From Lachnoclostridium sp. An169 (lineage in GTDB: Bacteria; Bacillota; Clostridia; Lachnospirales; Lachnospiraceae), in NCBI RefSeq assembly GCF_002160525.1, contig NZ_NFKT01000002.1:186001-250000 (forward strand): a stretch of 64,000 nt of DNA, read 5' to 3'. The notes under the pieces are model-generated. The model worked only from the letters and a program-made list of their open reading frames with translations, was not told where the DNA came from and searched no databases. Shown one piece after another: positions 1 through 64,000 of the stretch. Within the stretch, counting starts at the first letter, position 1. The number at the start of each line of letters is the position of its first letter. Position numbers and translations under genes: made by a program.

Positions 1-2528
1 CGGTACCGCAGGGATTCACTGTTACGACAGAGGCTTGTACTCAGTACTATGAGGACGGCAGACAGATCAATGACGAGATCATGGGCCAGATCATGGAGGC
101 AATGACAAAACTGGAAGAGATCACAGGAAAGAAATTCGGCGATAAAGAGAATCCGCTTCTCGTATCCGTTCGTTCCGGTGCAAGAGCTTCCATGCCGGGT
201 ATGATGGACACGATCCTGAACCTTGGTCTTAACGAAGAAGTAGTTGAGGCTCTGGCGGAAGCGTCAGGCAATCCGCGCTGGGCTTGGGACTGCTACAGAA
301 GATTCATCCAGATGTACTCTGACGTAGTTATGGAAGTTGGAAAGAAATACTTCGAAGAGCTCATCGATAAGATGAAAGAAGAAAAAGGCGTTAAGCAGGA
401 CGTTGAGCTGACAGCAGAGGATCTGAAGACTCTGGCAGGACAGTTCAAGGCTGAGTACAAAGAGAAGATCGGCACAGATTTCCCGACAGACGCAAAAGAG
501 CAGCTGGTAGGCGCTGTTAAGGCTGTATTCCGTTCCTGGGACAACCCGAGAGCTAACGTATACCGCCGTGACAACGATATCCCGTATTCATGGGGAACAG
601 CTGTCAATGTGCAGATGATGGCATTCGGTAACATGGGAGACGACTGTGGTACAGGTGTTGCATTTACACGTGACCCGGCTACAGGAGCAAAAGGACTCTT
701 CGGCGAGTTCCTGACAAATGCACAGGGCGAGGACGTTGTTGCCGGTGTTCGTACTCCGATGCACATCTCCGAGATGGAAGAGAAATTCCCGGAGGCATTC
801 AAACAGTTTAATGAAGTTTGCCATACTCTGGAGACACACTACAGAGATATGCAGGATATGGAGTTTACTGTAGAGCACGGTAAACTGTACATGCTTCAGA
901 CACGTAACGGTAAGAGAACAGCACAGGCTGCTCTGAAGATCGCATGCGACCTGGTTGACGAGGGCATGAGAACAGAGGAAGAAGCTGTTGCAATGATCGA
1001 TCCGAGAAACCTTGATACACTGCTTCATCCGCAGTTCGACGCTGCTGCACTGAAAGCTGCTACACCGATGGGCAAAGGCCTTGGCGCTTCTCCGGGAGCT
1101 GCATGCGGTAAAGTTGTCTTCACAGCAGACGATGCTGTTGAGTGGGCAGAGAGAGGCGAGAAGGTTATCCTTGTTCGTCTTGAGACATCACCGGAAGATA
1201 TCACAGGTATGAAATCTGCTCAGGGTATCCTGACAGTCCGCGGTGGTATGACATCCCATGCAGCCGTTGTTGCCCGTGGTATGGGCGAGTGCTGCGTATC
1301 CGGATGCGGCGACATCGTTATGGATGAGGCAAATAAGAAATTTACTCTTGGCGGAAAAGAGTTCCATGAGGGAGATGCGATCTCCATCGATGGTACAACA
1401 GGTAACATCTACGACGGAATCATCCCGACAGTAGACGCTACGATCGCAGGAGAGTTCGGACGCATCATGGAGTGGGCTGACAAGTACAGAACAATGCAGG
1501 TTCGTACAAATGCAGATACTCCGGCTGACGCAAAGAAAGCCGTAGAGCTTGGCGCAGAAGGTATCGGACTTTGCCGTACAGAGCATATGTTCTTCGGCGA
1601 GGGAAGAATCGATGCATTCCGTGAGATGATCTGTGCTGAGACAGAGGAAGAGAGAGAGAAAGCTCTTGAGAAAGTCCTTCCGTATCAGCAGGGAGACTTC
1701 GAGGCTCTGTATGAGGCTCTCGAGGGCAACCCGGTAACGATCCGTTTCCTTGATCCGCCGCTTCACGAGTTCGTTCCGACAGAGGAAGAGGACATCAAGA
1801 AACTGGCTGACGCTCAGGGCAAGACTGTTGAGCAGATCAAAGCAATCATCGACGGACTTCATGAGTTCAACCCGATGATGGGACATCGTGGATGCCGTCT
1901 GGCAGTCACATATCCGGAGATCGCAAAGATGCAGACAAGAGCTGTCATCCGTGCGGCTATCAATGTGAAGAAAGCTCATCCGGACTGGAATATCGTTCCG
2001 GAGATCATGATCCCGCTTGTTGGCGATGTGAAAGAGCTGAAATATGTGAAGAAGTTTGTTGTTGAGACAGCAGATGCTGAGATCGCAGCAGCAGGCAGTG
2101 ACCTGAAGTACGAAGTTGGTACAATGATCGAGATCCCGAGAGCTGCTCTTACAGCTGACGAGATCGCAAAAGAGGCTGACTTCTTCTGCTTCGGTACAAA
2201 TGACCTTACTCAGATGACATACGGTTTCTCCCGTGACGATGCCGGTAAGTTCCTCAACGCTTACTACGACGCTAAGATCTTCGAGAACGATCCGTTCGCA
2301 AAACTGGATCAGGTTGGCGTTGGCAAGCTGATGAAGATGGCAATCGAACTTGGAAAACCGGTTAACCCGAACCTGCACGTTGGTATCTGCGGCGAGCATG
2401 GCGGAGATCCGAGCTCTGTAGAATTCTGCGACAGCATCGGACTTGACTATGTATCCTGCTCACCGTTCCGTGTACCGGTGGCAAGACTTGCGGCAGCGCA
2501 GGCAGCGATCGCAAAAAAGAACGCTTAA
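1..2528 (+). CDS. ppdK: Pyruvate, phosphate dikinase (5' end missing)
   Basis: The frame is open from base 3 through the left edge, so the true start lies outside the window; about 841 residues are present, roughly 35-40 short of the usual length. The enzyme interconverts pyruvate, ATP and Pi with PEP, AMP and PPi in the cytoplasm. Visible motifs are the swivelling phosphohistidine motif GGMTSHAAVVARG (His codon near 1257), the C-terminal TIM-barrel PEP/pyruvate site with GTNDLTQMTYGFSRDD, and the catalytic-Cys loop CGEHGGDPSS near the end. In-frame residues before the first ATG (VPQGFTVTTEAC) are typical PPDK sequence, which confirms truncation by the window rather than by mutation. A terminator follows directly. 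A PPi-linked enzyme fits anaerobic Clostridia. Confidence 0.97.
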   Translation, partial: VPQGFTVTTEACTQYYEDGRQINDEIMGQIMEAMTKLEEITGKKFGDKENPLLVSVRSGARASMPGMMDTILNLGLNEEVVEALAEASGNPRWAWDCYRRFIQMYSDVVMEVGKKYFEELIDKMKEEKGVKQDVELTAEDLKTLAGQFKAEYKEKIGTDFPTDAKEQLVGAVKAVFRSWDNPRANVYRRDNDIPYSWGTAVNVQMMAFGNMGDDCGTGVAFTRDPATGAKGLFGEFLTNAQGEDVVAGVRTPMHISEMEEKFPEAFKQFNEVCHTLETHYRDMQDMEFTVEHGKLYMLQTRNGKRTAQAALKIACDLVDEGMRTEEEAVAMIDPRNLDTLLHPQFDAAALKAATPMGKGLGASPGAACGKVVFTADDAVEWAERGEKVILVRLETSPEDITGMKSAQGILTVRGGMTSHAAVVARGMGECCVSGCGDIVMDEANKKFTLGGKEFHEGDAISIDGTTGNIYDGIIPTVDATIAGEFGRIMEWADKYRTMQVRTNADTPADAKKAVELGAEGIGLCRTEHMFFGEGRIDAFREMICAETEEEREKALEKVLPYQQGDFEALYEALEGNPVTIRFLDPPLHEFVPTEEEDIKKLADAQGKTVEQIKAIIDGLHEFNPMMGHRGCRLAVTYPEIAKMQTRAVIRAAINVKKAHPDWNIVPEIMIPLVGDVKELKYVKKFVVETADAEIAAAGSDLKYEVGTMIEIPRAALTADEIAKEADFFCFGTNDLTQMTYGFSRDDAGKFLNAYYDAKIFENDPFAKLDQVGVGKLMKMAIELGKPVNPNLHVGICGEHGGDPSSVEFCDSIGLDYVSCSPFRVPVARLAAAQAAIAKKNA

Positions 2529-2582
2529 TTTCCTGTATGCCGGAAGAGGTCTTTCGGACAGAATAATATAAGATAGTTTATC

Positions 2583-2630
2583 AGAGCATACTGCATGGGT
2601 ATTATATTTCCCTCTGCGGTATGCTCTTTT
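2583..2630 (+). terminator. Rho-independent terminator of ppdK
   Basis: A 13-bp stem (AGAGCATACTGCA paired with TGCGGTATGCTCT, one G-U type mismatch) with a 19-nt loop ends in TTTT, 55 bases after the ppdK stop codon. Confidence 0.85.
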
Positions 2631-2778
2631 CAGTTGTCACCTCTCTTGTGCGGCACCTCTTTTCAGTCGTAAATTCATCAATGATATTCCTCTAATTTGA
2701 TATGAAAACGCCGAAAAAGTACACGATCGGCGGAAAATGCTGTTTATTACATAGAATATGCCGATTTTTACATCCGCA

Positions 2779-2806
2779 TTTCAATCTTTCCATAACGTGG
2801 TACAAT
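2779..2806 (+). promoter_or_regulatory. Possible promoter of the wall-anchored protein gene
   Basis: An extended -10 (TG-G-TACAAT, hexamer at 2801-2806) has only a weak -35 candidate (TTTCAA, 2779-2784) 16 bases upstream. It lies 56 bases before the ATG of the next gene, in a gap of 334 bases that otherwise holds the ppdK terminator and an AT-rich stretch. This is inferred from hexamers only. Confidence 0.4.
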
Positions 2807-2862
2807 ATAATAAATATGCCCTGTACAGGCATATTTGCAAATAATATGAGGAGGTAGGAGAG

Positions 2863-5499
2863 ATGTACAGAAAAATGTTAAGCTGTGCTCTTGCTGTGAG
2901 TACGGTGATCGGCATGTCATCTTTCACCGCACTGGGAGCAGAAGCAGCAGAAAATGAAGTGCCGCTGACGGTCAGCCTCAGCGAATATCCGCTTGAGCAG
3001 CTAGTGGGGAATACAGATACTCTTTCCGTTTTTGTGGAGAATGTATCTGACCGGGAAGTATCCCTTGACGGTTACGATGTGAAGGTCGTGGTGACAGAGG
3101 GAGCGGACCAGATCGCACTGGCAGAGCCGGAGCACAAAGATATGGTGCTTCAGCCGGCGGATGAGTGGAGCAGTGATGATTCCGCAGTATATTATGTGGA
3201 ATACACGCCGGACGCGGACTGCACGGCAGCGGTTATCAAAGTGAAGGCACAGCTCTGTGACGAAGAGGGAAATCTTCTGGCAGAGTCGGATGAGCAGTCC
3301 ATCTATCCGTACACGATCAGCGACGGAGTCCTTACTTTCAACGACACAGCAAAGGACAAGAAATATGAAATTAAGATTGAGACGGTCGGGCATGTGACTT
3401 ATACCGGGCCGATTTACGGAGGTGACGGAGATGCCACCGAGGTATGGGTGAACGGAAAGAGAACCGGTTTTTATATCCATACAGGTCATCCGAGTTCTTT
3501 CGGATTTGAGCTTGAGGATGGATACGGACTTGGAGATGTGGAATTGATTCCGTCTGATGCGGGTACGATTCAGCAGTATTCCGGAAGTACGAATTTCGGT
3601 GTTGACCTGCACGCCCCGGCAACACTTCGGGTAACGGGTTCGACTCAGAGCACGCTGTCTGACGGAAACGGGTTCAGCATTTCCGTACCGGGTTCCGCAG
3701 AGATGGAATCCTGGTTCAGCGGAATGACACTGGTATCGAAAGAATATGCGGACCAGGCGGATATCGATGAGTTGGTTTCCGTTATGGATAAGCATGGCAG
3801 AGCAAAAGCCTACGAGCTTACAACGACGATCCTCGGCGATGTAGAATACCCGGAACTGAAGGATATCACAGTGACTATGCCGATTCCGGAGGGATGGGAT
3901 GGATCAAGGATAAAGGTACTCTACAAAGATGAGTACAGCATCGGAGCTTTGCCGGGAACCGTCAGTGAAGACGGAAAGAGCATTTCATTTGACGGGTATA
4001 ATTTCGTGCCGGGAGAGTCTAATGTATATTATCTGTTGGAAGAATCGATTCCCACAGAGGTAAAAGACTGGGAAGAGACGGCTGCCAAGTTTATTGCTAA
4101 TATCAGGTATATTACCTGGACGAGCGACGCCGGTTTCCCGGACCTGACGTTTGAAGGAACGCCGTCGGCGGAAGTTGCAGGCATGATAGCATACCAGATG
4201 AGCGCTGGCATGTTCGACACGTATTCGGAGTACTATAATCACACAAAGAACCAGGCAGAGGTTCCCTACGATGTGTTCTATGCGGAGGCAGAAAAATATT
4301 TTGTAAATGTGCCTGACCTGAAACTGATTACTGCATCTGAAATGATCTATTATGATAAAGATCTGGATGCAATCGTTCTGCCGTTTAGTGGAATGGGAGA
4401 CGCGCCGAATGTGACAGAGATCGTGAAAACAGAGGATCTGGGCTATGATCAGTATGCGATCCGCTTTAAGCTGTCATATAAAACTGCGGTGGAAGAACCG
4501 GATATGAATGACCCGGACCAGTATATGGAGTGTACCCTTGTGGTAAAGGATGGCGGACAGGGAGAGTGGCAGTATGTTTCCTTCCTTGAAGGCTATCCGG
4601 AAGTAGAGCCGATTGTACCGGAGGAACCGGAAGATCCGACTCCGGAAGAACCGGAAAATCCTGGAACTGAGGAGCCGGGGACCGGGGAGCCGGAAAACCC
4701 CGGAACAGAGGAACCAGGAACTGAAGAACCGGAAAATCCTGGAACAGAAGAGCCGGGAACAGAGGAGCCAGGAACTGAAGAACCCGGAACCGATAACCCG
4801 GGAACGGACAAGCCTGCCGAGGAGGTTCTCAATGTAGAAGAGGCAGTTTCGGCAGTGGAGAAAGCTGCAGAAGGTACATCCGTGGCAGTTTCCATGGGAA
4901 GTACGACTGTTGTTCCGGAAGAAGTCCTTTCTGCAGCGCAGGGAAAAGATGTGAATGTTGTCCTTCAGATGGACGGATACACCTGGACGATCAATGGAAA
5001 GAGCGTCAGCGCATCTTCTCTGAAAGATATTGATCTTGCCGTGAAGACTGATGTAAATGCGATTCCGGCGGATGTTGTAAAGAGACTGGCAAACGGAAAT
5101 GCAACAAAGCAGTTTACCCTGGCGCATGACGGTGCCTTTGGATTTACGGCAGAGCTTAAGATCTATATGGGGACGGGATATAGCGGAAAATACGGCAACC
5201 TCTTCTGGTATGACAACGATAAGAAGATTAATTTCATCGACGCTTCAAAGATCGGCGCGGACGGATATGTTTCCTTCACGATGGATCATGCTTCAGACTA
5301 TGTTGTTGTTGTAAATAAGCAGGAGCTTTCCGAGATCAACGTGCCTCTGGATCTTCGACCGACAAAGACGGGCTCGACAGATAAGACGGGCTCTACTCCG
5401 AAGACAGGAGATTCCGCAAATGTTTTCGTGTACGTGATCGTGATGGGAGCAGCTGCGGCGACAGCGCTTATGGTGCTTAGAAGGAAAAGCAGGGCTTAG
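2863..5499 (+). CDS. Large secreted, sortase-type wall-anchored surface protein
   Basis: 878 residues, start preceded by GAGGAGG. An N-terminal signal peptide of about 26 residues (cleavage near AEA/AEN) is followed by about 550 residues of beta-rich sequence with no enzyme motif I can recognise. Then come a Pro/Glu/Gly/Thr spacer (about residues 585-650), a second folded region (about 655-830), degenerate KTGS repeats, and TPKTGD, a hydrophobic segment and RRKSRA as an LPxTG-like sorting signal. The extracellular part probably spans the wall on the proline-rich spacer. It is a stand-alone transcription unit with its own terminator. Function is unknown; adhesion or glycan binding is only a guess. 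Confidence 0.85.
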   Translation: MYRKMLSCALAVSTVIGMSSFTALGAEAAENEVPLTVSLSEYPLEQLVGNTDTLSVFVENVSDREVSLDGYDVKVVVTEGADQIALAEPEHKDMVLQPADEWSSDDSAVYYVEYTPDADCTAAVIKVKAQLCDEEGNLLAESDEQSIYPYTISDGVLTFNDTAKDKKYEIKIETVGHVTYTGPIYGGDGDATEVWVNGKRTGFYIHTGHPSSFGFELEDGYGLGDVELIPSDAGTIQQYSGSTNFGVDLHAPATLRVTGSTQSTLSDGNGFSISVPGSAEMESWFSGMTLVSKEYADQADIDELVSVMDKHGRAKAYELTTTILGDVEYPELKDITVTMPIPEGWDGSRIKVLYKDEYSIGALPGTVSEDGKSISFDGYNFVPGESNVYYLLEESIPTEVKDWEETAAKFIANIRYITWTSDAGFPDLTFEGTPSAEVAGMIAYQMSAGMFDTYSEYYNHTKNQAEVPYDVFYAEAEKYFVNVPDLKLITASEMIYYDKDLDAIVLPFSGMGDAPNVTEIVKTEDLGYDQYAIRFKLSYKTAVEEPDMNDPDQYMECTLVVKDGGQGEWQYVSFLEGYPEVEPIVPEEPEDPTPEEPENPGTEEPGTGEPENPGTEEPGTEEPENPGTEEPGTEEPGTEEPGTDNPGTDKPAEEVLNVEEAVSAVEKAAEGTSVAVSMGSTTVVPEEVLSAAQGKDVNVVLQMDGYTWTINGKSVSASSLKDIDLAVKTDVNAIPADVVKRLANGNATKQFTLAHDGAFGFTAELKIYMGTGYSGKYGNLFWYDNDKKINFIDASKIGADGYVSFTMDHASDYVVVVNKQELSEINVPLDLRPTKTGSTDKTGSTPKTGDSANVFVYVIVMGAAAATALMVLRRKSRA
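4619..4815 (+). repeat. Proline-rich PGTEEP repeat tract inside the surface protein
   Basis: About a dozen imperfect GTEEP/ENPGTEEP units are encoded by near-identical short DNA repeats (ggaac-gaggagcc-type words). Such tracts form extended wall-spanning spacers and commonly vary in copy number through slippage or recombination. Confidence 0.8.
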
Positions 5500-5553
5500 T
5501 ATTTGAAACAGGACAGACTTTTCAGACGCAAAAAGCATTAAAGTAAAAAATAT

Positions 5554-5611
5554 AAACACTCCGGGGAAACATCCTGCTGTGGGCAGCGAGGTCCTCCGGA
5601 GTGTTTTTGTT
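5554..5611. terminator. Bidirectional terminator between convergent genes
   Basis: AACACTCCGG pairs with CCGGAGTGTT across a long loop. A T-rich run follows on the + strand (TTTTTGTTTT) and another on the - strand (TATATTTTTT), which suits the convergent surface-protein and XRE genes. Confidence 0.8.
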
Positions 5612-5634
5612 TTGCGAGCCTGTCGGCGGATGCT

Positions 5635-5886
5635 TCAGGATTTTGGCCCGTCGATCAGTTCTTCATAAGTAACACTAAACACTTCGCACAGCGCTTTGAG
5701 CTCAATGTCCGTAACGTACCGTTTCCGGGTTTCAATTCTTGTAATGACATTTTTGTCCATATCGTACCCCAGCAGCTGCAGCTTGTAAGAGAGGAGACGC
5801 TGGGAGCAGTTGTTTCTTGCCCGCAGTTCTATGAGGTTTTTCCCGATCAGATTTTTTTCACCCGTTTTTGTTCTTGGTTTCGGCAT
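5635..5886 (-). CDS. Small XRE-family HTH regulator
   Basis: 83 residues when started at the ATG whose complement lies at 5884-5886. That start has a strong ribosome-binding site (AAAGGAGG, 8 bases upstream on the minus strand), so the longer upstream open frame is not needed. The body is a Cro/C1-type helix-turn-helix: GKNLIELRARNNCSQRLLSY, followed by the recognition-helix region ending NVITRIETRKRYV, then a C-terminal helix with YEELIDGPKS. It is divergent from a small membrane-protein gene, with 113 bases between the start codons. An inverted repeat in that gap is a good operator candidate. It probably regulates itself and the divergent gene. No effector domain is present. Confidence 0.85.
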   Translation of the reverse strand: MPKPRTKTGEKNLIGKNLIELRARNNCSQRLLSYKLQLLGYDMDKNVITRIETRKRYVTDIELKALCEVFSVTYEELIDGPKS

Positions 5887-5913
5887 GGATCTGTCCTCCT
5901 TTTTTGCGTTTGA

Positions 5914-5986
5914 TGTCTCATTTTTTGCACCACTTTTCTTGATTTTATATACATCAGAAGATATAATCGGTTGTAAAAGTGAGACA
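5914..5986. promoter_or_regulatory. Candidate operator pair between divergent genes
   Basis: TGTCTCATTTTT at 5914-5925 is repeated in inverted orientation as AAAAGTGAGACA ending at 5986; the outer seven bases match perfectly, with a single mismatch further in. The two arms flank the promoter of the membrane-protein gene, a typical place for a repressor such as the adjacent XRE protein. Confidence 0.5.
5939..5967 (+). promoter_or_regulatory. Sigma-A type promoter of the small membrane protein
   Basis: TTGATT at 5939-5944 and a perfect TATAAT at 5962-5967 are separated by 17 bases, 32 bases before the start codon of the downstream gene. It sits between the two arms of the inverted repeat. Confidence 0.75.
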
Positions 5987-5999
5987 AAAAGGAGCAAAT

Positions 6000-6407
6000 A
6001 TGAAAAATGTAAAAAAGTGTGGCCTTTTTCTGGCGGCAGCCGTTCTTACCGTTTTCTCTTTGGTGGCAGCAGCGGCTGTAATATCAGAAAAATATGAGCA
6101 GTGGAAACGGGATAATTCCGGGATTCCGGATGCTGTGAGCAGTGTGAGTGCCGGCGGTACATGCAGGCTGACGGTTGTAGCTAACAGCGGGAAGATTGAA
6201 GACGGGGAAGCGTTCGCTTCTCAGGTACTTGAGATGTATCGGGAGAATTTGTTTCAGACAATCCATTTTTCGACTGATATTGGAGAGATGCCGGGGATTC
6301 TGGATATTACTGTTTATTTGAAGCGTGGAGATATCGGAAAGAAAGAACCTGTTATGAAAATTTATTATGACACAGAAAAAGGGATGCGCTTTTTGTACAT
6401 TCGCTGA
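6000..6407 (+). CDS. Small membrane-anchored protein of unknown function
   Basis: 135 residues, started at the ATG preceded by AAAGGAG with a 5-base spacer. One N-terminal membrane segment (about residues 7-26, LFLAAAVLTVFSLVAAAAV) after a Lys-rich start is followed by about 105 residues, probably extracytoplasmic, with no cysteine-based lipobox and no recognised domain. The gene is divergent from the XRE regulator and shares its intergenic region, so the two probably form a small regulated pair. I do not recognise the family. Confidence 0.8.
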   Translation: MKNVKKCGLFLAAAVLTVFSLVAAAAVISEKYEQWKRDNSGIPDAVSSVSAGGTCRLTVVANSGKIEDGEAFASQVLEMYRENLFQTIHFSTDIGEMPGILDITVYLKRGDIGKKEPVMKIYYDTEKGMRFLYIR

Positions 6408-6409
6408 GG

Positions 6410-6433
6410 CGCTGTTCTCTGAAGAGAACAGCG
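6410..6433. repeat. Near-perfect hairpin after the small membrane-protein gene
   Basis: CGCTGTTCTCT is followed two bases later by its complement, giving an 11-bp inverted repeat beginning 2 bases after the stop codon. It lacks a T-run, so it is more likely an mRNA 3'-end stabiliser or weak terminator than a standard terminator. Confidence 0.6.
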
Positions 6434-6511
6434 AAATATGGCATAAGGAAATATAATATTCCTGAAAATTACATATAAAAGATCACTATAAAAATCAATA
6501 TAAAAAATCGC

Positions 6512-6738
6512 AATAAAAAATCCACTGTATCGATTTCCGATTCGTACAGTGGATTTTCAGCTTATTCCATCCATTGGTCTTACCTCCTTATTCAATTGAT
6601 ATCTATCTGAAACTATTCTTTCAAATAGTGTTTTCCGTCTGTTGATTTCTTACCTTCCCATTGGACTATACCTCTTTTCTTTAGAATTCCCGTTTTTCAA
6701 ATTAAGTTTTTGGTGGTCCGTCCTCCTTTTCTTTTGAT
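6512..6738 (-). ncRNA. Candidate small RNA or leader-type transcript with repeated Shine-Dalgarno-like units
   Basis: About 225 nt lie between a near-consensus promoter and a strong terminator, with no normal-length reading frame. On the minus strand there are three similar purine-rich units: GGAGGACGGACCACC, GAGGTATAGTCCAATGGG and GGAGGTAAGACCAATGGA. The last two place an ATG correctly after the ribosome-binding-like motif, but the frames are only 3 codons (MGR) and 5 codons (MDGIS). A small hairpin (ACTATT/AATAGT) lies in the middle. Possible roles are a regulatory RNA, a CsrA-type GGA sponge or tiny peptides. This is inference from sequence signals; I know of no family that matches. Confidence 0.5.
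6517..6557 (-). terminator. Strong terminator of the minus-strand small-RNA unit
   Basis: A perfect 13-bp stem (AAAATCCACTGTA with TACAGTGGATTTT) and 15-nt loop run into a T-rich stretch on the minus strand. Together with the promoter at 6745-6773 it delimits a short minus-strand transcription unit. Confidence 0.8.
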
Positions 6739-6744
6739 GTCATT

Positions 6745-6773
6745 ATAATAACTCACAACAGTGAAAATGTCAA
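6745..6773 (-). promoter_or_regulatory. Near-consensus minus-strand promoter
   Basis: Read on the minus strand: TTGACA (6773-6768), a 17-base spacer, then TATTAT (6750-6745). It has no conventional gene downstream and drives the candidate small RNA. Confidence 0.75.
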
Positions 6774-6940
6774 TAGAAAATCTGATAAAAAATATAAATA
6801 ATATAAATATTCAGAATTTTATAAAGCAAATAGAAAATAGTATGTGCAGTAAAGAAAGGGAAAATAGATTATAATGAGGTGAGACAGCACAGAAAAGGTA
6901 TTGGCACAGGAAAGGTATTACAGGAAGGAAGTTGCAGAAA
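6774..6940 (+). promoter_or_regulatory. AT-rich leader region of the phosphodiesterase gene
   Basis: This rest of the 530-base gap is very AT-rich. A TATAAT at 6870-6875 is a possible -10 for the downstream gene, but the expected -35 position has no good match. Nothing else is evident. Confidence 0.35.
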
Positions 6941-7699
6941 ATGAGAATTGCGGTGATTTCAGATACACACGGGCTGCTCCGCCCGGAGGTGATCCGTTTG
7001 GTAGGTGCGTGTGATGCAGTGCTCCACGGAGGGGATATTAACAGCCGTAAGATTCTGGATGAGATAGAGCGGGCAAAGAAGAAGGACGCGCCGTTTTATG
7101 TAGTGCGGGGGAATAATGATAAGGAGTGGGCGGAAAATCTTCCGGTTTATGAAGAATTCATTCTGGGTGGAGTGAAGTTTTTCATGACCCACAAAAAGAA
7201 GGATGTGCCGCAGGAGCCGGGTGACAGTCAGATCATCATATACGGACACTCCCACAAATATGCAGAGGAAAGCAGAGACGGACGCCTGTGGCTGAATCCG
7301 GGGAGCTGCGGAAAGTGCAGATTCAACCAGGATATCACCATGGCGGTGCTTACCATCGAAAATGGCGCCTGGTCGGTGGAGAGGATTGATATTCCACATG
7401 AGGACAGGCGGAACAGGACGGAAAGCCGGCCGGGGACTGATACAGAAGCTGAAACAGCTATGGATGCCTCAGATGTGGATGTGAGGATTCCGGGGGAGGG
7501 GGAGGATCTTCTGAAGATTCTCAAACAGATTCTGAAACGGATGGAGAAGGGGCAGCAGGTGGCGAAGATCGCGGCAGACCTGCAGCTGGATCCTGTATTT
7601 GTGGAACAGGTGTGCCGGATCAAAGTGACCCATCCCGGGGTGACTGCAAACGGGATTATGGACAAGATGGAAGTGAACCGGACGGTTGATGTGAATTAA
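6941..7699 (+). CDS. YfcE/MJ0936-type metallophosphodiesterase with C-terminal extension
   Basis: 252 residues from the ATG at 6941; a TTG three codons upstream is too close to AGGAAGG to be the start. The N-terminal 150 residues are a calcineurin-like phosphoesterase with its metal ligands in order: SDTHG (Asp, His), GGD, GNND and GHSH. Such enzymes hydrolyse phosphodiesters with Mn2+ in the cytoplasm. Stand-alone members are about 160-180 residues, so this one carries about 90 extra residues: an acidic/Arg linker and a helical domain (about 185-250) resembling a small HTH fold. The natural substrate is unknown. Confidence 0.85.
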   Translation: MRIAVISDTHGLLRPEVIRLVGACDAVLHGGDINSRKILDEIERAKKKDAPFYVVRGNNDKEWAENLPVYEEFILGGVKFFMTHKKKDVPQEPGDSQIIIYGHSHKYAEESRDGRLWLNPGSCGKCRFNQDITMAVLTIENGAWSVERIDIPHEDRRNRTESRPGTDTEAETAMDASDVDVRIPGEGEDLLKILKQILKRMEKGQQVAKIAADLQLDPVFVEQVCRIKVTHPGVTANGIMDKMEVNRTVDVN

Positions 7700-7753
7700 G
7701 AATGGCAGATGTTTGGGAGAACAGAACAAATATATGCAAAACAGGGGAATACT

Positions 7754-8275
7754 ATGGGAATATTTAGAAACATGTCGTCAAGACAGAAGTTTTTTTTAAT
7801 ACTGACAATACTCTGGATGGTGGTGATTTTTTCTTTTTCCGCCCGTCCGGGCAGTGTGTCGGAACAGGACAGCGGCAGAGTGGGGCTTCTGATCGGAGAG
7901 ATCTTTGTTCCCGGATTTGAGGACTGGAGTGAAGCGGAACAACAGGCCTTTGCAGAAACTGTGGATCATCCGGTGCGCAAGACTGCCCATGCTTCCGAGT
8001 ATGCGCTTCTCGGGATTCTGGCGGCAGGAGCCTGTATTGAAAACGGCAGGGAGCTCAGAAGGAGACGGACGGAGATTTTTATTCCCTGGCTGACCGCTAC
8101 GGTGTACGCTGCAACCGATGAGTTTCATCAGCTTTTTATCCCGGGACGCAGCGGTCAGGTATCAGATGTGCTGCTGGACAGCGCCGGGGCGCTGGCGGGG
8201 GTGCTTATTCTCGCGGGAGTACGGTTCATATTACGGAAAAATCGGCGGCATAAACCCCTTCCTGAATCAGAGTGA
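7754..8275 (+). CDS. VanZ-like integral membrane protein
   Basis: 173 residues from the ATG at 7754, which has AGGGGA 5 bases upstream; an earlier in-frame ATG at 7709 lacks a ribosome-binding site. VanZ-family hallmarks are FSFSARPG after the first membrane helix, HPVRKTAHASEYALLG and TDEFHQLFIPGRSGQVSDV, with four predicted membrane segments and a basic C-terminus. The family includes VanZ of teicoplanin resistance, but most members have no tested role. The 3' end overlaps the convergent nuclease gene by 50 bases. Confidence 0.85.
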   Translation: MGIFRNMSSRQKFFLILTILWMVVIFSFSARPGSVSEQDSGRVGLLIGEIFVPGFEDWSEAEQQAFAETVDHPVRKTAHASEYALLGILAAGACIENGRELRRRRTEIFIPWLTATVYAATDEFHQLFIPGRSGQVSDVLLDSAGALAGVLILAGVRFILRKNRRHKPLPESE

Positions 8276-9239
8276 GCTGAATCGTATCGCGCCCGTACTG
8301 CTGAAGATCGGCATAGGTAATCAGCTGCCGCTCGTCCAGTCCCATACGTGTACGAATATATCCTCCGAGTTCTGCACCGCCTCCGTCGTTGGAAGTGAGC
8401 TGCTTCGGATAAAGCCGGGAGTTTCTTATAACTCCGTTTCCGCTGAAAATCGCTTTCATGATATGACCGTCATCCCAGATGATTTCGATTGGATCGTTTT
8501 CTCGTGTGCTTTTTCCACCGGAAGTAAGCCGCACTAACTGCTTTGGGGGAAAGAGCATGGGGTAGGAGTCTATGTGTCTGGCACTGATTGGAATATAAGA
8601 CTCCATGGCGCCGGATTTCCGACTGTGGCCAGCCTGGTTTCCCCAGTTGAGCCCACTGTGTTCTGGCACATATTTTTTCCTGCGGGTATCGGTGAGGAAG
8701 AGGGGCATCAGAACAGTAAGTGGATTGGTTATGCGTGCGGAATAGGCAGAAACACGGCGGTAAGCAGGAGTGCGGACAGGAGCAGACGGTAGCGAGCTGC
8801 ATTCGATGCAGTCAGTAAGGACTGTCCGGAGATATGCAGAGGCGTCTGCATAATAGTCCGGAGCAAGTACGGTAAGAATTTCTGCGTTTGCCGGCGCGGA
8901 CAAACCTCGCTCAGACAGGTTGGCAGAACCGGTGAGAACGCAGAAAACCGACCTGTCCTTTTTAAATACATAGATTTTTGCGTGGACCGCATTCTGTGAG
9001 TACAAAATACGAAGATGCGGCATGCTGCGGGTGAGTTCACAAACGGATTTGTGCATGAAATCTGAGATGCCGTCTTTTCCATACATGCCATAAACAACAG
9101 TAGTATGGGGGCAGACCAATGCCAGGTCGGAGACGGCACCGGGCCCGATATAGCCGCTGATAACAATTACCTCATCGCTACGCGATGCCAGGTCGAGTAC
9201 ATGTTCCTTTAAGTTTTCCGTCAAAAATTCTTTAACCAT
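8226..9239 (-). CDS. NgoFVII-type restriction endonuclease (phospholipase D-like nuclease)
   Basis: 337 residues, start preceded by GGAGG on the minus strand. The N-terminal half is a PLD-superfamily nuclease: H86-A-K88-I-Y-V-F followed by TGSANLSERGL supplies the HxK...N...E active site. The C-terminal half (about 190-337) with IEIIWDDG resembles the DNA-recognition part of NgoFVII-like enzymes. These cut double-stranded DNA at a specific site unless it is methylated. It overlaps the HTH gene upstream by 8 bases (translational coupling) and is divergent from two C5-methyltransferases that could protect its site. Family assignment is from motifs and architecture; the recognition sequence cannot be read from sequence. 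Confidence 0.75.
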   Translation of the reverse strand: MVKEFLTENLKEHVLDLASRSDEVIVISGYIGPGAVSDLALVCPHTTVVYGMYGKDGISDFMHKSVCELTRSMPHLRILYSQNAVHAKIYVFKKDRSVFCVLTGSANLSERGLSAPANAEILTVLAPDYYADASAYLRTVLTDCIECSSLPSAPVRTPAYRRVSAYSARITNPLTVLMPLFLTDTRRKKYVPEHSGLNWGNQAGHSRKSGAMESYIPISARHIDSYPMLFPPKQLVRLTSGGKSTRENDPIEIIWDDGHIMKAIFSGNGVIRNSRLYPKQLTSNDGGGAELGGYIRTRMGLDERQLITYADLQQYGRDTIQLTLIQEGVYAADFSVI

Positions 9240-9489
9240 AAAATTCCTCCTTTATCAGATGGTAACTGTCTTTTTCCGGATCGAAGATAAGGGTATACAG
9301 GGGAAGCTGAAATTCAAATACCGCCATTTCGGACAGAGCGTTCCGGAGACAGGCAATATCCCGGTCCAAAGTCCGCTTTGATATTTGAAATGCATCCATC
9401 AGTTCCATACGTGTTACCGGTGTCTGGGACAGAAGCAGCTGAAAAAGCAGAACCTGTCTTACAGACGGGGAATATTTGCAGTCTTCCAT
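9232..9489 (-). CDS. Small HTH protein co-encoded with the PLD nuclease
   Basis: 85 residues with GGGAGG before the ATG. The middle resembles a DeoR/HTH_11-type winged helix (RQVLLFQLLLSQTPVTRMEL, then DAFQISKRTLDRDIACLRNA), the part normally found at the N-terminus of WYL or DeoR regulators, but no effector domain follows. It overlaps the nuclease start by 8 bases, so the two are one operon. A controller role for the divergent restriction operon is plausible from position, since type II systems often have a small C protein, but those are XRE-like and this is not. Specific function is not known. Confidence 0.65.
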   Translation of the reverse strand: MEDCKYSPSVRQVLLFQLLLSQTPVTRMELMDAFQISKRTLDRDIACLRNALSEMAVFEFQLPLYTLIFDPEKDSYHLIKEEFYG

Positions 9490-9542
9490 ATAATTGTTCC
9501 TCCCAATGCTTTATTGTAAATAATAATACTAAAAAATAGCGA

Positions 9543-9646
9543 CATACGTATGGCATTGATAAAAAATATTTTTTGTAGAGAATGAACGGCAAAAAAGAAG
9601 GAAAATTTGATTTCACTGTTGAAAAAAAGTACATTAATGGTAAAAT
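9543..9646. promoter_or_regulatory. Divergent control region of the restriction island
   Basis: The 174-base gap between the HTH gene and the first methyltransferase contains a perfect 10-bp palindrome CATACGTATG (9543-9552), a 14-bp A/T palindrome (9561-9574) and, on the + strand, TTGAAA (9619-9624) with TAAAAT (9641-9646) 16 bases on, a fair sigma-A promoter for the methyltransferase operon. The CATACGTATG palindrome is a candidate operator for the HTH protein. Confidence 0.5.
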
Positions 9647-9663
9647 TAGTTGGAGACAGTAAA

Positions 9664-10749
9664 ATGGAGGAAGAAAGATTGAACGCAATTGATTTATTTG
9701 CCGGCTGCGGCGGCCTGTCAAAAGGCTTTATGGACGCGGGCTTTGACATTATCGTCGGAGTGGACAATGACCAGGCTGCTCTGAATACTTTTGTCAGAAA
9801 TCACAACGGAGCCGTGGCGCTGAACGCGGATTTATCAAAACAGGAGACATTTGACGAGATCAGAAGAATCGCCGGAGACAGAAAAATTGATGTGATTATT
9901 GCCGGCCCCCCATGCCAGGGCTTTTCTCTGACCGGACCGAGAAATTTTGATGACGAGAGAAACAAGCTGTATCTGGCAGTGATTCGGATGGTGAAGGATT
10001 TTCAGCCGGAAGGGTTTATTATTGAAAATGTCCCCGGGATGGCGACACTGTATAAAGGGCAGATCAAAGAAGAGATTTTAAGAAGATTCCGAAAGATGGG
10101 ATATAATATTGACTGTAAGATTCTCTGCGCGGCGGATTATGGTGTGCCGCAGATGAGAAAACGACTGATTTTTATGGGAGTGAAAAAAAAGTACGGGGAT
10201 CCGCAGTTCCCGGAAGCAGAGTTTACGCCGGAGAATTACCGGACCTGCCGGGATGCGATCAGTGATCTCCCTTCAAGGGAAAAAGAACTGGGAAAAGAGG
10301 AAGACGATTATACATCTCCCCCACTTACAGAATATCAGGAGCTTATGAGGGGGGACTGCCATATCCTCTATAATCATGTGGCAACGAACCATACCCAGAT
10401 GGTAAAGGATACCATCGCGCTCGTGCCGGAAGGCGGCAATTACAAGGACCTGCCCCCGGGATGGGGAGAGAGCCGGAAGTTCAACGAGGCGTGGACCAGA
10501 TATGATGGGAATAAGCCGTCACGGACGATCGATACCGGCCACAGGAACCATTTCCATTACCAGTACAACCGGGTGCCGACGATCCGGGAAAATGCCCGGC
10601 TGCAGTCATTCCCTGATGACTTTGTGTTTACCGGGACAAGAACGCAGCAGAACAGGCAGGTGGGAAATGCGGTGCCCCCGCTTCTGGGACAGGCTCTGGC
10701 AAAAGCGCTGCTCAAAAGTATAGGGAGAGAGGAAGAACATGCGGAATAA
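9664..10749 (+). CDS. DNA (cytosine-5-)-methyltransferase, first of a pair
   Basis: 361 residues from the ATG at 9664 (GGAG 8 bases upstream). All main C5-MTase motifs are present: I IDLFAGCGGLSKGF (AdoMet), IV GPPCQGFS with the catalytic Cys near residue 84, VI ENVPG, VIII QMRKRLIFMG, a short variable/target region, and X RQVGNAVPP. It methylates cytosine at C5 in a specific site. It is followed with an 11-base overlap by a second C5-MTase. A pair usually means each enzyme modifies one strand of an asymmetric site, as in LlaJI. Likely protects host DNA from the McrB/McrC-like nuclease encoded downstream. Confidence 0.93.
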   Translation: MEEERLNAIDLFAGCGGLSKGFMDAGFDIIVGVDNDQAALNTFVRNHNGAVALNADLSKQETFDEIRRIAGDRKIDVIIAGPPCQGFSLTGPRNFDDERNKLYLAVIRMVKDFQPEGFIIENVPGMATLYKGQIKEEILRRFRKMGYNIDCKILCAADYGVPQMRKRLIFMGVKKKYGDPQFPEAEFTPENYRTCRDAISDLPSREKELGKEEDDYTSPPLTEYQELMRGDCHILYNHVATNHTQMVKDTIALVPEGGNYKDLPPGWGESRKFNEAWTRYDGNKPSRTIDTGHRNHFHYQYNRVPTIRENARLQSFPDDFVFTGTRTQQNRQVGNAVPPLLGQALAKALLKSIGREEEHAE

Positions 10750-12013
10750 GGAGATACGTTCGATCGATCTGTTTGCCGGCTGCGGCGGACTGATGGAAGG
10801 CTTTGAGAAGTCCGGACATTATAAGACACTTGCGGCCGTCGAGTGGGAGAAAGGACCGTGCCGGAACCTTGAGAAAAGACTGAGAGACAGATGGAAGTAC
10901 GATGACGCAGAGAAGAGAGTGCTCCGCTTTGACATTCAGCGGACGGACGAACTGTTCCACGGTTGGGATGATAAAGAATATGGAAAGAACGAGGGACTTG
11001 ACAGACGGATTGAAGAGGGGGGCGGTCTTGATCTGATTATCGGAGGTCCGCCGTGCCAGGCGTATTCCATCGCCGGGCGGATCCGGGACGAACACGGGAT
11101 GAAAAATGATTACCGGAACTATCTGTTTGAGAGTTATCTGAAGGTGGTGGAGCGCTATAAGCCGAAACTGTTTGTGTTTGAAAATGTTCCGGGAATCTTA
11201 AGTGCAAGGCCGGGGGATATTCCGATCATCGATGTGATTCAGAAAAGTTTTTCTGAATCGGGGTATTATGTCCTCCCGGAACTGAAAAATGCGGTGATCG
11301 ATTTCACAGAGTACGATGTGCCACAGAACCGGAAACGGATCATCATTCTGGGAATCAGTAAGAAATATTTTGGGGAAAAGTGCCCGGAAATGGCAGAGCG
11401 GTTCTATGAGGAATATCTGCCCCGCTATAAGGGAAAAACAAAGAAGACGGTGCGGGAAGCGATCGGCGATCTGCCGGGACTGTATCCGCTTGGTCACGAC
11501 GAAAAATATAATGGAAAGAAGATATCCCACTCCCTGCCTGATCCATTTGTGGCAAACCATGTAGCCCGGTGGCACAATGAGCGGGATATCGGGATCTTTA
11601 AGCTGTTGACCGAGGATATCGAATCAGGACGATGTGAGTATGTGTCGGCGGATGCGATTAAAAAGCTCTATACAGAGAAGACGGGGAAAACGTCCAACGT
11701 GCATAAATATCATGTGATCCGTTGGGATGAACCCAGTAATCTGATTCCGGCTCATCTCTATAAGGACGGGCTGCGGCATATCCATCCGGATACAAAACAG
11801 CTCAGATCGATTACTGTGAGGGAGGCTGCCCGGCTGCAGACCTTCGATGACGATTATATTTTTGAGGGAAGTAATGTAGAACTTTACAAAATGATCGGAA
11901 ATGCCGTTCCGCCGGAATTCTCAAGGAGACTGGCAGAGGCAGTGTACGATCTGCTTTCAGATTACGACAGCCACGGGCCGGATAATAAAAAGGAAGGACA
12001 GAGGGCTGATTAA
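10739..12013 (+). CDS. DNA (cytosine-5-)-methyltransferase, second of a pair
   Basis: 424 residues; the ATG lies inside the end of the first methyltransferase gene and follows GAGAGGAAG. Motifs are SIDLFAGCGGLMEGF (I), GGPPCQAYSIAGR with catalytic Cys near residue 106 (IV), ENVPG (VI), VPQNRKRIIILG (VIII) and MIGNAVPP (X). The target-recognition region between VIII and X is longer than and unlike that of the first enzyme, so the two should recognise different sequences or different strands of one asymmetric site. It ends 9 bases before the McrB-like gene; the cluster is clearly one operon. Confidence 0.93.
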   Translation: MRNKEIRSIDLFAGCGGLMEGFEKSGHYKTLAAVEWEKGPCRNLEKRLRDRWKYDDAEKRVLRFDIQRTDELFHGWDDKEYGKNEGLDRRIEEGGGLDLIIGGPPCQAYSIAGRIRDEHGMKNDYRNYLFESYLKVVERYKPKLFVFENVPGILSARPGDIPIIDVIQKSFSESGYYVLPELKNAVIDFTEYDVPQNRKRIIILGISKKYFGEKCPEMAERFYEEYLPRYKGKTKKTVREAIGDLPGLYPLGHDEKYNGKKISHSLPDPFVANHVARWHNERDIGIFKLLTEDIESGRCEYVSADAIKKLYTEKTGKTSNVHKYHVIRWDEPSNLIPAHLYKDGLRHIHPDTKQLRSITVREAARLQTFDDDYIFEGSNVELYKMIGNAVPPEFSRRLAEAVYDLLSDYDSHGPDNKKEGQRAD

Positions 12014-12022
12014 GGAAAAAAC

Positions 12023-15000
12023 ATGGCTGATAACAGGATTTTTGCAGGGCCGCCGGGTACAGGGAAAACCTATTGCGCCAAACAGGCGGTCCTTAGTCTT
12101 ATCTGGGATGGGATGACGGATAAGGAGAAAAAGAAAAAAGAGTCAAGATATTACCGGCCGGAGAATTTCTGCGGACAGGCATTTCAGTACGCAGAAAAAC
12201 ACTATTTTCCGGGAATTCGCCTGGTGTCTCTCCACGAGGGTATGTCACCGGCGGATTTTACCGGCGGCCCGGGCATGACGACGGAGGATGGACGCGTCGT
12301 CTTTGCGGAGAAAGAAGGAATATTAACAGGTCTTCTTGACGAGATGAAAACGACACAGAAGCCCGGATTCCTGATTCTTGACGATATACACCGGGTCGAT
12401 ACAGCAGCTGTTTTGGGAGAGCTGCTGTATGCTTTTGCCCACCGGAGAGAGAGCGTGACCCTGGCTTCGGGAAAAAGTATTACTGTGCCGGAGAATCTTT
12501 ATGTTTTCATGACTGCGAATACGCTCCGGCCGGCTTTCGGAATTTCAGCGGCAGTGAGAAATGGTTTTTCGGTTATCCAGATGGAAAATACGGAAAAGAA
12601 ACTGGAAGAGCTTCTTGTCTCAGAATTTTACCGTTCTGCTTACTATAATATAGAGACGGAGACATTGGAGAAGGTGATCGATCTGCAGAGCGCATGGAAG
12701 GAACTTATTTCTGCCATGCGATGCGGCGGCATTCTTCTCACGGCGTCGGGGGACACGGAGCAGTTTCTTCTTGAACTGCCGGATGTATCCAGGTGCTTTG
12801 GAGAAAAAGAGGCGGAGCGCTTCCTGCAGGTGACTTTTCCGCTCAAATGGACGAGGCGCGCGGGTATTCCGCGCAGATTTATCAAAAAGTATAATGCACT
12901 CGCAGAGAAAATGTGCGATGCGCTGAATGAACTGTGGGAAATGTATTCCAGATTCTGTTCAAAGAAGACCGTCTCCGTCCTTGATGATTTCCGGGAGGAG
13001 GTAAAGAAAGAGTACCGTTATTATAACGGATTTCTTGACGGAATCGCCCCGGAGTTTTCACAGGACAGGGAAAAATACCGGATTGGCTGCACCTGTTTTC
13101 TCCCGGGAGAGAATTTTTCCATGTGGAATGCCCGGGAACTGCTGCAGAATAAAATCAGGGCGCAGGTGCTCCCGTTTTTGAGACAGTACAGGGAGGAAGG
13201 AATCCTTGTGGAAGCAGAGCTCCCGGAGGCGGAGAGAACATATGTTTCCACAACAAGAGAACTGGGGGAAGTGCAGGAAGAAAAAATAGAGCCTGTGATT
13301 CACCAGGACTACCGGAAGATCTTCCTGAATCTCTATCAGGGCAGAAAGCGCACGGCAGGGGTGCAGAATCCGCTGAACAAAAGCCAGAAATATAACCCTA
13401 CATACGGTGTGCTCTTTGAACTGGTTTACGACATGATCTGCCATCCGCTGATTAATAACTGGAGCATCATGGAGATTTTGTGCCGCGGGCGGGAGATCTA
13501 TTTTAAGCGGGATGAAACGGGGCAGTATGAGGGATGCCTTCTGGCCCAGAACAGGCTGTCAGACCGGATCGTAACAGGAAGCACGGATACTACCCCGGGA
13601 AATGAAGGACTTACTTCCTATAAAAGGGATCTTCATGCATTTTACTATAAAGGGCAGAAATATGTGCTGCTCTCAAAAATAGGCCTGGATAACAAAGATT
13701 TCGTGAAGACCGTGGATGGCTGCCGGCTGACGGGGCCGGTGCGCGCGAGGTACCGGAATCTCTATCCGATTGTGAAAGTTCTGGTATATGAATATCTGCA
13801 GGAGTTCAGAAACCAGCTGCAGATCTTTAAACGTGAAAGTCCAGATGCGGATGAGAGAAAAGCTGCAGACGATGATATCAGGATGGTGTCAGAGGACCTG
13901 GAGAGGATAGACCAGATGGCGTGGCACGGGGGAAATCCGGATGAGCGGAGGTGGAATCTGCTGGGGGAGATTCGGGCACTGCCTACATGGAGCAGAATGT
14001 TAAGCGGAGATTTGAAAGGAGTTTACAGACGAATGGACGACAGATACCAGTCAGTGATGGAAAGCACAGGGATACACCAGATGATTCTGCAGGGACCGCC
14101 GGGAACTTCCAAAACCTACGGGGCCAGAGAGTTTCTGGCAATACAGGCCGGACTGATCAGCCAGAGAGGCGAACACTGGGATGAGGAAGAACTGAAGAAA
14201 CGTCAGTTGGTCTCAGACGGCGATGAATACAGCCTGCCAGGGGGACTAACGGGAAATGATAATGTGTACTGGGATATTATTCAGTTTCATCCATCATACA
14301 CCTACGAGGATTTCGTGAGGGGAATCGCGGTGACTGCGGCGCCGGAGGGAACTTCTGAAGTGACAGGCGAGGTGTATGAGAACGGCACGGCAAAATATAC
14401 CCTGAAAATGCAGCAGCCATCTCCGGTGATTTATAAAACCGTGAACCGGACCCTCGGAAAGATGGCACGGATTGCCGGGCAGCATTACAATGCGGTCAAT
14501 CCGGAAAACAGTCCCAGATTCTATCTGATCATTGACGAGATCAACCGGGCGAATCTGGCCACAGTATTCGGAGAGCTGATCTATGCCCTGGAGTACAGAG
14601 ACAGCGGCGTGGTGACGCCCTATGCGGCGGAAGGCGAGGCGCGTCTTAAGATCCCAGGCAACCTGTATATCATCGGAACGATGAATACTGCGGACAAGTC
14701 CATATCTTCGATTGACTATGCGATCCGGCGCAGATTCCTCTTCTTTCCTGTGCTGCCGGATATCCGCATTGTCTATGGAAGCCTGAATGGGGATGACTGG
14801 AAAACGTCGGATGAACTGAAGCTGTTTCACCTCACAGAGAGGGTGTTCGACCTGTATCTGAATGCCGACGACTACAGCAGGGCGGATGTTCAGACCGGGC
14901 ATACCTATTTCCTGAGAAAGGAAAATACTCCCGCTGCAGCGGCGCAGATGCGGGACCGTTTCCTCTATCAGGTGGTTCCGGTGCTGAGGGAGTACTATAA

Positions 15001-15226
15001 TGACGGCGTGCTTCTTAATGATACATACGGCAGAGACCCGGAAGTCTTTGAGGAAGAGGCGTTCCGGATTCTTGAGGAACTGATGAACTCTGCAGATCCA
15101 GATGAGATGGAGCAGCTGTACGGAAAACTGTTGGAGGAGCTCTCAGCAGCAGAATTTCTGGACAGTATCCGTGAAAAGCTGGAGGAGAAAAATATTCTGG
15201 CCGCTGCATCATCTGACGACGAATAG
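12023..15226 (+). CDS. McrB-like restriction subunit with two AAA+ modules
   Basis: 1067 residues. The N-terminal AAA+ module has Walker A GPPGTGKT (residues 9-16), Walker B FLILDDIH and a sensor region VFMTANT. The C-terminal module, about residues 685-1000, has GPPGTSKT, Walker B LIIDEINRANLATVFGELIY and the McrB signature MNTADKSISSIDYAIRRRF. McrB-family proteins are GTP-driven ring translocases that recruit a McrC nuclease. E. coli McrB has one such module, so a tandem arrangement is unusual, and the first module has drifted (NTLRPAF in place of NTADKS). In LlaJI and BsuMI, McrB-like subunits act as true restriction subunits beside two C5-MTases. A separate DNA-recognition domain is not obvious; the middle region (about 430-640) may serve. 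Confidence 0.85.
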   Translation: MADNRIFAGPPGTGKTYCAKQAVLSLIWDGMTDKEKKKKESRYYRPENFCGQAFQYAEKHYFPGIRLVSLHEGMSPADFTGGPGMTTEDGRVVFAEKEGILTGLLDEMKTTQKPGFLILDDIHRVDTAAVLGELLYAFAHRRESVTLASGKSITVPENLYVFMTANTLRPAFGISAAVRNGFSVIQMENTEKKLEELLVSEFYRSAYYNIETETLEKVIDLQSAWKELISAMRCGGILLTASGDTEQFLLELPDVSRCFGEKEAERFLQVTFPLKWTRRAGIPRRFIKKYNALAEKMCDALNELWEMYSRFCSKKTVSVLDDFREEVKKEYRYYNGFLDGIAPEFSQDREKYRIGCTCFLPGENFSMWNARELLQNKIRAQVLPFLRQYREEGILVEAELPEAERTYVSTTRELGEVQEEKIEPVIHQDYRKIFLNLYQGRKRTAGVQNPLNKSQKYNPTYGVLFELVYDMICHPLINNWSIMEILCRGREIYFKRDETGQYEGCLLAQNRLSDRIVTGSTDTTPGNEGLTSYKRDLHAFYYKGQKYVLLSKIGLDNKDFVKTVDGCRLTGPVRARYRNLYPIVKVLVYEYLQEFRNQLQIFKRESPDADERKAADDDIRMVSEDLERIDQMAWHGGNPDERRWNLLGEIRALPTWSRMLSGDLKGVYRRMDDRYQSVMESTGIHQMILQGPPGTSKTYGAREFLAIQAGLISQRGEHWDEEELKKRQLVSDGDEYSLPGGLTGNDNVYWDIIQFHPSYTYEDFVRGIAVTAAPEGTSEVTGEVYENGTAKYTLKMQQPSPVIYKTVNRTLGKMARIAGQHYNAVNPENSPRFYLIIDEINRANLATVFGELIYALEYRDSGVVTPYAAEGEARLKIPGNLYIIGTMNTADKSISSIDYAIRRRFLFFPVLPDIRIVYGSLNGDDWKTSDELKLFHLTERVFDLYLNADDYSRADVQTGHTYFLRKENTPAAAAQMRDRFLYQVVPVLREYYNDGVLLNDTYGRDPEVFEEEAFRILEELMNSADPDEMEQLYGKLLEELSAAEFLDSIREKLEEKNILAAASSDDE

Positions 15227-15313
15227 GCAGAGGAACCATGCAGGCCGGTTTCCCGGGTGTGCAGGCAAAAAATGCAGGCGCGGTTATTCGGACAGCGATA
15301 AGGAGGATAAAAG

Positions 15314-16726
15314 ATGAAGGCAGACCTGATATGCGGGCTGACTGACTGGAGCAGGGATTGTGAACGGAAGATCCCCAGAGGAACCGCGGCGGCAAAAAAT
15401 ATGAACGGCGTGTCGCCGGATGAGATGGGGCTCTATCTGGACAGCAGGGGCAACTACCACACAAGCGGTACCGTGGGAGCCGGATGGCTGAAAGACTATG
15501 CGGGAAAACCGGTTGTGGATCCGAAAAGCGGCAATAGAAAAGCTGTTCTGATCACACCCCGGTTTCAGCTCAGTCCCTGGGATATGCTCGTGAAAGTGAT
15601 GAACGATCCGGAGTATGAGCTGTATACCTCCGGTGGGGATGGGGAATTCTTTCAGGTGAAGACCGGGGAAGATCTGATCCCGGTAAATGCTGCAGAGAAC
15701 GGAGGAGAGATTCTTGCGGCGGTTTCCTGCATCAAAGAGTGCGAGATGGTGTGCCGGAAATTTATCCGCCGGAGGATGGACTTTGAGGAGGCAAATCTTA
15801 ACGGGCGTATTGTAGGGAATATTAAAGTGTCTGAGCATATCCGGCGAAATCTGGCTCAGGGGCGGGAAGACCGGGTATACTGCAGATATCCGGTATTTAC
15901 GGTAGATACTACGGGAAACCGGATCATGAAAGCGGCGCTTAAAAAGTCAAAGCGGATCCTCAGGGAAAACGGAATCGCCATGCAGGAAATCAGCAGGATC
16001 AGCCGTTACTGTGAGAATGTTTTAAAAGATGTGAGGACCGTTTCCGTGGCAAAAAGTGATTTCGCAAAGGTAAACCTCACGGGATTTGATTCCTGCTACA
16101 AGAAAGTGATGGCGCTGGCGAAGACGGTTCTGTCCGGCGCGGGAACCGGAGATCTCTATCACGACGAGGCGGAAGGAGTGCGCTATGTTGTGCCGTATAC
16201 GATCAATATGGAGCGGCTGTTCGAGTTTTACGTCCGTTCTTCCATCAAGGAGTATCTGAAGAAAACGCCCGGAACAGAGATTTTCCTGGATCCATACCGG
16301 ACGCCCCGGAACAATCCTCTTCTGACGCTGAAAGATCAGGATCCCCAGGCATATCTGATGAAAAATTATATTCCCGACATTGCTCTGAAAAAGCGAAGGG
16401 GTGGAGAAGAACGGTATGTCGCTGTATTTGACGTAAAGTATCAGAACAGCACCAGCGATGTCTGTGCACAGACAAGACGGCAGAATTCACACCAACTGCT
16501 TTTTTATGCGCTGCTTCTTAACGTAAAAAAATGCGGTTTTATATTTCCGGGAAAGAAAACAGAAAAACAGGACGGTAAAAGGATGGAAATCCGTGAACTC
16601 AATATACAGCCGGGGGATGCAATGGATAGAGAAAGAAGAGAGTACAGCCAGTGGGTTGTGGAGCTTTCTCCATCCCGGGAGACAAAGTTTGCAGAGCGTA
16701 TTTTAGATTATGTACAGAAGTCATAG
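15314..16726 (+). CDS. McrC-like nuclease subunit
   Basis: 470 residues, start preceded by AAGGAGG. The C-terminal part has the PD-(D/E)xK core expected for McrC: YIPDIALKK (about 350) and YVAVFDVKYQ (about 370), then a helix with QNSHQLLFYALLL. The N-terminal 300 residues carry no separate domain I can name and should contact the AAA+ partner. McrC stimulates and cuts with McrB. The gene follows the McrB-like gene after 87 bases in the same operon and precedes vsr by 8 bases. Together with the two methyltransferases this gives the gene content of a LlaJI-type system. Confidence 0.85.
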   Translation: MKADLICGLTDWSRDCERKIPRGTAAAKNMNGVSPDEMGLYLDSRGNYHTSGTVGAGWLKDYAGKPVVDPKSGNRKAVLITPRFQLSPWDMLVKVMNDPEYELYTSGGDGEFFQVKTGEDLIPVNAAENGGEILAAVSCIKECEMVCRKFIRRRMDFEEANLNGRIVGNIKVSEHIRRNLAQGREDRVYCRYPVFTVDTTGNRIMKAALKKSKRILRENGIAMQEISRISRYCENVLKDVRTVSVAKSDFAKVNLTGFDSCYKKVMALAKTVLSGAGTGDLYHDEAEGVRYVVPYTINMERLFEFYVRSSIKEYLKKTPGTEIFLDPYRTPRNNPLLTLKDQDPQAYLMKNYIPDIALKKRRGGEERYVAVFDVKYQNSTSDVCAQTRRQNSHQLLFYALLLNVKKCGFIFPGKKTEKQDGKRMEIRELNIQPGDAMDRERREYSQWVVELSPSRETKFAERILDYVQKS

Positions 16727-16734
16727 GAGCAGAT

Positions 16735-17220
16735 ATGGATACACTGACACCGGAACAGCGCAGGAAAAACATGCAGCATATACGGAGTAAAAATACAAAG
16801 ATAGAAGTGATTTTGAGGAAAGCTCTCTGGAAAAAAGGCTATCGTTACCGTAAAAATTACGATAAACTTCCGGGAAAGCCGGATATTGTGTTTACGAAAT
16901 ATAAACTAGCCATTTTTTGTGACGGAGAATTTTTTCATGGGAAAGATTGGGAGGTTCTTAAGCCCAGACTTGAGAAAAGCAATAATAGTGAATTCTGGAT
17001 CAGCAAGATCTCCCGTAACCGGCAGAGAGACGATGAGGTGAATAAAAAGCTGCTTTTTGAAGGCTGGACGGTGATCCGTTTCTGGGGAGCGGATATAAAA
17101 AAGCATACAGATGAGTGTGTAAGGGTGATTGAGGAGACGATATTTGAGATACGGATGGAGGAAGTGTCTCAGGAATATGAAGAAGGGGAAGCAGATGATG
17201 CAGAAAATTCTTATTGTTGA
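16735..17220 (+). CDS. vsr: Very short patch repair endonuclease
   Basis: 161 residues from the ATG at 16735, which has AGGAG upstream and is 8 bases after the McrC stop codon. Vsr hallmarks are the start MDTLTPEQRRKNMQHIRSKN, the PD-(D/E)xK-like core GKPDIVFTKYKLAIFCDGEF (about 47-66), then FHGKDW and RFWGADI near the end. Vsr nicks beside T in T:G mismatches made when 5-methylcytosine deaminates, so a copy beside C5-MTases is expected. The usual Vsr motif has FWHHH-like residues; here FFHGKDW replaces it, so the metal/mismatch pocket may differ. Its end overlaps the response-regulator start by 26 bases. Confidence 0.88.
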   Translation: MDTLTPEQRRKNMQHIRSKNTKIEVILRKALWKKGYRYRKNYDKLPGKPDIVFTKYKLAIFCDGEFFHGKDWEVLKPRLEKSNNSEFWISKISRNRQRDDEVNKKLLFEGWTVIRFWGADIKKHTDECVRVIEETIFEIRMEEVSQEYEEGEADDAENSYC

Positions 17221-17872
17221 GGATGACCGGGAGATGAATCAGGGGATTTCCCTGTTTCTGTCAGAACATGGATTTGCGGTGTCTTCTGCCCGTTCGATTG
17301 CAGAGGGAAAAGCGGAATTTGAAGCGGGGAAGCCGGATCTGGTACTTCTGGATGTGAATCTTCCCGACGGAGAAGGATTTGAACTGTGCGGATGGATCCG
17401 CAGAAGCGGAAGGCGTGAGGTACCTGTTCTCTTTCTTTCCGCCCGTGATCTGGAGGAGGACATGCTCAGAGGATACGAGGCCGGAGCGGAGGATTATGTG
17501 ACAAAACCTTTCTCCATGAAGATCCTTTTGAGCAAGATCAACGTGATTCTCAAGAGGAACACGGCAAAGAGCGGGATGATATTCGACGATGGCTTTCTGC
17601 AGATTGATTTTACCCGGGCAAAAGCAGAGGTAAACGGTTCCGACTGTCCGGTGACGCCGACAGAGTTTCGGATCCTCCGGGAACTGCTCGCCCACCGGGG
17701 ACAGCTCCTTACATACGAAGTTCTGTTGGACCGGCTGTGGGACGGCGGCAGTCAGCTTGCGGACAGACACGCTCTGGCGGTGAATATCAACCGGCTCCGG
17801 AGTAAGATTGAGGATAAAGACCACAAATATATTTCTAATGTATACGGGATGGGATATCAATGGCTTGGTTAG
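17195..17872 (+). CDS. OmpR/PhoB-family response regulator
   Basis: 225 residues from the ATG at 17195 (AGGGGAAGCAG upstream). Receiver domain: EDD acidic cluster, phospho-acceptor Asp53 in LVLLDVNLPDG, then FLSARD and KPFS with the conserved Lys. The C-terminal winged helix (about 130-225) has TPTEFRILRELLAHRG and VNINRLRSKIEDKDHKYI. It works with the kinase encoded next, whose ATG lies inside this gene. The start lies inside vsr, so transcription may partly follow the restriction operon. Probable target: the ABC transporter genes downstream. Confidence 0.93.
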   Translation: MMQKILIVEDDREMNQGISLFLSEHGFAVSSARSIAEGKAEFEAGKPDLVLLDVNLPDGEGFELCGWIRRSGRREVPVLFLSARDLEEDMLRGYEAGAEDYVTKPFSMKILLSKINVILKRNTAKSGMIFDDGFLQIDFTRAKAEVNGSDCPVTPTEFRILRELLAHRGQLLTYEVLLDRLWDGGSQLADRHALAVNINRLRSKIEDKDHKYISNVYGMGYQWLG

Positions 17873-18852
17873 CTGTCGCTGCCGTCTGCATGACCCTGGC
17901 AGCAGTTGTTCTGGCATGGAAATACAGGAAACTGAAAATGGATGTGTATGAATTTGCCGATCAGGTGGAACAGAACCTGGATGCAGTGATTCGCGGAGAA
18001 AAAACGGAGATGAACAGGGAGACAGAAGATTCTCTTCTGGGGAAAATCAGTGAAAAGCTGGAGCGGGCAGATCATATTCTGGAAAGAAGAGCGCGGGAAA
18101 ATCAGGAGGAAAAAAGACAGATCCAGGAGCTGATCTCTGACATTTCCCATCAGACAAAGACACCGCTTGCCAATCAGAAAATCTATCTGGAGATCCTGAG
18201 AAGTAAAATAGGAAATAAAATAATATCTAAAGAAATTGACACATCTCTGGAATGCCTGGAACACCAGACAGTCCGGCTGGAGTTCCTCTTTGACAGTATG
18301 GTGAAGATGTCGCGTCTGGAGACCGGGATTATACAGATCAGAAAAGAGAAAGAAGATCTCATGGAGACAGTGGGAAAAGCCGTCTCCGGGGTAGTGCCTG
18401 CGGCAGAAAAGAAAGGAATTGTTCTGGCTGTGGAGACAGGATCGGAAGTGCGGCTGCGCGGAGGCGGACCGGAAGAACTCCTTGTGCCCCATGATGGCAG
18501 ATGGACGGAGGAAGCGGTCTACAATCTTCTCGACAATGCTGTGAAATATACGGAACCGGGAGGAAAGGTTACGCTTGCCATCTGTCAGAGGGAGATTTTC
18601 ACCGAGATTCATGTGCGGGATACGGGAAGGGGGATCCCGCTGGAACATCAGGCGCAGATCTTTACCCGGTTTTACCGGGAACCGGAGGTACATGACCGGG
18701 AGGGGCTGGGGATCGGCCTGTATCTGACGAGGAAGATTGCCGAGCTGCAGGGCGGTTATGTGGAAGTTCATTCGGAGCCGGGAAAGGGCGCGGATTTTTG
18801 TATTTATCTGCCGAATCAGAAATCCGGCCGGCAGATTTTCACAGTTTTGTGA
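17860..18852 (+). CDS. Sensor histidine kinase with a single membrane helix
   Basis: 330 residues. One N-terminal membrane helix (about 2-20), no extracellular loop, a coiled region, H-box DISHQTKTPLANQKIYLE with phospho-His97, N-box NLLDNAVKYTEPGG, G1 DTGRGIP, and G2 GLGIGLYLTRKIAE. Kinases of peptide-sensing Bce-type modules also lack a sensory loop but have two helices and take their signal from the ABC permease. Here only one helix is visible, so the protein cannot sense directly outside the cell and probably relies on the transporter encoded downstream. The start codon overlaps the regulator gene. Confidence 0.9.
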   Translation: MAWLAVAAVCMTLAAVVLAWKYRKLKMDVYEFADQVEQNLDAVIRGEKTEMNRETEDSLLGKISEKLERADHILERRARENQEEKRQIQELISDISHQTKTPLANQKIYLEILRSKIGNKIISKEIDTSLECLEHQTVRLEFLFDSMVKMSRLETGIIQIRKEKEDLMETVGKAVSGVVPAAEKKGIVLAVETGSEVRLRGGGPEELLVPHDGRWTEEAVYNLLDNAVKYTEPGGKVTLAICQREIFTEIHVRDTGRGIPLEHQAQIFTRFYREPEVHDREGLGIGLYLTRKIAELQGGYVEVHSEPGKGADFCIYLPNQKSGRQIFTVL

Positions 18853-18919
18853 TTGTTTGAAAATGAGACTGGTTTGTGATTTTTATAGATTATTCTGGAA
18901 CTGAAAAGGAGGAATGACT

Positions 18920-19642
18920 ATGGATTTCATGATCGTCAGGACAAAAGGTCTGAAAAAATACTATCGTCTCGGAAATAATATTGTGAAGGCCCTGGACGGG
19001 GTGGACTTTGCCGTAAAAGAGCGGGAATTTGTTTCCATCATCGGAAAATCCGGGAGCGGCAAGAGCACGCTTCTGCATATGCTCGGGGCCCTTGACACCC
19101 CGACGGCGGGGGAGGTTTATGTGGACGGGAGGAGACTTTCGGATATGAACCGGGAGCAGCTTGCCGTATTCCGCCGGCGCAGGGTAGGATTTATCTTCCA
19201 GAATTATAATCTGGTGCCGGATCTGAACGTGTATGAAAATGTGGTCCTCCCCATCGAACTGGACGGAAAAAGGGTGGATAAAAAATTCGTGCACGGGATT
19301 CTTGAACTGTTAAAAATCGAAGAGAAAATGGAGGCGCTTCCCGGGATGCTCTCAGGCGGACAGCAGCAGAGAGTTGCCATTGCCAGGGCGGTGGCGGCAC
19401 GTCCCTCCATCATTTTAGCCGACGAGCCCACGGGGAACCTGGATTCCGCATCCGGACACGATGTGATGGGGCTTCTGAAAGTGGCGGCAAAACAGTTTCA
19501 GCAGACGGTGATACTCATCACCCACGACAATGATATCGCCCAGATGGCGGACCGGATCGTGCATATCGAGGACGGAAAAATTGTGGGAGACGGAGGCGGT
19601 GCCGCTCTGAAAAAGGCAGGTGACGGATATGCTGGCGAATAA
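18920..19642 (+). CDS. ABC transporter ATPase (MacB/BceA type)
   Basis: 240 residues from the ATG at 18920; the ATG at 18914 is too close to AAAAGGAGG. Motifs: Walker [17 protein letters not shown]-loop [18 protein letters not shown], signature [14 protein letters not shown], Walker [14 protein letters not shown]-loop ITHD. The sequence type is that of ATPases partnering FtsX-like permeases in mechanotransmission or peptide-antibiotic detoxification. The permease gene starts before this one ends. It lies 67 bases after the kinase gene, so kinase, regulator and transporter are probably one functional unit. Confidence 0.95.
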
Positions 19643-22226
19643 CAACCGGAAAGTGATCCGCCGGATGGCAGGGCGCTCTGTGAGAAATAACCTGCGCCGG
19701 AATCTGATTATGACGGCGGCAGTGGTTCTTGCCTCGTTCATGCTTTTCTGTATCTTTACCGTGGGAGTGACCTGGATAAAGCTATACCGGCTTCAGAATA
19801 TCCGTTTAAACGGAGGAGATTATGATGCGGTACTTTATGGGGTAACGGAGGAACAGCGGGAAAAGTGCGAATCGGATCCTGCGATCCGGCAGACAGGAAC
19901 AGTCGGAATTGCAGGCTATATTTCCGCCACAGAAAATGACGACACCATGGAAGCAGGCTGCGTCTGGGCGGATGAGGCGTACTGGAATGAGATCATGGCT
20001 CCTGCCAGAGTGAGTGTGGAAGGAACTTACCCTGTAGATGAAAATGAGGTCATGGTCACCGGGGAAGGGCTTGAGAGATCCGGACTTGCAGGATTTGGCG
20101 TGGGGGATTCGTTTTCGGCGCAGTATGTGGACGCGGCGGGAAACACGCTGACAAAGCAGTTTACTATATCCGGGATCTGGGACGGATTCGGGGAGAAAAG
20201 CGCATTCTATGTGTCGGAAGCATTTTATCGGGAGTCCGGTTTTCAGATTGCAGACGCGGCGTCCGGGAGATATTATCTGGACTTTAAACAGACGGTGATC
20301 ACTCCCGGGCAGCAGGCGGCATATGAAGAGAGACTGGATCTGGGGAAAAAGCAGGTCCTCTTCTTTAACAGTGACGCGGAATATTCCCTGCCTGTCTTCC
20401 TGGGGCTGTGCGGACTTGCGCTGATCACCTGCCTGTGTGCGTATCTACTCATTTATAATATCATGTACCTGTCTGTGTCACAGAATGTCCGTTATTTCGG
20501 TCTGCTTCAGACTATCGGCATGACACAGCGGCAGATCCGCATGCTGATCCGGCGGCAGATGCTCCTGACCGGAGGATCCGGAATCGCAGCCGGGATCCTG
20601 CTTGGAAGCGCCGTGTCGTTTCAGCTGCTTCCTTATATCATAAGGCTTATGGGGATCCGCACCGGCACCGTGGGGGAGATACGAATCACATTTCAGCCGG
20701 CAGTGTTTCTCCTGAGCATTGCGGTTGCGGCACTTACGATCTGGGCGGGCAGCAGGAAACCGATACGCCTGGCAGAAAAAGTATCGCCTCTTGAGGCTGT
20801 GAGCTACCGTCCGGCATGCGGAAGGGACGGCTGGCACAGAACGGGAAGGGGAAGACTTCTCTGGAGGATGGCTGTGGGGCAGATCACAAAAGATAAGAAA
20901 AAATCTGCAGTGATCATGGTCTCTCTGGCAGCGGGCCTCTCGGTCTTTCTCTGCATGACCACACTGGCCGACAGCCAGGGGGCGAGAACGATCGTGACAA
21001 ACCACATGGATGCGGATCTGGTGCTCAGGAATGACACTCTGGATAAAGAAGATCCGGCAGAGTGGAAGCAGATCATGGATGAGGAGTTTCTCAAAGAACT
21101 GACAGACACAGATGGGGTGCAGGAAATATATCCTTTCTACACGGCGGAGATCATGGTTCCCTGGGATCCGGACTTCATGGAGCTGTGGATGGAAGAATTC
21201 TACGCAAAATGGATGAACATCCCTTATGAAGAAGCAGCGGAAGAGTACAGAGAGCATCCGGAAAACTTTCCCACCTCGATTGTCGGAATCAGCGAAAATG
21301 AGGTGGAATATCTGCAGGAAACACTGGATGAGTCTTCCGTACCTTTTGATAAAGAGGCTTTTCTGCGCGGGGAGACCTGCGTGCTCTATCGAAATGATCT
21401 GGATCTCACGCCGGAGGATGCGGCGGGAAAAAGCGTGACCTGTGTGGCATTTCGGACGATGGACGGCGCGGAAGGCAGTCAGCCGCCTGACAATCCGGCT
21501 TCCGCGGATGCGGGCAGCATATACGGGAATATGACCGGAGGAGAAAAAAGCAGAAAATTTGAAATTGCCGGGATGACCAATGAGGGATACTATTATACCG
21601 GTACAACGCAGGGGATAACTCCGACGGTCATTGTGATCGATACGGCGTTAAAAGAATTTGCGGCGGATCCCTTCGTGGAAAAAACAGGCGTGAGGTATGA
21701 AGCGGATGCTGCCGTGCCTGCGGAAAATCATGTGATGGATCTGATCCAGGCGTCTCCGGATACATCGGATTTTTCATGGGAGTCAAAACTGGATTCCATG
21801 AGAGATGCAGAGCGGGCACAGGGAAATCTGTCGCTGGTAAGCACCGGGATCGCCCTGCTCCTGGCAGTGATCGGGATCCTGAATTACATCAATACCGTGC
21901 TGGGAAATGTCCAGAACCGCCAGATGGAGCTTGCCGTGCTCGAGAGCGTGGGAATGACGGACCGGCAGAGAAATTTTCTGCTGATTCTGGAAGGTTTCTG
22001 CTACGGCGCGGGCTCGCTGGTTCTGACCGGGACAGTTGGCCTGGCGGTGACGTACCTCATCTATCAGTCCATGAATTATATGCAGGCGCCCTTTATGGTG
22101 CCGGCTGGTCCGGTGGTCGGAATGACCGCAGTTACCCTGGCGGTGTGTATCGCCATCCCGGTGGCAGCGGGCGCGGGCATGATACGGAGAAGAAGCGTGA
22201 TTGAGAGAATCCGGGGGATCGGGTAA
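19629..22226 (+). CDS. FtsX-like ABC permease
   Basis: About 865 residues from the ATG at 19629 (GGCAGG upstream; a GTG three codons earlier is possible). An N-terminal membrane helix after Arg-rich sequence, a large extracellular domain (about 50-240), three helices (about 250-380), then a second half with another helix, a large extracellular domain (about 440-720) and three C-terminal helices: two FtsX cores, as in MacB/BceB-like or duplicated permeases. With its ATPase it probably handles a membrane-active peptide and signals to the kinase, or acts in envelope stress. The substrate cannot be told from sequence. Confidence 0.9.
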   Translation: MLANNNRKVIRRMAGRSVRNNLRRNLIMTAAVVLASFMLFCIFTVGVTWIKLYRLQNIRLNGGDYDAVLYGVTEEQREKCESDPAIRQTGTVGIAGYISATENDDTMEAGCVWADEAYWNEIMAPARVSVEGTYPVDENEVMVTGEGLERSGLAGFGVGDSFSAQYVDAAGNTLTKQFTISGIWDGFGEKSAFYVSEAFYRESGFQIADAASGRYYLDFKQTVITPGQQAAYEERLDLGKKQVLFFNSDAEYSLPVFLGLCGLALITCLCAYLLIYNIMYLSVSQNVRYFGLLQTIGMTQRQIRMLIRRQMLLTGGSGIAAGILLGSAVSFQLLPYIIRLMGIRTGTVGEIRITFQPAVFLLSIAVAALTIWAGSRKPIRLAEKVSPLEAVSYRPACGRDGWHRTGRGRLLWRMAVGQITKDKKKSAVIMVSLAAGLSVFLCMTTLADSQGARTIVTNHMDADLVLRNDTLDKEDPAEWKQIMDEEFLKELTDTDGVQEIYPFYTAEIMVPWDPDFMELWMEEFYAKWMNIPYEEAAEEYREHPENFPTSIVGISENEVEYLQETLDESSVPFDKEAFLRGETCVLYRNDLDLTPEDAAGKSVTCVAFRTMDGAEGSQPPDNPASADAGSIYGNMTGGEKSRKFEIAGMTNEGYYYTGTTQGITPTVIVIDTALKEFAADPFVEKTGVRYEADAAVPAENHVMDLIQASPDTSDFSWESKLDSMRDAERAQGNLSLVSTGIALLLAVIGILNYINTVLGNVQNRQMELAVLESVGMTDRQRNFLLILEGFCYGAGSLVLTGTVGLAVTYLIYQSMNYMQAPFMVPAGPVVGMTAVTLAVCIAIPVAAGAGMIRRRSVIERIRGIG

Positions 22227-22315
22227 AAAGCAGCTTTATTATAGGAAAAAGGAGAGACAAATGATTTGTCATTTTAAAAGCCGGATGATACAATGAAAAA
22301 AGAGGTGTAACTACA

Positions 22316-22528
22316 ATGTTCGGAAAAAAGAAGAAAATTCTCACATACGACCGGAATACCTGCCGCCCTGTCCTGCGCTGCAGTATTTGCACCGGAGAGC
22401 AGGTGGCCGGATTTCAGGATCTTGCTTCCGGAAAATTCGAGGAGGTTATGCTGATCCGCGGGGAGGACGATCTGGCAAAATTCCGGGAACGATACGGGAT
22501 AGAGGAAGAGATCGGGAAGATATATTGA
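22316..22528 (+). CDS. Small conserved-looking protein of unknown function
   Basis: 70 residues, start preceded by AAAGAGG. It begins with a basic stretch (MFGKKKKILTYD), has a C-x-x-C pair (RCSICTGE) and a helical acidic C-terminus (RERYGIEEEIGKIY). No domain recognised. It sits alone between the permease and the TetR gene. Confidence 0.65.
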   Translation: MFGKKKKILTYDRNTCRPVLRCSICTGEQVAGFQDLASGKFEEVMLIRGEDDLAKFRERYGIEEEIGKIY

Positions 22529-22583
22529 GATATTGAGATAAAGTCATGGAAAAGCAGCTTACAGATGGAGAATGTGAAAAAAA

Positions 22584-23168
22584 GTGAATGCAGATAAAGA
22601 AAAAACAAACCACAACAAATCTGAAAATATGAAATACCGTCTGGCGGACGCCATGAAGATCTGCATGCGCCGGTCCCCGGTGGAGAAGATCACGGTTCAG
22701 GAGATCGTGGATGAGTGCGGGACAACGAGACAGACATTTTACCGCAATTTCAAAGATAAATATGATCTGATCAACTGGTATTTCGACAAGATCCTTCTGG
22801 AGTCTTTCGAACACATGGGGGAGGGAAGGACGATCTTCGAGGGACTGGTCAACAAGTTCCATTATATAGAAGACGAGAAGCTGTTCTTCCGGGCGGCTTT
22901 TAAAAATGATGACCAGAATAACCTGCGCGACCACGATTTTCACCTGATCCTGCAGTTTTACACGGAGCGGATTGAGGGGAAGACCGGAAGAAAAATGTCC
23001 CCGCATCTGAAATTTCTCCTGGAAATGTACTGTCAGGGGTCGATCTATATGACCGTGCAGTGGGTGCTGGGGAAGATCAACGCGGATCCGGAAAAGATGG
23101 CGGAAGATCTGGTGGACGCCATGCCCGCGGAACTGAGCGAAGTGTTCCGGACGCTGGACCTCCTGTAA
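22584..23168 (+). CDS. TetR/AcrR-family regulator
   Basis: 194 residues if started at the GTG at 22584; the start is uncertain because the only GGAG is 13 bases away. The N-terminal HTH reads KYRLADAMKICMRRSPVEKI, TVQEIVDECGTTRQTFYRNF, KDKYDLINWYF, a classic TetR DNA-binding domain. The ligand-binding part (about 75-194) resembles the DhaS-like C-terminal type. It lies 168 bases upstream of the FucO-like dehydrogenase on the same strand and may control it, as DhaS-like regulators often neighbour dissimilatory alcohol or diol enzymes; this is inference from position. Confidence 0.85.
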   Translation: MNADKEKTNHNKSENMKYRLADAMKICMRRSPVEKITVQEIVDECGTTRQTFYRNFKDKYDLINWYFDKILLESFEHMGEGRTIFEGLVNKFHYIEDEKLFFRAAFKNDDQNNLRDHDFHLILQFYTERIEGKTGRKMSPHLKFLLEMYCQGSIYMTVQWVLGKINADPEKMAEDLVDAMPAELSEVFRTLDLL

Positions 23169-23336
23169 GCGAAAGTCTGACTGCCGTGCCGGATTCTGCA
23201 CGTTACAGATTGCCTGCTTTGTCACTTTATCTTTCCGCGTAAGATTGTTAAAATATAAACAGAAAGCCGGGAGGTGAACATACGGCAGTCATTTCCGGCA
23301 GAAACTCAACACAGAAAGAAAAGGAGACTGATAACA

Positions 23337-24482
23337 ATGGCAAACAGAATCATGTTAAATGAGACTTCTTATCACGGCGCAGGCGCGATCCAGGAGATTG
23401 CGACAGAGGCAAAGGCAAGAGGATACAAGAAAGCATTTGTCTGCTCGGATCCGGACCTGATCAAATTTGGCGTAACAGGCAAGGTGACGGATGTGCTTGA
23501 CGGTGCAGGTCTTGCATATGAGATCTACTCTGATATCAAGGCAAACCCGACAATCGAAAATGTACAGCACGGCGTTGCAGCATTCAAGGCAGCGGAGGCT
23601 GACTATATCATTGCCATCGGCGGCGGTTCCTCCATGGATACGGCTAAAGCCATCGGCATTATCATCGCAAACCCGGAGTTCGAGGATGTGAGAAGCCTGG
23701 AGGGAACAGCTCCCACAAAGAATCCCTGCGTGCCGATTATTGCAGTTCCGACAACAGCGGGAACGGCGGCTGAGGTTACGATCAACTACGTAATCACAGA
23801 TGTAGAGAAGAAGAGAAAATTCGTGTGCGTTGACCCCCACGACATGCCGGTTATCGCGGTTGTTGATCCGGATATGATGGCTTCCATGCCGAAGGGACTT
23901 ACCGCTTCCACAGGTATGGACGCTCTGACACATGCGATCGAGGGATACACGACAAAAGCTGCCTGGGAAATGACAGATATGTTCCATCTGAAAGCAATCG
24001 AGATCATCTCCCGCTCTTTAAGAGGCGCTGTCGCAAACGAGAAAGAGGGACGCGACGGAATGGCTCTCGGCCAGTACATCGCCGGAATGGGATTCTCAAA
24101 TGTAGGTCTTGGTATCGCTCACTCCATGGCACATACACTGGGAGCTGTCTATGACACTCCCCACGGAGTTGCATGTGCAATGATGCTCCCCATTGTTATG
24201 GAGTACAATCAGGAGTGTACAGGTGAGAAATACCGCGAGATCGCAAGAGCCATGGGTGTAAAAGGCGTGGATGACATGTCTGTGGACGAGTACAGAAAAG
24301 CAGCCATCGACGCAGTGCGCCAGCTCTCTGTTGACGTCGGAATCCCGACAAAACTGGAAGCACTCAAAGAAGAAGACCTGCAGTTCCTCGCAGAGTCCGC
24401 ACATGCTGACGCATGCGCACCGGGCAACCCGAAGGACGCAAGCGTGGAAGACCTGAAAGAACTGTTCAGAAAACTGATGTAA
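23337..24482 (+). CDS. fucO: Iron-dependent lactaldehyde reductase / 1,2-propanediol oxidoreductase
   Basis: 381 residues from the ATG at 23337 (AAAGGAGACTG upstream). A group III iron-containing alcohol dehydrogenase, very close in sequence pattern to E. coli FucO: MANRIMLNETSYHG start, GGGSSMDTAKAIG (NAD binding), TTAGTAAEVTINYVITD, DALTHAIEGY, GLGIAHSMAHTLGA and DTPHGVACAMMLP, with the Asp/His metal ligands. It reduces lactaldehyde to 1,2-propanediol in fucose or rhamnose fermentation, regenerating NAD+. The usual fucose operon genes are not adjacent, so the physiological substrate may be broader. Confidence 0.88.
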   Translation: MANRIMLNETSYHGAGAIQEIATEAKARGYKKAFVCSDPDLIKFGVTGKVTDVLDGAGLAYEIYSDIKANPTIENVQHGVAAFKAAEADYIIAIGGGSSMDTAKAIGIIIANPEFEDVRSLEGTAPTKNPCVPIIAVPTTAGTAAEVTINYVITDVEKKRKFVCVDPHDMPVIAVVDPDMMASMPKGLTASTGMDALTHAIEGYTTKAAWEMTDMFHLKAIEIISRSLRGAVANEKEGRDGMALGQYIAGMGFSNVGLGIAHSMAHTLGAVYDTPHGVACAMMLPIVMEYNQECTGEKYREIARAMGVKGVDDMSVDEYRKAAIDAVRQLSVDVGIPTKLEALKEEDLQFLAESAHADACAPGNPKDASVEDLKELFRKLM

Positions 24483-24495
24483 ATTTGTTGAAGAA

Positions 24496-24529
24496 GGCAT
24501 CCGGAGCGGAAAACTCCGGGTGCCTTTTT
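24496..24529 (+). terminator. Terminator of the dehydrogenase gene
   Basis: GGCATCCGGAG pairs with CTCCGGGTGCC across a 7-nt loop and ends in TTTTT, 14 bases after the stop codon. Confidence 0.92.
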
Positions 24530-24640
24530 ACATCCGGCATGATATATGGTGATAAAACCGAATCTTTACTGGACGGAACCGCGCTTACGATGTAGAATTA
24601 GAGATAGGAAAATACAGCCGGAGAACAGGAGGTGCGGTTT

Positions 24641-25186
24641 ATGGGAAATATTTGGCATGATATCAGCGAGGAGCGAATTTTTCCCACGGATTTCATTTCT
24701 GTAATTGAGATCTCAAAAGGAAGCAAGAAGAAATACGAACTGGACAAGGAGACCGGGCTCATTATTCTGGACCGTGTGCTTTACACGTCCACAATCTATC
24801 CGATGAATTACGGATTTATTCCGAGGACACTGGGGGACGACGGAGATCCGCTTGACGTGCTCGTCATGTGTTCGGAGCCTCTGGAGCCGATGACGCTGGT
24901 GCGCTGCTATCCCATCGGCGTCATGAAGATGACGGATGGCGGTGCAGGGGATGAAAAGGTGATCGCCATTCCCTGGGCGGATCCCACATATGCGGCGTAC
25001 ACAGAGATCTCACAGCTCCCGAAACACATTTTTGATGAGATCCGCCATTTCTTTACTGTGTACAAAGACCTGGAGGGCAAAAAGACAGCGGTCAACGAAT
25101 TCGAGGGCGCCCTGGGAGCGGTGAAGGTGATCGAGGAGTGTATTGACCGCTATAAAGAAAAATACGGAACAGATCAGCAGAAATAA
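24641..25186 (+). CDS. ppa: Family I inorganic pyrophosphatase
   Basis: 181 residues from the ATG at 24641, spaced correctly from AGGAGG. Soluble PPase motifs: [28 protein letters not shown] with the metal-binding Asp cluster, then [12 protein letters not shown] and [16 protein letters not shown]. It hydrolyses PPi to two Pi in the cytoplasm. A PPi-hydrolysing enzyme coexists here with a PPi-using dikinase, so PPi use must be balanced. It is followed by an unrelated phasin-like/UbiB pair. Confidence 0.94.
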
Positions 25187-25220
25187 AAGTCTGCATGGAA
25201 GTGAAAGGAGACAATACATT

Positions 25221-25553
25221 ATGGAAAAATTAAGTGACAACCTGAAAAAAATCTTTCTTGCGGGAGTCGGCGCTGTGGCGGTTACTGCAGAAAAATCAAA
25301 AGAACTTCTCGACGAAATGGTGGAGAAAGGCGAACTGACAGTAGAACAGGGAAAGGTACTCAATGAAGAGCTGAAGCACAACATTAAAAAGACGGTGAAA
25401 GATAAGGTGAACGTCTCGGTTAAGGCGTCTTCGCCGGAGGAGTTAAGCGAGCTTCTGGACAATATGACACCGGAACAGATCGAGGCGCTCAAACAGCAGA
25501 TCCTGAAGAAAGAAGCCGCGGAAGCAGAAGAGGATGAGGATGAGTGCAATTGA
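25221..25553 (+). CDS. Phasin-like small coiled-coil protein
   Basis: 110 residues from the ATG at 25221 (AAAGGAG upstream). A hydrophobic N-terminal helix (IFLAGVGAVAVTAEKSKELL) and then charged helices: this is the pattern of PhaF/poly(3-hydroxyalkanoate) granule-associated regulator-type proteins, with a strongly acidic C-terminus (EAEEDEDE). No PHA synthase is nearby. It overlaps the UbiB-like gene by 20 bases. Genes of this type commonly precede AarF/UbiB kinases in Clostridia, which suggests the two work together; the exact job is unknown. Confidence 0.8.
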   Translation: MEKLSDNLKKIFLAGVGAVAVTAEKSKELLDEMVEKGELTVEQGKVLNEELKHNIKKTVKDKVNVSVKASSPEELSELLDNMTPEQIEALKQQILKKEAAEAEEDEDECN

Positions 25554-27123
25554 ACCGATAGAATACAATTCCAGGCTTCGGGAGATCACTGCGGTACTCC
25601 GGAAGCATAACATCACAAAGGGAGTTACCCCGGAAAAGCTCCGCGCCATTCTGGAGGATCTGGGGCCCACTTTCATCAAGCTGGGGCAGATCATGTCCAT
25701 GCACTCGGATATCCTGCCGAAGCGGTACTGCGATGAACTGATGCGGCTCCGCTCGGAAGTGACGCCCATGCCCTTTGAGGAAGTGAAGGAAGTGATCGAG
25801 GAGTCCTACGGGCGCTCCTGGAAACGGGTGTTTTCCGAGATCCAGGAGACGCCTCAGGGTTCCGCGTCGATTGCACAGGTACATCGTGCGGTCCTGCGCA
25901 CCGGAGAAGAGGTGGTCGTGAAGGTCCAGAGAAGGGGCATTTACGAAAAAATGGCAAGAGATATCGATCTCCTGCACAAGGCGGTGAAGCTTCTGCCACC
26001 GGTCAGCATAAAAGGCATGGCAGATCTGGATCTGGTGCTGGACGAGATGTGGTCTGTCACGAGAGATGAGATGAATTTCCTGACAGAAGCATCGAACATG
26101 GAGGAGTTCGCCCGGCGGAATAAGGATGTCAGCTTTGTGGGGACGCCGGTTCTGTATCAGCAGTACACTACGGTCCATGTACTTGTCATGGAATACATTG
26201 ACGGCTGCGGAATCGATGATAAGGAGGCTCTGCTCGCGGGAGGATATGACCTCAAGGAGATCGGAAGCAAACTGGTGGACAACTACATCAAGCAGGTCAT
26301 GGACGACGGATTTTTCCATGCGGATCCCCATTCCGGAAATGTAAAGATCCGGGACGGAAAGATTATCTGGATTGATATGGGAATGATGGGGCGCCTGACG
26401 GAACATGACCGGGAGATGATCGGGAGAGCCGTGCAGGGCATTGCATTTAATGATGTAGGGCTGATCCAGCAGGCGGTGCTGTCGCTGGGGGAGTTCCGGG
26501 AGAAGCCGGACCAGCGCAAACTGCATGAGGACATTGAAGGACTGCTGATGAAATACGGCAACACGGAGATGGGGCAGATCAACGTGGCGGAAGTCATGGC
26601 GGACCTGATGGAGGTTATGAAGAATAACAAAATCAAGATGCCCCACGGCCTGACCATGCTTGCCCGGGGTCTTACCCATATGGAAGGCGTTCTGGCGGAC
26701 ATCGCGCCGGACATCAATATGGTGGAAATCGCGGCATCCCACATGGCGGGAGAATTTTTCCGTTCCTTTGACCTGAAAAAGGAGCTGAAGAACAGCGGGA
26801 GGAGCGCGCTCAAATCCATGCGCAAAGCTCTGGATATCCCGTCCCTGGTTACCGATATGATGAACGGGTATCTGAAAGGCCAGGCAAAAGTGAACCTGGA
26901 CCTGCAGGTGACGGATGACCTGGCGCGCCTGCTCCGGCGTCTGGTGCGCAATATCGTGATGGGGCTGTGGGTCATGGCGCTTCTGATCAGTTCCAGTATT
27001 ATCTGCACCACGGACATGTCGCCGAAAGTGCTGGGCATCCCGGCGCTGGGAGCCTTCGGATACGTAATGGCGTTCATCATTGTGCTGTATGTGTTCATCA
27101 AGCATCTGCTGTCGAGAAAGTAG
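25534..27123 (+). CDS. AarF/ABC1/UbiB atypical kinase
   Basis: 529 residues. ABC1-family signatures in order: KxGQ motif TFIKLGQIMSMHSDILP (about 47-63), Ala-rich nucleotide loop GSASIAQVHRA, VVVKVQRRGI, metal/catalytic region HADPHSGNVKI and IDMGMMG, then two C-terminal membrane helices (about 475-525). In respiring bacteria UbiB supports ubiquinone synthesis; in anaerobic Clostridia without ubiquinone the role is open, perhaps membrane lipid extraction or transport. It overlaps the phasin-like gene by 20 bases. A long antisense frame across it is a composition shadow. Confidence 0.93.
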   Translation: MRMSAIEPIEYNSRLREITAVLRKHNITKGVTPEKLRAILEDLGPTFIKLGQIMSMHSDILPKRYCDELMRLRSEVTPMPFEEVKEVIEESYGRSWKRVFSEIQETPQGSASIAQVHRAVLRTGEEVVVKVQRRGIYEKMARDIDLLHKAVKLLPPVSIKGMADLDLVLDEMWSVTRDEMNFLTEASNMEEFARRNKDVSFVGTPVLYQQYTTVHVLVMEYIDGCGIDDKEALLAGGYDLKEIGSKLVDNYIKQVMDDGFFHADPHSGNVKIRDGKIIWIDMGMMGRLTEHDREMIGRAVQGIAFNDVGLIQQAVLSLGEFREKPDQRKLHEDIEGLLMKYGNTEMGQINVAEVMADLMEVMKNNKIKMPHGLTMLARGLTHMEGVLADIAPDINMVEIAASHMAGEFFRSFDLKKELKNSGRSALKSMRKALDIPSLVTDMMNGYLKGQAKVNLDLQVTDDLARLLRRLVRNIVMGLWVMALLISSSIICTTDMSPKVLGIPALGAFGYVMAFIIVLYVFIKHLLSRK

Positions 27124-27209
27124 ACGGTGCATGTGCGTGACAGAAGATATTTATGGCAGTACATATGGAAAATATAAAATATTTTTTGCTCAGACAGGGG
27201 AGGAGAACG

Positions 27210-27653
27210 GTGAACCGGGATAAGAATAACGGAAAAAAACAGGTGAATAATCAGGACAGAATCCAGGGCAGCGGGCAGGAGAAAAAGAATTCGCTGGTAA
27301 AAAGTTTCGGATATGCTTTTGACGGAATCCGGACCGGCATCCGGAAAGAACGCAATATGAAGATTCACTGCGTCGCTGTGATTGCAGTGACGGCTGCGGG
27401 CACTTTCCTGGGGCTTACGGCCACGGAGTGGTGCATCTGCCTGCTTCTGTTCGGACTGATCATCTCCCTGGAACTGGTAAATACCGCGGTGGAGGCGGTT
27501 GTGGATCTTGTCACGGAGGAGAAAAAGCCGCTGGCAAAGATTGCGAAAGATACTGCAGCGGGAGCGGTGCTTTTTTCTGCGGTGATGTCTGTGATTATCG
27601 GGTGCATTATCTTCCTGCCGCATCTGGCGGAGCTGTTCAGCCGGTTGTTTTAA
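27210..27653 (+). CDS. dgkA: DgkA-family diacylglycerol/undecaprenol kinase
   Basis: About 147 residues from the GTG at 27210, which follows GGGGAGGAG with a 6-base gap; the ATG at 27153 lacks a site. A basic cytoplasmic N-terminus is followed by three membrane helices. The DgkA signature is EL-VNTAVEAVVDLV at about residue 92, after KSFGYAFDGIRTGIRKERNM. In Gram-positives this family phosphorylates undecaprenol, feeding wall and glycan carrier lipid. It would supply the lipid carrier for surface glycan pathways such as the locus starting at 31.8 kb, though it is not in that operon. Confidence 0.88.
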   Translation: MNRDKNNGKKQVNNQDRIQGSGQEKKNSLVKSFGYAFDGIRTGIRKERNMKIHCVAVIAVTAAGTFLGLTATEWCICLLLFGLIISLELVNTAVEAVVDLVTEEKKPLAKIAKDTAAGAVLFSAVMSVIIGCIIFLPHLAELFSRLF

Positions 27654-27662
27654 AATTCCCGG

Positions 27663-27722
27663 TTGATTTCATGCGGCTATACTGATAAAATACTTGATGT
27701 TGGGACAGAATGGTCTGTCCCA
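27663..27722 (+). promoter_or_regulatory. Promoter and 5' stem-loop of the SseB-like gene
   Basis: TTGATT (27663-27668) and TAAAAT (27686-27691) with a 17-base spacer give a good sigma-A promoter. A perfect 9-bp stem with 4-nt loop (TGGGACAGA/TCTGTCCCA, 27701-27722) would sit right at the mRNA 5' end, a place where stem-loops protect transcripts. Confidence 0.7.
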
Positions 27723-27749
27723 TGATAGGAGAAAGGAAAGACGATACCG

Positions 27750-28511
27750 ATGGAAGAGAAAACAACTGTCACAAAGCAGGAGACACTTCAGGCGCTCAGA
27801 AACCCGGGCGAGATCTATGTGGTCATGTCCGTGGCGACCAGGATGCCTTTCGTGGACTGCGATGATGAGACATTCGACGACCAGGTATTTTTATATTACC
27901 GCCTGGATGATGCAAAAGAAAAGGCAAAAGCACTGGCGGAACAGCGTTACCAGGTTGCCGTGGCAAAAGTAGAAGAAAAGCAGCTCCTGGGATTTTATAC
28001 GAATCTTTACACTATGGGAGTGAACTGTCTGGCTGTGAACAGCGGCACGGATATGGCGATCAGCGTGCAGCTTAACGAGCTTGTCAGACGGAAGACGCCG
28101 GAGGAACTGCCGAAGGGACAGAAACTGATCGAGAATCCGGCGCTTCATCTTACTGCAATGTATTTCATGCAGGAGCTTCGCCGGCAGAACGGCGCAGAAC
28201 CTACCCGGGAGCTGAAAGAGCTTCAGGAAGAACTCCTGGCACATTATACAGAAGGAACATTTATCCTTGCCATACAGGAAGACGGTCAGGTGCCGGTGCT
28301 GAAACAGAAAGACGGATCCGTCTATCAGCCGGTGTTTACCGATGCGGTGGAATTCCGCAAGTTTGCCCGGGATAAAAAGTTCCGCACGGCAGCTGTTCCT
28401 GCGGGGAAGATCCCGGAACTCCTCGTCCCGGAGGCAAAGGGCGTGGCGATCAACCCGTTCGGGGTAAATGTACAGCTTAAGATTGCAAGACCGAAAAAGA
28501 TCGAACAATAA
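27750..28511 (+). CDS. SseB-domain protein
   Basis: 253 residues. The N-terminal 120 residues contain an SseB-like fold: IYVVMSVATRMPFVDCDDET, FLYYRLDDAKEKAKALAE, with a second copy-like stretch at about 160-245 (GTFILAIQEDGQVPVLKQ, FRKFARDKKFRTAAVP). SseB-family proteins are cytoplasmic and of unknown chemistry; the domain occurs in enhanced-serine-sensitivity proteins. It has its own promoter and 5' stem-loop, so it is expressed separately from dgkA. No enzyme motif is visible. Confidence 0.75.
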   Translation: MEEKTTVTKQETLQALRNPGEIYVVMSVATRMPFVDCDDETFDDQVFLYYRLDDAKEKAKALAEQRYQVAVAKVEEKQLLGFYTNLYTMGVNCLAVNSGTDMAISVQLNELVRRKTPEELPKGQKLIENPALHLTAMYFMQELRRQNGAEPTRELKELQEELLAHYTEGTFILAIQEDGQVPVLKQKDGSVYQPVFTDAVEFRKFARDKKFRTAAVPAGKIPELLVPEAKGVAINPFGVNVQLKIARPKKIEQ

Positions 28512-28611
28512 CAATAGAAAAGAGATTCGGCAGTGCCATGGATGCGCTGCCGCTTTCTTTTCGTCCTGAGAAGATTTCTGTAATAAGAAGGAAAGGGGAA
28601 AATACTGCAGT

Positions 28612-29547
28612 ATGATTCAGACAATAGGAATCCCTGGGGGACTGATGATACACAGAGACGGGGTTCTCTGGAAAAACTTTTTTGAACAGCTCGGATTTCA
28701 CTGCGTGACCAGCCGGAAGAGTGACCGGCAGATCCTTGAGCAGGGAACGGAGAGGGCGGTTGACGAGACATGCCTTCCGTTTAAAATGTATCTGGGCCAT
28801 GTGATGGAACTGATGGGGAAATGCGATGCTGTTTTCATTCCCCGCATGGGCGGGTTCAAAACCCGGGAAAAAATGTGTACAAGATACGAGGCGCTGCCTG
28901 ATCTTGTGAAAAACATTTTCCGCGATGAACAGATTCCGGTCCTGACAGTCAGCTATGACTGGTATGACAGGACAACGGAGGAAAAAGTTTATCTGGAACT
29001 GGGCGATAAACTTGGGAAGACGAAAAAAGAGACAAAAAAGGCGTATATTTTTGCGAAGAAGCAGCAGGAAGCATGGCTGAAAAGCCGTGAGAAAGCCCAG
29101 AACCAGCTGATGGAAAAAGAGGGAACAAAGGTTGTTCTGGCAGGGCATCCCTATGTGCTTCATGACGCGTATATGGGAGGAGAACTTGCGCGGATTCTGG
29201 AAAAGATGGGTGCCAGTGTGCTGTATACAGACTATGTGGACCGGGACAGCGCCCTGAAGAAAAGTTATGATTTCTCCCGGGTTATGCCCTGGCTGATTAA
29301 CCGGGAGATAATAGGAGCGCTTATGGCGCTGCGGAAAAAAGCGGACGGGATCGTGCTGGTGAGCGCGTATCCGTGCGGACCGGACGCCCTGGTAAACGAC
29401 ATGCTCATCCGCAGGATCAAGGACCTGCCGGTCTTAAGCCTGACGCTGGATGCACAGAGCGGCACGGCCGGTGTGGAGACGAGAATAGAAAGTTTTATCG
29501 ATATTATCAAATATCAGAAAGCAGGCGGCTATGGAACTAAGAATTGA
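28612..29547 (+). CDS. Acyl-CoA dehydratase activase-related protein (DUF2229 type)
   Basis: 311 residues. It begins IGIPGGLMIHRDGVLWKNFF and has DETCLPFKMYLGHV, PRMGGFKTREKMCTRYEALP, GHPYVLHDAYMGGE and SAYPCGPDALVNDM, the pattern of DUF2229 proteins, which elsewhere are the C-terminal part of giant 2-hydroxyglutaryl-CoA dehydratase activase fusions. Conserved cysteines could hold an Fe-S cluster. The end overlaps the next gene by 17 bases. It probably forms a complex with the next two gene products; function is inferred from the family and operon. Confidence 0.85.
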   Translation: MIQTIGIPGGLMIHRDGVLWKNFFEQLGFHCVTSRKSDRQILEQGTERAVDETCLPFKMYLGHVMELMGKCDAVFIPRMGGFKTREKMCTRYEALPDLVKNIFRDEQIPVLTVSYDWYDRTTEEKVYLELGDKLGKTKKETKKAYIFAKKQQEAWLKSREKAQNQLMEKEGTKVVLAGHPYVLHDAYMGGELARILEKMGASVLYTDYVDRDSALKKSYDFSRVMPWLINREIIGALMALRKKADGIVLVSAYPCGPDALVNDMLIRRIKDLPVLSLTLDAQSGTAGVETRIESFIDIIKYQKAGGYGTKN

Positions 29548-30613
29548 CAACAGAAAAAAAGTGGCGTTCCCCAGAATCAACCACTACGATTATGCCATCC
29601 GATATATTGTGGAACAGGGGATCGGGGCGCAGTTTATTCTTCTGCCGCCGGCGACGAAGAAAACATCCGAGCTGGGAAGCAAATACAGCCCGGATTATGC
29701 CTGCGCGCCGTTCAAACATTCCCTGGGCAGCCTGATTGAAGCCCTGGAGGCCGGCGCGGAGGTGCTGGTGGAGACGGGAGGATTGTGCAGGCTTGATTAT
29801 TACGGCGCACTCCAGAAAGAGATTATCCGGGAACTGGGGTACCGGTGCGATTTTATCAATCTTGCCGAGTACATGGGCGGCAGCAAGAAAGAATGGATCC
29901 GGCTGGCCCGCCATATAAATCCGAAACTCAATCCCGCAAAACTGGTCACGGGAGCTTATGAAGGGGTGAAGATGGCGGAATATATGGACGAGATCGAGGC
30001 CATGTATTACCGGAACGCCGGCTTCGAGGCGGAGAAGGGCAGTTACAAAAAGGTGTACCGGCAGTTCCTTATGGAGATGCAGATCGCTGAGAGCGGACAG
30101 GAGATAAAGAGGGGGTATCAGAGGGCAAAGCAGGCGCTGGAGGAACTCCCCCTGAAGATGCCGGAGAATCCCGTGCGCATCGGCGTGGTGGGAGAGTACT
30201 ATACGATCATGGATGAACATTCCAACCAGTTCCTGCAGGAAAAGCTGATTAACCTGGGCGCATCGGTCCACCGGTTCATGAACATCACAAACTGCCATTT
30301 CCGTGCAAAGGAGACGGCGCTGCGCCCCAGAATCCGGGAATATGCGCAGTACAGCATGGGTCCGACCACCACCTGGACGATCAACTCGGCCATGGACTAT
30401 GCAAAACAGGGATTTGACGGGATCATTCATGTGAAATCCTTTGGCTGTACGCCGGAGATGGATGCCATCCCGGTGCTTCAGAATATCAGCCGGGATTACC
30501 ACATTCCGGTTCTGTATCTGAGCTATGACCTGCAGGAGAGCGATACGGGACTTGATACGAGACTGGAAGCGTTTTACGATATGCTTGAGAGAAAGAAGAA
30601 GGTGTTACGATGA
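29531..30613 (+). CDS. 2-hydroxyacyl-CoA dehydratase subunit-like protein
   Basis: 360 residues. Related to HgdB/BcrB-type dehydratase subunits: YSPDYACAPFKHSLGSLIEA, LVETGGLCRLDYYG, VRIGVVGEYYTIMDEHSNQF, VKSFGCTPEMDAIPVLQ. Three conserved Cys (in DYAC, GGLC and FGC) could ligate an Fe-S cluster, as in dehydratases or double-cubane proteins. The gene is coupled on both sides (17-base and 4-base overlaps) to DUF2229 and the ATPase. It may reduce or dehydrate a CoA ester, but the absence of a second, clear alpha subunit means the role could be a reductase of the double-cubane type. Confidence 0.82.
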   Translation: MELRIDNRKKVAFPRINHYDYAIRYIVEQGIGAQFILLPPATKKTSELGSKYSPDYACAPFKHSLGSLIEALEAGAEVLVETGGLCRLDYYGALQKEIIRELGYRCDFINLAEYMGGSKKEWIRLARHINPKLNPAKLVTGAYEGVKMAEYMDEIEAMYYRNAGFEAEKGSYKKVYRQFLMEMQIAESGQEIKRGYQRAKQALEELPLKMPENPVRIGVVGEYYTIMDEHSNQFLQEKLINLGASVHRFMNITNCHFRAKETALRPRIREYAQYSMGPTTTWTINSAMDYAKQGFDGIIHVKSFGCTPEMDAIPVLQNISRDYHIPVLYLSYDLQESDTGLDTRLEAFYDMLERKKKVLR

Positions 30614-31575
30614 AGAAGGCTTATCTGGGAATCGATATCGGTTCCATATCGACAAAAGGCGTTATTATTAATGAAGAAAATGAAATCCTGGCACAGTGTT
30701 ATCTCTGGACGGAAGGCAATCCCATGAATGCCTCAAAGAACGTGCTCCATGAGCTCAAAAGCCAGTTTGATGCCGCGAACAGCCGGGAAGAATATAAGAT
30801 TGTGGCTTCCGGGACAACGGGGAGCGCCAGAAAACTGGTGGGGAGCATGATCGGTGCACAGGTTGTGAAAAATGAGATCACCGCCCATGCTGTGGGGACA
30901 ACCACCCTCCATCCGGATGTGCGCACGATCCTGGAAATCGGCGGACAGGACTCGAAAATCATCTGCGTGGAGAACGGCGTGGCAGTAGATTACGCCATGA
31001 ATACCCTGTGCGCTGCCGGAACCGGCGCGTTCCTCTCAAGCCAGGCACACCGTCTGGGCGTGGAAGTGGAAGAATTCGGCGAGATCGCCCTGAAGGCGAA
31101 AAAGGCAGCGCCGATCGCTGCGCGCTGTACCGTGTTCGCAGAGTCCGACCTGGTGCACAAGCTTCAGGTGGGATGTCCGAAAGAGGAGATCATCGCCGGA
31201 CTCTGCAAGGCGGTTGCGGGAAATTATCTCAATAACGTGGCAAAAGGCAAGAAGATTGTGGCTCCTGTGGTGTTCCAGGGCGGCGTCAGCAAGAATGCAG
31301 GCGTGGTGAGAATGTTCGAGGAAGAACTGGGCATGCCCGTGCTGGTCGATGAGAACGGGCACCTCATGGGAGCGTTCGGCATCGCGGTTCTGGCAAAAGA
31401 AAGCCAGGACGAGAGGGCGTTCTCTTTTGATGTGGCGGATATGGAATTTAAGACCAGGGAAGTGACCTGCGGGAAATGCGCGAACCACTGTGAGATCATC
31501 TGCGTGTACCGGGACGGCATGCTGATCGATTCCTGGGGCAACCGCTGTGATAACGGCGCCATAAAGCAACAGTAA
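30610..31575 (+). CDS. BadF/BcrA/HgdC-type ATPase activator with Fe-S
   Basis: 321 residues, ATGA overlap with the previous gene. Acetate/sugar kinase-Hsp70 fold: GIDIGSISTKGVI, ASGTTGSARKL, LEIGGQDSKI, NTLCAAGTGAFLSSQAHRLG and IAARCTVFAESDLVH. The two Cys in the last two motifs correspond to the residues that bridge the [4Fe-4S] cluster of the HgdC dimer, so it hydrolyses ATP to inject a low-potential electron into its partner. A C-terminal extension has C-x2-C-x3-C-x3-C (CGKCANHCEIIC), an additional possible Fe-S site not found in minimal HgdC. Confidence 0.92.
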   Translation: MKKAYLGIDIGSISTKGVIINEENEILAQCYLWTEGNPMNASKNVLHELKSQFDAANSREEYKIVASGTTGSARKLVGSMIGAQVVKNEITAHAVGTTTLHPDVRTILEIGGQDSKIICVENGVAVDYAMNTLCAAGTGAFLSSQAHRLGVEVEEFGEIALKAKKAAPIAARCTVFAESDLVHKLQVGCPKEEIIAGLCKAVAGNYLNNVAKGKKIVAPVVFQGGVSKNAGVVRMFEEELGMPVLVDENGHLMGAFGIAVLAKESQDERAFSFDVADMEFKTREVTCGKCANHCEIICVYRDGMLIDSWGNRCDNGAIKQQ

Positions 31576-31580
31576 GAAAA

Positions 31581-31638
31581 AGCACTTTTTAAGACGGCTG
31601 TATGAAAAAAACAGCAGTTTTGAGGAGTGCTATTTTTT
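31581..31638 (+). terminator. Terminator of the dehydratase/activase operon
   Basis: Outer stem AGCACT/AGTGCT and inner stem GCTGT/ACAGC form a long hairpin followed by ATTTTTT, 6 bases after the stop codon. Confidence 0.8.
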
Positions 31639-31743
31639 ACAAAAAAACGACCAAAAATTACAAGCACCAACGAATTTTTACAGTTTTTCCGGTGCAGAGG
31701 GAAAAAGCCCAGTATGTACAAGGTCGTAAGGTGTCACATTTCC

Positions 31744-31773
31744 TTGACAATTGTGCATTTCAGGGCATATAAT
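31744..31773 (+). promoter_or_regulatory. Near-consensus promoter of the glycan locus
   Basis: Perfect TTGACA (31744-31749) and perfect TATAAT (31768-31773) with an 18-base spacer, about 112 bases before the first glycosyltransferase start. It is the only strong promoter I see until well into the locus, so it probably drives many of the following overlapping genes. Confidence 0.85.
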
Positions 31774-31808
31774 ACTAACGATGTGATTGCATATAGCAGT
31801 TTCTCTTT

Positions 31809-31833
31809 GGGGGGGGGTAAAAAACCACCCCTT
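31809..31833 (+). promoter_or_regulatory. Nine-G tract and C-rich complement in the leader
   Basis: A run of nine G (31809-31817) is followed by TAAAAAA and CCACCCC, able to form a weak hairpin in the untranslated leader. Homopolymeric G tracts of this length are slippage-prone. Confidence 0.55.
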
Positions 31834-31885
31834 AAAATGTAAATTGTGGTATAAGGCACATTTTGGGCAAAGGAATGGAGAAACA

Positions 31886-33061
31886 GTGGGAAAGAGTGTT
31901 TTGATTCTGACATGTGTCAGCGGATTTATCGATAAATTTGAAAAAGAAAATGTCAGAATTCTTCGGGAACTGGGCTATGAAGTCCACTATGCATCTAATA
32001 TGAAGGAACAACACTATCTTTTCGATCCGAAAGAATACAGAGAACTCGGTGTGATCCCACATGACATCTGCGTGGAGCGGTCTCCTTTCATGGTGCGCGC
32101 CAACAGTAAGGCGCTGCGTCAGATTATCGAGATCGTTGAGCAGAACAATATTGACATCATTCACTGCCATGCCCCTGTGGGAGGCGTACTTGGACGCCTT
32201 GCAGGGAGATATTTCAGACATAAGAATCGGGATCTGAGGGTTATATATACAGCACACGGTTTTCACTTCTACAAAGGCGCTCCCCTGATTAACAACACAG
32301 TTTATAAACTTGCAGAGAAAATACTGGCACATTATACAGATGTGCTGATCACAATCAACAGAGAAGATTACGAAAGCGCAAAAAAACTGCATTTGAGAAA
32401 AGGCGGCAGAGTATACCAGCTGCCGAGCATCGGGCTGGATATGGAACGGTTCCGTCCCCTCTCCGATGAGGAGAAAAAAAGGCAGCGGAAGGAGCTCCAT
32501 GTGGAGGACAAGTTCTTTCTCGTCAGCGTGGGAGAACTCAATGAGAATAAGAACCATATAGTAGTGCTCCAGGCACTGAAGAAGATGCGGGATTCCGGGG
32601 AAGATATCTCGGGGATAGTCTACGGCATCTGCGGCGACGGATTCTTTCACGACCGTATGAGAGAGTGGATTGATGAGATGGGACTACAGGACAACGTGAG
32701 GATGTTCGGATACTGTATGGATGTCAGACCCATCGAGGGGTGCGCGGATGCGTCAGTGTTCCCGTCCCTCAGGGAGGGGCTCGGGATGGCTGCCCTCGAA
32801 GCGCTTGCAATGGGTGTGCCGCTTATCGCGTCAGATAACCGGGGTACCAGAGAGTATATGGAACATCAGAAGAACGGATATGTCTGCAACAGCAGCAGCC
32901 CGGAGAGCTTTGTCGAGGGGATCCGTTTTGTGCAGGGGCTTGAGCCGGAAGCAAGGCGCAAGATGCAGAAATACTGCAGAGAGTCAGTGATGAAGTTTGA
33001 CAAGAAATATGCCAATGAAATCATGAGGCATGTCTATCAGGAAGAGATGCGTAATGAGTGA
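31886..33061 (+). CDS. GT4-family glycosyltransferase, first gene of the glycan locus
   Basis: 391 residues from the GTG at 31886 (GGAG 5 bases upstream); the longer frame would begin before the transcription start region with TTG. GT-B fold: N-terminal YTAHGFHFYKGAP, then NENKNHIVVLQALKKM and the nucleotide-sugar site PSLREGLGMAALEALAMGVP with the ExxxxxxxE pair. It resembles CapM/EpsD-like enzymes that add an early sugar to a lipid-linked chain at the cytoplasmic membrane face. It overlaps the next gene by 8 bases. Confidence 0.9.
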   Translation: MGKSVLILTCVSGFIDKFEKENVRILRELGYEVHYASNMKEQHYLFDPKEYRELGVIPHDICVERSPFMVRANSKALRQIIEIVEQNNIDIIHCHAPVGGVLGRLAGRYFRHKNRDLRVIYTAHGFHFYKGAPLINNTVYKLAEKILAHYTDVLITINREDYESAKKLHLRKGGRVYQLPSIGLDMERFRPLSDEEKKRQRKELHVEDKFFLVSVGELNENKNHIVVLQALKKMRDSGEDISGIVYGICGDGFFHDRMREWIDEMGLQDNVRMFGYCMDVRPIEGCADASVFPSLREGLGMAALEALAMGVPLIASDNRGTREYMEHQKNGYVCNSSSPESFVEGIRFVQGLEPEARRKMQKYCRESVMKFDKKYANEIMRHVYQEEMRNE

Positions 33062-33893
33062 TGTGAAGATCAGCGTGATCATCGGGACTTACAACCCGAA
33101 GGAGGAGCAGCTGACGAAAGCGGTGCGCTCCATCATGGAACAGACGTTTACCGACTGGGAGCTGATCCTCTATGATGACGGATCGGCGCCGGAAGCCGCC
33201 GGAATTATCCGGAGAACGGCTGATCTCGACGGACGGATCCGTTGTGTGAGAAATGAGAGAAACCACGGACTTGCCTATGCTCTTGACCAGTGCATAAAGC
33301 TGTCTGCGGGAACATATATTGCCAGAATGGATGACGACGATGTTTCCCTGCCCCGGCGGTTGGAGAAGCAGGTGCGTTTTCTGGAACAGCACCCGGAATA
33401 TGACTGGGTCGGCTCAAATGCGGACCTGTTTGACGAAACCGGGATATGGCGGACAGAAACGATGCCGGAGAAGCCTGAAAAGAAAGATTTTCTCAGGTAC
33501 TCCCCTTATATCCATCCCTCGGTCATGTTCCGGAGGGAGGCGGTATGGGGCAGAAATGCCTATATTTCTGCCGGCGTTACGAGGCGCTGCGAGGACTATG
33601 AGCTCTTCATGCGGCTTCATATGCAGGGGAAGCGGGGATATAACCTGCAGGAAAGCCTGCTCTTATACCGGGAAGACCAGAACTCCTATGTAAGGAGAAG
33701 TATAGATAACAGATTGAATGAGATGCGCATCAGGTACCGCGGATTCAAGCGCATGGGAATCCTGAAGCCGTCTACAGCGGTATATGTGTTCCGCCCGCTG
33801 GCAGGCGCCGTCCTGCCGAACGGACTACTGCATAATATACTGAGGAGGAATAAGAATGGCTGTTCAGACAGATGCGAGAAAGGCCAGATTTGA
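33054..33893 (+). CDS. GT2-family glycosyltransferase
   Basis: 279 residues from the ATG at 33054, preceded by AGGAAGAG. GT-A fold: ISVIIGTYNPKEEQLTKAV, WELILYDDGS, metal-binding YIARMDDDDVSLPRRLEKQ and a C-terminal region with RRCEDYELFMRLH that serves the catalytic base. Transfers a sugar from a nucleotide donor; acceptor unknown. The end overlaps the following gene by 38 bases, a longer overlap than usual, but the downstream GGAGGAATAAGAATG start is strong. Confidence 0.9.
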   Translation: MSDVKISVIIGTYNPKEEQLTKAVRSIMEQTFTDWELILYDDGSAPEAAGIIRRTADLDGRIRCVRNERNHGLAYALDQCIKLSAGTYIARMDDDDVSLPRRLEKQVRFLEQHPEYDWVGSNADLFDETGIWRTETMPEKPEKKDFLRYSPYIHPSVMFRREAVWGRNAYISAGVTRRCEDYELFMRLHMQGKRGYNLQESLLLYREDQNSYVRRSIDNRLNEMRIRYRGFKRMGILKPSTAVYVFRPLAGAVLPNGLLHNILRRNKNGCSDRCEKGQI

Positions 33894-35241
33894 AACTTAC
33901 AGAAAATTTTTGAATAAGGAAAAGATTTACTGCCCTGCCTCGGTGCCGGAGAAGGCGGAGGATAATCCGTTTGCCGGCGCCGGCAGTTACGTGCTTGGAC
34001 CCATGGTAAATACTTTTGTGACCTGGGTCTTGCAGGAGGCATTGAAAAGTGGTAAAAAAAGGCTGCATTTTTTAGCCAGGGACGGGTATTTTATGTACAG
34101 GACGGCAAAAATCTATGTGGAGAAACTCAATCTTCCCATTGATTGCCGTTACGTGAGCTGCTCACGCTATTCCCTGCGTATTCCGATGTACCATCTGGAC
34201 GTGGAGGACGCCATGGATTACATATGCAGGGACAGTATCGATGCAACTCTGACGCGGGTGCTTAACCGCGCAGGGCTCGATATGCAGGAGCAGAAAGACG
34301 TGCTCAACGAGATCGGAGAGACGGGACATGAAAATGAACCTGTCCCTTATGTGCGTCTTGCGGAAATAAAAGAGAAACTTTACCATTCCAAAATGTTTAT
34401 GGAATATATGCTCCGTCACTCGGAGGACGCCATGCCTGCCCTGCAGGGATATCTGCGCCAGGAAGGTTTTCTGGACGGTGTGGAGGACGCCATCGTGGAC
34501 AGCGGATGGGTCGGGTCCATGCAGAAGACCCTCAACCAGATGCTCAAAAGCATGGGGAGAAAAAGCGAGCTGGAAGGATATTACTGGGGACTGTATGAAC
34601 TTCCGCCGGGTGTGCCGCGGGAAACCTATCACTGCTATTACTTCAGCCCGGAAGGACAGCTCAGCGAGAAGGTGAATTTCAACAACAATTTGTTTGAAAC
34701 CATCTTCAGCGCACCTCACGGCATGACCCTGAGGTACGAGGAAAAAGACGGAAAATACATACCGGTGTATGATTCCATCGCGCCGGAGAGAAAGCAATAT
34801 ATGGAGCAGTTGGAAACGGTACTGCTCGGTTACACAGAGAAAGCGGCGGAGAGCGTCACTGATATCAGTGCAGTCAACTGCCGCAAGGATAAGAAAGCCA
34901 TGAAGAAACTTCTGAAGCTCTTCATGGGTAACCCCACAAAAGATGAGGCGGAAGTCTACGGAACCCTTGTCTTCTGTGACGATGTGCTTGAATACGGAAG
35001 CCGTCAGCTTGCGGCAGTGATGGATGAAAAGGATCTCACGGATAACCATGTGATCAACAAGATCCTGGTAATGCTGGGAATCCGCAAGACCGAGATCAAG
35101 GAAAGCGCCTGGTACGAGGGCAGCGTGGTGCGCTGCGCCAAGAAAAGGCCAAGATACCATCTCATGCAGTATGGGATGTATAAATACCTGCTATATATAA
35201 GGCAGATGTATATGTGGAGAAGAAATAATGTCCAGAGATAA
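33856..35241 (+). CDS. FLARDG-domain protein without a HAD domain
   Basis: 461 residues, strong GGAGG start. The motif LHFLARDGYFMYRTAKIYVE (about residue 70) and the later VDSGWVGSMQKTLNQML match the C-terminal region of the 681-residue HAD protein encoded 2.8 kb downstream (LFLARDGDVLMKAYKLL, VDIGWAGSGAITLN), but the N-terminal HAD phosphatase part is absent. The family (COG5610-like) is common in glycan loci with ABC exporters and has no established reaction. Position just before the permease gene suggests a role in polymer assembly or modification. Confidence 0.75.
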   Translation: MAVQTDARKARFETYRKFLNKEKIYCPASVPEKAEDNPFAGAGSYVLGPMVNTFVTWVLQEALKSGKKRLHFLARDGYFMYRTAKIYVEKLNLPIDCRYVSCSRYSLRIPMYHLDVEDAMDYICRDSIDATLTRVLNRAGLDMQEQKDVLNEIGETGHENEPVPYVRLAEIKEKLYHSKMFMEYMLRHSEDAMPALQGYLRQEGFLDGVEDAIVDSGWVGSMQKTLNQMLKSMGRKSELEGYYWGLYELPPGVPRETYHCYYFSPEGQLSEKVNFNNNLFETIFSAPHGMTLRYEEKDGKYIPVYDSIAPERKQYMEQLETVLLGYTEKAAESVTDISAVNCRKDKKAMKKLLKLFMGNPTKDEAEVYGTLVFCDDVLEYGSRQLAAVMDEKDLTDNHVINKILVMLGIRKTEIKESAWYEGSVVRCAKKRPRYHLMQYGMYKYLLYIRQMYMWRRNNVQR

Positions 35242-36049
35242 GAAGGATAATAATATAGATAAAAAAGCAATAAGACAGGAAAAACGGGAAAACAGAAAAC
35301 AGTACTTTTTCGTAATCCGGGAACTGACGTCGAGGGAGATCAAGAGGAGGTATTCCAGGTCGTATCTGGGAATCGTCTGGAGCGTGCTCAATCCGCTGCT
35401 GATGATGTCCGTCCTCTCCATGATATTCTCGCAGCTCTTTCAGCGCTCTATTGAGAATTATCCGATCTATTATCTGTCGGGATATATTCTCTGGCAGATG
35501 TTTACCGGAGCGACCAACGCGGCGATGACTACACTGGTGGATAATAAAACATTATTGATTAAAGTGAAGCTCCCCATGGAGATATTCGTCCTTGCGAGAG
35601 TGTACACGGCGCTTGTGAATCTGGGATATTCCCTGATCGCTTATGTGATCATGCTGGTCGTGTTCCGGGTTACGCCGAAACTGACTATGCTGTTCGCGCC
35701 GGTGATTGTTCTGTTTCTGTTGATATTTGCACTGGGAATATCATTTATTCTCTCGACTGCATATGTGTTTTTTGGAGATGTAAAGCATCTGTATTCAGTC
35801 CTGCTGACACTGTGGATGTATTGCTCGGCACTGTTCTATCCGATTGACAGTATGAAGGGGATTATCCGGCAGGTTATTGAGATTAACCCGATTTTTGTGT
35901 ATATAGACTGCATGCGGAGCGTCGTCATGTACGGCGTTATCCCTCCGGCGGATGAGATCGCCCGGATGGTGGTCTGGGCGGCTGTGGCATACGCGGTCGG
36001 TTATGCCGTGTTCCGGAAGAATAAGAATCAGGTAATGCAGAAGATTTAA
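35228..36049 (+). CDS. ABC-2 polysaccharide/teichoic-acid export permease (TagG/Wzm type)
   Basis: 273 residues. A basic amphipathic N-terminus with FFVIRELTSREIKRRYSRSYLGIVWSVLNP-type gate-helix sequence, then six membrane helices and a positively charged C-terminal tail: the architecture of Wzm/KpsM/TagG permeases. It moves a lipid-linked glycan across the membrane using the ATPase encoded next. Overlap with the previous gene is 14 bases; the gap to the ATPase gene is 7 bases. Confidence 0.92.
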   Translation: MSRDKKDNNIDKKAIRQEKRENRKQYFFVIRELTSREIKRRYSRSYLGIVWSVLNPLLMMSVLSMIFSQLFQRSIENYPIYYLSGYILWQMFTGATNAAMTTLVDNKTLLIKVKLPMEIFVLARVYTALVNLGYSLIAYVIMLVVFRVTPKLTMLFAPVIVLFLLIFALGISFILSTAYVFFGDVKHLYSVLLTLWMYCSALFYPIDSMKGIIRQVIEINPIFVYIDCMRSVVMYGVIPPADEIARMVVWAAVAYAVGYAVFRKNKNQVMQKI

Positions 36050-36056
36050 GGAGCAG

Positions 36057-38054
36057 ATGAAGGTAGTTATGAAGAGGTGGATGAAAAACGTTCTGGCAGC
36101 TATGGCAATTATAGTGTCAGGATTTCTGATAAGCGATATTCATGCCGAGGCGGAAGGCGAAATTTCCAGATTCGGCTCGGAATCTTATGAGTGGGTGCAG
36201 GGTACAGAGTCACCCATCGGTGTATATGTGGAGTCTGACGAGCCCATGTCCTATGTTGATATGACACTCCAGTATGATCCGCAGATGCTCCAGTATAATT
36301 CCGGCGGTGAACTGGAAGCAGAGGGGAGAGTACGGATCAGCAGCGGGGCGGGAAATACAGAACAGTTCAGTCTGATGGTTTATTTTACTCCGCTTCGTTC
36401 GGGAACTACGCAGATCTCGATTACGAATGTGACGGTACAGTATGCGTCCGGTGAAACTTCAACAGCAACGGATGCGTCAGCGCCGATTTCCGTCCCGCTC
36501 CCGGCCGGATGCGCTCTGAGCTCCCTGACGGTAAACGGTCAGCCTGTGCCGGGGTTCAGCCCGGATGTGCTCGCGTATTCCGTGGATGTAGCCAATGATA
36601 TTGCCACAGCAAATGTAGAGGCCGTCGCGGAAGACGCTGCGTCTGCAGTGCAGGTGTCTGATACGACCCTTGCTGTGGGGATGAATACAATCAATGTAAC
36701 TGTGACAAATTCTTCCGGAAATCAGGTCACATATACAGTAACAGTGAACCGGGCGGAGCCTGTGACGAGTCTGGATCCGGTGTCGGAAGAACATCCTGGT
36801 GAGGGAGAGGTATCCGCAGAGCCAACGGTGCAGAATGCTCTCGCGAGGCTGACAAGAGGACAGATCATATTTGCGGTTGTACTGGTTGTCCTTGCGATTA
36901 TCCTTCTCCTCCTGATCGCAACTCTGATCAGGATCTCGAGAAATAAGAAGAGACATAAACGCAGACATACGGCGGCTGTGAACCGATCCAGAACCGGCGG
37001 CGTACGACAGCCTGTAAAGCGGAGAAAACCTGTGGAACGAAGGGGAGAAACAGGGCAGGCAGCTTCAGGTGCTGAAGAGGCGGAGATAAAGGCGGCCGCG
37101 TCAGAAAAGACGGAAGAAAGAAAGCGGCAGGTTCATCCCGCTGCGGCGGATAAACCGGAAGACATAAAGAAAACTGAGGAGACAACATCGGCGGGAAAAG
37201 AAACTGCAGCGGGGGCGGCGACAGGAAAAGCGGCTCCGGCAGCGGAAAAGGCAACAGCGGCAGCAACGCCTGCGGCAACGCAGGGAGCGCAGGCTGCCCC
37301 GGCGGAAGATGAACGCGAGATTGAGATTGACGTACAGCATGTTACCATGGAATTCAAGCGCGAGAAAGATGAGGCTACAAGTATCAAAGAACTGCTGATT
37401 CGTACGCTGAAAGGACAGAGGAACACAGAGAAATTCAAGGCTCTTGATGACGTAAGCTTTACCGTCCATAAGGGGGAAGTTGTCGGGATTATCGGAACGA
37501 ACGGTTCCGGAAAGAGTACGATCCTGAAGATTATCTCCGGCGTGCTTGCGCCGTCGCAGGGGAAAGTTACGGTCGACAAGAATAAGATTCAGCTTCTGAC
37601 GCTTGGAACCGGTTTTGACTACGAACTTACCGGACGTGAGAACGTATACCTGAACGGGGCGGTAATCGGTTATACAAAAGAATTTATTGATGAAAAATAC
37701 GACGATATTGTCAAGTTCGCAGAGCTGGAAGGATTCATGGAAGAAAAAGTAAGAAACTATTCTTCCGGTATGGTATCCAGACTCGGATTCGCGATTGCAA
37801 CTATCCGCGATACCCCGGAGATCCTGATTCTGGATGAGGTCTTAAGTGTCGGCGATATGTTCTTCCGCCAGAAGAGCGAGAAGAAAGTGAAGGAAATGAT
37901 GCACGGCGGTTCTACCGTACTGATCGTGTCCCATTCCACTTCTGTGATCCGGAACAACTGTACAAAGGTTGTGTGGATTGAAAAGGGACACCTGCGCATG
38001 GTAGGCGGACCAAAGGAAGTGTGCGCGGCGTATGAGAAAATGAATCAGGGTTAA
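36057..38054 (+). CDS. Fusion: extracellular cohesin/Ig-like region, membrane helix and ABC export ATPase
   Basis: 665 residues in one uninterrupted frame. Order: signal sequence (about 1-31), a cohesin-like beta domain (about 35-150, YEWVQGTESPIGVYVESDEP, MTLQYDPQMLQY), a cadherin-like/Ig-like domain (about 152-235, LSSLTVNGQPVPGFSPDVL), a membrane helix (about 269-293), a Lys/Ala/Glu-rich linker (about 295-420) and a Wzt/TagH-type ATPase with Walker A GTNGSGKST (about 480), YSSGM signature (about 568), Walker B ILILDEVLSVGD and VSHS. The ATPase is that of the adjacent permease. Wzt proteins normally have a cytoplasmic C-terminal sugar-binding domain and TagH a C-terminal outer part; here an outer region is N-terminal. 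The start could be the ATG at 36069. Confidence 0.85.
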   Translation: MKVVMKRWMKNVLAAMAIIVSGFLISDIHAEAEGEISRFGSESYEWVQGTESPIGVYVESDEPMSYVDMTLQYDPQMLQYNSGGELEAEGRVRISSGAGNTEQFSLMVYFTPLRSGTTQISITNVTVQYASGETSTATDASAPISVPLPAGCALSSLTVNGQPVPGFSPDVLAYSVDVANDIATANVEAVAEDAASAVQVSDTTLAVGMNTINVTVTNSSGNQVTYTVTVNRAEPVTSLDPVSEEHPGEGEVSAEPTVQNALARLTRGQIIFAVVLVVLAIILLLLIATLIRISRNKKRHKRRHTAAVNRSRTGGVRQPVKRRKPVERRGETGQAASGAEEAEIKAAASEKTEERKRQVHPAAADKPEDIKKTEETTSAGKETAAGAATGKAAPAAEKATAAATPAATQGAQAAPAEDEREIEIDVQHVTMEFKREKDEATSIKELLIRTLKGQRNTEKFKALDDVSFTVHKGEVVGIIGTNGSGKSTILKIISGVLAPSQGKVTVDKNKIQLLTLGTGFDYELTGRENVYLNGAVIGYTKEFIDEKYDDIVKFAELEGFMEEKVRNYSSGMVSRLGFAIATIRDTPEILILDEVLSVGDMFFRQKSEKKVKEMMHGGSTVLIVSHSTSVIRNNCTKVVWIEKGHLRMVGGPKEVCAAYEKMNQG

Positions 38055-38068
38055 AGGATGTCAGGGAA

Positions 38069-40114
38069 ATGAGCAGCATGGAAACAATCGACCGGATCTA
38101 CAGCGCACTGGTCAATGAGGTGCCGGGAATCCGGGAGAGGTACAATAAAAAAAGAAAACAGGCAAAAGGCGCCGGGCGCGGTCTTGTATGGTTTTATCTG
38201 CTGTATCTGAACGCTGCCTACCATATTTTCCGATACCGGAAGATCGGTATATCGGAAAAGTATCCGTATTACGAAGCAAAACGTCTGTACTGCGGTGGAA
38301 GCGAATCTTCCCTTTCCAGGCGGAAAACCCCGGAAGAGTTTGCGCGGGAGCTTGCAGAATACGATGTCGTGTCATTCGATGTATTTGACACACTGGTTCT
38401 AAGGCCCTTCTCCAGTCCGGCAGATCTGTTCTTCCTGCTGGGAGATGAACTGGGATATATGGATTTCAAAAGAATCCGTATGGAGATGGAATGGCGCGCC
38501 AGGGAAAGAAAGTACAGGAAAGAGAACCATTACGAGGTAAATCTGGAAGAAATATACGAGGTGCTTTCAGAAGAAACAGGAATCTGTTCTGATACAGCTC
38601 TTAAGAGAGAGACAGAACTGGAATACAGCTTCTGCTTTGCGAATCCCTATATGAAACGGGTTGTCAGCGAACTGAGAAGACTTGGCAAGCGGATTATAAT
38701 TACCTCGGATATGTACCTGAATACTGACCGGATCCGGACACTGTTGGAAAAATGTGATTATGGATTTTTTGATGCTTATTATGTATCATGTGATCTGGGG
38801 AAATCAAAAAGCAGGGGTGATCTGTATGATGAGGTCAGAAAACAGGAAGAAGAGAAGAAGGGCAGAAAGGGCCTTACCTTTATCCATGTCGGTGACAACA
38901 AGATTGCGGACATAGAAAATTCTGTGAAACACGGTTTTGCGTCCAGACATTATGCAAATGTCAACGATGCCGGAATGGAATACCGCCCTGAGGATATGTC
39001 TTCCATTACCGGAAGCATTTACCGGGGAATGGTAAACGCCCATATCCATAACGGTCTGAATGAATACACCAGAGAATATGAATATGGATATATTTATGGC
39101 GGGCTGTTTGTGACAGGATACTGTCAGTTCATTCACGACTATGTTCATAGACAGAAGATGGACAGAGTCCTGTTTCTGGCCAGGGACGGCGATGTCCTGA
39201 TGAAAGCTTATAAGCTCCTGTATCCGGAAGACGCCGGAATGTGCAGGTATGTATACTGGTCCCGCCTGGCGGCCACCAAGATGGCGGCGGAGTATTTCAA
39301 ATATGATTACTTCCGCAGGTTCCTGTTCCACAAGGTCAATCAGGGATACACAATGAGGAAGATCCTGGGGGCAATGGAGCTGGATGATATGCTGGACGGG
39401 CTTGTAAAAGAGAGCGGTCTGGGGACAGAGACAGATTTGACAGACAAAAATGTGGAAAAGGTAAAAGATTTCTTTATGAAGTCCTGGGAACGGGTGCTGG
39501 AACACTACAAGGAACAGCTTGAAGCGGGAAAACAGTATTTTTCTGAAATACTGGAAGGATGCAGCCGTGCGGCAGCCGTGGATATCGGCTGGGCAGGGAG
39601 CGGCGCAATTACCCTTAACCACATCGTAAATCAGATATGGAAGATGGACTGCAGTATAACCGGTATTATCGCCGGGACAAATACTGCGGCAAACGCCGAA
39701 CCTGATGCCAGCGAAACCTTCCTGCAGACAGGAAAGCTAGTAAGCTATATGTATTCCCAGAGGAAAAACCGGGATATCTGGAAATTCCATGATCCCGGGA
39801 AGAATCACAATCTCTACTGGGAGGTCCTGCTGGACGCGCCTCATGGAAGCCTGAAAGGCTTTTATCTGGACGAAACAGGACATTATGAATGTAGATTTAA
39901 AGAATCCACAGTCGATAATGAGAAAATAGAGCAGATTCAAAAAGGGATATTGGACTTTGCTGAAGAATATGGTAAAATTATGAAGAAATCGGTCATGTTC
40001 CAGAATATCTCCGGAAGAGATGCCTATGCACCCATGCTGCTGGGGGAGAATGAGAAGAACCGGGAGTTCTTTAAAGAGATTTGTGGACTGATGGATGAAA
40101 TGAACGTTGGATAA
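38069..40114 (+). CDS. HAD-hydrolase plus FLARDG-domain protein
   Basis: 681 residues. About residues 90-290 form a HAD phosphatase: VVSFDVFDTLVLRP (nucleophile Asp), RIIITSDMY, and FIHVGDNKIADIENSVKHG. The C-terminal 380 residues hold LFLARDGDVLMKAYKLLY and VDIGWAGSGAITLNHIVN, shared with the protein encoded at 33856. Possibly a phosphatase/glycosyl-type enzyme acting on the exported polymer or its precursor; no reaction is established for the family. The start (AGGGAAATGAGC) is 15 bases after the ABC fusion gene. The last codons belong to a short repeated sequence. Confidence 0.82.
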   Translation: MSSMETIDRIYSALVNEVPGIRERYNKKRKQAKGAGRGLVWFYLLYLNAAYHIFRYRKIGISEKYPYYEAKRLYCGGSESSLSRRKTPEEFARELAEYDVVSFDVFDTLVLRPFSSPADLFFLLGDELGYMDFKRIRMEMEWRARERKYRKENHYEVNLEEIYEVLSEETGICSDTALKRETELEYSFCFANPYMKRVVSELRRLGKRIIITSDMYLNTDRIRTLLEKCDYGFFDAYYVSCDLGKSKSRGDLYDEVRKQEEEKKGRKGLTFIHVGDNKIADIENSVKHGFASRHYANVNDAGMEYRPEDMSSITGSIYRGMVNAHIHNGLNEYTREYEYGYIYGGLFVTGYCQFIHDYVHRQKMDRVLFLARDGDVLMKAYKLLYPEDAGMCRYVYWSRLAATKMAAEYFKYDYFRRFLFHKVNQGYTMRKILGAMELDDMLDGLVKESGLGTETDLTDKNVEKVKDFFMKSWERVLEHYKEQLEAGKQYFSEILEGCSRAAAVDIGWAGSGAITLNHIVNQIWKMDCSITGIIAGTNTAANAEPDASETFLQTGKLVSYMYSQRKNRDIWKFHDPGKNHNLYWEVLLDAPHGSLKGFYLDETGHYECRFKESTVDNEKIEQIQKGILDFAEEYGKIMKKSVMFQNISGRDAYAPMLLGENEKNREFFKEICGLMDEMNVG

Positions 40115-40178
40115 TCCGTAATTATCCGGCATCGAGAGACATTTGCGTGATGTAAATGTTGGATAATCAGCAATTATC
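40106..40178 (+). repeat. Two direct copies of a palindromic 21-mer at a gene end
   Basis: GTTGGATAATCCGTAATTATC at 40106-40126 recurs at 40158-40178 with 19 of 21 bases the same. Each copy has a GATAAT/ATTATC inverted repeat; the first contains the stop codon of the HAD gene. They look like a small tandem duplication or paired hairpins with no T-run. Confidence 0.6.
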
Positions 40179-40208
40179 GAAGGTACCGCAGAGTAAAGGA
40201 TGTGAAAT

Positions 40209-41762
40209 ATGGTCCTGCAGAATATCATTTTTCCCGATGCTGTCTGTCCGATAGAGGATATCTATTTCCGGCTAAGTGGAAATGCAAAACTGAATAACGA
40301 TTCTGTCCTTCTGCCGGCGGGAAGTTCTGTAAGCACTGATACTTATATGAATGCTTTTGACCTCGGGAGCTGGTTGGAAGATACCACGGCCAAAACATTT
40401 ACTCTGACTGTTTTATTCCAGGGAAAAGGCAGATTTTTTCTCAAGTATCTGGATGGCAGAAATGGACAAACGAACGAGATGCTCCTCCTGGAAGAGGTCA
40501 TAGAATCGGCAGCAGAAACAATGGAGAAATTTCATTTTGAGATTCCGAAAAATTTATATGGCGGAACATGCTTTTGGGAAATACATGCGATCAGAGATTC
40601 GGTATTTCGGGCAGGAAGTTATTCCACAGATACCATACCGTTTCGTTCCGATATCCGTCTGGCTGTAAACATCTGCACTTTTCATCGGGAAAAACAGCTT
40701 GCAGATAATCTGAAGAAGTTTATGGACAGCGTGTTTTTTCAAAACAGTCATTTACAGGAAATTCCAGCCCGGAACAGACCAGAGAAACCATCTGCAGAAC
40801 TAAATGGATCAATGCATGTGTTTGTAATTGACAACGGTAACAGCTTCACATCAGACCCTGTACATCCAAACATCCATATCCATCCAAACTCCAATAAAGG
40901 CGGAGGAAGCGGCGGATTTACACGAGGTCTCGAAGAGATCAGGAAACTGCAGAGTACCTGCTCCTTTTCCCATGTGGTGTTTATGGACGATGATGTGGAA
41001 TTCCAGATGGAAAGCTTCTATCGGCTGTTTGCTTATCTTTCCTATCTGAAAAAAGAAAAGCAGATGACTTCCGTTGCCGGAAGAATGTTCCGGCTGGATG
41101 ACCGGAAAATCCAGTATACCGGCATAGAGATCTGGAATAAGGGGAACATCCGGCACGCAGGAGGAAATCTGGATATGAGCATCAGCCAAAACGCCATGCT
41201 CACCACTGCTCTGTCCGGAGATTACGGCGGATGGTGGTTCTGCACTTATCCGGCGGAGTTTGCTCTTGAAAACTGCCCGTTCCCATTCTTCATCCACTGT
41301 GATGATGTGGAGTACGGATTGAGATTTCCGGGACGCGTGACTGCTCTGAGGGGAGTCCAGGTCTGGCATGAGACATATGAATACCGGGTAACGCCGCGGA
41401 TCATTTATTACGATATCCGCAATCCGATGGTGGTAAATGCCCTGCATGGGCTGGAAGAAAATGCGAATGAGATGATCGAAAAGTGGCAGGAACGGTTGGA
41501 GGAATTCCATCGTGAGGGGGATCAGACACTGAAATATCTGTGCATACTGGCAATGTATCATTTTACGAAAGGATACCGTTTTTTTCAAAAAGGCGGGAAA
41601 CTGCCGGGAATGCATAACTGGATGAAAGATCGGACAGAACTGCTGAAATTTGTCAATCCTGTATTTCACAGATATGTCAGCTGGAGACTAAAAATGAAAA
41701 ACAGTTATGCGAATATACTGCATACTTACAAAATCAGAAAGGAAAAGTTGTATGGCTGTTAA
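40209..41762 (+). CDS. GlfT2-like galactofuranosyltransferase
   Basis: 517 residues. An N-terminal beta-rich domain (about 1-150) precedes a GT-A catalytic core with HPNSNKGGGSGGFTRGLEEI, metal site FMDDDVEF (about 260), GGWWFCTYP and FFIHCDDVEYGLR, then HETYEYR and a helical C-terminus. This pattern is that of GlfT2-type enzymes that polymerise galactofuranose from UDP-Galf. It fits glf (UDP-galactopyranose mutase), which lies 18 kb downstream in the same locus and makes UDP-Galf. It overlaps the next gene by 11 bases. Confidence 0.85.
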   Translation: MVLQNIIFPDAVCPIEDIYFRLSGNAKLNNDSVLLPAGSSVSTDTYMNAFDLGSWLEDTTAKTFTLTVLFQGKGRFFLKYLDGRNGQTNEMLLLEEVIESAAETMEKFHFEIPKNLYGGTCFWEIHAIRDSVFRAGSYSTDTIPFRSDIRLAVNICTFHREKQLADNLKKFMDSVFFQNSHLQEIPARNRPEKPSAELNGSMHVFVIDNGNSFTSDPVHPNIHIHPNSNKGGGSGGFTRGLEEIRKLQSTCSFSHVVFMDDDVEFQMESFYRLFAYLSYLKKEKQMTSVAGRMFRLDDRKIQYTGIEIWNKGNIRHAGGNLDMSISQNAMLTTALSGDYGGWWFCTYPAEFALENCPFPFFIHCDDVEYGLRFPGRVTALRGVQVWHETYEYRVTPRIIYYDIRNPMVVNALHGLEENANEMIEKWQERLEEFHREGDQTLKYLCILAMYHFTKGYRFFQKGGKLPGMHNWMKDRTELLKFVNPVFHRYVSWRLKMKNSYANILHTYKIRKEKLYGC

Positions 41763-43584
41763 AATAGATATTTTCGGCAGTTGTGTCTGCCGGGACATTT
41801 TCCGGGATGTGGATGATCGGAAGTATAAGGTCTGCAATCGTCTGGGTAACGTTCCCATAACGTCTTTGTATGAAGAACCGATTCCGATAAAAAAGGACAT
41901 CTTGGATGAAACTGCTTTGTCTGCCTTTGAAAAACAAATGCTGAAAATACAGTTAAGCAGAAAAGCCACAGACTTATTGAAGAAAAGTGAAGCTTCTGTT
42001 CTGGTACTGGATCTGGCGGACGAATTAATGGAAAGATGGACTCTGGAAGACGGTTGGTATCAGGTGGCAGTTCCGGAAAGAAACCGTAAAAAATATCATA
42101 GCCTCTTCAGTGAAAAATATGAATTATCCGGCAGAATTGTTTCGGGTGGACTTGCAATAGAGATTGCGGAAGATAGTATCCGTCAATTTGCGAAAGATAT
42201 AATCAAAACGGATGGAAATCCAAATGGATATCGGGCAGGAAACATCATTGTGATTGAGTCTTATTATTCGGAAAACATTCTGTCAAATGACGGATCCTTA
42301 CATAAGCATGACGAGAGATATCACATTTCTGAAAAAAATGAGTTTCTGAGGAAGATATATGAGATCTTCCACAAATATTTTTCAGAATGCAAGATTATTA
42401 AACTGCCAGAGCAGACATATTCTTCCGAAAATCATATAAGAGGAGTACATCCTCTGCATTATACACAGGAGACCTATGATTATTTCATGCGTGCAATTGA
42501 TGTACTGTGCGGATTTTCAAAAATAAATACAACAGAAAACCTTTACAGAGACCAGTCTCTGAAAAACAGCATGTTATTTCAAAAGTCGAACGGGGAAATC
42601 CTCGAAGAAATTCATGATCTTGCCGCAAGAATAGATCGTCTTGAAAAACAAACGGCTTCAATTAAAGTAGATATATTTGGCTGTTGTGTGTCCCGGGACA
42701 TTTTCAGGTATACATTTCCGGGGCGCTATACCGTCTGCAGCAATATTGAGAGACTGGCAATAACAAACCTGTACTGTCCGCCTGTTAATGAAAAATTCGA
42801 TAATTCTTCGGGAAAAGTCTTAAATTACGAAAAAAATATGTTCGAGCTTCAGCTCCATCAGAATGCTGTTCAGAAACTGAAAAACAGCGAAGCAGATATT
42901 CTGATTCTTGATTTGGGTGAGGAACGGCTTGAGAGATATATTCTGGACCATAGCGGTCAGAAAATTATGCTGAATCACTGGGGGAAAGTTGATGAGCTTT
43001 ACCGGCAGTTATTCGAAAAAGACGGTGGTGCTTACAAACTTGAAAAAGTACTGTCACCATTTGATCTGGATGAAACATTAATACGCGAAAAGTTTTCCCG
43101 CTTTGCAGAGGATATCGTTAAAAGCGAAACAAATCCTGACGGTTATCTGCCGGAAAATATATATGTTGTCGAAATCCAGTACGCGAAAAATATTATTTCC
43201 AACTCAGGAAAACTGGCGAACTATAAAAATGACTATAAAATCGGAGAGTGCAATGCTTTCTGGCAAAAGCTCTATAAGATTTTATACGAGTATCTTCCGA
43301 ACTGTAAAAGAATTAAACTGCCGCTTTTTACTTATGCAAGTGAAAATCATAAATGGGGAAAGAGTCCTCTGCACTATACGGATGCAACTTACCGGTATCT
43401 TGCGGATGCGATCGATTCCCTGACAGGTGTTTCGGACAAAAACAGTGTGGATAACCTGAATAGTGAACAATCTTTAGACAACCGATTATTTACGCGTGTT
43501 TTAAATGGTGAACGCATTTATGAAATCGACAGTATTAAGAAGAGGCTCCAGGCTTTAGAAAAAACAGTGTCACAAAAAAATTAA
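41752..43584 (+). CDS. Tandem-duplicated SGNH-like (DUF6270-type) protein
   Basis: 610 residues from the ATG at 41752; AAAGGAAAAG upstream. Two homologous halves (about 1-285 and 300-585) each begin KIDIFGSCVCRDIF / KVDIFGCCVSRDIF and contain LVLDLADELMERW / LILDLGEERLERY and an ending YSSENHIRGVHPLHYT / YASENHKWGKSPLHYT. The GSC/GCC turn, the internal D-x and the final HPLHY resemble SGNH hydrolase blocks, so each half may be an esterase or acyl/phosphoester transferase acting on the glycan. A short coiled coil separates and ends the halves. No signal peptide, so cytoplasmic. Confidence 0.75.
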   Translation: MAVKIDIFGSCVCRDIFRDVDDRKYKVCNRLGNVPITSLYEEPIPIKKDILDETALSAFEKQMLKIQLSRKATDLLKKSEASVLVLDLADELMERWTLEDGWYQVAVPERNRKKYHSLFSEKYELSGRIVSGGLAIEIAEDSIRQFAKDIIKTDGNPNGYRAGNIIVIESYYSENILSNDGSLHKHDERYHISEKNEFLRKIYEIFHKYFSECKIIKLPEQTYSSENHIRGVHPLHYTQETYDYFMRAIDVLCGFSKINTTENLYRDQSLKNSMLFQKSNGEILEEIHDLAARIDRLEKQTASIKVDIFGCCVSRDIFRYTFPGRYTVCSNIERLAITNLYCPPVNEKFDNSSGKVLNYEKNMFELQLHQNAVQKLKNSEADILILDLGEERLERYILDHSGQKIMLNHWGKVDELYRQLFEKDGGAYKLEKVLSPFDLDETLIREKFSRFAEDIVKSETNPDGYLPENIYVVEIQYAKNIISNSGKLANYKNDYKIGECNAFWQKLYKILYEYLPNCKRIKLPLFTYASENHKWGKSPLHYTDATYRYLADAIDSLTGVSDKNSVDNLNSEQSLDNRLFTRVLNGERIYEIDSIKKRLQALEKTVSQKN

Positions 43585-43598
43585 GGGGGAAATAAAGA

Positions 43599-45878
43599 GT
43601 GAATAGAACAGTTTCGGTTCTGGAAAAAAGACGCTGCACCGGATGTGCATCCTGCTTCAATAAATGCCCGGTAAATGCAATCACGATGCAGTATGACCGA
43701 GAAGGGTTTATTTATCCTGTCATAGCTGAAAAGAAGTGTGTCAACTGCGGACAATGCTTTAACGTATGTCCGGAGTTAAATACCGCATCGACCCAAAAGC
43801 TGATCCACAGTGAAGGAACCTGCTATGCCACTATGGCTGATGATGAAATCCGGGCAGTTAGTTCCTCCGGTGGAATGTTTACCCTGCTGGCGGAAAAGAT
43901 TCTTGATGATGGCGGTGTTGTTGCTGGTGCCGCATACAGCGATGACTATATGGAAGTATCACATATTATCGTTGATGGGAAAGATGGCCTAAAGAAACTA
44001 AGAGGATCAAAATATGTTCAAAGCGCAATCGGATCTGTATATAAAGATCTGCTTCAGGAGCTTAAACAGGGAAGAAAGGTTCTTTTTGTAGGATGTCCTT
44101 GTCAGGTCGCAGGGCTGTATTCTTTTCTCGGGCAGGACTGGGCGAATCTTTACACTGCAGATTTGGTATGCCACGGAGCGAATTCACTTACTGCGTACCA
44201 GTCATTTGTAAAGGAAACTGCAAAAGGACGAAAAGTAAAAGAAGTAAACTTCCGGGATAAAACAGTTTATGGGTGGTCAACACCAACCACGATCTACTTT
44301 GAAGATGGCACAGTGTTTAATGCGGCCTGGAATGAATCCAAGTGGAACGACGGATTCCTGAAAGGGATCATTAACCGACCTTGCTGCAGCACATGTCATT
44401 ATGCACAGAGAAACAGAGTGGCTGATTTAACACTTGGGGACTTCTGGCAGATTCATCGGTGGAATGAAGAATGCAATGACTGGAAGGGAACATCTCTTGT
44501 CCTTGTAAATACAGCAAAAGGAGAACAGATTTTTAATAATGTCAGCGGACGCATGAAGTTATGCCAGAAGGCACCGCTCGATTTTGCAGTACAGTATAAC
44601 GGGCAGCTGGTCCGCCCCAACCGTGCTCATCCGGGAAGAAAATTTTTCTTTCATCACCTGGAAAAAGACGGGTATCACAAATCACTCTGGTATGGACAAA
44701 AGTGGCACTATGATGTCGGCCTCGTCGGATGGTGGTTTGCTGCCAACTATGGAAGTGTTCTGACATATTATGCACTTGGAAAAATTTTGGATGATATGGA
44801 TATGCTTGCACTTATGATCCGCATTCCTAAATTAGATGGCGGAACAAAATGGGAGCCCGTTACAGAAGAAAACATTAAATTTATGGAAAAATATTTCCCG
44901 GTATCAAAAGAGCGAAGCATCGAACAGCTTGATGAATGTAATCGTTTTTGCGATGCGTTTATGTTGGGATCAGATCAATTATGGGTACAAAATTACGTTA
45001 ATTTAGTAGGATATACCTTTTTCTTAGACTTTGCAGCAGATGATAAGAAAAAAATCGCATATGCCACATCACTCGGTTATGAAAAATACCAGGGAAGTGA
45101 AGAAGAAAAATGTATTGCCAGCACATATTTAAAAAGGTTTAATGCGATATCAGTACGGGAAACCTCCGGAACAGTAATCTGTCAGGAATCTTTTGGCGTT
45201 AACGCAGTACGTATGCTGGATCCGGTTTTCTTGTGCAATATCAGTCATTACGATGAGCTGGCGCAGAATTCAACTTTAGACACCAATGAAAAATATATTC
45301 TCTGCTATATATTAGACCCTTCCGATGAAAAACGGAAGGCTGTGGAATACGTTGAAAAGAAATTAGGCATGAAGGCCAAAGTTGTTCTGGACATGAAAAC
45401 ATATGACCACAGCAAAGCAAGATGGGGAATGGATAATGTAGTAGATCGTCCGTCTATTGAAGATTTTATAAAGCTTATTAAAAATTCCAGCTTCCTTGTT
45501 TCTGATTCCCATCACGGCATCTGTTTCGGACTGATATACCATATAAACTTCATTTGTATCGCCAACAGATCCAGAGGATATACAAGGTTTGAATCGCTTT
45601 TCAATCTGCTGCGGATTCGTAAGCATATGGTAGATAATGCTGCTGAGATTATAGAAAACGATAGCTTATTTGAAAAAATCGATTACGAAATGGTTGACCA
45701 GATACTGGAACATGAGCGTGACCGCTCTCTGACCTGGCTGAAAGAGGCATTGAATTCAGACAGAAGCCCTGAGATGAATACACAGGATCAGCTTCTGGTA
45801 AATTACATGAATCATTCTCGTAAACTGGAATGGGAAAATAAACGTTTGAAAAACGAATTGCAGAAATTGAAAAAGTGA
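43599..45878 (+). CDS. Fe-S/FrhB-like domain fused to polysaccharide pyruvyl transferase (order FrhB-PPT)
   Basis: 759 residues, GTG start after AAGGGGGAAA. N-terminus: two [4Fe-4S] ferredoxin motifs (Cys13/16/19/23 and Cys47/50/53/57), then an F420 hydrogenase beta-subunit-like (FrhB) region (about 75-350) with VGCPCQVAGLYSFLG, CHG and CSTCHYAQRN...DLTLGDFW. The rest (about 368-690) is a pyruvyl-transferase domain with VGWWFAANYGSVLTYYALG, MLGSDQLW, RETSGTVICQ and SDSHHGICFGLIY. It ends in a coiled coil. A redox module and a pyruvyl transferase in one chain suggest linked modification of a glycan sugar; the FrhB partner reaction is not known for such loci. Confidence 0.88.
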   Translation: MNRTVSVLEKRRCTGCASCFNKCPVNAITMQYDREGFIYPVIAEKKCVNCGQCFNVCPELNTASTQKLIHSEGTCYATMADDEIRAVSSSGGMFTLLAEKILDDGGVVAGAAYSDDYMEVSHIIVDGKDGLKKLRGSKYVQSAIGSVYKDLLQELKQGRKVLFVGCPCQVAGLYSFLGQDWANLYTADLVCHGANSLTAYQSFVKETAKGRKVKEVNFRDKTVYGWSTPTTIYFEDGTVFNAAWNESKWNDGFLKGIINRPCCSTCHYAQRNRVADLTLGDFWQIHRWNEECNDWKGTSLVLVNTAKGEQIFNNVSGRMKLCQKAPLDFAVQYNGQLVRPNRAHPGRKFFFHHLEKDGYHKSLWYGQKWHYDVGLVGWWFAANYGSVLTYYALGKILDDMDMLALMIRIPKLDGGTKWEPVTEENIKFMEKYFPVSKERSIEQLDECNRFCDAFMLGSDQLWVQNYVNLVGYTFFLDFAADDKKKIAYATSLGYEKYQGSEEEKCIASTYLKRFNAISVRETSGTVICQESFGVNAVRMLDPVFLCNISHYDELAQNSTLDTNEKYILCYILDPSDEKRKAVEYVEKKLGMKAKVVLDMKTYDHSKARWGMDNVVDRPSIEDFIKLIKNSSFLVSDSHHGICFGLIYHINFICIANRSRGYTRFESLFNLLRIRKHMVDNAAEIIENDSLFEKIDYEMVDQILEHERDRSLTWLKEALNSDRSPEMNTQDQLLVNYMNHSRKLEWENKRLKNELQKLKK

Positions 45879-45904
45879 AAAACATGTAGTATGAGGGAAA
45901 AAGA

Positions 45905-47656
45905 ATGTCAAATATAAAACTACTAATCTGCTACCACAAGCCTGCTACCTTGTTTAAAGATGAAATTATGACACCGATCCATGTGGGGCGGGCCAATGCA
46001 AAAAAAAGAATGTCTCCGGACAACAAAAATCTGCAGTGGCTCATGGATAATATGATCGGTGACGATACGGGCGAAAATATTTCTGAACAGAACGGCACCT
46101 ATAACGAACTGACAAGCCTTTACTGGGCATGGAAGAATTATGATGAACTGGGGAATCCGGACTATATCGGCCTGATGCATTACCGCCGTCATTTCGTCTG
46201 GAGGGAAAACGAACACATTGTCTACAACATTGAAAATTTTAATGAAGAGACATACCTTCAGGAAATCAATTATTCGCCTGAAAAAGTACATGAAATGGTA
46301 GACGGATGTGATTTTGTAGCACATATCGGAAAGGTTATCAATGTTTATAAACATTATGTAGAAAACCACCGGAAAGAAGATCTGGATCTTGCAGTAGAGA
46401 TCATGCTCGAAAAACATCCGGAATACAAGCAGGTGACCGAAGAATATTTTGCCGGGGATTACAGTAATTTCTGTAACATGTTTATTTTCAGCAGGGAGAT
46501 CTTCTTCCAGTATTGTGAATGGATCTTTGATATCCTGCAGGAATTTGAAAAAAGAACCGATGTAAGTGAAAAGAGATTTTTTATTTCCGAGAGACTGACC
46601 GGGATTTTCATTGCTAATCTGATGAAAAATAAGAGTCTGAAATATAAGACTATACCAATCTCATTTATCGAAGATCCTGTAAATATACCGGTTGCACTGC
46701 CTGTGAATACAGAAAATATTTACCAGACAGCTCATGCGTTAACGTCCATCCTTCAGGCTGCAAAAGGCTACAATACATTTCAGTTTTATCTGCTTTACCG
46801 CAAAGGCCGGCTGGATGAAACAGTAAAAAATAAATTCAGGATGTTTGAAGAGCAGTACAGCTTCTGCAGGATAGAATTTGTTGAAATGGATATCGATGAA
46901 GAATATTATCCGCTTTTCCTTTCAGAAAAGCTTCCGAAAGTCAACAAATGTATCTATGCAGCCGGCAATTTTGTTGTTCTGCAGGACCTTGGGGAATTTT
47001 TCAGGATCTGCAGTACTGACGATTACTATGTAGTGGGAACGCCATCTGGGAAATATGATGCATTTATTGAAGAAAAGAAGCTGTCTCCGGATATCCTGAC
47101 GCTGAACTGTGCAAGATTAAGGAAGCATAATCTCTGGGAAAACGCAAAAGTGCAGGCGGCACAAGGTAAAACCGGAACAGAAATATTGAATCAGCTCTGT
47201 GAAGGACAGATCGGGTATATTCCCTGGTATTTCGTCACTCGCGAAAGTGATTACCCGTACAAAGACAAGATTCTGGGGGATTCGAAGAGCCGCGGACAGG
47301 TGCAGGAAGAAGCAACCTGGAGGGCATGGCTGCTCTACGACGAGATAGCGCCGTGGATAAACAGTCAGGGAGTGTACAGCATTTTCTGGTGGGATAATGC
47401 AGTGCATGTTCCAAGTGCATTTGGTTTTGTAAAGGTTGATCCTGAAAAAATCGAAGCACTGTACGCAAAGCAGCAGATAGAGATCAATACATATACTCCC
47501 GCTCCTCCCGCCGTAAATGAAGAATGGAGAAGTTACAGCCTGCCGGGAAAACTCAGATTTTTCTATCAGCATAACGGGTTAAGAAAAACAATAACTTACT
47601 CATGCAAAAAAGCCATAAAGGTATTGATCGGAAAGGAGAAAATAAGCCATGCCTAA
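45905..47656 (+). CDS. DUF4422 glycosyltransferase with a second GT8-like half
   Basis: 583 residues. The first half (about 1-260) is the DUF4422 type: LLICYHKPATLFKDE, PIHVGRANA, TYNELTSLYWAWKNY, YIGLMHYRRHF, FCNMFIFSREIF. The second half (about 275-500) resembles a GT8 A-fold, with TAHALTSILQAAKGYNTFQF, KVNKCIYAAGNFVVLQDLGE and a late FWWDNAVHVPSAFGF. DUF4422 members are capsule glycosyltransferases. Probably two sugar transfers by one chain. The end overlaps the next gene by 8 bases. Confidence 0.8.
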   Translation: MSNIKLLICYHKPATLFKDEIMTPIHVGRANAKKRMSPDNKNLQWLMDNMIGDDTGENISEQNGTYNELTSLYWAWKNYDELGNPDYIGLMHYRRHFVWRENEHIVYNIENFNEETYLQEINYSPEKVHEMVDGCDFVAHIGKVINVYKHYVENHRKEDLDLAVEIMLEKHPEYKQVTEEYFAGDYSNFCNMFIFSREIFFQYCEWIFDILQEFEKRTDVSEKRFFISERLTGIFIANLMKNKSLKYKTIPISFIEDPVNIPVALPVNTENIYQTAHALTSILQAAKGYNTFQFYLLYRKGRLDETVKNKFRMFEEQYSFCRIEFVEMDIDEEYYPLFLSEKLPKVNKCIYAAGNFVVLQDLGEFFRICSTDDYYVVGTPSGKYDAFIEEKKLSPDILTLNCARLRKHNLWENAKVQAAQGKTGTEILNQLCEGQIGYIPWYFVTRESDYPYKDKILGDSKSRGQVQEEATWRAWLLYDEIAPWINSQGVYSIFWWDNAVHVPSAFGFVKVDPEKIEALYAKQQIEINTYTPAPPAVNEEWRSYSLPGKLRFFYQHNGLRKTITYSCKKAIKVLIGKEKISHA

Positions 47657-49595
47657 TCGACCTTTCGTTTCTGTCCTTATTCCGGTATATAACGTAGAAG
47701 ACTATCTGGAACGCTGTCTGGACAGTATTCTGAACCAGACTTTAACAGAGATCGAGGTAATCTGTGTGAACGACGGCTCTACTGATGGGAGTCTGAAAAT
47801 ACTGGAAAAATATCAGAAAAAAGACCCAAGACTTATCATCGTCAGCAAACAAAACGGCGGACTGCCTTCTGCGAGAAATGCCGGCCTGGATAAAGCTTCC
47901 GGGGAATATGTCGGGTTTGTTGACTCTGATGATTATGTAGAACCGGACATGTTTCGGAAATTGTATGAGACAGCGATACAGGAAAAATCAGATGTTGTGA
48001 TATGCGGCGCCAATATTTTTCCGGAGACTCCCCGCGCTGATCAGTGGCTGTATGACTGTCTGTCACCTTCCTACAAGAAGCTGGAGAAATTTGATGCTGA
48101 GTTCCTGTTTTCAGATGTGACTGCAACACCATTTTTATGGAGGACACTGATACGCAGAAGTTTGATCGAACAGAATCATCTCCGCCTTCAGGAAGATATC
48201 ATGATCGGAGAAGACAAAGCTTTTCAGTGCAAAGTTTATCCGCTGGCAAACCGTATCGTCACGATTCCTGATAAACTGTATAACTATTTCTGGTACAGAG
48301 AAGGTTCCCTGATGAATCAGACCGTATATGCCAAGCCGGAGAAAAAGGTTCTGGAACATGGAAGACTGATCGCACATGTAGCTGAAACAGTGGAGAGATA
48401 TGAAGAAAAAGAAGGGATTGAAAAAGCGTTTCTGGAATGGAGTATTCCTTTCTTATATGACGATTTCATTTTCCTGCCTTTAAATGAAAAGATCGATCTG
48501 TCTTCCAAAATCCTTCAGGTATGGGAAAACTGCGGATTATTAGAATATGTATACGAATTGCCGGAATGGAAACGAGAAATGGTAACCTATTTTACAGAAG
48601 TTTCCCATGAGAAAAAGCAGGATCCAACTCTCTCTGTAATTGTTCCAGTTGATGTCGAAGCAGAGTATCTGGAGGAAATGCTGACCGGACTTTTAAATCA
48701 GAAGATAGACGGGCTTGAAATCCTGCTGATCAACAATGGTACGAAAAATGAGAATTACGCGATTCTCCACAGAAATCTGTTCAAAGATAAGAGAATCCGG
48801 CTTTCCAATATTCCACATACAACTTATGCCGGAGCGTTGAACCGTGGACTGGCACTGGCAAAAGGGGAATACATAACTTTCCTGGAAACAAGCGACTGGT
48901 ATGAAAGAGAGAACAGTCTGGGGGAATGGCTTGAATATGCCAGGAAGAATGATTCCGATCTTTGCGGCAGTAATTACTGTATGAAAGAAATGCCGAAAGC
49001 ACTTGGAGGTATCGCCCATATAAAAAAGGAAAACGGTTTATTTACAGAAAAAAGTATGGAAAGCGAATTCCAGAATCTTATGTATAAAAGAGGTTATCTG
49101 GAAGAAAATAAAATACATTTTGCAGATTGTTCCATTTTCACCGGTTTTGATTTTCTCGCAAAAGCCTGCTTAAATGCCGGAAAAACAGCCTGGTATGACA
49201 AGACTGCTTACATTCATAGAAAAATGCACCATCCCGACTGGATCAGTACCGATAAATGTAAAAAAGTTCTCGCTGCAATGGCGGAACTGATGGAACTTGC
49301 GGTTGATAAGCAATATGCTTATCTGCAGGTAAAAATATGTGAGTTAATCAACGGGAATGAATTTGGCAAAATCCTTGTTAATAACACCCGGGCTTTCAAA
49401 GGTAATCCCTCAGACTTTGCATATGGCGAAAACAGCCAGATAGAAGTGATTATAAGTCTTATGAAGATCGCAGGACTGGTTGATGCTGATTTTATTAAAG
49501 AAAGTGGATATCCAGTTGGGAGAACGTATATTAAAACACTTTATGAGATTATACGGGAACGACATAAGTTTTTGGCGGAACTAACAACTAAATAA
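47649..49595 (+). CDS. Two-domain GT2 glycosyltransferase
   Basis: 648 residues. The N-terminal GT2 has VSVLIPVYNVEDYLERCLDS, VICVNDGSTDGS, GLPSARNAGLD and GFVDSDDYVEPDM. A second GT2-like half starts near residue 330 (LSVIVPVDVEAEYLEEML, EILLINNGTKN, GALNRGLALAKGEYITFLE) but its DxD equivalent reads ETSDW and the donor motif is weaker, so it may be an inactive or acceptor-binding copy. Start overlaps the DUF4422 gene. Acts in the cytoplasm on the growing glycan. Confidence 0.88.
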   Translation: MPNRPFVSVLIPVYNVEDYLERCLDSILNQTLTEIEVICVNDGSTDGSLKILEKYQKKDPRLIIVSKQNGGLPSARNAGLDKASGEYVGFVDSDDYVEPDMFRKLYETAIQEKSDVVICGANIFPETPRADQWLYDCLSPSYKKLEKFDAEFLFSDVTATPFLWRTLIRRSLIEQNHLRLQEDIMIGEDKAFQCKVYPLANRIVTIPDKLYNYFWYREGSLMNQTVYAKPEKKVLEHGRLIAHVAETVERYEEKEGIEKAFLEWSIPFLYDDFIFLPLNEKIDLSSKILQVWENCGLLEYVYELPEWKREMVTYFTEVSHEKKQDPTLSVIVPVDVEAEYLEEMLTGLLNQKIDGLEILLINNGTKNENYAILHRNLFKDKRIRLSNIPHTTYAGALNRGLALAKGEYITFLETSDWYERENSLGEWLEYARKNDSDLCGSNYCMKEMPKALGGIAHIKKENGLFTEKSMESEFQNLMYKRGYLEENKIHFADCSIFTGFDFLAKACLNAGKTAWYDKTAYIHRKMHHPDWISTDKCKKVLAAMAELMELAVDKQYAYLQVKICELINGNEFGKILVNNTRAFKGNPSDFAYGENSQIEVIISLMKIAGLVDADFIKESGYPVGRTYIKTLYEIIRERHKFLAELTTK

Positions 49596-49631
49596 TCAAA
49601 ATTTTTAAATGAAGAGAGGTAAGAAAACGCA

Positions 49632-52600
49632 ATGAGGAAAGCAAAAAACAAACAGAATGTAAATGTAAGTATAAGTGTAATTATTCCATGCTATAACACT
49701 GAAGACTATATTGAACCGTGTATAGATAGCGTTTTAAAACAGTCTATGACAAATTTTGAGGTTATAGCAGTCAATGATGGCTCGACAGATTCAACTTTAA
49801 ATATACTAAAAAAATATGAACAGGAAGATAGTCGAATCAAGGTTATCGACCTTCCGCATAACGGATATGGACATGCAGTCAATTCTGCTCTGGAGAAATC
49901 AGAAGGCGACTATATCAGCATAGTAGAAAGTGATGATCTTATTGCTCCTGAAATGTTAGAAACTCTATACAAAAAAGCTATAGAAGAAAACTGTGACATT
50001 GTAAAGGCAAATTTTTATGATTACTACGAGAAAGAAGGAACGGTTCCTGAAGTATTTGTTAATCAAGAACGTGCAGCAATGCCGGAGATAAGCAAACCGT
50101 TTTCTCTAAAGCAGGTTCCACAGATTCTTGATGGACACCCTTCAATATGGAGCGCAATTTACAAAAAGGATTTTCTTAAAGAAAACAGAATTACCTTTAA
50201 AGAAGTAAAAGGTGCCGGTTGGGTTGACAACCCATTCTTTTTTGAAACTTTATGCAAAGCAAAAAAAATATTCTGGGTAAAGGAACCCTTATATTATTAT
50301 CGTAAAACCAATCCGACAGCCTCTTCGAAAAAAATTGAAAATCCGGTAATGCCCTTTGAAAGAATGATGGATAATCTGGATGTATTGGCAAAAAATAATT
50401 GTACAGATGAAGAGATCATTCGTCGCGCATATGGTCGAGCACTTGTTTACTTGAGAGGTGCTTTAGATGAATGTGATTATGCTAATAACTATGATCTTAT
50501 AAATGAATATGCAAAAAAGCTTATGCAGAGGCTAGACAGTTCGATTATGCTGTCAGATTTCAATCTCCATGACCAATATACCTGGATGGAGTATGCTAGT
50601 CCACTGAAGACTCTGCAGGAAAAGCAGCCGAAAATTCTGCTTTATAACTGGCTTCCATTTGACAACCAATGGGGATGGGGTGGCGGTGTAACCGTCTATT
50701 GTAAAAACGTAATTGATATTTTTCTTCGAGAATACCCTAATGCTCAAATCTACTTTTTATCAAGTGGTTTTGCATACATGGCTACAACAACTGAAATCAG
50801 CTATAGAAAAATTCCGAATGTTTTCGGTGACAGGGTGCAGCAGTTTGAAATTGTCAATTCACCCGTACCGGCAGACCAAAGGAATATTTATAACAACCCA
50901 TTGATTGCACTTGAAAACAAAGATCTGAAACAGGTTGTTAAGGAATTTATAGAACAATTCGGAGAATTTACTGCAATACACTTTAATAATATAGAAGGAT
51001 TATCTCTGGACGTTTTTGACTTAAAGGAAGAGTTCCCCAATACAAGATTTATTTTCTCGATTCACAATTACGTTCCGATGTGCGTAACAGGCTCATATTA
51101 CATGAGACACAAACACTGCAACTGCACTCCTGAACATACTGGAGAAGATTGTTTTGCATGTGTGCATACGGATATAGAAAGTAAATTTGCAATTAAAACA
51201 TATGAACGCGGATTATTTGGACAAGACAAAAAGGACTGCTTGAGTCAGAATTTTTGGGCAAAAACGTTAGGATTTGACAGACTTGATCAAACGGTATTTG
51301 GTGATGAAATACTAAAATTTGCGCAAACAGCAACTGCACAGATCAATAAAAATTGCGACAAGATTCTTGCTGTTTCTAAAAGGGTTTATGACATTGCTGC
51401 AGCGGAAGGCTTTGATGAAAGCAAAATGATTGTTTCCTATATTGGAACTTTAGTTGCCAAACGCCAGATAGGGCATTCATCTGCGGAAGTAAAAGACGGA
51501 TTAAAAGTGGTATTTTTAGGAAACGACATAAATTATGAGGAAAAAGGATACCCATGGCTTTTGGAAACTTTAGAAAAATTGGATGAAAAATATGCTTCGC
51601 AGATTGATCTTCTATTAACAACACGGAATGCAGAACATGCGGAAATATATGATAAATGTAAAAAATTCAGATCTGTAAAAGTAGTACAGGGATATACACA
51701 TAGGGATCTTGGAAACTTACTTTCCGACTGCAACCTGGGCTTGGTACCTGTATTATGGGAGGATAATCTTCCACAGATTGCCATAGAGATGGCAGCATAC
51801 GGGGTGCCAGTGCTTGCAAGCAGTGCCGGAGGAGCGTCTGAACTTTGCAGCAGTGAATTGTTTAAGTTTGAGTCTGGAAATTCAGAGGAATTCCTTTCTA
51901 AACTGATACATTTCCTTGAAAACCCGGAAGATTTAAATCAGTACTGGGAACATCACCCTGGTCTTGTTACAATGGAACATCACCTAGAAGAACTGATCCA
52001 GATTTACGGACTGCCGTTGAAACCAGAAGCTGTAAAGGTTGAGTCAAAAGATTATGCATATCTTTTGATGGAAAATGAATTTCTTAAAAAGAATATTTCT
52101 TTAAACGAAAACAAATTTACGCCCAATCCAATACTCGAAAAACTGAGTGAAGAGTTAAAAAACGAAAAAGAAAAAAATATTACTTTGAAGAAGGAGTTGA
52201 AAAAAATGCAGGATACAAAAGGAAAGATTATATTCCAAACCGAATATAACCCGATTCAGGGACATGTTGGTGCAGATATGTTTCAATTCACCCTTAAAGA
52301 TTTTGACTGGAGTGATTTTTATGCTGAAATAAAATTTGTTCATCTTGAAAATGTAAACGCTTCTTATTCTGATGTTTTAAGGATATCCGGAACTCTTCGC
52401 AGTAAGGATGGAAAGAAAAATATTATACTCCATCAAATCGAATGGAGTAACGGAGTGGCACAGCTTTCAGATTATATCTACTACTATCTGCGGGATAATT
52501 CCATCATATTCTTTGCCAGATATCCCGGTTTATGCTGTGGTTTTGACTGGGAAATTCAAACATTAACAAGCCGCGCAGAAGGAAATACTGTGGAATATAC

Positions 52601-52667
52601 AGCTATCAATAATGGATTTATACATAAAAATCAAGTAAGACCGAAAGATGCATTTAATAAGCTGTAG
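49632..52667 (+). CDS. GT2-GT4 fused glycosyltransferase with C-terminal beta domain
   Basis: 1011 residues. Residues 1-240: GT2 (ISVIIPCYNTEDYIEPCIDS, VIAVNDGSTDST, VESDDLI). About 333-790: GT4 with LPFDNQWGWGGGVTVYCKNV, FSIHNYVPMC, a Cys-rich loop (CNCTPEHTGEDCFACVH) and donor site VLWEDNLPQIAIEMAAYG. About 815-860: coiled coil. About 865-1011: a beta-rich domain (GHVGADMFQFTLKDFDWSDF) of unknown role. One chain with two GT classes suggests processive addition of a disaccharide. From about here the DNA is clearly more AT-rich than upstream genes. Confidence 0.86.
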   Translation: MRKAKNKQNVNVSISVIIPCYNTEDYIEPCIDSVLKQSMTNFEVIAVNDGSTDSTLNILKKYEQEDSRIKVIDLPHNGYGHAVNSALEKSEGDYISIVESDDLIAPEMLETLYKKAIEENCDIVKANFYDYYEKEGTVPEVFVNQERAAMPEISKPFSLKQVPQILDGHPSIWSAIYKKDFLKENRITFKEVKGAGWVDNPFFFETLCKAKKIFWVKEPLYYYRKTNPTASSKKIENPVMPFERMMDNLDVLAKNNCTDEEIIRRAYGRALVYLRGALDECDYANNYDLINEYAKKLMQRLDSSIMLSDFNLHDQYTWMEYASPLKTLQEKQPKILLYNWLPFDNQWGWGGGVTVYCKNVIDIFLREYPNAQIYFLSSGFAYMATTTEISYRKIPNVFGDRVQQFEIVNSPVPADQRNIYNNPLIALENKDLKQVVKEFIEQFGEFTAIHFNNIEGLSLDVFDLKEEFPNTRFIFSIHNYVPMCVTGSYYMRHKHCNCTPEHTGEDCFACVHTDIESKFAIKTYERGLFGQDKKDCLSQNFWAKTLGFDRLDQTVFGDEILKFAQTATAQINKNCDKILAVSKRVYDIAAAEGFDESKMIVSYIGTLVAKRQIGHSSAEVKDGLKVVFLGNDINYEEKGYPWLLETLEKLDEKYASQIDLLLTTRNAEHAEIYDKCKKFRSVKVVQGYTHRDLGNLLSDCNLGLVPVLWEDNLPQIAIEMAAYGVPVLASSAGGASELCSSELFKFESGNSEEFLSKLIHFLENPEDLNQYWEHHPGLVTMEHHLEELIQIYGLPLKPEAVKVESKDYAYLLMENEFLKKNISLNENKFTPNPILEKLSEELKNEKEKNITLKKELKKMQDTKGKIIFQTEYNPIQGHVGADMFQFTLKDFDWSDFYAEIKFVHLENVNASYSDVLRISGTLRSKDGKKNIILHQIEWSNGVAQLSDYIYYYLRDNSIIFFARYPGLCCGFDWEIQTLTSRAEGNTVEYTAINNGFIHKNQVRPKDAFNKL

Positions 52668-52718
52668 GGTATTTGTATTCAACTTTATTCGAACAATAAA
52701 CCTAGAGGAGTAATTATT

Positions 52719-55412
52719 ATGAAAAAACATTATGATGTATGCATTGCCGGATTTTGGTACGGTTCAAATTATGGATCCCTGCTTAACGGATATGCTATGT
52801 ACCGAGTATTGAAAGATTACGGAAAGGAGGTGCTGATGTTACAAAAACCTGGCGCTACTGCGAATGATGAGGAAATAAAAACGGGACATAATGTACAATT
52901 CGTAAAAAAATACTATGATCCTGAAGATATCAGCCCCATATTATCGTATGACCGACTTCATGAATTAAATGATATCTGTGATTGTTTTTGCGCAGGATCC
53001 GATCAGATTTGGAACTACAATTTATCATTTCATGAAAATTTGTATCTTCCTTTTGTTCGCCCTGAGAAAAAGTTAATAAGTTTTTCGACATCCTTTGGAC
53101 ATAAGCAGGACAAAACTCCTGATGAGGCCAAACCTCGTATACGGGAATATTTTCATAGATACAATGCAATCTCTGTTAGAGAACAATTTGATGTCGACAT
53201 CTTGAAAAATAATTATGGCGTTCGCTCTACTCTATTATTTGAACCGGTATTTTGTATCGATAAAAAATATTATAACAATTTAGCGCAAAACGCAAAATTT
53301 CATGAAGAAGAGCCTTACCTTCTCACATATATTTTAGATCCGACACCGGAAAAAAGAGAAGCAATATTATATTATGGGGAAAAAAGCGGAATAAAAGTTG
53401 TAAATATGCTAAACGGCACCAAGGGAGTCTGGAAGAGAAATAGAGATAACCTTAATCTCCCCAATATTATGGAAAATGTCGAGTCTGAAGATTTTCTGAA
53501 GGCTTTCATGGGTGCCTCCTATGTAATAACAGACAGCTTTCATGGATCAGCATTCTCCATAATCTTTAATAAGCCTTTCCTTGCAATTGGTAACTATGGC
53601 AGAGGTTATGAAAGATTTATTGATTTATTGGGCAGACTAAAATTGTCAGACAGATTAGTATCTGATCCGCTTAATATACCACATGATATAAAATATCTAG
53701 AACCTATTGATTATTCAGAAACCAATGAAATAATTAGAAAAGAAGCGGAAAAAACTGTAAATTGGGTGAAAAATGCTTTGGATACTCCCGTAGAAAAAAT
53801 GGCATCTGTGCTTTTACCTGAAAAAGCTGTTACTGTACTTTTAGATAAAAATAAATGTATGGGATGTGGAGCCTGTGTCAACATTTGTCCGACGGATGCA
53901 TTGGAGCTAAAACCTGATGAAAATGGATATTATAAATCAAGCATCCAGTATGATAAATGTATTGATTGCGGAAGATGCTCCAAAATCTGTCCGGCCTTGA
54001 AAACTCCTGAAAAGGTTAATTCGCTAAAGCCTTCCTGTTATGAATTTATTGCAGAAAGTGAAAATGTACTTTCTGCAAGTTCTAGTGGTGGTGTTTTTAA
54101 GCTCTTATCAGATGAAGTATTTAGAAAGAATGGGAAAGTGGTTGGTGCTGCATGGACTGAAGATTACTCTGTAAACCATATTATTGTTGACGATCCAAAA
54201 GACATAGAAAAAATACAAAAGTCAAAATATGTCCAGAGCTATGTCGGAAAAACTTTAAGAGAAATAAAAGCGGCACTTGACAATGGAATATTTGTAATGT
54301 TTACTGGTTGTCCATGTCAAGTTGCAGGATTGAAGGCATACTTAGGAAAAGATTATACAAATTTAATTACAGTTGATCTGCTATGTTCGTATTCTCCATC
54401 GCCTGCTTTTTTCAAAAAATATTTGAAAGAAACATTTCCTGATGGAATAACCAGTTATCAGTTCCGACATAAAAATAATTTGTATGGGTGGGATTGTGTA
54501 ACAGTAAATGCAATCACCAAGGATGGGAAAAGCATTGTAAGGCATGGCGGAGTACAGGATGATTATCAACGAGCTTATCACAATCATCTTATGTGTCCTG
54601 TTCACTGTGAGGAATGCAAATATCAGTCAATACCAAGATATGGAGATATAACCATCGGAGATTTCTGGGGAATTGAAAGAAAAGATCCTGAACTTGACTC
54701 TCGAAACGGGGTATCCGCAGTATTATGTAATACCGAAAAAGGAAAAGATTTTCTTTTATCCATACCTGCCGAAAAGATCAAAGTTATGAAAGAGGTTCCA
54801 TTGACTTGGCTTGGAGGAAATGGTTTTACAAAACCAGGAAGCAAAAATTATAGTTCACCAGCGAGAAACACTTTTTACAGAGCAATAAAAACCATGCCAT
54901 TTTCAAAAGCCGTTAATTATGCTTTGAAGCCTAACCATGGTCAGTACAATAATATCTATGATGAAACTAATTCGCTTTTACTATATGATACAGCATCACT
55001 CCATTTTAAATTTGAAGATACTGTATGGGAAGAACACTTTATGGATGGAGCTACTGTTTTGAGAGTGAAAAATAATATGTCCAAACCAGGGAACTTTGCT
55101 GTACTTCCATTAAATCGATTACTTGATAGTAATAAAAAATACACGCTAAAAATTAAATTTAAAGTTAATACAGAAGCTAAAAGTATCAATTTCCACGTTA
55201 AAGATTCAGGAAGCAATTATTACCAAATTGTTCATACCTATAAAATGCCTACGGAATCTAACATATCAGACTGGATTGTAGTCAGTAAAGACTTTCGTCC
55301 CAACTCTGACATTTACGATGAATTTATGATAGGAGCTTCGCAAATAAAAGGAGAACTAAACTTTTTGGCAATAAAGTATATAAATATTATTGAATGTGAT
55401 TCAATGAAATAG
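52719..55412 (+). CDS. Polysaccharide pyruvyl transferase fused to Fe-S/FrhB-like domain (order PPT-FrhB) with C-terminal beta domain
   Basis: 897 residues, GAGGAG start. Residues 1-350: pyruvyl transferase (CIAGFWYGSNYGSLLNGYAM, CAGSDQIWNYN, REQFDVDILK, TDSFHGSAFSIIF). About 374-415: two [4Fe-4S] motifs (CMGCGACVNICP, CIDCGRCSKICP). About 430-710: FrhB-like (FTGCPCQVAGLKAYLG, HCEECKYQSIPRYGDITIGD). About 745-897: a beta-sandwich, CBM-like (LRVKNNMSKPGNFAVLPLN). It has the same two modules as the 43599 gene in reverse order. Probably acts on another sugar of the same glycan. AT-rich. Confidence 0.87.
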   Translation: MKKHYDVCIAGFWYGSNYGSLLNGYAMYRVLKDYGKEVLMLQKPGATANDEEIKTGHNVQFVKKYYDPEDISPILSYDRLHELNDICDCFCAGSDQIWNYNLSFHENLYLPFVRPEKKLISFSTSFGHKQDKTPDEAKPRIREYFHRYNAISVREQFDVDILKNNYGVRSTLLFEPVFCIDKKYYNNLAQNAKFHEEEPYLLTYILDPTPEKREAILYYGEKSGIKVVNMLNGTKGVWKRNRDNLNLPNIMENVESEDFLKAFMGASYVITDSFHGSAFSIIFNKPFLAIGNYGRGYERFIDLLGRLKLSDRLVSDPLNIPHDIKYLEPIDYSETNEIIRKEAEKTVNWVKNALDTPVEKMASVLLPEKAVTVLLDKNKCMGCGACVNICPTDALELKPDENGYYKSSIQYDKCIDCGRCSKICPALKTPEKVNSLKPSCYEFIAESENVLSASSSGGVFKLLSDEVFRKNGKVVGAAWTEDYSVNHIIVDDPKDIEKIQKSKYVQSYVGKTLREIKAALDNGIFVMFTGCPCQVAGLKAYLGKDYTNLITVDLLCSYSPSPAFFKKYLKETFPDGITSYQFRHKNNLYGWDCVTVNAITKDGKSIVRHGGVQDDYQRAYHNHLMCPVHCEECKYQSIPRYGDITIGDFWGIERKDPELDSRNGVSAVLCNTEKGKDFLLSIPAEKIKVMKEVPLTWLGGNGFTKPGSKNYSSPARNTFYRAIKTMPFSKAVNYALKPNHGQYNNIYDETNSLLLYDTASLHFKFEDTVWEEHFMDGATVLRVKNNMSKPGNFAVLPLNRLLDSNKKYTLKIKFKVNTEAKSINFHVKDSGSNYYQIVHTYKMPTESNISDWIVVSKDFRPNSDIYDEFMIGASQIKGELNFLAIKYINIIECDSMK

Positions 55413-55434
55413 AAAACAAAAAGGAGATATCTAA

Positions 55435-56286
55435 ATGATTACATTATCAAGCAGAATATTTTTCCCATCGCAAAGAGAAGGAATCACAGGTGTTGGTTTT
55501 ACAGGTACGGCGCAATTTGGCTATAGTTTTCCGGTGGATACAAAACTTGAAGCTCCTATTCGAATTGGAAATGGCAATAAAATTACTGTTAAGAAAATCG
55601 GAGCGTTTACATATACAAATTATAACTGCTTTCTTCGTGCTGACAAAATTGGTCGTTTTTGTAATATTGCTCCTAATGTGAGTGTTGGTATGGGCGGACA
55701 TGATTATACAAATTTATCTACCTCTGCTGTCTTTGAAATGAAAAGAGGAAAACCAGGTCAATTCACATTGACGCAGTTTACAGGTTGGTTTGAAAAAGAT
55801 AATGAATGGTCAGATGAAATGCGGCACCAGATTTTAACAAAAAGCAAAATGAGGACGAAACCTTTTGCGGGTGGAGTTGTCATCGGAAACGATGTATGGA
55901 TAGGCGGAAATGTTAATATTTTAGCTGGAGTTAAAATAGGAGATGGTGCGGTAGTTGGAGCAGGCGCAGTAGTGACAAAAGACGTGGAGCCTTATACAAT
56001 CGTAGGCGGAGCACCGGCAAAACCGATAAAAAGACGATTTAGCGAAGAATGTATTGAAAAACTGCTCAAACTGCAATGGTGGAATTATGACCCTTCTATT
56101 TTTATAGGAATCGATTATACCCAAAATATAGAAGAAGCCATAAAAATCTTAGAAATGCGCATCATGAATGGAGCGCCCAAATTTGTCACAGACGAATACA
56201 TTATTTCACCAAAAAATAAAGCAATTTGGAGAATTAACAGTAAAAATGGTGAAAAAGAATTAATTTACGAACAGACAAAGCGATAG
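55435..56286 (+). CDS. Left-handed beta-helix O-acetyltransferase (CatB/WcaF-like)
   Basis: 283 residues, AAAAAGGAG start. Hexapeptide repeats at about 140-200: [55 protein letters not shown]. An earlier loop with [20 protein letters not shown] holds the likely catalytic His. Adds acetyl (or a similar acyl) from acyl-CoA to a sugar hydroxyl. The N-terminal 60 residues extend beyond a minimal acetyltransferase. AT-rich like its upstream neighbour. Confidence 0.9.
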
Positions 56287-56452
56287 AGGGGATAAATTTA
56301 TAATCGAGGGATTTTTTTTACATTTAAAGTGATGAAAGAGGTGATGTGTAAAACTAGACAGAAAGTATTTATCCTATATTTTTTCGTAACAGCTAAACCG
56401 TTTCTTTGTTTGAAAAAAAGATTATTCTACGAAGGGAGCCATTAGAACCAAA

Positions 56453-59400
56453 ATGAAAACGCGAAAACGAAGCAGATTTTTAGCCGCTGTGCTTTCCTTA
56501 GCACTTGTAGTGATCGCACTGCCCATTACTGCAGCGGCAACGGAAACAGATGATGCTGTCATATACGATGCATCAGAAATAAGCCCGTTTAAAGACCGTA
56601 CTTTGCAAGACGTTGCAGATCACTATTCAGCGGCAAGGTATGCAGGAGAAACCTATATCGACTCAGATTCATCTACCTGGTATTCGACGCCGTCCTCAAC
56701 CAGTGCACCCTATGCAGCCGGAGTACTGACGGAGGATACACATGAAGCCATGACAGCAATGACAAATTTTTATCGTTGGCTTGTGGGTGTGCCAGAACTG
56801 ACTGCTACATCGCAGCATTCTGATTCTTTACAGGCGCAGGCGCTTGACCGGAATTTTGAGTTTGATCATTTTATTAGTAATTCCAGCAAGCCAGAAGATA
56901 TGGATGAGGACTTGTGGAATGAAGGATTTGCATGCGACCATAATATTCTGGCAAGGTGGTATACGCCTCAGGGCGCTATAACAGGCTGGATAAATGAGGG
57001 ATATTCTACTTATTATCAGGAATGGGATACATTGGGACATCGTTATGCACTGATTGGATCAGATTGTTCGGATGTTCAATTCGGCTATTCCGGCAGTATT
57101 GCTATTGGAAAAAATGTAAGCAGCCAGAATACAATGGAAACTCCATTCGCTGCCTTCCCTGCGCCGGGATACATGCCAACAAGTTTAGTTTCTCCTTCCA
57201 GCAGTGCCTGGTCTGTTGAACTGAATAACGCTGCGGTCACGGTGGAAGATAGTTCTGCAGTCGTAATCACTATCACAAATCTCTCTACCGGAGAAGCTTA
57301 TCAACGGACAGAAGCTGACGGAACCGCGCAGGTTTCCAACTGGACAATTTCTTTTGTGCAGCCACCTGCTGATGAAAGATATTCCGGAGAATATACGGTA
57401 GAAATCACAGGACTGACAGATGCAGTAACCGGTAAAGCTGCAGTGATCCGCTATACTACAAATTTCATAGACATTACAGAAACTGCTGCGTCATATATTA
57501 CGGAAGCGGCAGGTGACATTTCCCAGTACGTTATTTATCAGTCAATGGCAGACAGTCTGGAGAAAGTCGCAGCAATACTTCCAGATGAAATTACAGTTAC
57601 GTCAGAAATTGGGGGATCAGCAACGATTCCTGTATCCGGGGCATGGACAGTTGATGAATCAAACAACTGCTTCGTTAATTCCGCAGACGCGAATCTGCTG
57701 CCTTCGCACATGACAGATAAGAATGGATTGTTAGAAAAGATTATGATACCATATACCATATCTGATGACTGGTATGATTCGTTCAACACTTTATCAATCC
57801 GTCCGGATACCGTTTCATTAGGAGATACAGTTACGTTTAGAGTTTACCGGACGCTTGTTTCAACAGATAGCAGTCAGATCTTTAAACTTACCGAAAATGA
57901 AGATGGAACATATTCCGCAGTCAAAAAATTTGACTCTTCCACTTCTTCTGATTTTGATAAGGAACTGTCAGATGAAAACGAGCCTTATCATATTTACAAC
58001 CATACGGCAGTGGCAGAAGATAATGGTGAGTATATTTCTGTTTATTTTGATTCTACAGACGTGGATTGGGGTGGCATCAGTTTTTATGTGTCCACAGATA
58101 CAAAAACTTTGACAGTTGCATGTAATCACATATATGGAGATCCAGTAATAGAAAACAGAAAAGACGCTACATGTACCGAAAACGGTTCTTATGATTCTGT
58201 TGTATACTGTACAGCTTGCGGAGAAGAACTCAGCCGTACTACCATAACCGTAGATAAAACTGATCATACCACCAGTGAGGCTGTCAGGGAAAATGAAAAA
58301 GCAGCGACCTGCACGAAAGCGGGCTCTTATGATTCTGTTGTATACTGTAGTGTTTGCGGCAAAGAACTCAGCAGGGAAATGGTAGAGATCCCCATGACAG
58401 AACATGAATATATTTCCCATGTTACTGAACCGACCTGCACGGAAAAGGGATATACAACTTATACATGCTCGCAGTGTAATGACAGCTATACAGATAACTA
58501 CACGGATGCTTTGGGTCATGACTATGTAATGACTATTACTAAAAATCCTACTGCTGATGAAAGCGGTGAAATGAAATATACATGCTCCCGCTGTAACGAT
58601 AGCTATACAGAGGTAATTCCAGCTCTCGGGCATACTTGGGATAAAGGCGTTGTAACAAAAGAAGCTACTTGCACAGAAACTGGTATAAAAACTTACACTT
58701 GTACAGATCCGGGCTGTAAGAAAACTTATACTGAAGTCATTGCAGCACTGGGGCATACTGCCGGTGAACCCGTGCGTGAAAATGAAACTGCTGCCACTTG
58801 TACAAAAACCGGAGCTTATGATTCCGTTGTATATTGCACAGTTTGCGGAGAGGAACTGCAACGTACTACTGAAATTATAGATCGAATTGATCATACAGCA
58901 AGCGAAGCTGTCAGGGAAAATGAAGAAACAGCGACCTGTACGAAAGCGGGTTCTTATGATTCTGTTGTATACTGTAGTGTTTGCGGCAGGGAGCTCAGCA
59001 GAGAGACGGTGGAGGTCCCTGTGTTGGAGCATGAATATAAATCCTCTGTTACTAAACCGACCTGCACGGAAAAAGGATATACAACCTATATCTGTTCGCA
59101 TTGCGGTGACAGTTATACGGATAACTACACGGATGCTTTGGGACATACCTATGTTGACGGGGTGTGCACTCTTTGTGGCACGAAAGAGCCGGTTGAACAT
59201 GTGCATTCATACGGGGATCCAGTGTTTACGTGGAATGAAGACCACAGTGCCGCCAATGCTGCTTTCACTTGTATAGATGGTGATGACAAACAGATCATTG
59301 AATGCGTTATAACCAGTGAGATTACTTCCGAAGGTAATACGGTTTATACTGCTACTGTGGAATTTAATAATGAGACTTATTCTAATACTCAAATTGTTGC

Positions 59401-59692
59401 TGCTCCGAATACCCCGGAAGTACCAAATGAGCCGGAAGTACCCGCTGTTCCAGGCGTACCGGAAGTACCTGTGAAACCAGATACACCAACTGATTCAGAC
59501 AGCTCAAATAAACCTGGTTCAGTAACGGATTCCAATAAGCCATCAACGAATGTAACTACTCCAGATAATAGTAATTCTTCTGCTGTTAAGACGGGTGATT
59601 CGCAGAATCCTGTGATATGGGGAACTCTGATGGTTATGTCTATTGTTGGTCTGGTAATTGTATTATTTAAAAAGAAACGGTATAGTAAGTAA
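56453..59692 (+). CDS. Secreted CAP-like protein with cysteine repeats and sortase-type anchor
   Basis: 1079 residues. Signal peptide (about 1-29, cut near AAA/TET), a CAP/SCP-like region (about 100-230: NFYRWLVGVPEL, QAQALDRNFEFDHF, DTLGHRYALIG), two beta-rich regions, then eight Cys repeats (about 557-925) of two interleaved kinds, a Pro/Val/Thr spacer and a VKTGDS-hydrophobic-KKKRYSK sorting end. Exported and probably wall-attached. The weak spacing of GGGAG before the ATG leaves the exact start a little open. CAP domains bind lipids or glycans or cleave peptides; the specific role is unknown. It is AT-rich and interrupts the glycan enzyme order. Confidence 0.8.
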   Translation: MKTRKRSRFLAAVLSLALVVIALPITAAATETDDAVIYDASEISPFKDRTLQDVADHYSAARYAGETYIDSDSSTWYSTPSSTSAPYAAGVLTEDTHEAMTAMTNFYRWLVGVPELTATSQHSDSLQAQALDRNFEFDHFISNSSKPEDMDEDLWNEGFACDHNILARWYTPQGAITGWINEGYSTYYQEWDTLGHRYALIGSDCSDVQFGYSGSIAIGKNVSSQNTMETPFAAFPAPGYMPTSLVSPSSSAWSVELNNAAVTVEDSSAVVITITNLSTGEAYQRTEADGTAQVSNWTISFVQPPADERYSGEYTVEITGLTDAVTGKAAVIRYTTNFIDITETAASYITEAAGDISQYVIYQSMADSLEKVAAILPDEITVTSEIGGSATIPVSGAWTVDESNNCFVNSADANLLPSHMTDKNGLLEKIMIPYTISDDWYDSFNTLSIRPDTVSLGDTVTFRVYRTLVSTDSSQIFKLTENEDGTYSAVKKFDSSTSSDFDKELSDENEPYHIYNHTAVAEDNGEYISVYFDSTDVDWGGISFYVSTDTKTLTVACNHIYGDPVIENRKDATCTENGSYDSVVYCTACGEELSRTTITVDKTDHTTSEAVRENEKAATCTKAGSYDSVVYCSVCGKELSREMVEIPMTEHEYISHVTEPTCTEKGYTTYTCSQCNDSYTDNYTDALGHDYVMTITKNPTADESGEMKYTCSRCNDSYTEVIPALGHTWDKGVVTKEATCTETGIKTYTCTDPGCKKTYTEVIAALGHTAGEPVRENETAATCTKTGAYDSVVYCTVCGEELQRTTEIIDRIDHTASEAVRENEETATCTKAGSYDSVVYCSVCGRELSRETVEVPVLEHEYKSSVTKPTCTEKGYTTYICSHCGDSYTDNYTDALGHTYVDGVCTLCGTKEPVEHVHSYGDPVFTWNEDHSAANAAFTCIDGDDKQIIECVITSEITSEGNTVYTATVEFNNETYSNTQIVAAPNTPEVPNEPEVPAVPGVPEVPVKPDTPTDSDSSNKPGSVTDSNKPSTNVTTPDNSNSSAVKTGDSQNPVIWGTLMVMSIVGLVIVLFKKKRYSK
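58123..59187 (+). repeat. Eight CxxC repeats with an internal block duplication
   Basis: Repeats of about 35-47 residues have the form CT-x-G-SYDSVVY-CxxCG or CTEKGYTTYTCSxC. Repeats 1-3 and 6-8 are near copies in the same order, so a three-unit block was duplicated; the DNA is also nearly identical in places (for example the tcttatgattctgttgtata word appears in four units). Confidence 0.8.
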
Positions 59693-59718
59693 TAGTTTAC
59701 TCTGGTCAGATATCAAAA

Positions 59719-59753
59719 GCAGTGGGGGATGGATAGTTTTCCCATCCCCCTGC
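59719..59753. terminator. G/C-rich hairpin after the CAP-like gene
   Basis: GGGGGATGG pairs with CCATCCCCC (9 bp, extended by GCA/TGC with one bulge), 27 bases after the stop. What follows is A-rich, not T-rich, so it is either a weak terminator or an mRNA-end hairpin. Confidence 0.5.
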
Positions 59754-59807
59754 ATAAATGTAAAAAAGTAAAAAAATAATTATTTTTATCAAAAGGAGTC
59801 TATAGTC

Positions 59808-60908
59808 ATGAAATACAACTACCTCATCGTCGGCGCCGGTCTCTTCGGATCGGTCTTCGCCTACGAAGCAAAGAAAAAGGGAAAGACATGCCTTGTCATT
59901 GACAAGCGCGACCATATCGCAGGAAATATCTACTGCGAGGAAATCGAGGGCATCAACGTACACAAGTACGGTGCTCATATCTTCCACACATCCAATAAAA
60001 AAGTGTGGGACTACATCAACCAGTTTGCGGAATTTAACAATTACATCAACTCCCCGGTTGCTGTTTACAAAGACGAGCTTTATAACCTGCCGTTCAATAT
60101 GAACACCTTCAGCAAGATGTGGGGAATCCGCACGCCGCAGGAGGCGAAAGAAATTATTCAGAAGCAGATCGCAGAGCTGAATATCACCGAGCCGAAAAAC
60201 CTGGAGGAGCAGGCGCTCTCCCTTGCGGGAACGGATGTATACGAGAAACTGATCAAAGGTTACACAGAGAAACAGTGGGGACGTCCATGTACAGAGCTTC
60301 CGTCCTTTATCATCAAGAGGCTTCCATTCCGGTTCATTTATGACAATAACTATTTTAATGACCGTTATCAGGGGATCCCCATGGGCGGATATACAAAGAT
60401 TGTCGAAAAAATGCTGGACGGAATCGACGTAAAGACAAATACCGATTACTTTGAATTCATAAAAGAGAACCCGGATATTGCGGAAAAGACCGTATTTACC
60501 GGGATGATTGACGAGTATTTCGGATATAAACTGGGAGCCCTCGAGTACCGCTCCGTACGTTTTGAGACAGAGGTTCTCGACACCGATAACTATCAGGGAA
60601 ATGCGGTTGTAAACTACACGGACCGTGAAGTTCCGTATACCAGAATTATCGAGCATAAGCATTTCGAGTTTGGCAAGCAGGAAAAAACGGTCATCTCACG
60701 TGAATACTCTTCTGAGTGGCACCAGGGAATGGAGCCTTATTATCCGGTAAACGATGATAAGAACAATACCCTTTTTGATGAATACCGGAAACTGGCTGAT
60801 CAGGAGAAAGATGTGATCTTCGGCGGAAGACTTGGAAATTATAAGTATTACGACATGGATAAGGTGATCGAAGCAGCTCTTGAAGTATGCGAAAAGGAAC
60901 TTGTATAA
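59808..60908 (+). CDS. glf: UDP-galactopyranose mutase
   Basis: 366 residues, AAAAGGAG start. FAD-binding GAGLFGSVFAYEAKKKGKTC, DKRDHIAGN, INVHKYGAHIFHTSNKKVW, NTFSKMWG, KGYTEKQWGR and the late FGGRLGNYKYYDMDKV: all family marks, full length. It makes UDP-galactofuranose from UDP-galactopyranose in the cytoplasm, feeding the GlfT2-like transferase encoded at 40.2 kb. Base composition returns to the GC level of the early part of the locus. Followed after 33 bases by a nucleotidyltransferase gene. Confidence 0.97.
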   Translation: MKYNYLIVGAGLFGSVFAYEAKKKGKTCLVIDKRDHIAGNIYCEEIEGINVHKYGAHIFHTSNKKVWDYINQFAEFNNYINSPVAVYKDELYNLPFNMNTFSKMWGIRTPQEAKEIIQKQIAELNITEPKNLEEQALSLAGTDVYEKLIKGYTEKQWGRPCTELPSFIIKRLPFRFIYDNNYFNDRYQGIPMGGYTKIVEKMLDGIDVKTNTDYFEFIKENPDIAEKTVFTGMIDEYFGYKLGALEYRSVRFETEVLDTDNYQGNAVVNYTDREVPYTRIIEHKHFEFGKQEKTVISREYSSEWHQGMEPYYPVNDDKNNTLFDEYRKLADQEKDVIFGGRLGNYKYYDMDKVIEAALEVCEKELV

Positions 60909-60941
60909 AAAAATCCAGAACTTCCAGGGAGGAAACATAAA

Positions 60942-61868
60942 ATGAAAACATCACTTGTGATCATGGCCGCCGGAATCGGCTCCCGCTTCGGGGGCGGCAT
61001 CAAACAGCTCGAGCCGGTCGGCCCAAACGGCGAGATCATCATGGATTATTCCATCCATGACGCCATTGAAGCAGGATTTGATAAAATTATCTTTATCATC
61101 CGCCGCGACATCGAAAAGGATTTCCGTGAAGTGATCGGAGACCGGATCGAAGCTGTGTGCAGGTCGAAAAATATTGAAGTATGCTATGCATTCCAGGATC
61201 TGCACGATATTCCGGATGGTTTCAGCGTACCGGAAGACAGGACAAAACCATGGGGAACCGGTCAGGCAGTCCTTGTCTGCCGCGGCCTGATCAAAGAGCC
61301 GTTTATCGTGATCAATGCAGACGATTATTATGGGAAGGAAGCTTTTGTAAAGATCCATGACTTCCTGCAGGGCTATACACCGGAACAGCCAAATGCTTTT
61401 TGCATGGCAGGATTTATCCTCAAAAATACGCTCAGTGAAAACGGAGGCGTCACAAGAGGCATCTGCCAGTTAGACGAGAACGGTTATCTGACCGGAGTAC
61501 ATGAAACTTCCAATATCGTAAAGACTGCCAGCGGTGCAGCTGTCGATGAAAACGGAGTCCTTTCTCCGGTTGATGCAACATCCTACGTCTCCATGAACAT
61601 GTGGGGACTGACGCCGGAGTTTGTGGGAATGCTCAAAGAAGGTTTTGCTGAATTCTTTAAGAATTTGAACGGCAACGAAGCCAAAGCCGAGTACCTTCTG
61701 CCAATCTATATCGATGAACTGCTGAAAGCGGGGAAAGTATCCGTGAAAGTTCTCGGCACAAACGATAAATGGTTTGGCGTGACGTATAAGGAGGATAAGC
61801 CCGTAGTGGTTGAATCCTTCCGGAAACTGATAGAGGATGGAGTTTATAAAAAGGAATTGTTTTCCTGA
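60942..61868 (+). CDS. Sugar-phosphate nucleotidyltransferase
   Basis: 308 residues, AGGGAGG start. NTP-transferase fold: MAAGIGSRFGGGIKQLEPVG with the signature Gly/Lys loop, PWGTGQAVLVC, metal site INADDYYG, then VSMNMWGLTPEF and KWFGVTYKED. It joins a nucleotide to a sugar phosphate, giving NDP-sugar plus PPi, a supply reaction for the glycan locus. The sugar and base are not decided by these motifs; I would not name it GalU or RmlA. Same composition as glf. Confidence 0.85.
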   Translation: MKTSLVIMAAGIGSRFGGGIKQLEPVGPNGEIIMDYSIHDAIEAGFDKIIFIIRRDIEKDFREVIGDRIEAVCRSKNIEVCYAFQDLHDIPDGFSVPEDRTKPWGTGQAVLVCRGLIKEPFIVINADDYYGKEAFVKIHDFLQGYTPEQPNAFCMAGFILKNTLSENGGVTRGICQLDENGYLTGVHETSNIVKTASGAAVDENGVLSPVDATSYVSMNMWGLTPEFVGMLKEGFAEFFKNLNGNEAKAEYLLPIYIDELLKAGKVSVKVLGTNDKWFGVTYKEDKPVVVESFRKLIEDGVYKKELFS

Positions 61869-62061
61869 ATCACTTCCGGCCTCTTAGAGCGGATATCTTT
61901 TCAAGATGATTCTGTTAATTAGAACCTGCCCCCTGTGGATGGATGGAGCCGGTCAGTGATTTTATTTTACTGCCGCGCCCCGTCTCCAGGGGACTTTTAT
62001 CTTTTTTCTGGTCCTATGTCAAGAAAAAGTACAAATTAAACATGCCTTTTTTAAGGTTGGC
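61869..62061. other. Gap between the glycan locus and the IS remnant
   Basis: 193 bases with no open frame. The last part (from about 62010, CCTATGTCAAGAAAAAGTAC) resembles the terminal sequence of IS3-family elements, but an exact IS end and target duplication cannot be assigned because only one end is present. Confidence 0.5.
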
Positions 62062-62382
62062 TTACCCTGCCAAAGCTTCTGCTTTTTCTTCTAACGCTGC
62101 ATAATACGCCTCCTCATATTGATCAGGCGAAAGATATCCACAATGACTGTGGCTCCGCACTGTATTATAAAACGTTTCGATATATTCAAATACCAACTTA
62201 TATGCATGCCGGTAGTTAAAAATTTTAAAACGGTTAATCCACTCCCGCTTCAGTAACGCGTGGAAGGATTCGATACATGCGTTATCCCATGGATATGCTT
62301 TCTTTGAATAACTGTTTACCATCCCATCTGTTGCCTGACGGAACGCATCTGATACATACTGGCAGCCTCTGTCCGTATTATA
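62062..62382 (-). pseudogene. IS3-family transposase (OrfB) C-terminal remnant
   Basis: On the minus strand, DRGCQYVSDAFRQATDG followed by MVNSYSKKAYPWDNACIESF and HALLKREWI is the C-terminal part of the rve/DDE domain of IS3-type OrfB, including the last catalytic Glu (ACIESFHALLKREW) and the second Asp (TDRG). The first Asp and the N-terminus are missing: homology stops at the TDRG codons, exactly where the 34-bp palindrome and the recombinase element begin. The upstream half may lie beyond the far end of that element, outside the window. Confidence 0.85.
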
Positions 62383-62404
62383 CCGAATTCGGTATAATAC
62401 GGAC
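62371..62404. repeat. 34-bp perfect palindrome at the element boundary
   Basis: A perfect palindrome centred on GAATTC (GTCCGTATTATACCGAATTC with its mirror), covering the last recognisable transposase codon on one side and reaching the first element repeat on the other. It marks the left boundary of the recombinase element. Confidence 0.85.
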
Positions 62405-62488
62405 TATGCCGAAGAAAATACTATGCCGAAGTTTAGCATTAAGCCTTATACTAAGCCGATGTTTCAAATTTTTTCGGCATAGTATTTT
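62403..62488. repeat. Terminal repeats of the tyrosine-recombinase element
   Basis: ACTATGCCGAAG occurs at 62403-62414 and 62420-62431, a variant ACTAAGCCGAT at 62450-62460, and AAAATACTATGCCGAA (62415-62430) is repeated in perfect inverted form at 62473-62488. Such clustered direct and inverted copies are probable recombinase binding sites at the element end. Confidence 0.7.
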
Positions 62489-62494
62489 ATATAA

Positions 62495-62536
62495 TTGAAG
62501 TACCTATTTTTATTATAAGACAAGGAGGTACTTCAA
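62495..62536 (+). promoter_or_regulatory. Hairpin masking the ribosome-binding site of the recombinase
   Basis: TTGAAGTACCT (62495-62505) is the exact complement of AGGTACTTCAA (62526-62536), an 11-bp stem with 20-nt loop that includes part of the AAGGAGG site and ends one base before the ATG. A TATAAT at 62490-62495 may be the -10. Confidence 0.65.
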
Positions 62537-62537
62537 G

Positions 62538-63737
62538 ATGAAAATCGAAACAATCTGTAATTCATTGTTAGAAACTCTCATTCAAGCCGGTTATAATGAG
62601 AACACAATTTTCAACTACAGAGGTATCATCCGCAGGTTTAAAGCTTTTTGCAAAGAAAAAGAAGCCTTCGAGTATACCCCAGAACTCGGGCAATCCTATG
62701 CGGATGACGTAATCAGCAAAAAAACAGGGAAGTTCAGCAAACAGCGTTATTTCTCACAGGGAAGGTTTGCAAGATTGTTGACGTCCTATTACTACACTGG
62801 CTCTTTCGACCTTTCTGTGATGAAACGCGGAAGGAAAGAGCCAGAAAATAAAAACCTGAACAAACTGTATTATGAGTATGGTTCTTATTTGAGAAAAAAG
62901 TATTCCAACGAGAATACGGTAAGGTTCTATGATTATGAAGTCTTCTGTTTTTTTCAGTATCTGGATTTCATCCAGATATACGAACTGAGGGAAATCTCGG
63001 CTGCCACTATCGTGGATTATCTCAGAACGATGAAACAGAGCAGGCAGCGCGCAGTCCTCTGTGGGCTCAGGCTCTATTTTACTTTCATAGGACGTACAGA
63101 TCTTTTTGCGGTCATCGATGGTATGCACGCTTACAGGCCCAAAAAAATCATTCCTGTGTTGACTGATGACGAGAAAGACAGACTTCGTGATACGATCGAA
63201 TCCGGAGTTATCAGCAACAGAGACGCAGCTATCGTTCCTCTTGGGCTTTCGACAGGTATAAGGGCGATAGACTTGATAAACTTGCGACTTTCAAACATTG
63301 ACTGGAACCTCGAAACAATCTCATTTAAGCAATCAAAGACAGGTAATCTTGTAAATATCCCCCTTACATTGGCAGTAGGAAATGCCATTGCAAGATACCT
63401 TTACGAAGAGAGACCGAAGGTCGACAATGATTACCTTTTCGTAAGGGCTTTGGCACCCTTTGATCCTTTGGCAGGCCATACATCTTGTTATGCCATTGTC
63501 AAAAATGCCTTTAAGAAGGCGGATATCAGCAAAGATGCTCGTATCTTCGGTATGCATATGCTCCGCCATAATGCTGCATCGACGATGGTAAAAAATGAAG
63601 TCCCAATATCAACGATTTCTGCCATCCTCGGCCATGCCAGCACAGATACAACCGATGTCTATATAACAACCGATGCGGTCAGACTCAGAGAATGCGTCCT
63701 CCCCATGACGGGCATTTCTAAGGAGGTGAACGCATGA
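62538..63737 (+). CDS. Tyrosine recombinase (integrase), first of the element
   Basis: 399 residues. N-terminal SAM-like DNA-binding domains (about 1-200); catalytic domain with Arg in LSTGIRAIDLINLRLS, Lys-bearing KQSKTGNLVNIPL, HMLRHNAASTM (H-x-x-R), LGHASTDTTDVYI (His and Tyr nucleophile). It cuts and joins DNA through a phosphotyrosine. ATGA overlap with the next recombinase gene shows coupled expression, as in recombinase-in-trio and Tn554-like elements. The ribosome-binding site is in a hairpin. Confidence 0.93.
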   Translation: MKIETICNSLLETLIQAGYNENTIFNYRGIIRRFKAFCKEKEAFEYTPELGQSYADDVISKKTGKFSKQRYFSQGRFARLLTSYYYTGSFDLSVMKRGRKEPENKNLNKLYYEYGSYLRKKYSNENTVRFYDYEVFCFFQYLDFIQIYELREISAATIVDYLRTMKQSRQRAVLCGLRLYFTFIGRTDLFAVIDGMHAYRPKKIIPVLTDDEKDRLRDTIESGVISNRDAAIVPLGLSTGIRAIDLINLRLSNIDWNLETISFKQSKTGNLVNIPLTLAVGNAIARYLYEERPKVDNDYLFVRALAPFDPLAGHTSCYAIVKNAFKKADISKDARIFGMHMLRHNAASTMVKNEVPISTISAILGHASTDTTDVYITTDAVRLRECVLPMTGISKEVNA

Positions 63738-64000
63738 GGAGATTTGTCAGTAAACTTGCGTACAAACTCAATGATTTCATAGCCTACAAGAATGCACTCG
63801 GGATTAAATATGACACCAGCCGCGTCTATCTGCTGGAACTTGATCAGTATAATCTCGAACATGGAAACTATGATTTACTTACAAAGGGGTTGGCTGAAGG
63901 CTGGGCTCTTTGGCACGCCGGAAAATCGGAATCCCAGGACAGGAGCTGGATACCACCCATCAGGGAATTTGGCCGTTATCTGCGCAGTATCGGAGAAAGT
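63734..64000 (+). CDS. Second tyrosine recombinase, cut by the window edge
   Basis: 89 codons are visible and open to the right edge, starting at the ATG that overlaps the previous stop, with AAGGAGG just before. MRRFVSKLAYKLNDFIAYKN, then DQYNLEHGNYDLLTKGLAEG and REFGRYLRSIGES, is the N-terminal core-binding domain expected of such recombinases. The catalytic part is outside the window. Its tandem position supports a multi-recombinase element. Confidence 0.8.
   Translation, partial: MRRFVSKLAYKLNDFIAYKNALGIKYDTSRVYLLELDQYNLEHGNYDLLTKGLAEGWALWHAGKSESQDRSWIPPIREFGRYLRSIGES

Follow-up and report, generated by a model that had tools for sequence, protein, structure and literature searches.

The question raised by this locus is why the ATPase of a glycan exporter should carry, on its own polypeptide, a region that seems to belong outside the cell. 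The locus lies in the genome of Lachnoclostridium sp. An169 (G000 below), in a stretch of 64,000 nucleotides that we call the window. A preliminary description of this DNA had read one frame as a signal sequence, a cohesin-like and a cadherin-like beta domain, a membrane helix, a charged linker and a complete ATPase, next to the gene of its permease. Our analysis of open reading frames, Pfam matches and an AlphaFold2 model confirms this layout, and the proposed outer position of the N-terminal region is supported, as a prediction, by the signal peptide, the helix and the pattern of charges.

The frame runs from 36057 to 38054, starts with ATG, encodes 665 residues and translates with zero internal stops; the frame of the partner, an ABC-2 permease of 273 residues (35228..36049), precedes it by 7 bases, and all features located here lie on the + strand. 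The predicted signal peptide (36057..36146, residues ~1-30) has a basic start, a hydrophobic core (8-26 by hydropathy, a helix at 7-25 in the AlphaFold2 model) and a small-residue end, and most aligned relatives have N-terminal starts that resemble it. It is followed by a cohesin-fold domain (36156..36497, residues ~34-147) placed by the model, by fold matches in the PDB and by a home-built family profile, and by a Cadherin-like beta sandwich (PF12733; 36516..36752, residues 154-232) that scores 39.3 bits against a cut-off of 24.2 and is also modelled. An acidic stalk, visible in the sequence and in low pLDDT at ~241-270 (36753..36863, residues 233-269), leads to the membrane helix (36864..36920, residues ~270-288; hydropathy 3.7, modelled helix 267-309). 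Behind it come a charged, low-complexity linker, predicted to be cytoplasmic (36921..37322, residues 289-422; 128-132 residues long, 34% charged and 8% hydrophobic), and a Wzt/TagH-type ABC ATPase known from profile matches and motifs (37323..38054, residues 423-665 including the stop), with which the frame ends, leaving nothing C-terminal of it. Since the 25 residues after the membrane helix hold 10 K/R and 0 D/E, the C-terminus is predicted to lie inside, giving the window protein a predicted N-out/C-in topology.

Judged from sequence, by its ATPase motifs and the adjacent permease, the protein pair is an exporter of the Wzm/Wzt class (type V, ABC-2). Pfam places ABC_tran at residues 463-595 (79.1 bits, 6.1e-22) and finds ABC2_membrane (PF01061, 3.6e-19) in the permease, which scores under the cut-off of a galactan Wzm model. 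Residues that we take to be those of Walker A, the signature, Walker B and the H-loop are invariant across 27 aligned ATPase rows. Among NCBIfam models the ATPase scores best with those for teichoic-acid export and galactan Wzt, in each case well short of the cut-off; the TagH equivalog NF010066 gives 183.6 bits where its cut-off is 320. Its best solved relatives are 6amx and 6m96, presumably polysaccharide exporters, and TarH (6jbh). G000 holds 108 matches to the ATPase, the other 107 at 22-55% identity, and the N-terminal part, searched in the same genome at E <= 1e-5, matches only itself.

The identification of the first outer domain rests on predicted structure rather than on a sequence score. 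In the AlphaFold2 model of residues 1-310, built from 31 sequences, mean pLDDT is 89 and both beta domains lie mostly at 96-98; Foldseek against the PDB ranks cohesins first for the modelled outer region (2w1n, 2vo8, 2jh2), with a TM-score of 0.74 by target length and an rmsd of 2.2 for 2vo8. The window protein has no match to the Pfam cohesin PF00963 at E <= 0.1, and four of ten scanned relatives (L160, L172, L173, L174) match it beneath the cut-off; our home-built cohesin profile, in which the window protein has its own row, matches it at 3.6e-37. To call the domain a cohesin thus appears right as a fold, and the earlier reading of both beta domains agrees with a prediction that is confident for each. 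PF12733 exceeds its cut-off in just two of nine fused ATPases scanned, those of the window and of L066 (just over, at 24.4 bits), with L070 and L074 under it and five relatives having no listed match, so the cohesin, and not the cohesin-cadherin pair, is the constant part.

How widespread is this arrangement? The order cohesin, helix, linker, ATPase occurs in at least 18 genomes or records of Lachnospiraceae, a lower bound as the genomes searched were samples: G000, G183, G378, G021, G141, G078, G361, G173, G364 (whose called frame lacks a signal peptide), G405, G309, the L070 record, G726, G599, G666, G762, G765 and G766. A frameshift or assembly error joining two genes is ruled out, since 17 genomes or records besides G000 share the order; the fusion is real and is conserved inside one family in the samples searched. 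The N-terminal 310 residues, used as query, find matches in 27 of 58 genomes of the genus and 167 of 397 of the family, many of the family matches spanning the cadherin-like part only. With the ATPase as query, 20 of the 58 and 226 of the 397 have matches at E <= 1e-60, and 15 of the 392 genomes of the order sample do so at E <= 1e-85. We selected and labelled 48 ATPases: 12 with the cohesin module, 8 with helix and linker only, 2 with a linker only, 21 bare and 5 with a C-terminal extension. Six further cohesin-bearing ATPases, beyond the 12, came from the order search. Outside the family, one genome of the order sample, G501, has an equally close ATPase, and it is free of the module. Accessory parts differ among the members of the ATPase clade. 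The ATPase of G447 has repeats that match the choline-binding repeat just under the cut-off.

Cohesins of this kind also occur apart from any exporter. Fused ATPases account for 5 of the 55 loci L011-L065, and cohesin proteins that stand free for the other 50. The free-standing proteins (L011-L036, most of L039-L065, and L193) share with the window protein a homologous cohesin, a helix, a charged tail and sometimes a cadherin-like domain; they differ from it in having no ATPase, and most add before the helix a domain of ~165 residues that was not found at E <= 1 in the fused exporters searched. The free-standing rows of the genus have a conserved cytoplasmic tail end, D-Y/F-x-x-D/N-F-I/V-D-L, which we do not see by eye in the linker of the window protein.

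On a tree of the 48 ATPases, all 12 cohesin-bearing rows fall within one group of 37 (100/100), intermixed with helix-only and free rows. The presence of the cohesin requires 11 changes on this tree, at least 7 of them forced by well-supported branches, and it shows no clustering beyond chance, 336 of 500 label shuffles being as low. The outer part is therefore gained or lost very easily and is dispensable. The tree of the cohesins themselves has 53 rows, 19 exporter-borne and 34 free-standing, the latter made up of 24 rows from the family, 9 of the 26 from the genus, and L193. Of the 19 exporter-borne ones, 17 group with one free-standing protein, L064, at a support (91/85) below that of the best branches. 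Moreover, cohesin identities track ATPase identities (Mantel r 0.68, n = 18; 0 of 2000 permutations reach this value), and neither a single clade of all 19 fused cohesins (p-AU 0.09) nor one of the 19 with L064 (p-AU 0.39, a group named only after inspection of the tree) is rejected. This grouping and tracking suggest, as the simplest reading, a single old fusion that has been inherited with the ATPase and whose outer part has been lost repeatedly, taking loss rather than gain as the usual event. Separate acquisition in each lineage is not favoured, given the cohesin-ATPase correlation and the p-AU tests. The pair G173/G765 has a long branch apart from the main cohesin group, and a second origin for it is possible.

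Two relatives indicate what may become of the module. In one clear case, the helix-only protein of G426, the outer part appears to be absent and the tether of helix and linker kept: its helix and linker match those of the cohesin-bearing G405 with a score of 132 (z 14.4, 0 of 200 shuffles). Compared in the same way with the twelve fused proteins, five other helix-only proteins reach best z values of 4.0-4.8 and G160 reaches 1.3 (G037, a near copy of G022, was left out of the comparison). In the second case, G099 (L174, on a 3.9 kb contig), the permease has 614 residues and carries signal peptide, cohesin and helix at its front, and the ATPase has a linker of 92 residues and neither helix nor outer part. 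The G099 cohesin groups with the exporter-borne L251, L249 and L250 (95/92), on a long branch that makes the placement less sure. In this one draft genome the module thus seems to have moved from ATPase to permease, so that presence at the exporter is retained whichever subunit bears it. No second permease-borne cohesin was found among the frames of more than 400 residues examined in a family search with the permease.

Which part of the exporter changes fastest? For 11 fused exporters with permeases (55 pairs), median identity is 0.68 for the ATPase, 0.54 for the permease and 0.32 for the cohesin, and the identities correlate at 0.92 between ATPase and permease, 0.72 between cohesin and ATPase and 0.60 between cohesin and permease. 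The cohesin is the fastest-changing of these three, as would be expected if it meets a variable ligand; the fast change may also reflect weak constraint. The linkers between helix and ATPase are also variable, spanning 45-198 residues in 12 fused proteins under one definition of their start and 43-195 residues in 11 under another, with 34-53% of residues charged.

What does the exporter export? Two glycosyltransferases, GT4-like and GT2 by Pfam, lie upstream (31787..33893), and a weak GlfT2-like glycosyltransferase (40209..41762; Glft2_N at 9e-05, 22.9 bits under a cut-off of 26.1) and a UDP-galactopyranose mutase (59808..60908; PF03275, 6.9e-86) lie downstream; pyruvyl transferase domains also occur in this glycan cluster. 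The mutase suggests galactofuranose, and the cluster as a whole points to a galactofuranose-containing polymer, perhaps pyruvylated. The substrate is probably a lipid-linked surface glycan that contains galactofuranose. No RNA families and no LCP gene were found within the 64-kb window.

The link to wall-glycan assembly would rest on the neighbours of the free-standing relatives. Taking as upstream neighbour the longest same-strand upstream frame inside the fetched flank, we find the cohesin gene behind an LCP ligase gene in 19 out of 22 scanned rows of the genus, a scan that excluded L017, L026 and L034, whose upstream frames are short, and the near copy L020; an LCP profile built from 18 genus rows finds LCP at 20 of all 26 loci of the genus, among them L020. 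This synteny is probably one inherited arrangement and not 19 events; none of the 13 family rows scanned, nor L193, has an LCP upstream. The free-standing cohesin gene of G000 lies behind a frame of 13 helices without a Pfam match, which we read as putatively flippase-like; Wzy, MBOAT, AlgX-like and Core-2 genes belong to the same cluster. At L064 a CpsB/CapC gene comes next. We looked for LCP near the exporters as well, with a profile from one LCP subfamily and in regions that ranged from 5 to 64 kb (20 kb for the most part). Of the 12 regions with a fused exporter 3 have it, as do 5 of the 18 regions of other exporters (three of these five outside the clade of 37), and none of the 8 helix-only regions does; it thus is not enriched beside fused exporters. 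The fused exporter of G378 has an LCP gene that overlaps the start of its permease by 4 bases.

We propose, tentatively and with slightly less than even confidence, that the N-terminal part is a tethered outer receptor which holds an outer-face assembly partner, a protein, or the emerging glycan at the exit of the exporter. The signal peptide would export the N-terminus and the membrane helix would anchor the protein, so placing the cohesin-fold domain immediately outside the pore; as each exporter would have two ATPases, it would have two such domains. The long linker, presumably flexible, would act as a tether and not as a lever, keeping the outer domain at the exporter, where it could hold either an assembly partner, such as an LCP-type ligase or some other enzyme acting on wall glycans, or the chain as it emerges. 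Export and attachment might thereby occur in one place. We count for this proposal the conserved domain order, the tracking of the ATPases by their cohesins, the long charged linkers, the fast change of the outer domain, its kept presence at the exporter, the glycan loci of its relatives and the LCP overlap in G378. Against it we count the lack of LCP enrichment beside fused exporters, the weak constraint that fast change may also mean, and the helix-only and free relatives, which manage without the outer domain and so show that it is dispensable.

Could the exported glycan itself be what the outer domains bind? They might hold or ratchet the chain at the pore exit, or recognise a modification, in the manner of the carbohydrate-binding domain of Wzt but on the outer side. 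We regard this narrower reading as unlikely on the whole, yet a serious contender. Cohesins are known as protein-binding modules, and they are the closest folds to the first domain, which argues against glycan binding. The beta-sandwich folds of the model, the rapid change of the cohesin and the accessory parts that vary within the clade, the repeats of G447 included, speak for it. So does the outer domain of TagH, which PMC11466899 likens to the SH3b domains known to bind polymers of the wall.

A broader generalisation of the tethered receptor, which we think unlikely and somewhat speculative, is that cohesin-plus-helix proteins are general docking subunits at the outer face of Lachnospiraceae glycan assembly. 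They would stand as separate proteins beside LCP or Wzy, recruiting by their tail end, and would be fused in the ABC route, first to the ATPase, once shifted to the permease and lost where unneeded. If so, their rapidly changing outer face would match the glycan or the ligase of each strain.

The cohesin fold also invites the thought that the exporter docks secreted proteins that bear dockerins, as in a cellulosome. The genome search for such partners, proposed with the preliminary description, was run: PF00404 at E <= 0.01 occurs in 2 of 11 ATPase-fused genomes (the carriers other than the genome of the L070 record and the six found later), against 10 of 23 other genomes searched. A dockerin partner is therefore not general. 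G000 does have one dockerin protein, which lies in a very long frame on a separate contig, and at six of 13 free-standing family loci scanned (L039, L040, L042, L049, L053, L054) the frame upstream encodes a dockerin that passes the cut-off, with L041 and L051 under it. Dockerin docking as the role of the fused domain thus seems to us improbable. We give equally little credence to a general anchor to the surface or wall that would place the exporter, for example at the septum, and have no dealings with polymer or ligase: the helix-only relatives suggest some value in membrane tethering alone, but the permease would already hold the ATPase, and the free-standing relatives are located in glycan loci. 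Least probable, by a small margin, is the sensor suggested earlier, relaying outer binding to ATP hydrolysis within the one chain that carries outer domain and ATPase, which is disfavoured by linkers as long and variable as 43-198 residues, by the permease-borne module of G099 that leaves its ATPase without helix or outer part, and by close relatives that have no outer part and yet retain helix, linker and intact ATPase motifs.

If the tethered receptor is the right reading, what would it offer? How Gram-positive cells couple wall-glycan export to attachment on the outside is, to our knowledge, an open question, and an outer module joined covalently to the exporter would give a handle on it, with the domain usable as bait. 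Moreover, since relatives have the module, lack it or carry it on the other subunit, they form natural pairs with and without it, in which the layout with the motor only occurs naturally. Tests in bacteria of this group look feasible, as a genetic toolkit exists for Mediterraneibacter gnavus (PMC13121745).

How does this exporter compare with known systems? No cohesin-bearing ABC ATPase is described in the portions of the literature searched, a search of papers as distinct from domain-architecture databases, and to that extent the earlier statement that no example had been described is borne out. The non-cellulosomal cohesins of Clostridium perfringens glycoside hydrolases (2vo8, 2w1n, 2jh2) have the same fold as the first outer domain; they belong to secreted enzymes, whereas here the cohesin is borne by an exporter, in genomes mostly without a dockerin match. 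Wzt with a carbohydrate-binding domain shares the ATPase class and the possession of an accessory domain. That domain of Wzt is C-terminal and intracellular, whereas the extra domains of the window protein are predicted to lie outside, with none after the ATPase. According to PMC11466899 and PMC9445017, it recognises O-antigen modifications.

The nearest described case is TagGH of Bacillus subtilis, the exporter of wall teichoic acid, which shares with the window-type exporters the type V class and a tethered outer domain. In TagH, as described in PMC11466899, the ATPase is followed by one membrane helix and a C-terminal, SH3b-like outer domain on a flexible linker. The outer part of the window protein is instead N-terminal, led by a signal peptide, and cohesin- and cadherin-like, and its ATPase scores far under the TagH cut-off. 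The claim that the order differs from that of TagH is thus upheld, the one being the mirror image of the other, and by analogy it looks as if the window-type exporters solve the same task as TagH from the opposite end and with other domains.

Glycan exporters have gained outer parts more than once. A second class of permease, unrelated to the cohesin-bearing type, is found in 10 Lachnospiraceae genomes (L164:2416-3867, L286-L290 and L292-L295), its members sharing 30-38% identity with the permease of the fused exporter in the window (35228-36049). In these proteins an N-terminal helix is followed by an outer region of about 130-170 residues, then by a second helix, called by hydropathy in nine of the ten, and finally by the ABC-2 core. 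The cohesin profile found no match in permeases of this class, and in the four that were scanned no Pfam family scored above cut-off in the outer region. An eleventh long permease frame, from the genome G245, is without such an outer extension.

Additions are also seen at the C-terminal end of the ATPases. Two ATPases of the same clade as those of the fused exporters (L176:4303-5379 and L177:4457-5599) carry C-terminal repeats with no helix, and because a helix is lacking these repeats apparently lie inside the cell. A Pfam scan, run on L177 alone of the two, matches its repeats to Choline_bind_4, slightly below cut-off. More distant ATPases, at about 46-54% identity, are fused at their C-terminal ends to enzymes, which we read from sequence as a putative UDP-galactopyranose mutase in L165, L166, L167 and L170, a putative nucleotidyl- plus phosphotransferase in L168 and L169, and a putative pyruvyl transferase in L164.

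Elsewhere in the window, two long fusion proteins (43599-45878 and 52719-55412) combine polysaccharide pyruvyl transferase and F420 hydrogenase beta-type iron-sulphur domains, the order of the domains being reversed between them. A phage-type integrase (62538-63737) lies behind the glycan genes, close to the window end.

The free-standing cohesin proteins, which have cohesin and helix without an ATPase, have a cytoplasmic tail that closes with a conserved motif, D-Y/F-x-x-D/N/S-F-I/V-D-L/I/V (L011-L036 in the genus; L193:1315-2880 in G000, the genome of the window). The motif is present in 25 of the 26 genus rows, the frame in the remaining row extending past its locus, and recurs in similar form in roughly 10 of 24 family rows. 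A DNA pattern for the last tail residues plus the stop codon occurs once in G000, at the free-standing cohesin gene (L193). Tail-like stretches were also noticed within the linkers of the G405 and G099 ATPases.

Free-standing cohesin proteins from both the genus and the family (L193, L011-L036 and most of L039-L063) share a further domain, about 165 residues long, that separates the cohesin from the helix; it was not detected in the fused exporters searched. The sole dockerin above threshold in G000 (L192, G000:C88:24538-24702) lies inside a 2987-residue frame on a different contig. In L039-L042, L049, L051, L053 and L054, a frame with a dockerin, below cut-off in L041 and L051, and a cadherin-like domain precedes the free-standing cohesin gene, and we regard these neighbouring genes as candidate non-cellulosomal cohesin-dockerin pairs.
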